From: Chromatiales bacterium
GTDB taxonomy: Bacteria > Pseudomonadota > Gammaproteobacteria > Thiohalomonadales > Thiohalomonadaceae
Assembly: GCA_029879245.1 (NCBI GenBank)
Contig: JAOUQQ010000009.1
Span: 1-42,154 of the forward strand
DNA length: 42,154 bases
Reading direction: 5' to 3'
In this document: piece by piece, positions 1-42,154 of the stretch
How positions within the stretch are numbered: the first letter of the stretch is position 1
How the letters are laid out: each line of letters begins with the position of its first letter
Made by a program: the position numbers and the translations under genes
Notes under the pieces: model-generated
What the model was told of the DNA's origin: nothing
Database searches by the model: none
Seen by the model: only the letters and a program-made list of their open reading frames with translations

Positions 1-49
1 CCATGCTCAGGGCACGGATAGCATTGGCTAAGTCTCTACGGCTTGACAT
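1..49 (-). CDS. tkt: transketolase, N-terminal fragment
   Basis: Only the first 16 codons are in the window, read leftward from an ATG at 49. They give MSSRRDLANAIRALSM, which closely matches the start of bacterial transketolases (E. coli begins MSSRKELANAIRALSM). The enzyme transfers two-carbon ketol units in the pentose phosphate and Calvin cycles using thiamine diphosphate. A Shine-Dalgarno AGGAG (complement of 56-60) lies six bases before this ATG, which favours it over the in-frame ATG at 55. The gene is divergent from metK, a common arrangement in Gammaproteobacteria. The rest of the gene lies outside the window, so its integrity cannot be judged. Confidence 0.85.
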   Translation of the reverse strand, partial: MSSRRDLANAIRALSM

Positions 50-584
50 CAGCATCTCCTTAAAAGGTTTTAAATTATGAATCTTGTTTAGCTCCACACC
101 GGCTTGCATCACTCGGGGCGATCCCCCATATATGGCCAGAGCAGCGCTGAAAATCTTACGATGGTAGTTACACAGGCAGAGCCACGACAAATACGTTCCT
201 GTGATGGCCTCATAAGTAGAGGTCACGGAAGTGGTGGAGTGCCAATGTTTTAGGTGCCATCGCGCACCTGACCACCCCGGATACAGCCTACAGGGGCAGT
301 GGCCCAACAAAACGGAACGGGAGATTCTCCACGATCTGAAGCCACGGGGCAATAGCCGAGCCCCTGTAGCACTAGAATGGTTACCATAAATCAATGGGTT
401 ATTTACAACATCTGACAATTTCTCTGAAACCAGAGCCTCCCATTCACTACCATTTTCGCGGTTGTGGTCATAAATTCACGAGACAAAGAGGGGAAATCTT
501 GCCTATAATCCCCGCCCCTACTGTCTCGTCGGCGGTTTTATGCCCTGACGGTGTTTAGTTAATAAACGATAAGCGGACAAACTA
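50..584. other. tkt-metK intergenic region, structured but without a recognised gene
   Basis: About 530 bases separate the divergent tkt and metK starts, and I find no credible reading frame in them. Several complementary segments are visible. CTACAGGGGC (288-297) pairs perfectly with GCCCCTGTAG (360-369). AGGTGC (252-257) pairs with GCACCT (264-269) around a six-base loop, enclosed by GTGGT (231-235) and ACCAC (271-275). CCTC (208-211) and GAGG (219-222) form a small hairpin. This could be a small RNA or a long leader. It matches none of 6S, SRP, RNase P or tmRNA as far as I can recognise. Related genomes often have an ArsR-type regulator here; none is present. Confidence 0.4.
478..529 (+). 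promoter_or_regulatory. putative metK promoter inside an inverted repeat
   Basis: A perfect -10 hexamer TATAAT lies at 504-509, with a weak -35-like GAGACA (480-485) 18 bases upstream. A perfect 8-bp inverted repeat, ACGAGACA (478-485) and TGTCTCGT (522-529), brackets the promoter and its expected transcription start. It could be an operator or a 5' leader stem. The binding protein is unknown; no MetJ box (AGACGTCT) is seen. Confidence 0.4.
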
Positions 585-1745
585 ATGAAAGATAACTACC
601 TCTTTACCTCCGAGTCGGTCTCCGAGGGTCACCCCGACAAGATGGCCGATCAGATCTCTGATGCCGTCCTCGACGCTATCCTCGCCCAGGACCCCAATGC
701 CCGAGTCGCCTGCGAGACCCTGGTAAAGACCGGTATGGTGATCCTGGCCGGTGAGATCACCACCACGGCCAACATCCCCTACGAGCGCATTGTGCGTGAT
801 ACCGTCAACGGCATCGGCTATACCAGCTCGGAGATCGGCTTCGACGGCGAGACCTGCGCCATGCTCAACGCCATCGGTGAGCAGTCCCCCGACATCGCGA
901 TGGGCGTTGACCGTGAGGATAAAGAGAATCAGGGTGCCGGCGACCAGGGACTGATGTTCGGCTACGCCAGCAACGAGACCGAGGTGCTAATGCCTGCCCC
1001 CATCACCTACGCCCACCGTCTGGTACGCCGCCAGGCCGAGGTGCGTAAGAATGGTGAGCTCGCCTGGCTGCGCCCCGACGCCAAGAGTCAGGTCACCTTC
1101 CGCTATGAGGAGGGCAAGCCGGTCGGGATCGATGCGGTGGTTCTCTCCACCCAGCACAACCCCGAGATTAGCCAGAAAGAGCTGCGCGACGCGGTGATGG
1201 ATATGATCATCAAGCCCGTGCTGCCCGCCGAGTGGCTCTCCAAGGAGACCCAGTTCCACATCAACCCCACCGGCCAGTTCATCATCGGCGGCCCGGTAGG
1301 TGATGCCGGCCTCACCGGCCGCAAGATCATCGTCGACACCTACGGCGGCATGGCCCGCCACGGCGGCGGTGCCTTCTCCGGCAAGGACCCGAGCAAGGTG
1401 GATCGCTCCGCCGCCTACGCCGGGCGCTATGTGGCGAAAAACATCGTCGCTGCCGGCCTGGCCGAGCGCTGCGAGATCCAGGTCAGTTACGCCATCGGCG
1501 TGGCCCAGCCTACCTCGATCAGCATCGATACCTTCGGCACCGCCAAGGTGAGCGAGAGCCGCATCATCGAGCTGGTACGCGAACACTTTGACCTGCGCCC
1601 CTACGGCATCACCAGGATGCTCGACCTGCTCAAGCCGCAGTACCAGGGTACCGCCTCATACGGCCACTTCGGCCGTGAGGACTTGAATCTGCCGTGGGAG
1701 CGTACCGACAAGGCCGCTGACCTCAAGGCGGCAGCTGGTCTATAA
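585..1745 (+). CDS. metK: S-adenosylmethionine synthetase (methionine adenosyltransferase)
   Basis: MetK makes S-adenosylmethionine, the cell's methyl donor, from methionine and ATP in the cytoplasm. The 386-residue product is full length and aligns throughout with E. coli MetK (384 residues). Visible hallmarks are GHPDK near the N-terminus (ATP and magnesium site), the [12 protein letters not shown] loop at about residue 118 and [16 protein letters not shown] (P-loop-like) near residue 260. The Shine-Dalgarno is weak (AGCGGA about ten bases upstream). It lies directly upstream of the SAH-riboswitch-controlled ahcY-metF genes, so synthesis and recycling of the methyl donor are encoded together. 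The 5' region has a TATAAT promoter inside an inverted repeat. Confidence 0.98.
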
Positions 1746-1793
1746 TTGCAACTCTGCGCCGCCCGTTTCAGCTCGGACGGCGCATCACCTTGA

Positions 1794-1858
1794 CCGAGGA
1801 GCGCTGCAGCGGCAACCGCCGTCAGGCTCGGTAAAGGCTCACTCGTCAACGGCGCTCC
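1794..1858 (+). promoter_or_regulatory. S-adenosylhomocysteine (SAH) riboswitch
   Basis: The 5' leader of ahcY carries the conserved elements of the SAH riboswitch: CCGAGGAGCGCTGC at 1794-1807, CAGGCTCGG at 1823-1831 and ACGGCGCTC at 1849-1857. CCGAG (1794-1798) is complementary to CTCGG (1827-1831), and GAGCGC (1799-1804) to GCGCTC (1852-1857), giving the interleaved helix and pseudoknot arrangement of the class. Family knowledge: it senses SAH, the inhibitory by-product of methyl transfer, and turns on ahcY-containing operons when SAH accumulates. It ends ten bases before the Shine-Dalgarno of ahcY, so translational control is plausible. Confidence 0.9.
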
Positions 1859-1881
1859 AAACGAAACTAGGAGAGAGACAC

Positions 1882-3288
<1,407 letters not shown>

Positions 3289-3300
3289 TTACGTAACTCT

Positions 3301-3324
3301 GGCGGGGCAATGCCCCGCCTTTTT
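3301..3324 (+). terminator. intrinsic terminator between ahcY and metF
   Basis: GGCGGGGC (3301-3308) and GCCCCGCC (3312-3319) form a perfect 8-bp GC-rich stem with a three-base AAT loop, followed by five T (3320-3324). It is a textbook Rho-independent terminator 12 bases after the ahcY stop. The metF start codon is only 18 bases beyond it, so metF expression needs read-through or a promoter I do not see. Confidence 0.85.
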
Positions 3325-3342
3325 GCTTTTATGGAGCGTGCC

Positions 3343-4188
3343 ATGCAGTCACAACAACAGCACCCCAAACAGTTCAGTTTCGAATTTTTTCCGCCCAAGT
3401 CCAACGAGGGCGCGGCCAAGCTGCGCGAGACCCGCGATGAGCTGGCCAAACTCAAGCCCAAATATGTCTCTGTCACCTTCGGTGCCGGTGGCTCCACCCA
3501 GGCCGGTACCGTGGAGACGGTGCGCGAGATGAGCCAGTCTGGTCTCGACACCGCCCCGCACCTGAGCTGCATCGGCTCCAACAAGGAGGAGATCCGAGCG
3601 CTGCTCAACGGCTATATTGAGATGGGCGTCAAACGCATCGTCGCCCTGCGCGGCGACATGCCATCAGGGATGCGCGAGGCGGGGGCCTTCCACTATGCCA
3701 ACGAGCTGGTGGAGTTCATTCGTGATGAGACTGGCGACCACTTCCACATCGAGGTGGCCGCCTATCCGGAATTTCATCCTCAGGCCCCATCCGCTGAGGC
3801 GGACCTCGACAACTTCGCCCGCAAGGTAAAGGCGGGGGCAAACGCGGCGATTACCCAGTACTTCTACAACCTCGACGCCTACCTGCGCTTTGTCGAGGAG
3901 TGCGAGAAGCGCAACGTGGAGGTGCCGATCGTCCCCGGTATCATGCCGATCACCAACATCAAGAATCTCGCCCGCTTCTCCGAGATGTGCGGTGCCGAGA
4001 TACCGCGCTGGCTGCGACTGCGCCTTGAGGCATATGCTGAGGACACTCAATCGTTACGCGCCTTTGGCCTAGATGTCACCAGCGAGCTGTGTCGCCGCCT
4101 GCTCGAAGAGGGAGCGCCCGGTCTGCACTTCTACACTATGAATCAGGTTGCCCCAACGCGCATTATCTGGACCAATCTGGGACTCTAA
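3343..4188 (+). CDS. metF: 5,10-methylenetetrahydrofolate reductase
   Basis: MetF is a flavoprotein that reduces methylenetetrahydrofolate to methyltetrahydrofolate, the methyl source for regenerating methionine from homocysteine. The 281-residue product begins MQSQQQHPKQFSFEFFPPKS, with the FEFFPPK motif of the family, and ends in the usual FYTMN...TRIIWTNLGL region. I chose the ATG at 3343 because GGAG (3333-3336) is six bases upstream. In-frame ATGs at 3310 and 3331 exist, but the first lies inside the terminator stem. It completes the methyl cycle with metK and ahcY; rsmE follows after 13 bases. Confidence 0.95.
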   Translation: MQSQQQHPKQFSFEFFPPKSNEGAAKLRETRDELAKLKPKYVSVTFGAGGSTQAGTVETVREMSQSGLDTAPHLSCIGSNKEEIRALLNGYIEMGVKRIVALRGDMPSGMREAGAFHYANELVEFIRDETGDHFHIEVAAYPEFHPQAPSAEADLDNFARKVKAGANAAITQYFYNLDAYLRFVEECEKRNVEVPIVPGIMPITNIKNLARFSEMCGAEIPRWLRLRLEAYAEDTQSLRAFGLDVTSELCRRLLEEGAPGLHFYTMNQVAPTRIIWTNLGL

Positions 4189-4201
4189 GGGCTGGCAAGG
4201 C

Positions 4202-4933
4202 GTGCGTATTCCCCGCATCTTTCACCCCGAGTCGCTCTGTGACAACAGCCGACTCGCCCTTGCCAGCAATGCCGCTCGTCATGTGGGTCGGGTGTTGCGC
4301 CTGCGCGAGGGCGACGAACTCACCCTGTTCAATGGTTGCGGGGGTGAGTATCCCGCCACGATTGTTGAGCTTAATAAGCGTGAGCTATGGGTAGAGTGCA
4401 AGGAGAGGGTTGAGAGTGAGTGTGAATCACCCCTCAAGATCACCCTGGCCCAGGGCGTGTCGAAGGGTGATCGCATGGATTATACGATTCAGAAGGCGGT
4501 CGAACTGGGTATCTCCACCATTGTCCCCCTGAACACGGAACGCAGTGTTGTTAGCCTCAAAGGAGAGCGACTAGAGAAGAAGCTTGAGCACTGGCGTGGG
4601 GTGATTATCAGTGCCTGTGAACAGTGCGGCCGTAATACCCTGCCGGTGTTATCGCCACTTACCTCGCTCCACGAGTGGCTGATGCAACCACTTAATGGCA
4701 TGGGCCTGACACTGGACCATCGTGCCGAGTGCGGTGTTAATGCACTCTCCCCGGAACATACCACAATCACCCTGCTGGTAGGGCCTGAGGGGGGATTATC
4801 CGTAGCCGAGAGGTCTGCTGCCTCAGCTGCCGGGTATCATGGGATGAGACTGGGCCCGCGCGTGCTGCGTACCGAAACCGCAGCCCTCACTGCACTGGCT
4901 GCTCTGCAATCGCGCTGGGGCGATCTCGGCTAA
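4202..4933 (+). CDS. rsmE: 16S rRNA (uracil-1498-N3)-methyltransferase
   Basis: RsmE methylates N3 of U1498 in 16S rRNA of the assembled small subunit, using S-adenosylmethionine. From the GTG at 4202 the product is 243 residues, the same length as E. coli RsmE, and begins RIPRIFHPE, the usual N-terminal PUA-like start. The C-terminal SPOUT (trefoil-knot) fold shows LLVGPEGGLS and the LGPRVLRTETA knot motif. A longer frame from 4148 overlaps metF and lacks homology before RIPRIF. The downstream end lies five bases from the convergent cytochrome gene. A SAM-dependent enzyme behind the SAM-cycle genes suits co-transcription. Confidence 0.93.
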   Translation: MRIPRIFHPESLCDNSRLALASNAARHVGRVLRLREGDELTLFNGCGGEYPATIVELNKRELWVECKERVESECESPLKITLAQGVSKGDRMDYTIQKAVELGISTIVPLNTERSVVSLKGERLEKKLEHWRGVIISACEQCGRNTLPVLSPLTSLHEWLMQPLNGMGLTLDHRAECGVNALSPEHTTITLLVGPEGGLSVAERSAASAAGYHGMRLGPRVLRTETAALTALAALQSRWGDLG

Positions 4934-4938
4934 ACACC

Positions 4939-5634
4939 TTACTTCATCATCGCAATGTAGTGGGCCAGCGATTCAATCTCCTCATCGGTCAGAAACTGGG
5001 TTACCTGCTCCATATTGGCATTACTCCGTTCCCGCTTTTCTGCATCGATCATCCCTTTGGCGTTGGCACGAAAGCGTGACAGCGTCATCTTCAGATAATC
5101 TATCCTCTGTCCCGCCAAACGTGCGTATCCCTCCTCACCACGTCCATCCTCGCCGTGGCACCGCGCGCATACAGTTCTGTATTTCTCCACACCCTTTGCT
5201 GCAACATCCGGATTGGCATTGGCCAAAGGCTTCAGCTTTTGTGAGTGGAAGTAGATGGCCAGGTTGATTTTATCTTCCAGGGAAAAGCTCTTCACCAGTG
5301 CCTGCATAACGAAGCTTTTGCGACGACCGTCCTTAAACTTGGCCATCTGCTCAACGATGTAAGAGGGATTTTGTCCTGCTAGATTAGGGGTTTCAGGTTT
5401 TACTGCATTGCCATCAGGGCCATGGCAGGTTCCACAGAGGGCGGTCCGCTCCTCTCCGGCGCGCATCGCTCTGTTGTAGAGTGTCTTATCATTTAGTCGT
5501 TTATCAACTTCGACAATAATCTGTTCACGTTCCTGCAACGCCTGATCAGCTTCTGCATAGCAAAACTCAGACAGTAACATCACTGAGAAAACCGCGGTAA
5601 AATAACTCCCCCGCGCAATCAACCGCCTGCTCAC
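4939..5634 (-). CDS. di-heme class I cytochrome c (c4/c553-like), exported
   Basis: The 231-residue product has an N-terminal signal peptide (hydrophobic stretch to about residue 27, cleavage likely after CYA) and two CXXCH heme sites, CGTCH at 67-71 and CARCH at 156-160. Met110 and Met208 are plausible distal heme ligands. This is the layout of cytochrome c4-type periplasmic electron carriers. The GTG start lies 14 bases after chpC on the same strand, so it looks like the last gene of the Pil-Chp operon, an unusual position. About 40 residues between the signal peptide and heme 1 (EREQIIVEVDKRL region) look helical and charged. Its partner is unknown; an oxidase or a sulfur-oxidising enzyme would be typical. 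Confidence 0.88.
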   Translation of the reverse strand: MSRRLIARGSYFTAVFSVMLLSEFCYAEADQALQEREQIIVEVDKRLNDKTLYNRAMRAGEERTALCGTCHGPDGNAVKPETPNLAGQNPSYIVEQMAKFKDGRRKSFVMQALVKSFSLEDKINLAIYFHSQKLKPLANANPDVAAKGVEKYRTVCARCHGEDGRGEEGYARLAGQRIDYLKMTLSRFRANAKGMIDAEKRERSNANMEQVTQFLTDEEIESLAHYIAMMK

Positions 5635-5648
5635 ACAACCCCCAAGAT

Positions 5649-6128
5649 TTATGCAGTAATGCCTAAACTTTCCAGCATATTTTCGATTTTATCTACATTA
5701 GGCACAATCATCGATTCACCATCCAGATGCAATGTTGCATATACCACTGGAGCATCGATTTTATTGTTCTCATCGTACTCTAACATCTCATGTTTCAGCA
5801 GTATCAAGCGTGGTAACGCCTGAATTTCCATCGCTATGAATGGAATACGCGGATTATTATTAAGTGTGTTCATAACTACCATCCGCGTTTGATCGTGCCG
5901 CCCAGGAGACTCTCCTCCCAGTATCTCCTCAAAGACGATAAGCGGAACATTTCGACCTCGCCAGGAGATAATGCCATTTAACCAGCCGGGTGAGTTACCC
6001 GCGCCTTTAACATCCACGCACTCTGTCACCTCGGCAATCAGTGTATTGGGTAACAATAACCTGGTTCCCGCCAACTCTAGTACGAAGCATCGTACTGCAA
6101 TTTCCTGCAACTGATCTTCACTTACCAC
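5649..6128 (-). CDS. chpC: CheW-like coupling protein ChpC
   Basis: The 159-residue protein is a single CheW-like domain: FVLELAGTRLLLP near the start, then PGWLNGIISWRGRNVPLI at about residues 47-65. CheW proteins link chemoreceptors to the CheA-type kinase. It lies directly downstream of chpA (nine bases between chpA stop and this GTG start, with GAGG eight bases ahead). That is the place of chpC in the Pseudomonas Chp cluster, except that chpB is missing in between. By analogy it is an accessory adaptor that brings extra receptors to ChpA. The assignment rests on position plus the domain; the sequence alone says only CheW-like. Confidence 0.85.
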   Translation of the reverse strand: MVSEDQLQEIAVRCFVLELAGTRLLLPNTLIAEVTECVDVKGAGNSPGWLNGIISWRGRNVPLIVFEEILGGESPGRHDQTRMVVMNTLNNNPRIPFIAMEIQALPRLILLKHEMLEYDENNKIDAPVVYATLHLDGESMIVPNVDKIENMLESLGITA

Positions 6129-6137
6129 GCATTAACC

Positions 6138-9100
6138 TCACTTGGCCAGTTCCAGTTGCTTTTCAATATTTGTCAACAGATCGGCCTCAGTATAGGGCTT
6201 ACCCATATATTCGTTTACACCTATGTCCATCGCACGTTGGCGGTGCTTATCGCCGGTACGGGAGGTGATCATAATGATAGGGATACCCTTCAGTCGCTCT
6301 GAGTTACGGATATGGGTTGCCAGTTCAAAACCATCCATCCGCGGCATCTCTATATCAAGCAGCATGACATCCGGGATTACTTCGTCGAGAACCGTGATTG
6401 CATCCACACCATCCTTTGCAGTAACACACTTCATATTGTTCCGTTTCAGTAATCGTTCGGTAACCTTACGCACAGTAATGGAGTCGTCCACAACCATTAC
6501 CACTGGCTCGCGATCGACAACCGGTAGCGCCTCCGTTCTGGTAACACTCTCGGTGCCTAGCTTTGCCAGACCGCGACGAACCAGTGCCGGCATATCGATA
6601 ATGAGAGCAACACTTCCATCTGCAAGAATCGTTGCACCCGCCAGATCCTGCAGACTGCTAAGCTGCGGTCCCAGACTCTTCACCACAATTTCACGGCTAC
6701 CAATGAGTCCATCCACCGCAAAGGCCACCCGATGACCACCACTGGTTGAAAGGAGCAGCGGCTGTTTGGTGCCCAGATGTATAGCGCCACTCCCTGCACC
6801 CAGCACACTGGTCAGGTGCATGACATGATAATCCTCGTTAACCCAGTTGAAGGTGGGGGCCTCTGTCTCAAGTAATGATTCAAGTTCAGCGCCCGCAATC
6901 CTTTCAATACCACTAATACTCAGGATCGGTATTGCGTAGATATCATCACCCACATTGACCAACAGCGCTCGACTCACAGACAATGTTAATGGCAGACGCA
7001 CCGTAAACAGCGTCCCTTTGCCATATTCGGAGTCTATCTCCAGCACACCACCAAGCTGTTTTATTTCACTATTAACCACATCCATGCCCACACCACGTCC
7101 TGCGATCTGGGTTAGTGCTGCCGCGGTGGAGAAGCCAGACTCAAGAATAAAATGCATGATCTCCTTGTCACTTAATTGTGCACCCGCCTGCATAAGTCCC
7201 CGATCAATTGCCTTTTTCTTTACCGCCTCAAGATTGATACCACCCCCATCATCACTGACGCGTATCACAATCTCGGATCCCTCACGGGTCAGCGCAACAT
7301 GTATCGTCCCCTCTTCAGGTTTTCCTGCTTTTTTGCGCGCTGCCTTGTCTTCAATACCGTGTGCAAGAGAGTTACGTAACATGTGTTCCAGCGGTGCGAG
7401 CATCCGCTCTACCACGTTGCGATCCATCTCAACCTCTACGCCATCAAGAACCAGTGACGCACGCTTACCTAGTTCTGATGCCGTTTGGCGAACGACACGC
7501 CTGAGTCGCGGCGCCTGTTCAGACATTGGCACCATGCGAGTGTGCATCAAACTCTCTTGCAGTTCGGTATTAACTCGCGACTGTTGTAACAGCAGGGTTT
7601 CTGTTTCACGGGAGAGACCACGTAGCATCTCCTCGATGCTAAGCAGGTCATTCAGAGACTCTGCCATTGAGCGTGAAAGGGTCTGCATGTTGGTAAATCG
7701 GTCGAATTCAAGCGGATCGAAATCATCATATCCCTGCTTCTGTGCCTCAGCACGCCGTGAATCGATCTGCGCCTCCGTCTCAATCTCTACCTGACGCAGC
7801 TGATCACGCAGTCGCGCAATGGTCTGATCCATCTCGCCAAGGTTTGAACCAAAGGTTCCGATCTGCTGCTCAACACGGGAGCGATAGATACTTACCTCAC
7901 CAGCAAAGTTTGCTAGATTGTCCAGTAAGTCAGCACGCACACGAACCACCTCGTGCTGGATCCGTGGCGCCTTGCGTCTTTTGTCGTCAGCATCTTCGGC
8001 TACTTTATTTTTTATTGCCTTTCTCTTAGCCGCCTCATCAATGTCAACAACAATCTCGTCTGTGATTCCCTCCTCACGTGCCAGTCCCTCAGCGATTAAG
8101 TCACGTATACCGCTAACGATAAACAATCCATTCTCAAGTGAGACGCCATCACGCTGCTGATTTGCAATAAGGTGCATGCGCTCAGATGCAAGCGTGAGGA
8201 GATCACTCACCTTTTCGCTGGTAGCAACATGCCCATCGTTGATTGCACTAATCAACACCTGAAGTGCATCTGCGATCTCAATCAGCGGTACAATGCGTGA
8301 CGCGTGACACCCCACATTGAGAGAATCAACTGCCTGACTGAGTGAATCAAATAGATCCGCATCATCTGTGTCACGCTGCCATGCAGTTAAAGCATCCCCC
8401 AGTGTGTCGAATAGCGTGTACAGTGCGCCAAGTGGTTTTGTTGCAACAGTCGATGACTCTTCTTCAACAATCTCAAGATCGATATCCGAGTCAAACTCAT
8501 CATCGCTAACCAGCTCAGGCTCCAGCAGTTCAATCTCATCGGCCGCATCCAACAATTCAATCTCATCAAATTCAACTGAATCTGAATTACTGTCAACGAA
8601 ATTGTCTTGATCTCCATCAACAGTGATCTCTTCAACTGTGCTCATAACCGGATTGCTCAGTGCATCAACACGCGCTATCAGGTCATCTCCAGAAACTACC
8701 GGCTCCTGATTCCGCACCTGCTCCAGCATGGTCACCAATCGGTCATGGGAGAGCTGCAGCAAATCAATCATTTCAGGACTACGTTCCAGCATCCCGTCTA
8801 CAACTGCATCAAATGTGGACTCCAGGCTATGACTCAAATCGCCGACAGGGGTTATGCCCGCCATACGCGCACCACCCTTCAGTGTATGCAACTGCCGCTG
8901 TAGTGCTTCAACAAGGGAACGATCATCTGGGTTGTTCACCCACTCTTGAAGGGTCTGCTCACTCTCATTAAGGATATCGACTCCCTCTTCAAGGAAGATA
9001 TCCAGCAGTTCTGGATCGTACTCCTCCTCAAAAGAAGCGAAGGCAGGTTGAGCTACAGCTGGTGTAGCGAATACATCTTCTAGTGATTCTGGCTCCTGTG

Positions 9101-12089
9101 CATCAAACTCAATGAGCACCTCATCCTCAGTCAAAGTGCTACTTGGTTCATCAAGTGCACCCTGTAGCTCCTCTATATCGAGCTCAATTCCCGGACTGCC
9201 CGAGGCGGCATCCAGCGCCATCTCTATTAGCTCATCAGCCTGAACCGCTTCAGGCTCCAGAAGCTCCTCTGTTATCTCTTCAAGTGCCACAGCCTCAACT
9301 TCATCAATACTGGCGAGTCCCGCTTCAGGCGCAGCATCGGCCACGTGCTCTAGATGCTCAACCTCTGCGTAGACCTCTTCGGCCAGTGCCTTTGCCTGGC
9401 TGTTGTTGGGGTAGGGTTTTGAACTATCGAGAAGATATGTCAACATTGCATCGACATAGTCAACGCACTGTTGCAAAGCCTCCACTCCTTTATCATTCAC
9501 AGTCTCGTTCAGAGCCTGGAGTGTTTTACAATACTTTTCCAGTGCCTTACTTACATCTGAAACACTATTCACCCCGGCCATGTGAGAGCTCCCCTTAAGG
9601 GTATGCAGGGCACGAATGATCGGTTCACTGACCTTTCTACTACCTCCCTCTGAGATCTCACGCAGGTAAGCCCTGAGCACCTCAAGATGCCCCTCAGACT
9701 CTTTGCTATAGATCTCCAGTAGCACCGGATCCAGATCTGGTAAATCTATAGCCGCGTCTTCTTCACCACTCTGAGATGCCGACTCTTCTTTGTGCGATAC
9801 CGGTACTTCACTTTTTGGGGGAGGAGAGGGTGGCGGCGATTTAACTTCACCCGACTGCGCCATCTCCTCTGCCATTTGCCGTAGTGTTTCTGCGTCACCA
9901 GCTGAAGCAGAGCCACCCTTAAAACGATCCACCAGAGACGGCAAAGTCTCATTGGCCTGCTGCAGCATATCGAACATTGTTGTGCTACTACTGATCGTTC
10001 CATCAAGCACTCGGTTAAGCATATTCTCAAAGGCCCAGGCAAATTCACCGACCTCTACTGCACCAACCAGTCGCCCACTCCCTTTCAATGTATGGAAGCA
10101 GCGGCGAAGATCCTTTAGGCTCTCTTCATCCCCTGCATCAGCAATCCATCTGGGTAACAGATCGCCAATTTTCTCGAGCTCTTCTTCCGCCTCTTCGATA
10201 AAGATCTCAAGAATCTCATCATCTACCTCTACCGTAGCAGCACTTTGTGCTGCACTTCTTGCAGCATCATTGGCTATACCCGTAGTTATTGGTTCATCAG
10301 CGACCTCTGGCTCATCACCGTCACTATCCACCGCAAGCATTTCATGCAAAGTGCCATCACCTACACTATCAATTGCAGTCTGCACCAACGGCGCATCACT
10401 CGCAGGATAACCCATCTGCGCCACAGCGTTTTCAGCCACATCCAGTACTGAACCGGGATGTACACGGCTCTGCACAAATGCTTCAAGATAATACTCGACG
10501 CTCATTACTGCGTCGGCAAGGGCATCAAGTTTCGATGCCTCTGGAAGTGTTTCACTGGAAATTAACTCATGGGCAATAAAGTGATTACATGAGTTCATAA
10601 TCTGCGCAACGCGCCGATAGGAGAGGACATTGAGGCTACCGATAACGAGATGCAACATATCGGGAATTTGCTTAAGGCTGCTTTTCTCACCCGGTTTTTC
10701 AAGATAGGCACTGATAGTCTCACGTATTTTGATGAGATCATCACGTGCCTCTTTCATCACCTGACGAATCACACGCTGATGCTCTGCTATCGCCTCAGGA
10801 GTTGAGTCTGCCTCTGCCACCTGTTCATCAGCGGCATCTGCCCTTTCAACAGGCGTTACATTACCCCAATCGCCAATCGCCGACTCCACCGCGAGAATTG
10901 CTCCGGCAATCCCCATCAGGTTGTCATCATTCGCCGTCAGCTCGCCTCTTACAAGTTGCTGTACAATTTCAACCTGTGATCTTAACGTCTGCTGCAGAGT
11001 CTCCTCCTGCAACAAACTTAATGTGTCAGCCATTCTTGTCAGATTTTCCGCCATAGGTTCAAGCCCTGTGGCATCGCTCCGCTCTGTGCGAACATATATA
11101 TCAAAAACATCCTTCGCACGAGCCAGCTCTTCCATAATATCTGCAGATATGGTCTTCTTTAGCTCTGCGTTGACACTAACAGGTAATGCACTTTCAACTG
11201 CCTCACCAGTGACATCCAGTCTGAAGGCCTGCCGAACCTCTAACGCACGGTTACCACTTGCCGTACTGCTGGCCAGTCTGTGAAGCAACACGGCAATAAG
11301 TTCGCTGACTGCATCAGTCACGAGCCCGGCCTCATCCCTAGCCACAAGGATCCTTATCTGCTGCTCAATTTTACCAAGCAGTTTCTTGTTCTCAACCGAG
11401 AGTTCAAGCGCATTATCTCGAAGGGCCTCAATAAATGCCGACGATACCCAAAGGAGTCGTCGGCACTCATCACCACTAGCTACTAGCAATATTTTTTCAA
11501 TAACTGCGCCGAGGTTCTTAAGACTGGTTTCTAGCTCCAGCCCCTTGATGACTCTCGTTAAGGCCGTAATAAGATAAGGTTGTACCTTCTTTGCCAGCAA
11601 ACGAGTGGTTACTCTGTCGGGGATTTCAGCTGCTTTTGCTGGGGGGTTAATCGATAGATCTGCGGCCGATTCGTCCTGCTGCGAAAGTGCCTGCTCACCT
11701 CGCTTCGTACGCATCTCATTTAATGTCGGTATCAGAGAAGACGCATTGTCCTTTTTCCCAGCCATCAACCCTTCCAGATAGTCTGGAAGTTGCAGAATAG
11801 CCTGCATTAATAACTCAAATCCACCATCCCTATTTTCAATTCTTTTTTCCCTTAAAGCGACAGCAAATTTCTCAATCTCCTCGGCAAACTGTGCGGCCCC
11901 CTGTAGTTCCACCATGTGCAAGGTACCGTATACCTGATGCACATAACTTATACAGAACTCAAGCTGAGACTCATCCTCTTCATCCTTGGCAAAGGCTTCG
12001 AGTGCGTTCTGCGCCTGTTTCAGCGTTTCATCAATTTCGCCCTTGACCCAGGCTAGCGTGCCGATATCAAATTGTTCAGCCATCTGCAT
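6138..12089 (-). CDS. chpA: ChpA hybrid histidine kinase of the Pil-Chp chemosensory system
   Basis: This 1983-residue protein is the central kinase of a type IV pilus chemosensory pathway. Three intact phosphotransfer (Hpt) motifs HTLKG have their histidines at 666, 829 and 1068. The first 600 residues contain degenerate Hpt-like helices (for example YVHQVYGTLHM). Long acidic linkers follow Hpt 2 and Hpt 3. The catalytic core begins with a P3 dimerisation helix at about 1420, then an ATPase domain (N-box N1573, DDGGG 1613-1617, GRGVGMD 1664-1670), a CheW-like domain at about 1710-1830 and a C-terminal receiver with phospho-acceptor D1912. Pseudomonas ChpA is longer, with more Xpt domains. 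AGGTGG lies seven bases before the ATG. Likely phosphate targets are PilG and PilH. Confidence 0.96.
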   Translation of the reverse strand: MQMAEQFDIGTLAWVKGEIDETLKQAQNALEAFAKDEEDESQLEFCISYVHQVYGTLHMVELQGAAQFAEEIEKFAVALREKRIENRDGGFELLMQAILQLPDYLEGLMAGKKDNASSLIPTLNEMRTKRGEQALSQQDESAADLSINPPAKAAEIPDRVTTRLLAKKVQPYLITALTRVIKGLELETSLKNLGAVIEKILLVASGDECRRLLWVSSAFIEALRDNALELSVENKKLLGKIEQQIRILVARDEAGLVTDAVSELIAVLLHRLASSTASGNRALEVRQAFRLDVTGEAVESALPVSVNAELKKTISADIMEELARAKDVFDIYVRTERSDATGLEPMAENLTRMADTLSLLQEETLQQTLRSQVEIVQQLVRGELTANDDNLMGIAGAILAVESAIGDWGNVTPVERADAADEQVAEADSTPEAIAEHQRVIRQVMKEARDDLIKIRETISAYLEKPGEKSSLKQIPDMLHLVIGSLNVLSYRRVAQIMNSCNHFIAHELISSETLPEASKLDALADAVMSVEYYLEAFVQSRVHPGSVLDVAENAVAQMGYPASDAPLVQTAIDSVGDGTLHEMLAVDSDGDEPEVADEPITTGIANDAARSAAQSAATVEVDDEILEIFIEEAEEELEKIGDLLPRWIADAGDEESLKDLRRCFHTLKGSGRLVGAVEVGEFAWAFENMLNRVLDGTISSSTTMFDMLQQANETLPSLVDRFKGGSASAGDAETLRQMAEEMAQSGEVKSPPPSPPPKSEVPVSHKEESASQSGEEDAAIDLPDLDPVLLEIYSKESEGHLEVLRAYLREISEGGSRKVSEPIIRALHTLKGSSHMAGVNSVSDVSKALEKYCKTLQALNETVNDKGVEALQQCVDYVDAMLTYLLDSSKPYPNNSQAKALAEEVYAEVEHLEHVADAAPEAGLASIDEVEAVALEEITEELLEPEAVQADELIEMALDAASGSPGIELDIEELQGALDEPSSTLTEDEVLIEFDAQEPESLEDVFATPAVAQPAFASFEEEYDPELLDIFLEEGVDILNESEQTLQEWVNNPDDRSLVEALQRQLHTLKGGARMAGITPVGDLSHSLESTFDAVVDGMLERSPEMIDLLQLSHDRLVTMLEQVRNQEPVVSGDDLIARVDALSNPVMSTVEEITVDGDQDNFVDSNSDSVEFDEIELLDAADEIELLEPELVSDDEFDSDIDLEIVEEESSTVATKPLGALYTLFDTLGDALTAWQRDTDDADLFDSLSQAVDSLNVGCHASRIVPLIEIADALQVLISAINDGHVATSEKVSDLLTLASERMHLIANQQRDGVSLENGLFIVSGIRDLIAEGLAREEGITDEIVVDIDEAAKRKAIKNKVAEDADDKRRKAPRIQHEVVRVRADLLDNLANFAGEVSIYRSRVEQQIGTFGSNLGEMDQTIARLRDQLRQVEIETEAQIDSRRAEAQKQGYDDFDPLEFDRFTNMQTLSRSMAESLNDLLSIEEMLRGLSRETETLLLQQSRVNTELQESLMHTRMVPMSEQAPRLRRVVRQTASELGKRASLVLDGVEVEMDRNVVERMLAPLEHMLRNSLAHGIEDKAARKKAGKPEEGTIHVALTREGSEIVIRVSDDGGGINLEAVKKKAIDRGLMQAGAQLSDKEIMHFILESGFSTAAALTQIAGRGVGMDVVNSEIKQLGGVLEIDSEYGKGTLFTVRLPLTLSVSRALLVNVGDDIYAIPILSISGIERIAGAELESLLETEAPTFNWVNEDYHVMHLTSVLGAGSGAIHLGTKQPLLLSTSGGHRVAFAVDGLIGSREIVVKSLGPQLSSLQDLAGATILADGSVALIIDMPALVRRGLAKLGTESVTRTEALPVVDREPVVMVVDDSITVRKVTERLLKRNNMKCVTAKDGVDAITVLDEVIPDVMLLDIEMPRMDGFELATHIRNSERLKGIPIIMITSRTGDKHRQRAMDIGVNEYMGKPYTEADLLTNIEKQLELAK

Positions 12090-12101
12090 TTGCCGCCACC
12101 T

Positions 12102-12956
12102 TTACTCCCTTACCTTGCGATAGGCCAGCGTATCTTTGCCTGACAGACGTTCCATCCTCTCATCATGCCATCCTACGACCTCACCACTACCCAATACCAG
12201 TAGTCCACCCGGTTTCAGATATTCGACCATTGCCGAAATTATTTCGTGACGTCTCTGTTGCGAGAAGTAAATCAGAACATTTTGACAAAAGATGATGTCC
12301 ATTTTCTCAAGCGGTGCGTGTTCAAGTTTTCGTATATTTAACTGCGAAAAGGCGACCCGCTGCCGCAGCTTTTCGTCAACCTCAAATTCACCACTATCTA
12401 GCTGCCTGAAGTATCGCGACACCATCTGGTGATCAAGTTCACGCATCCGATGCTCTGGATATCTTCCCAGCTTAGCAACACTAAGACTCTCCAGACTTAT
12501 ATCTGTCCCGATCACCCCGAAATAGGCTTTACCCTGATAATTTTCCACGGCGACATCAAGTAACATCGCCAAGTAGTAGGCCTCTTCACCACTTGCACAA
12601 CCGACACTCCATGCCCGAATGTTGATCGTATCGGACGAGACGTCGTGCAACATCGGCTGAAGTATCTGTGTATTGATCAGTTGAAATGCCGCTGGGTGTC
12701 GATTGAATCGAGTCTCGTGAATGGTCAGCAGATCGAGTAAGCGGCTCCATTCCATCGCCCCCTTGGCCGAAGCAGTAACCAAGCGATAGTACTCTTCAAA
12801 ATCATTCAGTGCGATCTCTCGCATGCGAGTACGAAGTCGCGAGGAGAGGAAGGCCTTGCGCTGTACTGTTACTGCAACGCCTAACCGCTCTTCCAGTAGT
12901 TGAGCCCAACGAAGAAACTGCTGATCATCCAACTCTGGTATTATCACTATGCTCAC
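12102..12956 (-). CDS. pilK: PilK, CheR-type chemoreceptor methyltransferase
   Basis: PilK transfers methyl groups from S-adenosylmethionine to glutamates of the receptor, here presumably PilJ, to set adaptation. The 284-residue product has a helical CheR N-domain followed by a Rossmann methyltransferase domain. The SAM-binding WSVGCASGEEAYYL is near residues 115-128, and DIIFCQNVLIYF near 220-231 is the usual active-site strand. It starts with GTG behind a G-rich Shine-Dalgarno and lies 12 bases before chpA. No CheB-type methylesterase (ChpB) is present in this cluster, so the reverse reaction must be encoded elsewhere or be absent. Confidence 0.94.
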   Translation of the reverse strand: MSIVIIPELDDQQFLRWAQLLEERLGVAVTVQRKAFLSSRLRTRMREIALNDFEEYYRLVTASAKGAMEWSRLLDLLTIHETRFNRHPAAFQLINTQILQPMLHDVSSDTINIRAWSVGCASGEEAYYLAMLLDVAVENYQGKAYFGVIGTDISLESLSVAKLGRYPEHRMRELDHQMVSRYFRQLDSGEFEVDEKLRQRVAFSQLNIRKLEHAPLEKMDIIFCQNVLIYFSQQRRHEIISAMVEYLKPGGLLVLGSGEVVGWHDERMERLSGKDTLAYRKVRE

Positions 12957-12996
12957 AGTCCCCCCTCTGTACAGCGCGCTTGATTCATTCCTCTCA

Positions 12997-15087
12997 TTAA
13001 TCTGGCAGCTTGAAGCCGGATACTGAACGTTTTAGTTCACTCGCGAGCTCCGAGAGATTACCGATAGACTGTGCCGTCTGGTTGGTACCCTCTGAAGTCT
13101 GTGTGGTGATCTCCTGAATAACATTCATCGTATCGGAGATATTAGACGCTGCATTCGCCTGCTGACGGGTTGCACTGGTGATACTCTGTACCAGTTCCGC
13201 GAGGTGGCTCGATACGCTTTCGATTTCAGAGAGTGCCGCACCTGCATCCTCGGCAATCTTGGCACCGGCAACTACCCCGGAGGTACTCTGCTCCATGGAG
13301 ATGATCGCCTCGTTGGTATCGGTTTGGATAGTCTTTACCAGTGCCTCAATCTGCTTGGTCGCATCAGAGGAACGTTCCGCCAGGCGGGTTACCTCGTCCG
13401 CTACCACCGCGAAGCCTCGACCTGCCTCACCGGCCATCGCCGCCTGTATCGCCGCATTAAGTGCCAGAATATTGGTCTGCTCGGCGATGTCATTAATAAG
13501 TTCAACGATATCCCCGATCTCCTGGGACGATTCACCCAGACGCTTAATCCGCTTCGAGGTCTCCTGGATCTGCTCACGAATTATGTCCATTCCATTGATA
13601 GTCTTCTGTACCGCCTCGGCACCCTTTTTCGCGATATCTACTGACCTTTGCGACTCTTCAGCAAGCTGGTCGGCGTTTTCAGATACGCCTTCGATTGAGA
13701 TTGCCATCTCGTTCACCGCGGTACTTGCGGAAGCAATCTGCTGTGCCTGATGGTTAGACGCCTCTGCCAGATGAGACGCGGTTGCCTGGGTCTTCTCCGC
13801 CGCACTGGTTACCTGACTTGCAGTCGTGTTAATCGCCGCAACCAGATTACGTAGCGCATCGATGGTAAAGTTCATCGAGTCAGCGATTGCACCAGTAATA
13901 TCTTCGGTTACCGTTGCATTCACCGTCAGGTCACCATCCGCCAGGTCCCCCATCTCATCCAGTAGACGCATGATCGCCTGCTGGCTTCGACGATTCTGCT
14001 CTTCTGTCGCCTGGCGCTGCGATTCTGTCTCGGCCAGCCGTACATCACCGTCACGTTTGAGTCGTGTACCCAGTGCGATAAGAAAGATAACGGTCAAAAT
14101 GGCCAGGGCGTTACCCACATTTGAGGAGAGTGCCCGGCTTCCCATCTCTGATTGATAAGCGGTGTGTAGCGCCGTAATACTTTCAAGCAGTGCATCAGAA
14201 TCATTCAGTACGGTTTGCACCGCCTCAGACACCAGAAACATCTCCGGGCTTCGTTCCAGAATACCGCTTACCTGCTGACCAAGCATATCGAAGAGGTCAC
14301 TTACCTCCTCTACCGCTTCAAGCACATCATCATCATCAACGGCCTCAATTTTCAGGGCCTCGTCACCCTCCAGCAATCCATCAATGACACGCCCATACAA
14401 CGCGGCATCTCGTCCAAATCGGTCTGCTGCGGTAACAGCACCCTCGCCACCCTCCAGTACCCGATTTACATTGTTGATAATACGTTGCGATAGCATCAAC
14501 TGGCGGCTAGCGATATAAACCTGATCTGAGGCTGCCCCTTTCTCCGCCATCATGGTAGCCACAGCATCCGTCTGTGAAAGCAATTGTGCCGAGTTCTCGT
14601 TAATCATCTTAACGATCTCGCGAAGTGCGATGACCACACCACGAGCATTAATGATTACCTCTGCGTTACTGTCATAGGACTTCCAGTTTTTAACTACCTG
14701 ATTCAACTTCCCAACAGTATCGCCTCTCGCAGCAGGAGGCATCCCGGTCTCTTTGTCTCCCATCTGCAACAGGTCGAGATTTTTCTTAAAATCATCACGA
14801 TATTTGATTAGTGAATCAAAGGTCGCAGGAATACCCCTGTTTGCCTGGCCCGCAAACTTCGATATCTGTTGCGACAACACCTGTTGTTCACCCAACAAAC
14901 CCAGGTATTCTTTATCGTACCGATCCTGTGTATTAACCAACCAGAACACGATGAAGGTGGCTGCCAGTGACAGCGCCAGACCGGCACCGATTACCGTTAG
15001 TCCCGCGCTTGCAGAGGGTGCGCTAGAGGCCCCTTTCGCCCCCCCTTTACCGACTGAGATTTTTTTCAAATTAAACGGTAACTTCAT
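12997..15087 (-). CDS. pilJ: PilJ, type IV pilus methyl-accepting chemoreceptor
   Basis: PilJ is the membrane receptor that feeds ChpA. The 696-residue product has a first membrane segment at about 28-50, a helical periplasmic region to about 320 with the two PilJ-type sensor repeats (each with ...RQLMLSQRI-like segments), a second membrane segment at about 322-342, a HAMP-like linker and a cytoplasmic signalling hairpin. The hairpin tip at about 532-566 reads [20 protein letters not shown], the PilJ variant of the usual IEAARAGE. The ATG has TAGGAG about ten bases upstream. Family knowledge: in Pseudomonas the receptor senses pilus state or surface contact. It is followed by pilK. Confidence 0.95.
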
Positions 15088-15164
15088 TTTGTCGACTCCT
15101 AACGCTGATATATCCCAGGTTTAATTATGCTCACCCAGCCTGATCACAACAATTCTGCTGTACA

Positions 15165-15698
15165 TCAGGCAGCCACCTGCATGAACTCCTGCATGTCGAC
15201 AAGGTGATTAATGTTAAACACACCCCACGACTCACCACGCTGGCGATACTGTCCCATCAACATCTTTTGAAACGGGACGTTGAGCTCACTAGTCTCACGA
15301 CTGTACTCCTCTTCCAGAAATTGGCGCATCCCTGTCACCTCCTCAACCAGTAACCCAGCCACCACACCCTTGTGCTGCATGACGAGAATGCGACTCTGGC
15401 GTGACATCTTAGTCATCTTCCCAATGAGAAAACCTTTGAGATCGACTATAGGAAGAAGGTTTCCACGAACATTTGCAACCCCACGAACCCATGGCTTGGC
15501 GCCTGGAATATGACTGATACTCACCTTCGTCAATATCTCCTTGATCTGATCGATCGGCGCAACCCACCCATTGCCATCCAGGGTAAAACCGACCCCTTCC
15601 CAGGTCGCCTTGACCTCAATCTGCTGAGGCAGACTGTGCGCACCAGCCCGGCTACGCAGGGCCAGTTCATGCAGAAGTAGAATGGGGGCCTTTTTCAT
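15165..15698 (-). CDS. pilI: PilI, CheW-like coupling protein
   Basis: This 177-residue CheW-domain protein is the main adaptor between PilJ and ChpA. The CheW core is visible as GVGFTLDGNGWVAPIDQI (about 36-53), PWVRGVANVRGNLLPIVDLKG (about 82-102) and the C-terminal FNINHLVD. It sits 14 bases downstream of pilH and 77 bases upstream of pilJ, as in the Pseudomonas order pilG-H-I-J-K. It differs from chpC, the second CheW-like gene of the operon, which lies after chpA. Confidence 0.93.
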   Translation of the reverse strand: MKKAPILLLHELALRSRAGAHSLPQQIEVKATWEGVGFTLDGNGWVAPIDQIKEILTKVSISHIPGAKPWVRGVANVRGNLLPIVDLKGFLIGKMTKMSRQSRILVMQHKGVVAGLLVEEVTGMRQFLEEEYSRETSELNVPFQKMLMGQYRQRGESWGVFNINHLVDMQEFMQVAA

Positions 15699-15712
15699 AA
15701 TCCCTGCTCAAC

Positions 15713-16078
15713 TCAACCCGCCAACAGTGTTGTTACCTTTTCAACCAGTGTCGCCTCATCAACGGGTTTAGTCAGGTAATCCTTTGCCCCCTGGCGCAGA
15801 CCCCAGACCCGGTCAGTCTCCTGATCTTTGGTGGTAACGATGATGATCGGAATATGCGCTGTCGCACTATCTTTACTGATCTGACGTGTAGCCTGAAAAC
15901 CATTCATTCCAGGCATCACGACATCCATCAGGATAAGATCTGGTACCAGCTCCTTGGCACGAACAATGCCCTCTTCACCATTGGGCGCAGTCTCAACACT
16001 GTGACCCATCTTCTGCAAAATGGTGGTTAGTACATGGATTTCGGTTGGCGAATCATCGACGATCAGGATCTGCGCCAT
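15713..16078 (-). CDS. pilH: PilH, single-domain response regulator
   Basis: PilH is a 121-residue CheY-like receiver with nothing attached. The acidic pocket is D8-D9, the phospho-acceptor is D52 (ILMDVVMPGMNG) and the conserved lysine is K104 (YLTKP). In Pseudomonas PilH opposes or dampens PilG, acting on retraction or as a phosphate sink for ChpA. It lies between pilG (72-base gap) and pilI (14-base gap). The order and the all-receiver architecture support the name; sequence alone would say CheY-like. Confidence 0.92.
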   Translation of the reverse strand: MAQILIVDDSPTEIHVLTTILQKMGHSVETAPNGEEGIVRAKELVPDLILMDVVMPGMNGFQATRQISKDSATAHIPIIIVTTKDQETDRVWGLRQGAKDYLTKPVDEATLVEKVTTLLAG

Positions 16079-16150
16079 GTTTCTACTCCTACTTGGTTTC
16101 TGAATGTAAATTAAACGCCACCCTCAGGGCGGCCACACTATGTTCGATTA

Positions 16151-16552
16151 TCAGGCCTTGTTCAGTACGTGCTGTTCAATGGCCCCCAACAACTCCTCCT
16201 TGGTGAAGGGTTTGGTTAAATACTGCTCAGATCCCACGATACGGCCACGGGCTCTGTCGAACAACCCGTCCTTGCTGGAGAGCATAATAACCGGGGTATT
16301 CTTGAACTTCTGGTTGTGTTTGATAAGGGCGCATGTCTGATAGCCATCCAGACGCGGCATCATAATGTCGACAAAGATGATATTAGGGTCGTTATCTGCA
16401 ATCTTGGAGAGGGCCTCAAAGCCATCATTTGCGGTGATGACCTCACACCCCTCCTTCTTCAGCAACGTTTCGGCGGTACGACGAATCGTTTTGCTGTCAT
16501 CGATGACCATGACCTTCAGGCCTTGCAACCCGGTTGGTGCTTCGCTTGCCAC
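16151..16552 (-). CDS. pilG: PilG, single-domain response regulator
   Basis: PilG is the first gene of the Pil-Chp operon: a 133-residue CheY-like receiver with acidic residues D18-D19, phospho-acceptor D62 (IIFVDIMMPRLDG) and K114 (YLTKPF). Family knowledge: phosphorylated PilG promotes pilus extension through the PilB motor and stimulates cAMP signalling in Pseudomonas. The start is a GTG right behind GGGGGAG. The gene is divergent from gshB across 254 bases, which repeats the conserved gshB//pilG junction of Pseudomonas genomes. Confidence 0.93.
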   Translation of the reverse strand: MASEAPTGLQGLKVMVIDDSKTIRRTAETLLKKEGCEVITANDGFEALSKIADNDPNIIFVDIMMPRLDGYQTCALIKHNQKFKNTPVIMLSSKDGLFDRARGRIVGSEQYLTKPFTKEELLGAIEQHVLNKA

Positions 16553-16632
16553 GTCTCCCCCATCCTTCTTAGTCGTCTATTCTGGTTTGGCCGTCACAAC
16601 GGTACTACTTTTGGCCACGATGCGCTTTATTG

Positions 16633-16661
16633 AAGATATTTAACATATTATTTAGGTTCAA
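16633..16661 (-). promoter_or_regulatory. candidate promoter of the pilG-chpC operon
   Basis: On the minus strand, TTGAAC (complement of 16656-16661) is followed after 17 bases by TATCTT (complement of 16633-16638). Each matches four of six consensus positions with ideal spacing, about 80 bases before the pilG start, in the A+T-rich middle of the divergent pilG-gshB gap (16553-16806). Nothing else stands out in this gap. Confidence 0.35.
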
Positions 16662-16806
16662 TCCATAAGTTCGTGCCTACGCTACCACATTTTCCCTTTT
16701 CAACTGACCGTCACACCTCTGAATTCAGCCAATAATCACTCTCCGCCGGGGTTGTTTTTTTGCTAGAGTAAACCCGAACTAGTAGCAACTTTAACGGCGC
16801 GAAAAT

Positions 16807-17793
16807 ATGACAGTAACCCTTGGTGTTGTAATGGATCCCATCGGGAACATCAAATTCCACAAGGATAGTACCCTGGCGATGCTACAGGCGGCTCAGTCAC
16901 GCGGCTGGCGCCTCTATTACATGGAGATGGCTGATCTCTATCTGCAGGATGGTATCGCACTAGCCCGTATACGATCACTGCAAGTCTTTAACGACTCTGA
17001 GCGCTGGTATCAGCTCGGGGAGAGGGAGGAGGTGCCTCTGCACACCCTTGATGTGGTGCTGATGCGCAAGGATCCCCCCTTTGACATGGAGTATATCTAC
17101 GCCACCTACATTCTTGAAATAGCCGAAAATAACGGCACTTTAGTAGTCAATCGTGCACAAAGCTTGCGTGATGCTAACGAGAAGGTCTTCACCAGCCACT
17201 TTCCCCAGTGTACAACACCGAGCCTTATCAGCCGCGGTCAGGCACAGCTACGCGACTTTATCAACCAACAGGGTGAAACCATCCTCAAACCACTGGAGGG
17301 GATGGGTGGCGCCTCGATCTTTAAGGTGAGCCCCGACGACCCTAACACCAGTGTTATTCTCGAAACACTGACCGACCATGGCCAGCGCTACACCATGGCG
17401 CAGCGTTTTATCCCCGAGATCAGTAATGGCGACAAGCGAATCCTGCTCATCGATGGAGTGCCGATCCCCTACGCCCTTGCCCGCATCCCCGCCGAGGGTG
17501 AATTACGGGGGAACCTCGCCGCAGGCGGGCGCGGGGTAGGGGTTGAACTAACCGAACGCGACTACTGGATCTGTTCACAGGTTGCACCGAAATTACGTGA
17601 AATGGGGCTTATTTTTGTCGGAATTGACGTGATTGGTGATTATCTCACTGAGATCAATGTCACCAGTCCCACCTGTATCCGTGAACTCGATGCACTTTAT
17701 GATCTCGATATCGCGGGGCAGCTGATGGGGGCAATAGCGCTGCGTCTGCAACAGGCTCATAATCCTGCCGCATTGGATAACGCAACAAACTGA
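16807..17793 (+). CDS. gshB: glutathione synthetase
   Basis: GshB ligates glycine to gamma-glutamylcysteine with ATP, the last step of glutathione synthesis. The 328-residue product is slightly longer than E. coli GshB (316), with the extra length at the C-terminus. ATP-grasp hallmarks are ILKPLEGMGGASIF (about 158-171), RFIPEISNGDKRILLIDG, GNLAAGGRGVGVELT and the metal-binding strand FVGIDVIGDYLTEINVTSP. The Shine-Dalgarno is poor. It is divergent from pilG and followed by tonB, a gene order also found in Pseudomonas. No gshA is present here. Confidence 0.96.
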   Translation: MTVTLGVVMDPIGNIKFHKDSTLAMLQAAQSRGWRLYYMEMADLYLQDGIALARIRSLQVFNDSERWYQLGEREEVPLHTLDVVLMRKDPPFDMEYIYATYILEIAENNGTLVVNRAQSLRDANEKVFTSHFPQCTTPSLISRGQAQLRDFINQQGETILKPLEGMGGASIFKVSPDDPNTSVILETLTDHGQRYTMAQRFIPEISNGDKRILLIDGVPIPYALARIPAEGELRGNLAAGGRGVGVELTERDYWICSQVAPKLREMGLIFVGIDVIGDYLTEINVTSPTCIRELDALYDLDIAGQLMGAIALRLQQAHNPAALDNATN

Positions 17794-17888
17794 ATTAATT
17801 AAGAAAAAGCGTGAACCTCCGGTTACCCCGCAGGTCAACTTATGGGTATAATCAGTCACATTTGTGTCAGGAAGAGACTATCAACCCC

Positions 17889-18773
17889 GTGTCACACGCA
17901 CAAAATCTGTTCAATATCTCCGCCTCGGATCGTCTTGGGCTCACCCTCTTCTTCGCTGGGGCCCTCCACGCCATCATTATACTCGGTGTCGGTTTTGATG
18001 CCGATCTGCCCAACCTTGACGATCTCCCCCTCACCCTTGAGATCACACTTGTTCACAGCACAAGTGACAATCCTCCCGATGAGGCGGACTATCTTGCCCA
18101 GGCCAATCAGCAGGGTGGCGGAAATATGGAGGAGAAGATGCGCCCCTCCAGCCCCTTTCCAAATCCGCGCCCAATAGAGCAGGAGGGGGACGCACCGCAA
18201 ACCAGTGCACTGCAAATACCCGATACAAGCGTTAGTAGTGAGACAACGCCGATTATGTTAGCCACCGCACCAAGTGATCATCAGTGGCAGCAACAGGATG
18301 AACACGCCATGGAGCTACCCCACACCACCAACGACCTGCAGCTTATGCCGAATCGTCAGGAGATCGCCCGCCTAAGCGCCGAGATCCGCCAGGAGCAGCA
18401 AACCTACGCCAAGCTCCCACGTGAAAAGTACATCAGCGCCAACACCCGTGAATTTACCGCCGCTACCTATATCGACAGCTGGCGTCAGAAGGTTGAACGA
18501 GTCGGCAACCTCAACTACCCGGATGAGGCGAAGACACGCGGTCTCAGCGGCAATCTCATCCTTGATGTCGCCATTCGGCATGACGGCGCCATTCACAGCG
18601 TTAAGGTGGTGAAATCGTCTGGTCATCGGGTTCTCGATGAGGGGGCGAAGAAGATCATCGAGCGTTGCGGCTCGTTCGCACCACTGCCCCCCGAGATCCG
18701 CAAGGAGACCGACATCCTGCACATCGTGCGAACCTGGCAGTTTGACAACGACTACTCACTCTCTACCCGTTAG
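17889..18773 (+). CDS. tonB: TonB-family energy transducer
   Basis: TonB proteins carry the proton-motive force from ExbBD to outer-membrane receptors. One membrane segment lies near the N-terminus (GLTLFFAGALHAIIILGVGF), followed by a long periplasmic spacer only modestly rich in proline (PSSPFPNPRP) and a C-terminal TonB domain (NYPDEAKTRGLSGNLILDV, KSSGHRVLDEGA). I prefer the GTG at 17889: AGGAAGAG lies 12 bases upstream and a TATAAT at 17846-17851 suggests a promoter inside the longer frame that opens at 17811. The product is then 294 residues. In Pseudomonas the corresponding gene (tonB3) affects twitching motility, which fits the neighbouring pil-chp operon. No exbB or exbD is nearby. 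Confidence 0.88.
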   Translation: MSHAQNLFNISASDRLGLTLFFAGALHAIIILGVGFDADLPNLDDLPLTLEITLVHSTSDNPPDEADYLAQANQQGGGNMEEKMRPSSPFPNPRPIEQEGDAPQTSALQIPDTSVSSETTPIMLATAPSDHQWQQQDEHAMELPHTTNDLQLMPNRQEIARLSAEIRQEQQTYAKLPREKYISANTREFTAATYIDSWRQKVERVGNLNYPDEAKTRGLSGNLILDVAIRHDGAIHSVKVVKSSGHRVLDEGAKKIIERCGSFAPLPPEIRKETDILHIVRTWQFDNDYSLSTR

Positions 18774-18832
18774 GCTCGGGCCCCGGAGTGGTTTAAGATA
18801 ACGGTCCGCCCCCTTCACGACTCACTGACACC

Positions 18833-19711
18833 ATGGCCCTTTGGGACGAAATATCCACCGCCATCAGCCACGCCAGCGGCTCCCCCTTCTCGCTACGTGA
18901 CAGCCACGCCCTGGGGGGAGGCTGCATCAACAGCGCCTACCGCATATCCGATGGCGAGCGCTTCTGGTTCGTCAAGCTCAACCACGCCGACAAACTGGCG
19001 ATGTTTGAGGCGGAGTTTGAGGGGCTTAGTGAACTGGCCGCTGCCGGTGCGATCCAGGTGCCACACCCCCTTGTCACCGGCACCGCCAACGGACAGGCAT
19101 TTATCGTGATGGAGGCACTGGAGCTTGGCGGTAACGGCTCTCAAGGGCGACTGGGCGAAGAGCTGGCCACTCTGCACCGTATCAACCATGAGCAGTTCGG
19201 CTGGCACCGCGACAACACCATCGGCTCCACCCACCAGCGCAATCGGCAACACCGCGACTGGATCGCCTTCTGGCACAGTGAGCGGCTGGGTGCCCAACTG
19301 GATATGGCAAAGGAAAACGGCGCCTCACGCCGCCTGCTCAACGATGGTGAGCGGTTGCTGGCGGAGTTTCCCGCCCTGTTTGACGGCCATACCCCCACCC
19401 CCTCACTGCTACACGGCGATCTCTGGTCGGGTAATTACGCCTTTACCCGTGATGGCACCCCAACCATCTTCGACCCTGCCGTCTACTACGGCGATCGCGA
19501 AGCCGATATCGCCATGACCGAACTGTTCGGCGGTTTTCGCGCTGACTTCTACCACGCCTATGAGGCGACATGGCCGCTCGATCCCGGTTACCCGGTGCGC
19601 AGGGTGCTCTACAACCTCTACCACATCATCAACCACTTCAATATGTTTGGTAACGGCTACGGTGCTCAGGCCGAGGGGATGGTGGGACGACTACTGGCGG
19701 AGTTTCGATAA
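18833..19711 (+). CDS. fructosamine kinase family protein
   Basis: The 292-residue protein belongs to the fructosamine/ketosamine-3-kinase family, which phosphorylates sugar adducts on proteins or free amines so that they fall off. Kinase-fold hallmarks are LGGGCINSAYRI (nucleotide loop, residues about 28-39), FVKLN (lysine), LLHGDLWSGNY (catalytic loop, about 198-208) and IFDPAVYYGDREADIAM (metal-binding loop, about 216-232). The natural substrate of bacterial members is often unknown. Its stop codon overlaps the start of the next gene by one base (TAATG), so the two are translationally coupled. It follows tonB after 59 bases, with no terminator. Confidence 0.92.
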   Translation: MALWDEISTAISHASGSPFSLRDSHALGGGCINSAYRISDGERFWFVKLNHADKLAMFEAEFEGLSELAAAGAIQVPHPLVTGTANGQAFIVMEALELGGNGSQGRLGEELATLHRINHEQFGWHRDNTIGSTHQRNRQHRDWIAFWHSERLGAQLDMAKENGASRRLLNDGERLLAEFPALFDGHTPTPSLLHGDLWSGNYAFTRDGTPTIFDPAVYYGDREADIAMTELFGGFRADFYHAYEATWPLDPGYPVRRVLYNLYHIINHFNMFGNGYGAQAEGMVGRLLAEFR

Positions 19712-20694
19712 TGGCAAGACCTCACCATCCCTACCCGCCGCCGCTTAGAATCGACATGTTCAAACCCGCTTACTGGGGTAGCTGGGCGGGGATCGCCCTG
19801 CTGTGGCTCATCGGCCGTCTGCCCGGCTCTCTGCGCTGGCGACTGGGGAGAGTCTTCGGCCGGCTGATGCTGCTGCGCAGTGACAAGCGCCGCGAGATTG
19901 TGGAGCTCAATCTCGCCTGGTGCTTCCCCCGGCTGAGTCAGGCTGAACGCACAGCGTTACGTGACGAATTTGCCCAGTGGCTCGGGCGCAGCTATCTTGA
20001 ATTCGGTTTTCTCTGGTGGGCCTCACCCGGACGCTTCGAGCAGCGTATCCGCTTTGAGGGGCTGGAGTCACTGCAGGGCGCACTGGCCGCAGGGCAGCGG
20101 GTGATCCTCTTCACCCAGCACACCCTGGCGATGGATATCGGTGGTGTCGCACTCTCCACCCGGGTACCGCTCACCACCTTTGCCAACGCCATGCGCAACC
20201 CGTTGCTGGAGTGGTTCATGGCCTCACGCCGCGCCCGCTTTGGTTGCACTATCCATGCGCGTAATGAGGGGATACGCGGGGTGATCGGCGAACTGAAGGG
20301 GGGGAGGGTCCTCTTCTTCCCCTGTGATGAAGATCAGGGTGCACGCCAGGCCGAGACACTCTTTGCCCCCTTCTTTGGTATCGAGAAGGCAACCCTCACA
20401 TCCCCCTTGCGTCTGGCCCGTCTCTGCCGTGCACAGTTGATGCCCTGTACCACCTGGTTTGACGAGGCACGCGGTGAGTATGTGGTAAAACTCTATCCCC
20501 CACTGCCACTAAGCGGTGAGACCGAGGGCGATACCCTCCTGCTCAACCGCGCCTTTGAGCAGGCGATCAACGAGGCGCCGGCACAGTACCTGTGGAGCCA
20601 GCGCCTCTTTACCAGCCGCCCCGACGGATCACCCCCCCCCTACACCATGAAGGGCAAACCGGGTTCGGGCCCAGGACCTCGACCAGGCGCCTAG
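19711..20694 (+). CDS. LpxL/HtrB-family lysophospholipid (lipid A) acyltransferase
   Basis: This inner-membrane acyltransferase of 327 residues belongs to the family that adds secondary acyl chains to lipid A. A membrane segment (WAGIALLWLIG) is near residues 24-34. The catalytic H-X4-D motif is QHTLAMD at about 142-148. FFPCDEDQG and TLFAPFFGI follow at about 207-230. The ATG at 19711 overlaps the preceding stop, and GGAG lies eight bases upstream. The last 20 residues are rich in Pro and Gly and look unstructured. It is convergent with a second family member, sharing four bases at the stop codons. Which lipid A position it acylates cannot be read from sequence. Confidence 0.9.
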   Translation: MARPHHPYPPPLRIDMFKPAYWGSWAGIALLWLIGRLPGSLRWRLGRVFGRLMLLRSDKRREIVELNLAWCFPRLSQAERTALRDEFAQWLGRSYLEFGFLWWASPGRFEQRIRFEGLESLQGALAAGQRVILFTQHTLAMDIGGVALSTRVPLTTFANAMRNPLLEWFMASRRARFGCTIHARNEGIRGVIGELKGGRVLFFPCDEDQGARQAETLFAPFFGIEKATLTSPLRLARLCRAQLMPCTTWFDEARGEYVVKLYPPLPLSGETEGDTLLLNRAFEQAINEAPAQYLWSQRLFTSRPDGSPPPYTMKGKPGSGPGPRPGA

Positions 20695-21569
20695 TAAAAT
20701 CGGTGAGGCTCTCCCGGAGGTCGTGTACGAAAGCGCTTGTAGATCCACTGATATTGCTCAGGACACTGGCGAATCGCCTCCTCTACCGAGGCGTTAAGTA
20801 CCCCGACTGCATCCTCTATCTCCTGTGCCGCCACCCCATCGCGTACCGGGATAAAGTGCATACGATATCCCCGCCCCCAGGGGAGTCGCTCAGCATAACT
20901 CAGGAGAACCTCCGCACCACTCTTGCTGGCCAGCCGAGGCAACAGGGTCATGGTGTTGGTTGCAATACCGAAGAAAGGGGCAAAAACGCCATTTCCGGCC
21001 AGAGGGTCCTGGTCAGGCAAAATCCCCGCCACCTCACCGCGCCTGAGTAACCCCAGCATCATTTTCACCCCACTGGCATCCGTAGGGGCAAGCTGCACCC
21101 CAAGATGCATACGTCCTTTACGCATTACCCCCTCAACACCCTGACCTGCAGGGGGCTTATACAGACAGGTGATTGGTGCAGAGATCGCAATATAGTGCCC
21201 TATCAATTCCCAACAGCCCAAATGGGGGGCAGCCAATATGACACCCTTACCCCTTTGCAACGCCGCATCCAGATACTCACGCCCCTCTACCTCGCGCACC
21301 AGACTCATCAACCGGCGGCCTGAGCCTGTCCACATCAGTGCGGTCTCCATAAACGTTTTTCCCGTCTCCTGCAGACTTTTTACCAATAGCCTCTCCCGCT
21401 GTTGGTCATCCAAATCGGGAAAACAGAGCTGTAAATTGCGCAGGCTGATGCGGCGATGGCGGTTTGGAAAGAGGCTGACAAGCCATCCTAATAAAAACCC
21501 GCTGCCGTGTAACAAGGGGAGAGGCAGGATGCCTAACAGGCGCAGCAACCAACCAAGCGGGCTATTCAT
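20691..21569 (-). CDS. LpxL/HtrB-family lysophospholipid (lipid A) acyltransferase, second copy
   Basis: The 292-residue protein is a second member of the lipid A acyltransferase family, with hydrophobic N-terminus (WLLRLLGILPLPLLHGSGF), catalytic H-X4-E (PHLGCWE, about 121-127), GILPDQDP and GVFAPFFGI. It differs clearly from the convergent neighbour, which has H-X4-D, so the two are old paralogues rather than a recent duplication. Its ATG overlaps the ttcA stop by one base (TAATG read leftward), so it is co-expressed with ttcA. Loss of either would be expected to alter lipid A acylation; the specific acyl donor is unknown. Confidence 0.9.
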   Translation of the reverse strand: MNSPLGWLLRLLGILPLPLLHGSGFLLGWLVSLFPNRHRRISLRNLQLCFPDLDDQQRERLLVKSLQETGKTFMETALMWTGSGRRLMSLVREVEGREYLDAALQRGKGVILAAPHLGCWELIGHYIAISAPITCLYKPPAGQGVEGVMRKGRMHLGVQLAPTDASGVKMMLGLLRRGEVAGILPDQDPLAGNGVFAPFFGIATNTMTLLPRLASKSGAEVLLSYAERLPWGRGYRMHFIPVRDGVAAQEIEDAVGVLNASVEEAIRQCPEQYQWIYKRFRTRPPGEPHRFY

Positions 21570-22381
21570 TATCTCTCCGACGTTAGCTGTTGCGCCAGGT
21601 CACTCCCCTCTGCCATCAATGGCTTGAGGGTGTGGAGCAGATTGCGGAACAGATTCTTGTAGCGCCTCTCCTCACTGGCCAGTATCGCTTTGTAGTGCTG
21701 ACGCTCGGTCGGTTTGGCAAAACAGGCGGGGCAGTTATCGGGCACCACCGGCAGGTAGGCATTCTCAGCAAAGGAGGTGGTCTGCCGCTCACGTACATAG
21801 ACGAAGGGGCGGATAATGCGCAGATCCCCCTTATCATTCACATAGTGCGCCTTCATGGTACCGAGCTGGCCACGATGGAAGGCCGACATCAGAAAGCTCT
21901 CGGCCAGGTCGTCCAGATGCTGCCCAAGGGCAATGACATTGTACCCCTCGCGGCGTGCCACGCTGTAGATAATGCCGCGCTTCAGGCGCGAACAGAAGGC
22001 ACAGAAGGAGAAGCTCGGGTCATCCAGATGCTGCTCCGCCTCCTCAGCGATCGGCTGGGCATCGTAGAAGTAGGGCACCCCCAGCTCAGCCAGATAGGGT
22101 TTGAGTACCGAGGGGTCAAAGCCGGGGATCTGTGGGTCAACGGTGATCGCCGCCACCTCGAATTTCACCGGGGCATAGGTAGATAGGTGTTTTAACACGT
22201 GAAGCAGCGAGAGTGAGTCCTTACCCCCGGAGAGGCCAATGAGGATTCGATCACCCTCACGGATCATGCCAAAATCGGCAATCGCTCTACCCACCGGACG
22301 CATCAGCGCCTTCGGAGGGCGGATCTTGCCGGGAGGGAGCACCTGATCATCCTCAGGATTGTGACTTTCAATTTCACTCAT
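21569..22381 (-). CDS. ttcA: TtcA-family tRNA 2-thiocytidine(32) synthetase
   Basis: TtcA is an iron-sulfur enzyme that places sulfur on cytidine 32 of certain tRNAs. From the ATG at 22381 the product is 270 residues. The PP-loop SGGKDS is at 51-56 and the paired cysteines CAFC at 127-130, followed by SRLKRG as in E. coli TtcA. A third cysteine site is CPAC at 217-220. The family uses three cysteines for its [4Fe-4S] cluster. An in-frame ATG at 22423 would add 14 residues, but a perfect TATAAT (minus strand, 22438-22443) would put the transcript start almost on it; neither start has a clear Shine-Dalgarno. It is divergent from the SPFH operon and coupled to the acyltransferase downstream. Confidence 0.85.
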   Translation of the reverse strand: MSEIESHNPEDDQVLPPGKIRPPKALMRPVGRAIADFGMIREGDRILIGLSGGKDSLSLLHVLKHLSTYAPVKFEVAAITVDPQIPGFDPSVLKPYLAELGVPYFYDAQPIAEEAEQHLDDPSFSFCAFCSRLKRGIIYSVARREGYNVIALGQHLDDLAESFLMSAFHRGQLGTMKAHYVNDKGDLRIIRPFVYVRERQTTSFAENAYLPVVPDNCPACFAKPTERQHYKAILASEERRYKNLFRNLLHTLKPLMAEGSDLAQQLTSER

Positions 22382-22462
22382 GAAATAACCACAATGTTGA
22401 CTCTGCTTAAAAAATTGGGTCATATGCTAACAGAATCATTATAAATGGAAGGAGAAGAAATC

Positions 22463-23404
22463 ATGGGAGATTTCGCCGGCTTTGTTATTATTCTTCTGGG
22501 GCTCGCTTTTGTACTTATCTTTATGGGGATCAAGATCGTGCCTCAGGGGATGCAGTACACCGTCGAGCACTTCGGTGCCTACACCCAGACCCTGCTACCC
22601 GGTCTGCACTGGATCTTCCCGCTCATCAATCGTATCGGCTACAAGATGAACATGCGTGAGCAGGTGCTTGATGTCCCCTCACAGGAGGTGATCACCAAGG
22701 ATAACGCCATGGTCACCGTTGACGGTGTAGTCTTCTTCCAGATCATGGATGCCGCCAAGGCGGCCTACGAGGTCAATCAGCTGGAGTACGCCTCCCTCAA
22801 TCTCACCATGACCAACATTCGTACCGTGATGGGTTCGATGGACCTCGACGAACTGCTCTCACGCCGTGATGAGATCAATGCACAATTACTTGCTGTAGTA
22901 GACGAAGCGACCACCCCCTGGGGGGTAAAGGTGACCCGCATTGAGATTAAGGATATCTCCCCGCCTCACGATCTGGTCGATGCGATGGCCAAACAGATGA
23001 AGGCCGAACGACTCAAACGCGCCAATATTCTTGAAGCAGAGGGGATGCGCCAGTCGGAGATCCTGCGTGCCGAAGGTGAAAAACAGTCGGCGATCCTTGA
23101 AGCTGAGGGGCGGAAGGAGGCCGCCTTTCGTGATGCCGAGGCGCGCGAGCGCCTTGCGGAGGCGGAGGCTAAGGCAACCCTTATGGTCTCTCAGGCGATC
23201 GAAAAAGGGGACATCAATGCGGTCAATTACTTCGTTGCCACCAAGTATGTGGAGGCTCTGCAGAATATCGGCGTCGCTAACAACTCCAAACTTATCTTCA
23301 TGCCGATGGAGGCCAGCGGTGTGATCGGCACCATCGGCGGCATCGCAGAACTTGCGAAAGATGCGCTGCAGACACGCTCCAGTAACAAGAGCGATGCTTC
23401 ATGA
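22463..23404 (+). CDS. SPFH/band 7 membrane protein (QmcA/stomatin-like)
   Basis: The 313-residue protein has an N-terminal membrane anchor ([20 protein letters not shown]), an SPFH domain (about 30-190, with [13 protein letters not shown] and [18 protein letters not shown]) and an Ala/Glu/Arg-rich coiled coil (about 190-255). SPFH proteins form large cages at the inner membrane and are linked to membrane organisation and protease control. The ATG at 22463 is preceded by AAGGAG with good spacing; the in-frame ATG at 22445 lies before that Shine-Dalgarno. It overlaps nfeD by four bases (ATGA), the usual SPFH-NfeD pairing. Confidence 0.93.
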
Positions 23405-23853
23405 GTGAATTAATCACAGGTATTAACCACTGGCACTGGTGGATTCTCGGCGTAGCCCTGCTCGCGCTGGAGGTACTGGCACCTGGTGCCTTTTTCCTCT
23501 GGATGGGTATCTCCGCCGTCGTTGTCGGCCTGTTGCTTCTGGCGCTACCCGAAATGGGCTGGGAATATCAGATTTTTTTCTTTGCCATCTTCTCTATGGC
23601 CTCGATCTTCCTGTGGCGCCGTTATTTTAGGAGCCACCCTGTAAGCAGCGACCACCCCACCCTTAATCTCCGTGGTGCCCAATATATCGGTCGTGTCTTC
23701 ACCCTGGATGAGCCCATTGTGAATGGGCTGGGAAAGGTGCGGGTCGATGATTCCACCTGGAAGATCAGCGGTGAGGACTGTGCTGCTGGTAGTAAGGTGC
23801 GGGTGATCGGTGTAGATGGCGTGGTCTTTAAGGTGGAGAGCGTAGTGGAATGA
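23401..23853 (+). CDS. NfeD-family membrane protein
   Basis: This 150-residue protein is the short NfeD type: two or three membrane segments in the first 75 residues ([24 protein letters not shown] and the following stretch), then a C-terminal beta-barrel (OB-fold) domain from about residue 85 with [16 protein letters not shown] and [17 protein letters not shown]. NfeD partners with SPFH proteins through its OB domain; the exact function is unsettled. The start overlaps the SPFH stop (ATGA), and its own stop overlaps the rhodanese start in the same way. Confidence 0.92.
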
Positions 23854-24284
23854 GTAGCAGCGCACCCATGCTGAGACATCTTAGCCCAACGCAGGCCTAT
23901 GAACTGCTCCAGCAGAACCCTCGTGCAATTCTTGTTGATGTACGCTCCAATATGGAGTTTCTCTTTGTCGGCCATCCAACTGGGGCTATCCACATCCCCT
24001 GGATAGATGAACCGGACTGGAATATTAACCCCAACTTTGTACGTCAGATCCGCGAGTTACTGCTGGGCGGAATCATCTGCGATGAGGGCGATGGCTGTGC
24101 CCCGGTTATACTCATCTGTCGTAGCGGCAAACGGTCGGTAGAGGCTGGAAATGCACTGGTCGATGCAGGATTTCGTGACGTCTACAATGTACTTGATGGT
24201 TTCGAGGGCGAACTGGACGAGAATCATCATCGCAGTAGCCTTGGAGGCTGGCGCCGCGACGGCCTGCCGTGGGAACAGTGTTAA
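23850..24284 (+). CDS. single-domain rhodanese (sulfurtransferase)
   Basis: The 144-residue protein is one rhodanese domain with catalytic cysteine C90 in the six-residue loop CRSGKRS, plus the structural ILVDVRSNMEF (27-37), HPTGAIHIPW (42-51) and FRDVYNVLDGFEG. Rhodaneses pass persulfide sulfur between carriers. A slight extension (about residues 52-84, IDEPDWNINP...) precedes the active site. The ATG overlaps the nfeD stop by four bases, tying it to the SPFH-NfeD membrane pair. No signal peptide is seen, so it is cytoplasmic. The physiological sulfur donor and acceptor are unknown; tusA at 28401 is a candidate acceptor nearby. Confidence 0.9.
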   Translation: MSSSAPMLRHLSPTQAYELLQQNPRAILVDVRSNMEFLFVGHPTGAIHIPWIDEPDWNINPNFVRQIRELLLGGIICDEGDGCAPVILICRSGKRSVEAGNALVDAGFRDVYNVLDGFEGELDENHHRSSLGGWRRDGLPWEQC

Positions 24285-24318
24285 TTAATCAAAATAACAA
24301 TAATCGGATAATATAATA

Positions 24319-26367
24319 ATGGATAGAGACAATATTCCGGCATACACATCCAATCTGACCAGAAACTATTCTATTGCCAGTCTGGCAGGAATTGTTATCG
24401 TTGCCGTCACGCTTGTCTATTTTTATCAACATCTAGCTACTCATTCGCTTACTCAACGTGAGAGTCAGTTTAATAGTGATCTGGCACGAACATTAGGGAA
24501 TACCATCTGGACAAAGTATTCGAATTTCTTCTGGCACTCTTCTGAAATGAGTGCTGATGAACTCTCATCATCCAGAGTGATTGAGCAGATTGAACGCGAT
24601 ATCCGCAACAAGACTTTAGGACTCAGAGTACTCCAGGTGAAGATCTACAATCTGAATGGAAAGATAATCTTTTCGACTCATCCTAGTCAGATTGGAGATA
24701 ACGAATATGACAATCGCGGGGTTAAGGCTGCGCTCACTGGAAGAACTATCAGTGAGGTTAGTTTCCGTGATTCACTATCATCACTTGAGGGTGAGATTTT
24801 CGATAGAAATGTTATTACCTCATATGTACCCATTCGTCGATCTTTTGATCAACCCGTTGAGGGTGTATTTGAGATCTATACCGACATTACACCTCTACTG
24901 GCAGATGTTGACAAAACCAGTTCTCAAATTTTACTGGTAATTACAGCACTGATGATGGTGCTCTTTCTCTTTTTGATGCTTTTTGTTCGTCGTGCTCACA
25001 TGATTATTCGATCACATGAAGAAGCGCATGAAATCGAACAGAAACAGCGAATTGACTATCTGGAGTATCATGACGAAGTCACCGGCCTTCTCAATCGAAA
25101 GGGCTTGTTGCGTCAAATTCATCATCATCTTACGACAGAACATATCGAGGGTGTAGGCGTTGGAGTTATTGCACTTAAATTACGCAATCTTTCAGCAATC
25201 AGTGGCGGCTTAGGCCATCAACGTGTAATTCACCTGTTACGACTTGTTTCCGGACGTATCAGTAGTTGCGCCACCGGTACACAAAACATCAGTCACCTTG
25301 ATAGTAGCGAATTTGTTCTAATTATTGAAAATCTGATCTCTGAAACAGAACTCGATTTCATGGTAGACAAATTATCACAACTCTTTGCCGAGCCTTTTGT
25401 CCTCGACCACAGCAGCATCACACTTTCTATATCGATCGGTGCTGACTGCTCATGGGGCGGCAAAAGCCACGAGGCACTCGTTAACAGTGCCCTACTGGCC
25501 TTAACCGAGTGCAAGGTCAAAAATCGTCAATATGTCCGTTACGATGAGAGCATGGAACTCTCCAGGATTGAGAGCCTAACCTTTGAAGTTGAAATTAGTC
25601 GAGCACTTCAGGAGCATGAATTTGCCCTCTACTATCAACCAAAGATCAATCTAACGACTGGAGAGGTCTCTGGTATGGAGGCGCTGGTTCGGTGGCATCA
25701 CCCCAAACGCGGAGTTCTCTCGCCTAATAGTTTTATCGGTCTGTTGGAAGAGCGGGGCTATATTGTCGACCTTGGAAACTGGCTTATTGAGGAGGCCTGC
25801 AGGCAGTGCAAGCGCTGGCATAACGATGGTCAATCGAATCTACGTGTTGCAGTTAACGTATCTTTAAAACAGTTGCAGTTCCCCGGTTTTTTACAGTCGG
25901 TTGTCGATGCAATTGAGATAAGTGGCATCGAACCGCGTTATCTCGAACTGGAGTTAACAGAAAGTATGTTGGCCGATGATACAGAAGTAATTCTTGATGT
26001 AATGAAGAACCTGAAGAAGATGGGCGTTCTGCTCTCGATCGATGACTTCGGCACCGGATACTCCTCCTTAAGCTATCTTATGCACTACCCCTTCGACTAT
26101 ATCAAAATTGATCGCAGTTTTATCAGAGACATGATGCATAACCGTGATCACGCAATCCTCACCAATGCCATTATTGCCATGGCCAAGAGTCTCAACCTTG
26201 GTGTTGTTGCAGAGGGTGTTGAGACCCAACAGCAGTTACACCGGGTACGCGAGATGGGATGTGATGAGGTACAGGGCTTCTACTTCAGTCAGGCAGTTGA
26301 ACCACGAAAGTTTATGTACGTTGTTAGCGGTATTAATGAAGCCGCCGCTGATGTCACAAACCTTTAG
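24319..26367 (+). CDS. membrane-bound GGDEF/EAL protein, degenerate GGDEF, likely c-di-GMP phosphodiesterase
   Basis: The 682-residue protein has two membrane segments (about 18-36 and 210-229) that bracket a periplasmic sensor region, then a GGDEF domain (about 250-410) and an EAL domain (about 425-670). The cyclase signature reads DSSEF (328-332), so it should not make c-di-GMP. The EAL side keeps EALVRW (E454), NVSLKQL, ELTES and DDFGTGYSS (D575-D576), consistent with hydrolysis. The start follows an A+T-rich stretch (GGATAATATAATA) with no Shine-Dalgarno; a short or absent leader is possible. It follows the rhodanese after 34 bases and shares four bases at its stop with the convergent permease gene. 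Confidence 0.93.
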   Translation: MDRDNIPAYTSNLTRNYSIASLAGIVIVAVTLVYFYQHLATHSLTQRESQFNSDLARTLGNTIWTKYSNFFWHSSEMSADELSSSRVIEQIERDIRNKTLGLRVLQVKIYNLNGKIIFSTHPSQIGDNEYDNRGVKAALTGRTISEVSFRDSLSSLEGEIFDRNVITSYVPIRRSFDQPVEGVFEIYTDITPLLADVDKTSSQILLVITALMMVLFLFLMLFVRRAHMIIRSHEEAHEIEQKQRIDYLEYHDEVTGLLNRKGLLRQIHHHLTTEHIEGVGVGVIALKLRNLSAISGGLGHQRVIHLLRLVSGRISSCATGTQNISHLDSSEFVLIIENLISETELDFMVDKLSQLFAEPFVLDHSSITLSISIGADCSWGGKSHEALVNSALLALTECKVKNRQYVRYDESMELSRIESLTFEVEISRALQEHEFALYYQPKINLTTGEVSGMEALVRWHHPKRGVLSPNSFIGLLEERGYIVDLGNWLIEEACRQCKRWHNDGQSNLRVAVNVSLKQLQFPGFLQSVVDAIEISGIEPRYLELELTESMLADDTEVILDVMKNLKKMGVLLSIDDFGTGYSSLSYLMHYPFDYIKIDRSFIRDMMHNRDHAILTNAIIAMAKSLNLGVVAEGVETQQQLHRVREMGCDEVQGFYFSQAVEPRKFMYVVSGINEAAADVTNL

Positions 26368-27122
26368 AAACTACGAAATACAAAGTGCACGGCTAACAGC
26401 GTCATAATAAAGATAAACGCCTCCTTGAGCAGACGGTCATTAATAACACGAGATAGTCGTGCACCGATCGGTGCACCAATTACTGTGCCTACAACTCCCC
26501 ACGTTACATAATCGAAATTTACCTCTGTAATCCGGCTAACGTGAATTATTGATGAGACCAGCGCCAGCAGTAGCATCATTGGTACAACAATCGCCACAGC
26601 CCTGCTCATGCTAAGACGCAACCGATCGCGTAACACCGGGATCAACCATTCGCCAATACCAAGTGAGAGTAATCCCATAATAAATCCAAACACTCCAGGC
26701 ACCGGTAACAGCTGTCCAATCTTGCCATCTTGCTTGATCCCCTCACCTCCAGCCTCAACCTCGGTATTACGTGCCACAAACATCAATGCCAGCATCATCG
26801 CCATAATACCAAGGATCAGGCGCAGGTTATCTTCGTCAATATAGTGGGTACCAAAACTACCAATAATAATTCCGGGTAAAGCAACGGCGGCCAGTATAAA
26901 TGAGAGCTTCAGATTGGTCTGACCGCTACGCCAGAAAGCTGTGGCTCCTGAAGCGAGACCAAATACCTGTATGATCAACGAATATGTCACCGCCTCAACT
27001 GGAGATAGACCATAGACCACGATAAGTAGTGGTGCCCACAGAATACCCCCACCAATCCCAACCGCCATAACCACGATAGAGATCATGATTCCACATAAAA
27101 CCAGAATAATGGCGCTGATCAC
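26364..27122 (-). CDS. TauE/SafE-family permease (sulfite exporter-like)
   Basis: The 252-residue integral membrane protein has about eight hydrophobic segments and the family's duplicated pattern (GIGGGILWAPLLIVVYGLSPVEA early, GAPIGARLSRVINDRLLK late). TauE/SafE proteins are proposed to export sulfite, sulfoacetate or other small sulfur or organic anions; the substrate of this one is unknown. The GTG start is three bases after the HAMP-protein stop, with GGAG nine bases upstream, so the two are tightly coupled. Opposite a tusA gene and a TetR regulator, a role in sulfur-compound efflux is a reasonable inference. Confidence 0.9.
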   Translation of the reverse strand: MISAIILVLCGIMISIVVMAVGIGGGILWAPLLIVVYGLSPVEAVTYSLIIQVFGLASGATAFWRSGQTNLKLSFILAAVALPGIIIGSFGTHYIDEDNLRLILGIMAMMLALMFVARNTEVEAGGEGIKQDGKIGQLLPVPGVFGFIMGLLSLGIGEWLIPVLRDRLRLSMSRAVAIVVPMMLLLALVSSIIHVSRITEVNFDYVTWGVVGTVIGAPIGARLSRVINDRLLKEAFIFIMTLLAVHFVFRSF

Positions 27123-27125
27123 CGA

Positions 27126-27713
27126 CTATTTCTCCGCACCGAGTAAGGTGATTTCATTCAAAAACTGTTGCAGCATGGCAATCTCTCTGTGCATCGACTC
27201 AAGCTCATCCTTAGTTGTTAAAACATCACTCTCCATCTTCTCAGTCGCCCTGTGCAAAGATTTTTCCAGCTCCTCACAGGTTGCCATGGTCAGTGACGCC
27301 AGCTCCTGAAAATTACTGGTCAGCTCATTAATAGCCTGACCCAGTTCACCAATCTCATCTTTCTGTTCAATCTCAATGTAGTGGCTAAGATCTCCCTGAT
27401 TAATCGCCTGCGAGATGAGAATCATCTTTCCCAGGGGCAGGGTAATGTTCTTAATAAACATCAGCATAACGATCGCCGCTACACCAGAGAGCATGACGAA
27501 CATAATCACAATCTTGTCGCGTAGATCGGCAATCGCCGGAGGAAAATCATTAATTGTCTGCTCATTGCCACTGGCCACATACTCGGCATAGAGCGTTTTC
27601 AGGTAATCGATATCAGAGAGTTGCAGGTAAAATTCGAACCCGATCAGAATCGCAGCAATGGCGATTAACAGAAAGTAGTTCATCATCTTGAGTTCAAGTT
27701 TTCCGATTCTCAC
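27126..27713 (-). CDS. HAMP-domain membrane protein without an output domain
   Basis: The 195-residue protein (GTG at 27713, GAGG eight bases upstream) has a first membrane segment (YFLLIAIAAILIGFEFYL), a short periplasmic loop of about 60 residues, a second membrane segment (VIMFVMLSGVAAIVMLMF), a HAMP domain (PLGKMILISQAINQGDLSHYI...DEIGELGQAINEL) and a C-terminal coiled coil of about 60 residues. No kinase, GGDEF, adenylate cyclase or MCP tip follows. It looks like a sensor lacking its own effector, perhaps working by contact with a partner. A longer frame starting at 27803 exists but lacks a Shine-Dalgarno. It sits between an unknown gene and the TauE/SafE permease. Confidence 0.82.
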   Translation of the reverse strand: MRIGKLELKMMNYFLLIAIAAILIGFEFYLQLSDIDYLKTLYAEYVASGNEQTINDFPPAIADLRDKIVIMFVMLSGVAAIVMLMFIKNITLPLGKMILISQAINQGDLSHYIEIEQKDEIGELGQAINELTSNFQELASLTMATCEELEKSLHRATEKMESDVLTTKDELESMHREIAMLQQFLNEITLLGAEK

Positions 27714-27806
27714 ACCAGCCACCTCGCGGCAATGTTCTATCTTCCTGGTACAACACCACTCTAGATATGGCTCGCAGCATAGCCGATCAAGCCCGCTATG
27801 CAAGCG

Positions 27807-28250
27807 CTATACGGTAAACTCACCCTGCCACTGACCAGATCGATGGTCAATTTGTAGTAGTGACGGTCGCATCTGTCTTGCTCCCTGAGTCTCATACTCC
27901 ATCGCAATCGGATAGGATGAAGCAAACTCAACCGGGTCACAGCTATTGGCTTGTACGGTACGGAATACCACGTGGAGCTTATCATTTACCTCTACTGACG
28001 CCACATTCTCATCCCTCGGTTGCAGATTAAAGAGTACCCGCTTTTTTACCACGCAACTGAAGTAGAGCTGCATCTCCACCACCAACGGGGCCGATTGCTC
28101 TCTCAGTTTACGCTCCGCTCGCTCCGTCCAGATAACTGTCATATGCCCCTCTCGTAGCTGGATATCGCTTCTATGTCGCCAGGGATTTAGCCAGCGGTCA
28201 ATCATCTCTATCGGGTCAGGAAGCTCGAAGTAACTGTTTTTCATACTCAT
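27807..28250 (-). CDS. conserved-looking protein of unknown function, 147 residues
   Basis: I do not recognise this protein. It is 147 residues, soluble by appearance, without a signal peptide or membrane segment. It starts MSMKNSYFELPDPIEMIDRW, then has alternating strand-like stretches (HMTVIWTERAERKL, LVVEMQLYFSCVVKKRVLF, KLHVVFRTVQ). Two cysteines are present (in SCVVKK and NSCDP). A mostly beta fold is likely. It is the first gene of the leftward unit that continues with the HAMP protein and TauE/SafE permease, and faces tusA across 150 bases that hold an inverted repeat and a TATAAT for this direction. The Shine-Dalgarno is weak (AAAGAGAA). Confidence 0.75.
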   Translation of the reverse strand: MSMKNSYFELPDPIEMIDRWLNPWRHRSDIQLREGHMTVIWTERAERKLREQSAPLVVEMQLYFSCVVKKRVLFNLQPRDENVASVEVNDKLHVVFRTVQANSCDPVEFASSYPIAMEYETQGARQMRPSLLQIDHRSGQWQGEFTV

Positions 28251-28301
28251 TTTCTCTTTTCACCCCCGTATGGCCCGTATCAGTACTTGATCTTCACTGG
28301 G

Positions 28302-28335
28302 ATTATAGCTATATATAAACGAACGTTCACTTATA
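28302..28335. promoter_or_regulatory. 22-bp inverted repeat (probable TetR operator) over divergent promoters
   Basis: Positions 28314-28335 form an inverted repeat with nine of eleven matched pairs per half, centred on GAACGTTC (28321-28328). A perfect -10 TATAAT for the leftward gene lies at 28302-28307 (minus strand), and its -35 region (28325-28330) falls inside the repeat. For the rightward tusA, TTGATC (28287-28292) and TATATA (28310-28315) are spaced by 17 bases. The element would therefore cover both promoters. AACGTTCAC (28322-28330) recurs with one mismatch as AACGTCCAC (28344-28352), 22 bases on. A TetR gene lies two genes away; the pairing is inference. Confidence 0.55.
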
Positions 28336-28400
28336 TTTCAGTAAACGTCCACAGCACCAAACTAAGATGGCCTCAGGCCTTACACTATAAGGAGCACAAC

Positions 28401-28631
28401 ATGAATACGATTCAACATGAGCTGGATGCCAGCGGACTTAACTGTCCACTTCCAATCCTTCGGGCAAAAAAGACCATCGCCACCCTAAGCAGTGGTGATG
28501 TCGTAAAGATCATTGCCACCGATCCAGGCTCTGTAAAGGACTTTGAGGCCTTCTGTCGACAAACGGGCAATGAGTTGATCAGCTCAGCAGAGGCGGACGG
28601 AAAATTTGAGTTCCAGATCCGCAAAAACTGA
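28401..28631 (+). CDS. tusA: TusA-family sulfur carrier protein
   Basis: The 76-residue protein has the TusA signature DASGLNCPLPILRAKK, with the CPxP cysteine C16 that carries persulfide sulfur. The C-terminal half shows IATDPGSVKDFEAFCRQTGN, typical of the IF3-like fold. AAGGAG sits six bases before the ATG; the frame is open further upstream, but only this start fits. TusA passes sulfur to tRNA thiolation and molybdenum cofactor enzymes, and in sulfur oxidisers to the sHdr/Dsr systems. Here it is 47 bases before a TetR regulator, not next to dsr, rhd or tusBCD genes. A family member other than housekeeping TusA is possible. Confidence 0.92.
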   Translation: MNTIQHELDASGLNCPLPILRAKKTIATLSSGDVVKIIATDPGSVKDFEAFCRQTGNELISSAEADGKFEFQIRKN

Positions 28632-28678
28632 CAGCACTGCCAGGGAGGGCGCACTCATCACCGCTACAGGTAAGACTT

Positions 28679-29284
28679 ATGGCCAGACGCATGAAGGCGG
28701 CAGAGCGCCGCACCTCTATTATCGCTGTAGCAAAGATCCTTTTCGCAGATAAGGGTTACCACGGCGTCTCTGTTGACGAGATCGCCCGGCGAGTTGGTGT
28801 CAGCCCTGCCGTTCTCTACCAGCACTTCGCCTCCAAAGAGGCCCTCTACGAGGGGGTACTCGACTCAATCGCCGCACCTCGTGAGACCTATGTCGAGGCC
28901 GCACTCAACGGCCCCGATGATTTTGCCAGTGTCCTCTCACGTATGACCCATGTCTTTATCGATCGGGTAGAACAGGACCCCGACTATTTTCGCATGGAAC
29001 TGCAGAGTGCCCTGGAGGGAGGTACTGAGGCCAAGCGTTTCTTTGCAAGTCGTTGGCAGTCAATCGCCGATTATATCGAGTACAGTTTGCGCGAACTGGC
29101 ACTTGTACAGCGCGTCTCAGTCGTCAATGAGCGCACCGCCACCCTGCTATATCAGGGTTTGATCCGTGAGGCTGTCTACAATAAGTGCATTCTCAACTCG
29201 GAGCGCTACAAGGAGGTCACACTACAGGAGCTGGTTCGTCAACTACTGCAACTCTTCTTTCACGCCGTTGACTATAAGGCGTGA
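28679..29284 (+). CDS. TetR/AcrR-family transcriptional regulator
   Basis: The 201-residue protein has an N-terminal TetR helix-turn-helix (about 10-57: IIAVAKILFADKGYHGVSVDEI, then VGVSPAVLYQHFASKEALY), with the usual YxHF motif. A helical ligand domain follows. The ligand cannot be read from sequence. The start is the ATG at 28679 with AGG nearby; an ATG four codons on is an alternative. It follows tusA and probably shares its transcript. The inverted repeat at 28314-28335 is the natural candidate for its operator, which would make the divergent cluster one regulon. Confidence 0.92.
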   Translation: MARRMKAAERRTSIIAVAKILFADKGYHGVSVDEIARRVGVSPAVLYQHFASKEALYEGVLDSIAAPRETYVEAALNGPDDFASVLSRMTHVFIDRVEQDPDYFRMELQSALEGGTEAKRFFASRWQSIADYIEYSLRELALVQRVSVVNERTATLLYQGLIREAVYNKCILNSERYKEVTLQELVRQLLQLFFHAVDYKA

Positions 29285-29404
29285 CAAACGCTATCCCCAG
29301 TATAAAGGTATTATTTTATTCCTGTTTCACAGATACTTATCGCCAATCAGACCTGCATCGCCCTTAACACAATTGGGACCACCTGAGATCTTACCGAGGT
29401 AACC

Positions 29405-30286
29405 ATGGCCAGTGGGATATTTGCCATTCTTGATGACATAGCCATGCTGCTGGATGACACAGCCGCCATGAGCAAGATTGCGGCAAAGAAAACCGCCGGG
29501 CTGCTGGGGGATGACCTGGCGGTCAACGCAGAGAAGGCAACCGGATTTCATGCCAGTCGCGAGCTGCCCGTCATCTGGGCCATCACCAAGGGTTCCATCG
29601 TCAACAAACTGATAATTCTTCCCATTACCTTTCTGCTAAGTGCCTACCTGCCATGGCTAATCGTCCCCATCTTATTAATCGGTGGCGCCTACCTCAGTTA
29701 TGAGGGGGTCGAGAAGGTGGTGCATATGCTTAGCGGCCATCACAATGAGAAGGTGGCAGCCCGTGAAACCAGCAATCGAGAGGAGTTACTACAACAGGAG
29801 GCCGATAAGATTAAATCAGCCGTGCGCACCGACTTTATCCTCTCCATCGAGATCATCGTTATCTCACTAAGTGTGGTTATAGAGGAGTCGATGGCGGTAC
29901 AGCTACTGGTGGTGAGCCTTATAGCCCTGCTTGCCACGGCGGGTGTTTACGGCCTGGTGGCATTATTGGTTCGTATGGATGATGCCGGTTTTCACCTGAT
30001 CGAACGTGCGCGAGGGCATCGGGGTCTGAGCGCAGCACTGTTCAAGGAGGTCGGGCAACTGCTGGTTCTCTCCCTGCCCTATGTGATACGGCTACTCGGT
30101 CTTGTAGGTACCGTTGCCATGCTTTTGGTCGGCGGTGGCATGTTTGTTCACAACATCGACGCCTTGCATCACGCCCTCAGTGTACTGCCTGCCCTGCTCT
30201 CTGATCTTTTGATGGGTATCGCGGTCGGTGCCATTGTACTGGGGGCCGTCAGGCTTTTGCTACACCTGCGGCCCACCGCAAAATAG
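29405..30286 (+). CDS. yedI: DUF808/YedI-family inner-membrane protein
   Basis: The 293-residue protein begins MASGIFAILDDIAMLLDD, diagnostic of the DUF808 (YedI) family, and continues with AAKKTAGLLGDDLAVNAEK and several hydrophobic segments (about 65-100, 140-180, 215-250, 265-285). E. coli YedI is similar in length and its function is not established. GAGG lies seven bases before the ATG. It follows tetR after 120 bases that show no clear promoter or terminator, so it may or may not belong to that unit. Confidence 0.92.
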   Translation: MASGIFAILDDIAMLLDDTAAMSKIAAKKTAGLLGDDLAVNAEKATGFHASRELPVIWAITKGSIVNKLIILPITFLLSAYLPWLIVPILLIGGAYLSYEGVEKVVHMLSGHHNEKVAARETSNREELLQQEADKIKSAVRTDFILSIEIIVISLSVVIEESMAVQLLVVSLIALLATAGVYGLVALLVRMDDAGFHLIERARGHRGLSAALFKEVGQLLVLSLPYVIRLLGLVGTVAMLLVGGGMFVHNIDALHHALSVLPALLSDLLMGIAVGAIVLGAVRLLLHLRPTAK

Positions 30287-30298
30287 CCATCCGGCAAT

Positions 30299-31096
30299 CT
30301 ACATCCGCATCTTGCTCCAGGCACCCTCTGTATTACGACAGGCGGTGGAACGTTCACTATCGCTACCCTTCGCACCCTGGTACTCGGTGATATAGTCGCG
30401 GCAGTCAAGGCCATTCTCCTGATAGGTGCGGAGCGGCGTTACGCTGTATTCTCCACTTCCGTTATCTGCCGCCCACTGCACGGTCTTATTGTCCGCGGCC
30501 TGCTCCAGTACCTGTCCGGTGCAGCTCTGATCTGCCTTGTCCATCGACTTGCCGATCTCATGGCCAACCACACCGCCAATCACCACACCTAACACAGTAG
30601 AGATCTCGCGGTTATTTTTATCACCCGCCTTGTTACCGATCGCACCACCGATAATACCACCAACAACAGCACCGATAGCATCACGATTACAGGTACCCTG
30701 CTCAATTCCCACATCCACTGTTGCCGCCCCGTTACTTACCATCACATGAGTACCGCCATGCTCAATCACGGCTACCTCTTCATGCCCACCCTCATATGCG
30801 TCCTCACCCTGCTTACCGCGCCAGCCGTGTGCTGGAGCCCATGGAGGGGGGCCGCCTGCACCATGGCCACCATGTCCGGAGTGCTCACGTTCACTCTCGT
30901 AATCCGATTTGTGCTTGTGCTTATCCTTATTCTTGCCCTTCCCCTGTTCTTCACTGCGGCACTTCGATTTTCCTTTCTGTCCAGAACAATCTTCATAGCC
31001 ATCTCGCTGATGCTTATCCTTATCGGCCATCGCCACCATGGGCAGAGACAACAGCGCGGATAACAGGATACCGGTCACACCATTCACAAACTTCAT
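30299..31096 (-). CDS. exported glycine-zipper protein (17-kDa surface antigen/RT0821-like)
   Basis: The 265-residue protein has a signal peptide (about 1-23, VTGILLSALLSLPMVAMA) and then a charged, His/Lys/Gly-rich segment (about 24-90, including KDKHKHK and HSGHGGHGAGG). A glycine-zipper pair follows (about 140-185: AIGAVVGGIIGGAIGNKAG and VLGVVIGGVVGHEIGKS), then a C-terminal domain of the RT0821/Lpp0805 surface-antigen type (VQWAADNGSGEYSVTPLRTY, DCRDY). I chose the ATG at 31096, preceded by AAGGGGAG; an ATG at 31189 would put 31 extra residues before the signal peptide. No lipobox is seen, so it is periplasmic or outer-membrane attached. The His-rich part could bind metal (inference). 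Confidence 0.87.
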   Translation of the reverse strand: MKFVNGVTGILLSALLSLPMVAMADKDKHQRDGYEDCSGQKGKSKCRSEEQGKGKNKDKHKHKSDYESEREHSGHGGHGAGGPPPWAPAHGWRGKQGEDAYEGGHEEVAVIEHGGTHVMVSNGAATVDVGIEQGTCNRDAIGAVVGGIIGGAIGNKAGDKNNREISTVLGVVIGGVVGHEIGKSMDKADQSCTGQVLEQAADNKTVQWAADNGSGEYSVTPLRTYQENGLDCRDYITEYQGAKGSDSERSTACRNTEGAWSKMRM

Positions 31097-31413
31097 ATTA
31101 CTCCCCTTAGTCCAAGTCCTACTTGCATAAGTATGACAGTGTATTTTACAGTTTTGCTCGCCAGACAGGCAAAATGTGACCCCTGCCACATTAATGACAA
31201 ACTCGATTACATTACGCCGAGTCTTTCTGAATGAGTACTTTAATGCGGATCCGCATCATGCGAAGAAGGGGCAAAACATATCCATCAGAGTGCGAGTGTA
31301 CGCCGACCGCACCGGACCCTCACTAGCTCTCTGGTCATCAAAACTCAAATGTGGGAGTAACACAGACCGGCTATGGCAAACATTTTGTTCTCCATAACCG
31401 GCCTGTCACTCAT
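31097..31413. other. intergenic region with a perfect 14-bp palindrome and a long stem
   Basis: These 317 bases between two leftward genes contain no credible coding frame. A perfect palindrome ATGCGGATCCGCAT lies at 31243-31256. A 15-base imperfect inverted repeat (13 of 15 paired) lies at 31362-31376 and 31392-31406, eight bases after the vWA stop in transcription direction. It has no T-run on its 3' side, so it is at best a weak terminator. The promoter of the glycine-zipper gene should lie near 31110-31180, but I see no strong hexamers. Confidence 0.5.
31362..31406 (-). terminator. inverted repeat after the vWA gene, possible terminator or mRNA stabiliser
   Basis: ACAGACCGGCTATGG (31362-31376) and CCATAACCGGCCTGT (31392-31406) pair at 13 of 15 positions, with G-U pairing possible at the others, around a 15-base loop. 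It lies just beyond the vWA stop codon (31414). The absence of a U tract argues against a standard intrinsic terminator; a 3'-end stabilising stem is the alternative. Confidence 0.35.
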
Positions 31414-32826
31414 TTAGGGGACAATGCGAACGTTATCACTACCGCGGATAGGCGTATCCTGGCCATCGATAACAGCTCTACCTGTAAGGGTAGCCGCCGT
31501 AGCATCCGACGGAAGAGACATCTCGCCGATAGCAAAATGTCCTAACAAATCAGGGTGACCATCACCATTACTATCAGTAATGCTGTAGTGCATTTTTCCC
31601 TTCTTGTTGCTATTCAGTGGCGCAGCCTCAATACGCAGTGTTTCAGGAATAACACTCATAACATCAAACTGGTCTGACCCCAGAATCACAACCGGTAGTG
31701 CCCCCCTGGCACTGAGGTTAAGTGTATTGCTATCACTGCCGGGACGAATATCAATCGTTACCGCCACCTCACGGTAAGCATTCACTACACTCTCCACGCT
31801 AACGCTTGTGCCATCTGCAGTGGTGGTCAACGAAGTGATACTGTTATCACCTACTACAAGGTGCGGGGCAACATCGATAGAACTAATCACCAAGCTACCG
31901 GGCTCATTACCGTTCTGCTCAGCAAGCAAGGTCCCATTAATACTCAGAGAAAGATGATTAATCGTCGTGGTAAGTACCTCCGGCAGGGTTGTCGAGAGGT
32001 TCGCAGGATCACTCACCACTGTACAACTTCCACCGGTATCGGAGGCCATAATCCCCAGAGGTTGATTTAAGGCACATCCACCCGCCGTACTGTAACCAAC
32101 CGCGAAGGTATTGATAATGGCCCCATTCGCAACTGTGGCAGGAAGTGCATCGGGTGCCAGATAGTCACCCCTTGTGGGCATGCCGTCTGAGACAAAAGTA
32201 ACAAGATTTATCTCACCCTGAGGCTGCTGGGCAATAAGCTCATTAACGGCCTCCAGTGCAAGCTGATAGTTGGTGTAAAGGTCCATCCGGGGACTCTGGG
32301 TGAAGAGCCTTACTCCATGAGTAACCTCTGTACTAAGCACTACCTCCTGAAAATCGCTAATACCGTTTCCATTCACATCAGCCAACGGTGAAGATGCAAA
32401 CGGCTGTATGCCTTCAAGTGGCACAAGGTCAGCGGTATAAACTTCTAGCAACTGCTGCTGAGTGTTGCTTTCAACTCTGGCACCAGCAAATACCACATAG
32501 GCAATCTCAGTATTGGCAGCATCTCCAATACTGTTATTAAGCGCGATCAATCCGGCTCGTGCCGCGGTTAGCTTAGGAAGAGTCATACTGCCAGAGATGT
32601 CTAACACGTAATAGATATTTACCGGTGTAGGAGGTGCTACACCGAGCGTCGCGGCAGTTGCAACGGGCAGTGCACCAGATCCAATCAACATATCCGTTAC
32701 CGGCACATCAAGCTGCAGCTCCAACCCCTGGCCAGTTGTTGTGGTCGTTATGGCAGATTCAATGGCATGGGTTTCAATCGCCAGCGTTGCAGCTAACGCC
32801 CCTATAGTGAATAGTAGTGTTTTCAT
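31414..32826 (-). CDS. secreted von Willebrand factor A domain protein with calcium-type C-terminal domain
   Basis: The 470-residue product starts MKTLLFTIGALAATLAIETHA, a clear signal peptide. I chose this ATG because AAGGA lies about nine bases upstream; ATGs 6 and 15 codons earlier are in frame. A vWA domain follows, with MIDAS motif DISGS (about residue 79) and VSDGMPTRGDY. An inserted NGNGISDFQE and a later DSNGDGHPD resemble EF-hand loops. The C-terminus (about 360-470, IRPGSDSNTLNLSARGALPV) is the repeat-like IKPGSDPNSIN domain seen in many exported proteins. vWA domains bind ligands through a metal; the target is unknown. A surface or adhesin role is inference. No sorting signal is seen. 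Confidence 0.88.
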   Translation of the reverse strand: MKTLLFTIGALAATLAIETHAIESAITTTTTGQGLELQLDVPVTDMLIGSGALPVATAATLGVAPPTPVNIYYVLDISGSMTLPKLTAARAGLIALNNSIGDAANTEIAYVVFAGARVESNTQQQLLEVYTADLVPLEGIQPFASSPLADVNGNGISDFQEVVLSTEVTHGVRLFTQSPRMDLYTNYQLALEAVNELIAQQPQGEINLVTFVSDGMPTRGDYLAPDALPATVANGAIINTFAVGYSTAGGCALNQPLGIMASDTGGSCTVVSDPANLSTTLPEVLTTTINHLSLSINGTLLAEQNGNEPGSLVISSIDVAPHLVVGDNSITSLTTTADGTSVSVESVVNAYREVAVTIDIRPGSDSNTLNLSARGALPVVILGSDQFDVMSVIPETLRIEAAPLNSNKKGKMHYSITDSNGDGHPDLLGHFAIGEMSLPSDATAATLTGRAVIDGQDTPIRGSDNVRIVP

Positions 32827-33085
32827 TGCATGAGTCCTTTTCATCGTTAAAATCTGGGCGAATTTTAACAAATATTATTCCCACACAAAAACCAGTTTTG
32901 TTTATGCGGTGAAGATTTTTTTCATGAAAAAACATACTGCTTTTATTGGGTATAACTGATAATAAGTTGATTTCAGACCTACGCTTCAAGCCATACATGG
33001 CAAACAGGCATCTAGTGGTCTTTTCAACTCATTTCCCGGTAGTGATAATCTGATAGCGTAGTATCGAAGTAATACAGTATGGTAC
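32827..33085. other. A+T-rich gap with short palindromes
   Basis: These 259 bases lie between the PilZ gene and the vWA gene, both leftward. TTTTTTCATGAAAAAA (32917-32932) is a perfect 16-base palindrome, and ACAAAA-ACCAG-TTTTGT nearby (about 32884-32900) is a 6-bp stem. They may form part of the vWA promoter region or end the PilZ transcript. I see no gene. Confidence 0.45.
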
Positions 33086-33481
33086 TCAACTGTGGATACG
33101 ACTTCGCTCTCTGGAGCGAAGTGCAACCTTTGCGATAAATAGGAATTTATTAAACTCGTTAAGTTCTTCTTTATCCATTGGATAGAAGGCAAGTCCAAAC
33201 TGAGTATCACTCTTCCAGGTCACCTTCGCATCTAACGTGAACTCCTTACGATCGCGAACACCTGATGTGATCAGCCTCAGTGTAATGCGATTTCCCTTGC
33301 GAAGTGAATCTTCTTTATTTGGAATGTTTACGCCAGTCAGCCCAATATTTTTTACCTTGCAGACAAATAACGGTTCACTATCATTTGCCTTGCGGTATAC
33401 CTCGGTATGTATACCGATGCTATAGCGGTACTGTTCTCGTTGTTCCTTTTCAATCATAGCAACCCAACCGTTTGATTCCAT
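33086..33481 (-). CDS. PilZ-domain protein, putative c-di-GMP receptor
   Basis: The 131-residue protein is one PilZ domain. The first c-di-GMP motif RxxxR is present as REQYR (residues about 15-19). The second motif, normally (D/N)xSxxG, reads NIGLTG (about 46-51), with Gly in place of Ser. The C-terminal strand DAKVTWKSDTQFGLAFYPM and a final helix EELNEFNKFLF complete the fold. Binding should still be possible but is not certain. The start could be 33481 or the ATG at 33457; neither has a strong Shine-Dalgarno. A perfect 9-bp hairpin, ACTTCGCTC (33101-33109) with GAGCGAAGT (33114-33122), lies in its last codons. Confidence 0.85.
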   Translation of the reverse strand: MESNGWVAMIEKEQREQYRYSIGIHTEVYRKANDSEPLFVCKVKNIGLTGVNIPNKEDSLRKGNRITLRLITSGVRDRKEFTLDAKVTWKSDTQFGLAFYPMDKEELNEFNKFLFIAKVALRSRERSRIHS

Positions 33482-33752
33482 TTTTAAATCCAGATCAGGA
33501 TAGAGCTTTTATGGTAGAAGTCACATCTCTGTAATATTGCAAATTTTCCGCAATACGGACGTTACATAGTGAGAATATATAGTACTAATTACAAGTCTGG
33601 AATACCACGTTGTATCAGATTACAGTGCGCGACTATAATTACAGTTAATTTTCAATGTCTTACACGATCTGACAGCACGATTTACTGCTCACTTATGTCA
33701 CTCTTATACCTCTCACAACTTTTTTATCTAACCTTTGCATTACCACGTACTG
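33482..33752. other. A+T-rich gap between trmL and the PilZ gene
   Basis: These 271 bases are conspicuously A+T-rich compared with trmL and contain no credible gene. A 6-bp stem TATTGC/GCAATA (33535-33540 and 33550-33555) is the only structure I see. The PilZ promoter is expected here. Confidence 0.4.
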
Positions 33753-34217
33753 TTAATTGGCCCCCTCAAACCGTAACTGCCTCCACGCCTCATAGACAAA
33801 TACCGCCGCAGCGTTGGAGAGATTCAGGCTGCGACTCTCCGGCTGCATCGGCAGCCTTAATAATTGTTCCGGTTTCATCTCATCAAGCATCTCCTGTGGT
33901 AGCCCTCGGGTCTCGGGACCGAACAGCAGGGCGTCTCCCGGCTGGTATGCCACCTCACTGTAGAGGCGTTTACCGCGGGTGGTGCAGGCGTAGATCGTTC
34001 CCGGTTTTATAACTTCGATAAATTCAGCCAATGAATCGTAGACCTTGAGCTCGGCGAACTCGTGGTAGTCGAGCCCGGCGCGGCGCAACCGTTTGTCGTC
34101 CAGCTCAAAACCGAGGGGTTTGATCAGGTGGAGGGCAAAACCGGTGTTGGCGCAGAGGCGGATGATGTTGCCGGTATTGGGGGGGATCTCCGGCTGGAAC
34201 AGGACTACATGTAGCAT
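33753..34217 (-). CDS. trmL: tRNA (cytidine(34)-2'-O)-methyltransferase
   Basis: TrmL is a small SPOUT-class enzyme that methylates the ribose of the wobble base in leucine tRNAs with S-adenosylmethionine. The 154-residue product covers the whole family length: [20 protein letters not shown] at the N-terminus, [11 protein letters not shown] (about 96-106) and the knot motif [18 protein letters not shown] (about 122-139). It is divergent from pyrD with a 92-base gap. The gene ends about 270 bases before the PilZ gene, so it is likely its own unit. Confidence 0.95.
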
Positions 34218-34309
34218 CTTAGCAGCTCCTCACGATCTCAGAGATGGAGGAAGCCGGCCCGCCGATGAGGTAGAATCGCCCCTCTGTAACAGTTATCTCA
34301 GGTGAGGCG

Positions 34310-35278
34310 ATGAATAAGGCAGACAAGGCGATGCTGGCGAGTGAGTTTTGCGGCATGCAGTTTGATACCCCGTTGGTGCTGCTCTCTGGTTGTGTCGGTT
34401 TTGGCGAAGAGTATACGCGGGTAGAGGGCTTTTCCAACCGCGACGTGGGGGCCGTCTGCCTCAAGGGGACCACTCTGGAGCCGCGCCTCGGCAATCAGCC
34501 GCACCGTGTCTATGAGACCCCGATGGGGATGCTCAACGCCATCGGCCTGCAGAATCCCGGTGCGGAGTATGTGATCAACCAGATCCTGCCTACCCTCGAT
34601 TTTGAGGAGACCCGCTTTATCGCCAATATCGCCGGCTCCACCATCGAGGACTACATCGGTGTGGCCAAACTCTTCGATGACTCCCCGGTCGATGCCATCG
34701 AACTCAATATCTCCTGCCCCAACGTGAAGGAGGGGGGGGTCGCCTTTGGCAATGACCCCGAAATGTCGGCCCGGGTGGTTGAGGCAGTGCGCGCAGTCAC
34801 CAGTAAGCCACTGATCACCAAGCTCTCTCCCAATCAGACTGATATTGCCGGTAATGCCCGCCGCTGCATCGAGGCGGGCACCGACGCCTTTGCGGTGATC
34901 AACACCCTGATGGGAATGGCGATCGATATCGAGAGCCGTTCTACCATCCTCGGAAATAATCAGGGTGGCCTCTCCGGCCCTGCGATCAAGCCGGTGGCGC
35001 TGCTCAAGACCCACCAGGTCTATCAGGTGTGCCGTGATCACAATATTCCGATCATCGGTCAGGGGGGGATCACCACCGCCGAGGACGCCATTGAGTTTCT
35101 CATCGCCGGGGCCAGCGCGGTGGGGATTGGCACCTCACTCTTTTACGACCCGCTGGTCTGCCCGAAGATTAATCAGGGAATCGCCGACTACCTGAAGCGC
35201 CACGATATGACCGCAGTCTCGCAGCTGATCGGCACCCTCACCCTCAACGACAACCTCTCCGCCTGCGGTTGTAAATAG
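34310..35278 (+). CDS. pyrD: class 1 (1B-like) dihydroorotate dehydrogenase catalytic subunit
   Basis: The 322-residue flavoprotein oxidises dihydroorotate in pyrimidine synthesis. The TIM-barrel shows ANIAGSTIEDY, NISCPNVKEGG with catalytic C136 (class 1 enzymes use Cys, class 2 Ser), VINTLMGMAIDIESR, and GQGGITTAEDAIEFLIAGA. The Cys and lack of an N-terminal membrane helix place it in class 1, most like class 1B, which pairs with an iron-sulfur PyrK subunit; no pyrK is in the window. Most Gammaproteobacteria carry class 2. The C-terminus ends SACGCK, which adds two cysteines. AGGTGAGG precedes the ATG. An alternative reading as a related dihydropyrimidine dehydrogenase-like enzyme is less likely. 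Confidence 0.85.
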   Translation: MNKADKAMLASEFCGMQFDTPLVLLSGCVGFGEEYTRVEGFSNRDVGAVCLKGTTLEPRLGNQPHRVYETPMGMLNAIGLQNPGAEYVINQILPTLDFEETRFIANIAGSTIEDYIGVAKLFDDSPVDAIELNISCPNVKEGGVAFGNDPEMSARVVEAVRAVTSKPLITKLSPNQTDIAGNARRCIEAGTDAFAVINTLMGMAIDIESRSTILGNNQGGLSGPAIKPVALLKTHQVYQVCRDHNIPIIGQGGITTAEDAIEFLIAGASAVGIGTSLFYDPLVCPKINQGIADYLKRHDMTAVSQLIGTLTLNDNLSACGCK

Positions 35279-35287
35279 GGATTTCGC

Positions 35288-35359
35288 CTCAATATCTTGC
35301 CCTATCTAGCTGGGTTTCGATGCCCCCTCGCATTGAGACCCTGTATAACATGGGCAAGA
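35288..35359 (+). promoter_or_regulatory. crossing inverted repeats in the mshE leader (possible pseudoknot)
   Basis: CTCAAT (35288-35293) pairs with ATTGAG (35332-35337), and TCTTGCCC (35295-35302) pairs with GGGCAAGA (35352-35359). The two helices interleave as in an H-type pseudoknot, and the last strand runs into the Shine-Dalgarno region of mshE. Against it, TATAAC at 35344-35349 could be a -10 box, in which case the leader would not contain the element. Confidence 0.3.
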
Positions 35360-35372
35360 GGTGAGGCAAATC

Positions 35373-37130
35373 GTGATCCCACGCAAGAAGATTCGTATCG
35401 GCGATCTGCTGGTCGAACACAAGGTGATCTCGGAAAACCAGCTAATGCAGGCGCTGGCCGAGCAGAAGAGGAGTGGCCACAAGCTGGGCCGCAGCCTGAT
35501 TGAGCTGGGCTTTATCAGCGAAGAGCAGCTACTGGAGTTTCTCTCACGCCAGCTGCAGATCCCCTACATTGACCTGAAACACTACAAGTACAAAGCCGAG
35601 ACGGTGCGTCTGGTACCCGAAACCACCGCACGCCGCTACCGCATTGTCGCCCTCGATGATAGCCAGGAGAGCATCCTCATCGGTATGGCCGACCCGACCG
35701 ATATCTTCGCCCTCGATGAGCTGAGCCGTATCCTGCGCCGCCCGATCCGCCAGGCAGTGGTACGCGAATCTGACCTGCTGCGCACCATCGACAGCGTCTA
35801 TCGCAAGACCGATGAGATCAGCTCACTGGCCGAGGAGTTGAGTGAGGAGCTCTCCGAGACCGACTTCGATATCGACCAGCTGCTACAGGCCTCCGATGTC
35901 AGCGAGGCCCCGGTGGTCAAACTGCTGCAGTCGATCTTTGAAGATGCGATACAGATTGGCGCCTCCGATATCCACATCGAGCCCGACGAGCATGTACTGC
36001 GCATCCGCCAGCGTGTCGACGGGGTGCTCAATGAGCAGGTGATGAAAGAGAAACGCATCGCCGGGGCACTGGTCTCTCGACTCAAACTGATGTCGGGCCT
36101 CGATATCTCCGAACGCCGCCTGCCACAGGATGGGCGCTTTAATATTCGCGTTAAAGACAAACCCATCGACGTGCGCGTCTCGACCATGCCTATCTCGTTC
36201 GGTGAGTCGGTGGTGATGCGCCTGCTCGACCAGTCGGGCGGCAACCTCAATCTCGATGTCGTCGGTATGCCTGCGCGGCTACTGGAGCGCTTTCGCAAGA
36301 ACATTCGCAAACCGCACGGTATGGTGCTGGTAACCGGCCCTACCGGTTCGGGTAAGACCACCTCTCTCTATGGCGCGCTGAATGAGCTTAACGCCGCCGA
36401 GAAGAAGATCATCACCGTGGAGGACCCGGTGGAGTACCGCCTGCAGCGGGTCAATCAGGTGCAGGTAAATGCCAAGATTGGTCTCACCTTCGCCAGCGTG
36501 TTACGTACCGCCCTGCGCCAGGACCCGGACGTGGTACTGGTCGGCGAGATCCGCGATCAGGAGACCGCCGAGATCGCCCTGCGCGCCTCCATCACCGGCC
36601 ACCTGGTGCTCTCCACCCTGCACACCAATGATGCGGTCTCCACAGCCATCCGACTGCTCGACATGGGAATACCCGGCTATATGGTTGCCACCTCACTGGA
36701 GGCGATTGTGGCGCAACGCCTGGTGCGCCGTATCTGTGAGGGCTGCGCAACCCATTACGAACCGACGGTACAGGAACGCGCCTGGCTGAAAAATATGCTC
36801 CCACGAGGTATCGACACGGTACGACTGAAACACGGCACCGGCTGCCCCCACTGCAACAACACCGGCTACCGCGGGCGGGTTGGTGTGTTTGAGTTGCTGG
36901 AGCTGGATGAGCGGATGGCCGATGCGCTACGCAGCAACGACTCTGCCGCCTTCTCGCGCGCCGCCTCCGCCAACCCGAACTACCGTACCCTGGCACAGAA
37001 TGCGCTGGATGACGCCCTGAAGGGGATCACCACCCTGGAGGAGGTGCTGCGCGTCTCCAGTGAGGGGGAGCTGCTTGAGGGTGAAGAGGAGACACCTCAC
37101 ACCTACGAAGTAGTTGCGAGTGAGGCCTGA
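35373..37130 (+). CDS. mshE: MshE-type pilus assembly ATPase with c-di-GMP-binding MshEN domain
   Basis: The 585-residue product is a GspE/PilB-class extension motor. The N-terminus carries two tandem 24-residue MshEN repeats (RIGDLLVEHKVIS... at 8-31 and KLGRSLIELGFIS... at 37-60), the site that binds c-di-GMP in Vibrio MshE. The ATPase core has Walker A GPTGSGKT (322-329), ITVEDPVEY, VVLVGEIRD with E392, the His box STLHTND, and zinc cysteines C455, C458, C491 and C494. I prefer GTG 35373, since GAGG lies six bases upstream; GTG 35361 is in frame. Position 10 of repeat 1 is Lys instead of Gly. Its stop overlaps the mshG start (TGATG). Confidence 0.9.
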   Translation: MIPRKKIRIGDLLVEHKVISENQLMQALAEQKRSGHKLGRSLIELGFISEEQLLEFLSRQLQIPYIDLKHYKYKAETVRLVPETTARRYRIVALDDSQESILIGMADPTDIFALDELSRILRRPIRQAVVRESDLLRTIDSVYRKTDEISSLAEELSEELSETDFDIDQLLQASDVSEAPVVKLLQSIFEDAIQIGASDIHIEPDEHVLRIRQRVDGVLNEQVMKEKRIAGALVSRLKLMSGLDISERRLPQDGRFNIRVKDKPIDVRVSTMPISFGESVVMRLLDQSGGNLNLDVVGMPARLLERFRKNIRKPHGMVLVTGPTGSGKTTSLYGALNELNAAEKKIITVEDPVEYRLQRVNQVQVNAKIGLTFASVLRTALRQDPDVVLVGEIRDQETAEIALRASITGHLVLSTLHTNDAVSTAIRLLDMGIPGYMVATSLEAIVAQRLVRRICEGCATHYEPTVQERAWLKNMLPRGIDTVRLKHGTGCPHCNNTGYRGRVGVFELLELDERMADALRSNDSAAFSRAASANPNYRTLAQNALDDALKGITTLEEVLRVSSEGELLEGEEETPHTYEVVASEA

Positions 37131-38353
37131 TGCCACTCTTTCTCTACAGGGCGCGTAACGGACGCGGCGAGGCGGTGAAGGGGAAGATTGAGGCCCCATC
37201 CTCCGATGCCGTTGCCAGCCAGTTGATTAACAGCGGCATCACCCCGCTGGAGATCAGTGAGAGTGCGGCCAATGACGATTTTCTTGCCGAGCTGCGCGCC
37301 AGACTCTCCAGCAAACCGCCTACCATTGATGACCTGATCCTCTTCTGTCGACAGATGTATACCCTCAATAAGGCCGGTGTGCCGATCACACGCGGTATCA
37401 CCGGCCTGCAGGAGTCGACAAAAAATATCCTGCTCGCCGAGTCGCTCAAGCGTATCCTGCTGGAGCTGGAGTCGGGGCGTGAACTCTCCACCGCGATGGG
37501 GCAACAGGGCGACCTCTTCTCGCCGTTGATGATCAGTATGGTCAGGGTGGGGGAGAATACCGGTAAACTCGACGACGCCTTTCTGCAACTGTCGCAGTAT
37601 CTGGAACTGGAGCGCGACACACGCAACCGCGTCAACGCCGCGCTACGCTACCCGATGCTCGTTATCGGAGCCATTGGTATAGCCGTCGCGGTACTCAATG
37701 TCTTTGTCATTCCCGCCTTTGCCGGGGTCTTCAGTCAGATGGGGCAGGAGCTGCCATGGCAAACCGTCGCCCTGATCACCGTCTCTGATCTTACCGTCAA
37801 CTACTGGCCACACATACTCGCTGCACTGGCAGCCGCCATCTATGGTTTTAACAACTACATCAAAACCGAGAGGGGAAAATACCGGTGGGACCGAGCCAAA
37901 CTCAGCTTTCCCATCATCGGTAGCATCATCAAGCGTGCACTGCTGTCACGCTTCGCCCGCACCTTTGCTATGGCGGCACGCTCCGGCGTGCCACTGATCC
38001 AGACCCTTACCGTCGTCTCCAGGGCGGTGGACAACGATTTTGTCGCCGACAAGGTGCTGAGTATGCGCAACGGTATTGAGCGTGGCGATTCACTCACCCG
38101 CACCGCCATCGCCACCGACCTCTTTACCCCGCTGGTACTGCAGATGCTCAACGTCGGTGAAGAGACCGGTGCCGTTGATGAGATGATGGATGAGGTGGCT
38201 GACTACTATGAGCGCGAGGTCGACTACGAGTTGAAAAACATCAGCTCAGCGATTGAACCCATATTGATCGTTGCCGTCGGCATTCTTGTGCTGATCCTCG
38301 CCCTCGGTATCTTCCTGCCGATGTGGGAGATCACCAACATCGCCAAAAGATAG
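37130..38353 (+). CDS. mshG: MshG/GspF-type inner-membrane platform protein
   Basis: The 407-residue protein is the polytopic platform that works with the MshE motor. It has two T2SSF domains (about 70-193 and 272-395), each starting with an LILFCRQMYTLNKAGVP-like segment, and three membrane segments (about 168-192, 220-240 and 375-398). The N-terminal sequence MPLFLYRARNGRGEAVKG is standard for the family. It is coupled to mshE by a one-base overlap and followed after six bases by the mshF-like gene. GspF of a type II secretion system is the alternative; the MshEN domain of the partner motor favours Msh. Confidence 0.9.
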   Translation: MPLFLYRARNGRGEAVKGKIEAPSSDAVASQLINSGITPLEISESAANDDFLAELRARLSSKPPTIDDLILFCRQMYTLNKAGVPITRGITGLQESTKNILLAESLKRILLELESGRELSTAMGQQGDLFSPLMISMVRVGENTGKLDDAFLQLSQYLELERDTRNRVNAALRYPMLVIGAIGIAVAVLNVFVIPAFAGVFSQMGQELPWQTVALITVSDLTVNYWPHILAALAAAIYGFNNYIKTERGKYRWDRAKLSFPIIGSIIKRALLSRFARTFAMAARSGVPLIQTLTVVSRAVDNDFVADKVLSMRNGIERGDSLTRTAIATDLFTPLVLQMLNVGEETGAVDEMMDEVADYYEREVDYELKNISSAIEPILIVAVGILVLILALGIFLPMWEITNIAKR

Positions 38354-38359
38354 GGCACG

Positions 38360-38971
38360 ATGATCAACGCCGGCCCCTTCTCGGAGCAGGATATCAAACT
38401 CTTTCGTACCATTATCCTGCTGGTACTACTGCTTATATTCATTGCCACCGCAACCAGTAAGATCTGGGAGCTGCGTGTGGCCGCAGAACGCACCGGGGTT
38501 ACCCATACCCTGGCGGCACTGCGCGGCGCCCTCGGTATTCACCTCAGCAAGAGTGTGATTCGAGATGGTCTGCAGTCACTCGCATCTCTGCACCACAGTA
38601 ATCCCATAAAACTATTGCAGCAACCGGAGGGGGAGATGCCCTACAGCCTCCCTTCCGGAATCGTCCCGCAAAATTATCTTGGCGAATTTCATAGCGATGA
38701 GGCCCCTGAGGGTGAGGGGGTCTGGTACTTTGACCTTGATCTGGGGGTGTTGGTCTACCGGGTAAATTTCGACGACTACTTTTATAGCAGTAACACGCTG
38801 GCTCCCAATCTCGCCCGCTATCAGTTACGGGTTCGTTTCGATGACCTGAACCGTAACGGCCGTTTTGACCCGGCGTTTGAAAAGGTGATGAATATCGCGC
38901 TAGAAGCGCTCGACCACTACAGCTGGCTAAACGAACCTCATCAACCTCCCATCATGGTCAGTCACCGATAG
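38360..38971 (+). CDS. MshF-like pilin-type membrane protein
   Basis: The 203-residue protein has one N-terminal membrane segment (FRTIILLVLLLIFIATATSKIW) followed by an amphipathic helix (HTLAALRGALGIHLSKSV) and a globular part. SNPIKLLQQP and NYLGEF (about 90-115) resemble the region of MshF and minor pseudopilins. No prepilin peptidase site (GFTLIE) precedes the membrane segment, so it is not a processed pilin. Its position directly after mshG matches the Vibrio order mshE-mshG-mshF. A DDLNRNGRFDP segment near residue 170 resembles a calcium loop. The name is by position and weak similarity, so I leave the symbol empty. Confidence 0.65.
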   Translation: MINAGPFSEQDIKLFRTIILLVLLLIFIATATSKIWELRVAAERTGVTHTLAALRGALGIHLSKSVIRDGLQSLASLHHSNPIKLLQQPEGEMPYSLPSGIVPQNYLGEFHSDEAPEGEGVWYFDLDLGVLVYRVNFDDYFYSSNTLAPNLARYQLRVRFDDLNRNGRFDPAFEKVMNIALEALDHYSWLNEPHQPPIMVSHR

Positions 38972-39057
38972 CTTCCTTCCGATCCAATCACATCACTTGC
39001 GCCTCATGGCGTTGAACACTACAGTGGAACTGTTAGATAAATTCGACAGGAGTCGCC

Positions 39058-40044
39058 ATGAGGGCAGTGATCTGGACGGCATATGGCCCACCTGAGGTGT
39101 TACAGGTTCAACGGGTTGAGAGACCATCACCGGGAAAAAATCAGGTATTAATAAAGATCCACGCCACCACGGTTGAGACCGGTGATTGTGAGCTGAGACG
39201 CTATCAAATCCATAACGGTCTTTATTCGCTGTTTCGCCCCTACTTTGGCCTGTTCAAACCTCGGCTCCTCAAGGTTCTCGGTCAACAGCTCTCTGGTGAG
39301 ATCGAATCTGTCGGCTCTGCAGTCACCCGTTTTAAACCCGGTGACCGTGTGCTGGCCGCGGTGATGACCATGGGCACCACCTGTGAGTATCTCTGTCTTG
39401 ATGAGAAGGATTGTATCGTACCCAAACCCGACGCCCTCTCTTACGAAGAGGCGGCTGCACTCTCCGTTGGTGGCCTGAATGCACTCCATTTTCTCAATCA
39501 GGGCGATATTCATCCCGGAGATCGTGTCTTGATTTATGGTTCAAGCGGCACAATCGGTACCTTTGCCGTTCAGCTGGCGAAGCATTTTGGTGCCGAGGTC
39601 ACTGCGGTCTGCAGTGCGGCTAAGAGTGAACTGGTTAGAGGTTTGGGTGCCGATCACCTTATCGACTATCAGAAAGAGCATATTGGAGACGCACCCCAAC
39701 CGTTTGATGTGATCTTCGACACCATCGGCAAGAGTCCCTATCAGGAGTCTCTTGATGTTCTCAATCCCGGTGGTATCTATCTGCTTGCAAATCCCACTTT
39801 TCACCAGCAGATGCGATCCTATTGGACCAATATTACTACCAACAAACGCACCACCTGCCAGCTTGCCCGTTATGATCTCGATTCACTCCACTACCTCACA
39901 CATTTGGTGGTGCAGGGTGCATTGAAGGTGGTGATAGATCGCTGTTTTCGAATGGATGAGATCGTCGCTGCACACCACTATGTGGAGCAGGGACATAAGA
40001 GCGGTAATGTGGTGGTAACGATTGTTGAGGGTGAGACCGATTAG
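39058..40044 (+). CDS. NAD(P)H-dependent medium-chain reductase (quinone oxidoreductase-like)
   Basis: The 328-residue protein is a zinc-free member of the medium-chain dehydrogenase/reductase superfamily. The GroES-like N-domain (MRAVIWTAYGPPEVLQVQ, PGDRVLAAV) is followed by the Rossmann motif VLIYGSSGTIGTFAVQLAKHFGAEV (loop GSSGTIG near 161-167) and the C-terminal VVTIVEG. Members reduce quinones or enones with NADPH; the substrate is unknown. AGGAG precedes the ATG by about six bases. A weak promoter (TTGAAC 39012-39017 and GATAAA 39036-39041) lies upstream. The stop shares four bases with the convergent phosphoesterase gene. Confidence 0.88.
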   Translation: MRAVIWTAYGPPEVLQVQRVERPSPGKNQVLIKIHATTVETGDCELRRYQIHNGLYSLFRPYFGLFKPRLLKVLGQQLSGEIESVGSAVTRFKPGDRVLAAVMTMGTTCEYLCLDEKDCIVPKPDALSYEEAAALSVGGLNALHFLNQGDIHPGDRVLIYGSSGTIGTFAVQLAKHFGAEVTAVCSAAKSELVRGLGADHLIDYQKEHIGDAPQPFDVIFDTIGKSPYQESLDVLNPGGIYLLANPTFHQQMRSYWTNITTNKRTTCQLARYDLDSLHYLTHLVVQGALKVVIDRCFRMDEIVAAHHYVEQGHKSGNVVVTIVEGETD

Positions 40045-40661
40045 CCGTGCAGTTCACTCCAGTTCCACGTCCTCTTTATCCTGTTGCCGCCGAGTGGATA
40101 GTACTCCACCCGCATCTGCGGCAACGTCAGGATGGCACAGCTGTGGTTGTAGGCGGTGCTGCCGGGATTGATCACCAGCACACTCCCCAGAATGATGTCG
40201 TAGACCTGATGGGTGTGTCCCAGGATCAGTACATCGTAAGCAAAATTGCCGAGCCTCTTGTTCCACTCATCGACCACGGACGGGATCACGTCACCCGCCG
40301 GATCAAGAAGACGTAACCCCTGTGTGATTTGATCGGGCGGCTCGGCATGCACCATGTAGAGAGAGACCCCCTCCAGCGTCAGGGTGAGATGGTCAGCAAG
40401 TCCATCGAGATAGCGGTAACTCTTTTCACTGCCGGAAAAATTCTCCCTCTCCAGCGACCACACCTCATGATTACCGCGTATCGCCTTCACCTGATGCCGC
40501 TCCAGCAGTTCGATGGTCTCATCGAGTTGCTCGTTATATCCGGCAATATCACCGGCACAGAGGATCGCCGTTACCCCCTGCTGGCGAAAGATCTCCAGCG
40601 CCTCTGCAACCGGTTGCGGGTCGGCGTGGGGGTCGCTAATCAATCCTATCTTTTGTGACAT
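40041..40661 (-). CDS. calcineurin-like metallophosphoesterase (YfcE/MJ0936-like)
   Basis: The 206-residue protein has the metal-binding motifs of the family in order: SDPHAD (9-14), CAGDIAGYNEQ, RGNHEVWS, LGHTHQ and NPGS. These bind two metal ions and hydrolyse phosphodiesters or phosphomonoesters. The first motif reads DPHAD, where many members have DxHxN. The substrate is unknown. The ATG overlaps the ppnN stop by one base (TAATG on the minus strand), tying it to nucleotide salvage. No signal peptide is seen. Confidence 0.9.
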   Translation of the reverse strand: MSQKIGLISDPHADPQPVAEALEIFRQQGVTAILCAGDIAGYNEQLDETIELLERHQVKAIRGNHEVWSLERENFSGSEKSYRYLDGLADHLTLTLEGVSLYMVHAEPPDQITQGLRLLDPAGDVIPSVVDEWNKRLGNFAYDVLILGHTHQVYDIILGSVLVINPGSTAYNHSCAILTLPQMRVEYYPLGGNRIKRTWNWSELHG

Positions 40662-42037
40662 TACACCGTATTGATGCGATAGCAGGGGATATAGGTCTTG
40701 CCCGGCAGCTTCATCCGGTGCTGCTCAACAAACGAGGCAAGCAGGGCATCTAATCGCTTCATAATCTCCGCGTCACCGTTTAACTCAAAGTGGCCATGCT
40801 GTTCGATGGCGCGTATCCCCTCATCCTTGACGTTGCCAGCTACCACGCCGGAGAAGGCACGACGTAGATTCGCGGCGAGCAGGTGCGGCTCCTGCCCCTT
40901 GTGCAACTGCAGGTTGGCCATGTTTTCATGCGTGGGGATAAAGGGACGCTGAAACTCCTCGTCGATCTTCAACTTCCAGTTAAAGTAGTAGGCATCCCCA
41001 TGCTCCTTGCGATACTCACGCACTTTGGCAATCCCCTCACGCATCGTCGCCGCCACCCTCTCCGGGTCATCAATAATAATGGTGTAACGTTTTTGCGCCG
41101 CACTACCGAGCGTCTCGCCTATGAACTGATCGATCTGCCGGAAGTACTCTTCATTCTGTGCCGCACCGGTCAACACTACGGGGAAGGGCATCTCACTGTT
41201 CTTCGGGTGGAGCAATATTCCGAGCAGGTAGAGGATCTCCTCCGCCGTTCCTGCACCACCTGGGAAGACCACAATACCGTGCCCCATTCGCACAAAGGCC
41301 TCCAGGCGCTTCTCGATATCGGGCAGAATCACCAGCTCATTGACGATCGGGTTTGGCGACTCGGCGGCGATGATCCCCGGCTCGGTAATACCCAGATACT
41401 TCCCGTCACTGATCCGCTGTTTGGAGTGTCCGATGGTCGCACCCTTCATCGGCCCCTTCATCGCGCCGGGGCCGCAGCCGGTGCAGATGTCGAGCCCGCG
41501 CAGCCCCATCTGGTAGCCCACCTCCTTGGTGTAGTCATACTCATCACGGGAGATGGAGTGGCCACCCCAGCAGACCACCAGATTCGGTTCACTGCGTGCC
41601 TGTACAATCCCGGCATTGCGCAGGATGTGAAACACCGCGCTGGTGATCCCATCCGAAGTGTTCATGTCAAAGGTAGAGTTGGTGTTGATCTCATCACTGA
41701 CGTAGATCACATCACGCAGTACGGCGAAGAGTTGTTCGTTTATCCCGCGGATCATTTTGCCATCGACGAAGGCGTGGGCCGGTGCCCCCTTCAACTCCAG
41801 CTTGATGCCGCGCTCCTGCTGCACCACCCGAATCTCGAACGATTTGTAGCGCTCCAGCAGCTCCTTGCCATCATCCAGCGTGCTACCGCTATTGAGTACC
41901 GCCAGGGCGCAGTTGCGAAACAGGTTGTAGAGCCCCCCCTGAGTGGTATCGAGCAACTTGTTCACCTCCTGGCGCGACAACACCTCCAGGTGGCCGATGG
42001 GGCTGATGCAGGCATCCACCACTTCATATTTTGTCAT
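40661..42037 (-). CDS. ppnN: pyrimidine/purine nucleotide 5'-monophosphate nucleosidase
   Basis: PpnN (YgdH) is a LOG-family enzyme that cleaves nucleoside monophosphates to base and ribose-5-phosphate and is activated by (p)ppGpp in E. coli. The 458-residue product matches the E. coli protein (454 residues) from end to end, including NLFAVLRD-like and LYNLFRNCALAVLNSGS in the N-domain, GCGPGAMKGPMKGA, the catalytic FPGGAGTAEEILYLLG (about 257-272), DAYYFNW and the C-terminal QHRMKLPGKTYIPCYRI. It is translationally coupled to the phosphoesterase and probably co-transcribed with the gene to its right. Confidence 0.96.
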   Translation of the reverse strand: MTKYEVVDACISPIGHLEVLSRQEVNKLLDTTQGGLYNLFRNCALAVLNSGSTLDDGKELLERYKSFEIRVVQQERGIKLELKGAPAHAFVDGKMIRGINEQLFAVLRDVIYVSDEINTNSTFDMNTSDGITSAVFHILRNAGIVQARSEPNLVVCWGGHSISRDEYDYTKEVGYQMGLRGLDICTGCGPGAMKGPMKGATIGHSKQRISDGKYLGITEPGIIAAESPNPIVNELVILPDIEKRLEAFVRMGHGIVVFPGGAGTAEEILYLLGILLHPKNSEMPFPVVLTGAAQNEEYFRQIDQFIGETLGSAAQKRYTIIIDDPERVAATMREGIAKVREYRKEHGDAYYFNWKLKIDEEFQRPFIPTHENMANLQLHKGQEPHLLAANLRRAFSGVVAGNVKDEGIRAIEQHGHFELNGDAEIMKRLDALLASFVEQHRMKLPGKTYIPCYRINTV

Positions 42038-42154
42038 GGTTATTCTCTTTGTTAGTTGTTACATGTTTAGCATAGGTGGCCCGATCCATATCAACCACCT
42101 CAACGGTGATCGACATTACCGGCCACTGCAGTTGGCGTATCGCCTCCAGTACCG
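42024..42154 (-). CDS. C-terminal end of an unidentified gene
   Basis: On the minus strand one frame stays open from the window edge to a TGA at 42026-42024, giving VLEAIRQLQWPVMSITVEVV and about 23 more residues. The other two frames stop early, and third positions look coding in the first 28 codons. It would overlap the ppnN start by 14 bases, so the frame may be real or may end by chance there. I do not recognise the family. Confidence 0.45.
   Translation of the reverse strand, partial: VLEAIRQLQWPVMSITVEVVDMDRATYAKHVTTNKENNHDKI

Follow-up and report, generated by a model that had tools for sequence, protein, structure and literature searches.

A predicted cytochrome c4-like gene added to the Pil-Chp operon in one gammaproteobacterial family

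The window analysed here, a stretch of 42,154 nucleotides from a Chromatiales bacterium, carries a Pil-Chp operon that ends in a gene for a di-heme cytochrome c, labelled CYT in the following. Judged from the sequence, this would be a Pil-Chp operon to which one gammaproteobacterial family has added a c4-like cytochrome. In the reading that we prefer tentatively, with a probability of roughly 45%, a c4-type periplasmic di-heme carrier would have been inserted between chpC and the convergent rsmE gene in or near the ancestor of the family, and would have been passed on ever since at the end of the operon. CYT is most likely co-transcribed with chpC, which would tie its amount to Pil-Chp expression, and the protein may shuttle electrons in soluble form, alongside the canonical cytochrome c4 of the genome. 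It would be kept since electron supply and the pilus or surface programme are presumably useful together, and it would take no part in the signalling chain. The anatomy and conservation of the chpC-CYT pair are solid. The features of the locus are listed in Table 1.

Table 1. Genes and spacer of the Pil-Chp locus in the window, from rsmE to the first gene of the operon.
Feature	Coordinates	Strand	Basis
rsmE, convergent neighbour, marks the old chpC-rsmE junction	4148..4933	plus	profile match and locus comparison
CYT, di-heme cytochrome c	4939..5634	minus	231-aa ORF, GTG start; Pfam PF00034
chpC-CYT spacer	5635..5648	minus	14 nt, from sequence
chpC, CheW-like protein	5649..6128	minus	159-aa ORF; Pfam CheW
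chpA, multi-Hpt CheA-type kinase with receiver domain	6138..12089	minus	ORF and Pfam
pilK, CheR-type methyltransferase	12102..12956	minus	gene order; best model PRK10611 CheR, under cut-off
pilJ, methyl-accepting chemotaxis protein with periplasmic PilJ domain	12997..15087	minus	chemotaxis models, under cut-off
pilI, CheW-like	15165..15698	minus	name from gene order; match under cut-off
pilH, single-domain response regulator	15713..16078	minus	name from gene order; profile match
pilG, single-domain response regulator, first gene of the operon	16151..16552	minus	name from gene order

On the minus strand, the genes follow the order pilG-pilH-pilI-pilJ-pilK-chpA-chpC-CYT, several of these names resting on gene order and on matches under the curated cut-offs. 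The periplasmic domain of pilJ is marked by a PF13675 match at 14617-14937. CYT shows the properties of an operon member, namely the same strand, short spacing (14 nt to chpC, the other gaps of the operon being 9 to 77 nt) and no terminator. A consensus scan of positions 4300..6700 returned no promoter-like or terminator-like site on the minus strand; on the plus strand, one of each was found. Thus, the preliminary description was right that chpC is followed after 14 nt by a cytochrome gene in the same orientation, and that nothing resembling a terminator separates the two. A GGGGG run within the spacer, just 5′ of the GTG start, is a possible weak ribosome-binding site. The stop of CYT lies 5 nt from the stop of rsmE, making CYT the terminal gene of the operon. 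Its GC content is 0.506, compared with 0.45-0.52 for the operon and 0.58-0.63 for rsmE-metF-ahcY-metK. Only cytochrome-type domains exceeded the Pfam cut-offs in CYT, and no chemosensory domain was among them.

No sigma-70-like promoter was found on the minus strand near pilG and therefore the scan is uninformative on the operon start. A terminator-like hairpin between pilG and pilH (minus strand, 16117-16133) could mark a break between pilG and the remaining operon; the scan count in this stretch was near chance (2 found, 1.2 expected). Control of the operon or of CYT by FNR/ANR found no support. The intergenic stretch 5′ of pilG gave no match to the FNR/ANR consensus, and the matches with up to two mismatches were at chance level (21 versus 17.7 expected). 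One of them, with two mismatches, lies inside chpC (5794), some 160 nt 5′ of CYT. The one perfect FNR-type palindrome, at 8607-8620 within chpA, is probably a chance match.

The operon of Pseudomonas aeruginosa, with the order pilGHIJK-chpABCDE, served for comparison. The window shares with it the order pilG-pilH-pilI-pilJ-pilK-chpA-chpC. It differs in leaving no room for chpB, the chpA-chpC gap being 9 nt, and in ending in a cytochrome instead of chpD/chpE. Published accounts list P. aeruginosa pilJ to chpE in a table (PMC8088505) and assign chpD/chpE to the cluster (PMC4355966). Among the titles returned by literature searches on chp/PilJ together with cytochromes or on chp gene order, none was recognised as describing the arrangement of the window.

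For the distribution of the pair, cytochrome and chpC matches were compared in one set of 95 genomes. Of the 20 genomes of the family, own genome included, 14 from 8 genera carry CYT directly past chpC and in the same orientation (G000, G002, G004, G006, G007, G008, G010, G011, G014, G015, G016, G017, G018 and G019). Because the adjacency recurs in 13 other family genomes, whose proteins share 42-53% identity with CYT of the window, it is not a matter of chance. This also bears out the earlier proposal that the operon closes with CYT, on the strand of the other genes. Spacing across the family varies between short gaps and small overlaps, the choice of start codons being uncertain. Two genomes, G001, which belongs to the genus of the window, and G012, have kept chp without CYT, and chpC is followed by rsmE after 114 and 56 nt, respectively. 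The chp operon of G009 is divergent and has a different gene past chpC. In G003, G005 and G013 the chpC match is absent or marginal (G003 is 82% and G013 72% complete), and no CYT-like match was found by E-value in these three genomes. Two tandem CYT genes lie past chpC in G004 (L065:3586-5217). G010 has a second copy away from chp (L117 / L080, G010:C27), which is convergent with a receiver-EAL protein and also near a large gene that is weakly chpA-like. Outside the family, the same arrangement occurs in a single genome, G080.

To place this arrangement within the class, we collected 39 chpC loci from 32 other families, which were hand-picked and not random. Thirty-seven of these (30 families) were usable; in one of the other two the contig ended too early, and in the second chpC did not form an ORF of its own. 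Genes were called from ORFs, which gives rough results in GC-rich genomes. A convergent rsmE lies at most 1.7 kb from chpC in 28 of the 37 loci, within 300 nt in 22, and is absent from the fetched stretch in 9. None of the 37 loci has a two-heme ORF downstream of chpC in the roughly 5 kb fetched. Since chpC in this sample mostly faces rsmE and is never followed there by a two-heme ORF, we take the chpC-rsmE junction to be old and stable across the class, and CYT to be a gene inserted into it. The comparison of chp operon ends suggested by the preliminary description thus has an answer: the sampled operons of other families mostly end at chpC. A cytochrome end is unusual, G080 being the sole case found outside the family. 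Other genes have entered the same place: an AFG1-type ATPase in G366 (L229:2036-3109) and an HPP membrane protein in G020 (L228:2004-2912), both co-directional with chpC and before a convergent rsmE. As the junction is old and stable (28/37), the conserved position of CYT by itself says little on selection for co-expression.

The CYT protein contains two CXXCH motifs (C66/C69/H70 and C155/C158/H159, in a numbering that omits the start residue), which are invariant in 15 of 15 aligned rows, as are M109 and M207. From their positions, the two methionines are probably the distal heme ligands. These ligands have stayed invariant while the 15 rows have diverged by about 50%. The N-terminus resembles a signal peptide, as judged by eye, and a periplasmic location is presumed. 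Pfam Cytochrom_C (PF00034) matches the second half of the protein. An AF2 model was built from 15 sequences, namely that of G080 and 14 from the family (window copy included), and reached a mean pLDDT of 88. In a Foldseek search with this model, the best matches were cytochromes c4, led by 8smr_K (E 1e-11, TMt 0.83), with 1etp (TMt 0.78) and 6q2u as further c4 matches; the first PDB match by sequence is a cytochrome c4 too. The predicted fold of CYT is therefore that of cytochrome c4. Like the c4 proteins of P. stutzeri (1etp) and P. aeruginosa (6q2u / 8smr), CYT would have two class-I domains with one CXXCH each, His/Met ligands and a signal peptide. It differs from the solved c4 structures, to which it is 25-31% identical, in about 30 extra residues between the presumed signal peptide and the c4-aligned part. 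They are modelled as a helix, which could be a docking part.

Sequence and fold searches also returned FccA and TsdBA, in accordance with an alternative in which CYT would be the subunit of a sulfur-oxidising enzyme of the flavocytochrome c (FccA) or TsdB type. A c4 entry came first in both searches, however, the neighbours of CYT are chpC and rsmE, and no flavoprotein or TsdA gene was seen in the operon. With no flavoprotein partner gene adjoining CYT, this assignment is largely refuted by context and we regard it as very improbable. CYT scored below the cut-offs of the periplasmic diheme shuttle PdsA (NF049874; 47.3 bits, cut-off 330) and of CcoP (TIGR00782; 42.4 bits, cut-off 179.95).

Phylogenetic analysis separated CYT and its kin from 15 generic c4 controls with an SH-aLRT of 99 in a tree of 89 rows, from which L137 is absent. 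The split recurred in a tree of 54 rows, which omits the long-branch sequences G320 and G245 and takes 16 CYT-like relatives and 6 of the 15 c4 controls. By these trees, CYT belongs to a sister subfamily outside the canonical c4 branch. The genome of the window has two other, weaker matches to CYT, one of which falls into the canonical c4 branch and lies at another locus, with ResB/CcsA-like genes as well as engB and polA, as read by eye; such a neighbourhood is usual for c4. Thus, CYT differs from the canonical-branch c4 of its own genome in both branch and locus.

The copies of the family group in a single clade, with an SH-aLRT of 97 in the tree of 54 rows and of 93 in that of 89 rows; in each tree, the clade also holds one unlinked paralog, the second copy of G010. 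A single clade fits one gain followed by vertical descent, and CYT may accordingly have been gained once, in or near the family ancestor. The cytochrome of G080 stands apart in the best tree, while a joint clade with the family was not rejected (AU p 0.223). Pairwise distances agree with this history. With 13 genomes (66 pairs), CYT distances correlated with those of seven of nine genes or domains at a raw r of 0.80-0.86, and at 0.65 with pilG and 0.38 with the cytoplasmic part of PilJ; with 10 genomes the raw correlations fell to 0.28-0.76. CYT distances thus track most of the operon genes and rsmE/metF, as vertical inheritance predicts.

In a class sample of 369 genomes, 15 had a strong CYT match (E up to 1.5e-46). 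The match adjoins chpC in four of them (G000, G006, G008 and G080); in the other 11, it lies among other genes, and chpC is either on a different contig or no less than about 65 kb distant. Viral contigs yielded no confirmed relative. The preliminary description had held that the link would fail if relatives carried the cytochrome away from chp, or if CYT had its own promoter and no pilus phenotype. The first of these was found for most strong relatives outside the family, in 11 of the 15 class genomes, and G001, of the same genus, has chp but lacks CYT; this is half of the refuting case.

These data bear on a rival explanation in which CYT is a neutral passenger: a roaming c4-like gene would have landed by chance in the stable junction behind chpC and be expressed by read-through from chp, with no tie to pili. 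We consider this explanation nearly as likely as the shuttle. In the 11 genomes of other families, members of the subfamily lie among seemingly unrelated genes (by eye), and there is no covariation of evolutionary rates between CYT and PilJ (see below). The dispensability of CYT in G001 and G012, which retained chp, and the entry of unrelated genes into the same junction in other lineages likewise suit a passenger and were counted against the shuttle reading. On the other hand, place and direction have been kept in 14 of 20 genomes from 8 genera, where the proteins share 42-53% identity and retain their heme ligands, which a passenger would not explain easily. The missing CYT-like match in the three family genomes without a clear chpC (G003, G005 and G013) points the same way, with the proviso that one deletion could remove both genes and that G003 and G013 are incomplete.

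The preliminary description had also proposed that a periplasmic electron carrier could link respiration or redox state to pilus control. Here, CYT would relay the periplasmic redox state to PilJ, or the reverse, and so tune Chp and the pilus. Within the family CYT lies in the pilJ operon, and the extra N-terminal helix might, by inference, dock to a partner. Pairs of CYT-subfamily and PilJ-domain genes also occur independently of this operon. Among 80 loci picked by likeness to CYT, and thus not random, were tldD-CYT loci of the Rhodocyclales type (Dechloromonas, Azonexus and relatives); in 16 of 22 of these, the next gene encodes a stand-alone, secreted-looking PilJ-domain protein, on the opposite strand in one of the 16. 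In two Sulfurimicrobium loci (L127, L128) a CYT-subfamily gene adjoins a PilJ-domain gene, and in seven loci of the Comamonadaceae type a stand-alone PilJ-domain protein lies a few genes from a CYT relative. PF13675 was confirmed on three of the stand-alone examples. The Rhodocyclales and Sulfurimicrobium pairs (L171, L176; L127, L128) resemble the window in having the same cytochrome subfamily beside a periplasmic PilJ-domain protein, but their PilJ part is stand-alone and secreted-looking, not part of a methyl-accepting chemotaxis protein, and no chp genes were recognised. The Rhodocyclales PilJ-domain protein (L171:9001-10514, L176, L164) has about 260 aa and is encoded between tldD and a DAHP synthase gene; the Sulfurimicrobium pair (L127:7837-9534) adjoins NirDL-type genes.

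Against a direct redox input stands, first, the neighbourhood of PilJ genes elsewhere. No PilJ-domain match was found next to the subfamily member in the 11 genomes of other families, nor beside a cytochrome in 7 genomes with canonical c4 only, and, of 23 stand-alone PilJ hits in the class sample, none of the 18 from genomes with listed cytochrome matches lies beside a cytochrome among the matches listed. Secondly, stand-alone PilJ-domain proteins occur a few genes from nap genes in G008 (L252:6118-11269, NapB and NapC/NirT families confirmed) and, by eye, in G014 (L256), hinting at a nitrate-related role. Hence, the pairing of CYT with PilJ may reflect nitrate respiration. Thirdly, the rates of CYT and of the periplasmic domain of PilJ do not covary (partial r -0.13 with 13 genomes, -0.16 with 10). 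For pilI, covariation was modest (partial r 0.39, p 0.041 with 13 genomes; 0.43, p 0.022 with 10) and would fit a redox input. The partial r for chpC was 0.40 (p 0.020), falling to 0.23 (p 0.179) with 10 genomes; that for rsmE, which is no pilus gene, was 0.29 (p 0.042), falling to 0.06; and that for pilG was -0.45. Because nine comparisons were made on 13 genomes, we give no weight to the covariation with pilI, chpC, rsmE or pilG. Considering the PilJ neighbourhoods, the lack of rate covariation and the nap-linked PilJ proteins, direct redox signalling by CYT to the pilus system is possible but not favoured; we consider it unlikely, and less likely than a passenger. With no rate covariation with PilJ and with relatives mostly away from chp, the suggested role in pilus control found no support.

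A broader idea, which we find more doubtful still, is that the CYT subfamily acts as a redox partner for periplasmic sensor domains of the PilJ type, the two forming one periplasmic redox sensor common to pilus control and anaerobic respiration. If so, CYT of the family would report the respiratory electron pool to Pil-Chp, and that of Rhodocyclales and Sulfurimicrobium would pair with a secreted PilJ-domain protein.

Which signal PilJ/Chp naturally responds to is a matter of debate. In some betaproteobacteria, a di-heme cytochrome subfamily distinct from canonical c4 is found repeatedly next to genes for PilJ-domain proteins. In the family of the window, a cytochrome that is stable in the operon across most members could be tested as a candidate respiratory input; alternatively, it would be a well-documented example of a passenger that has long persisted in an operon.
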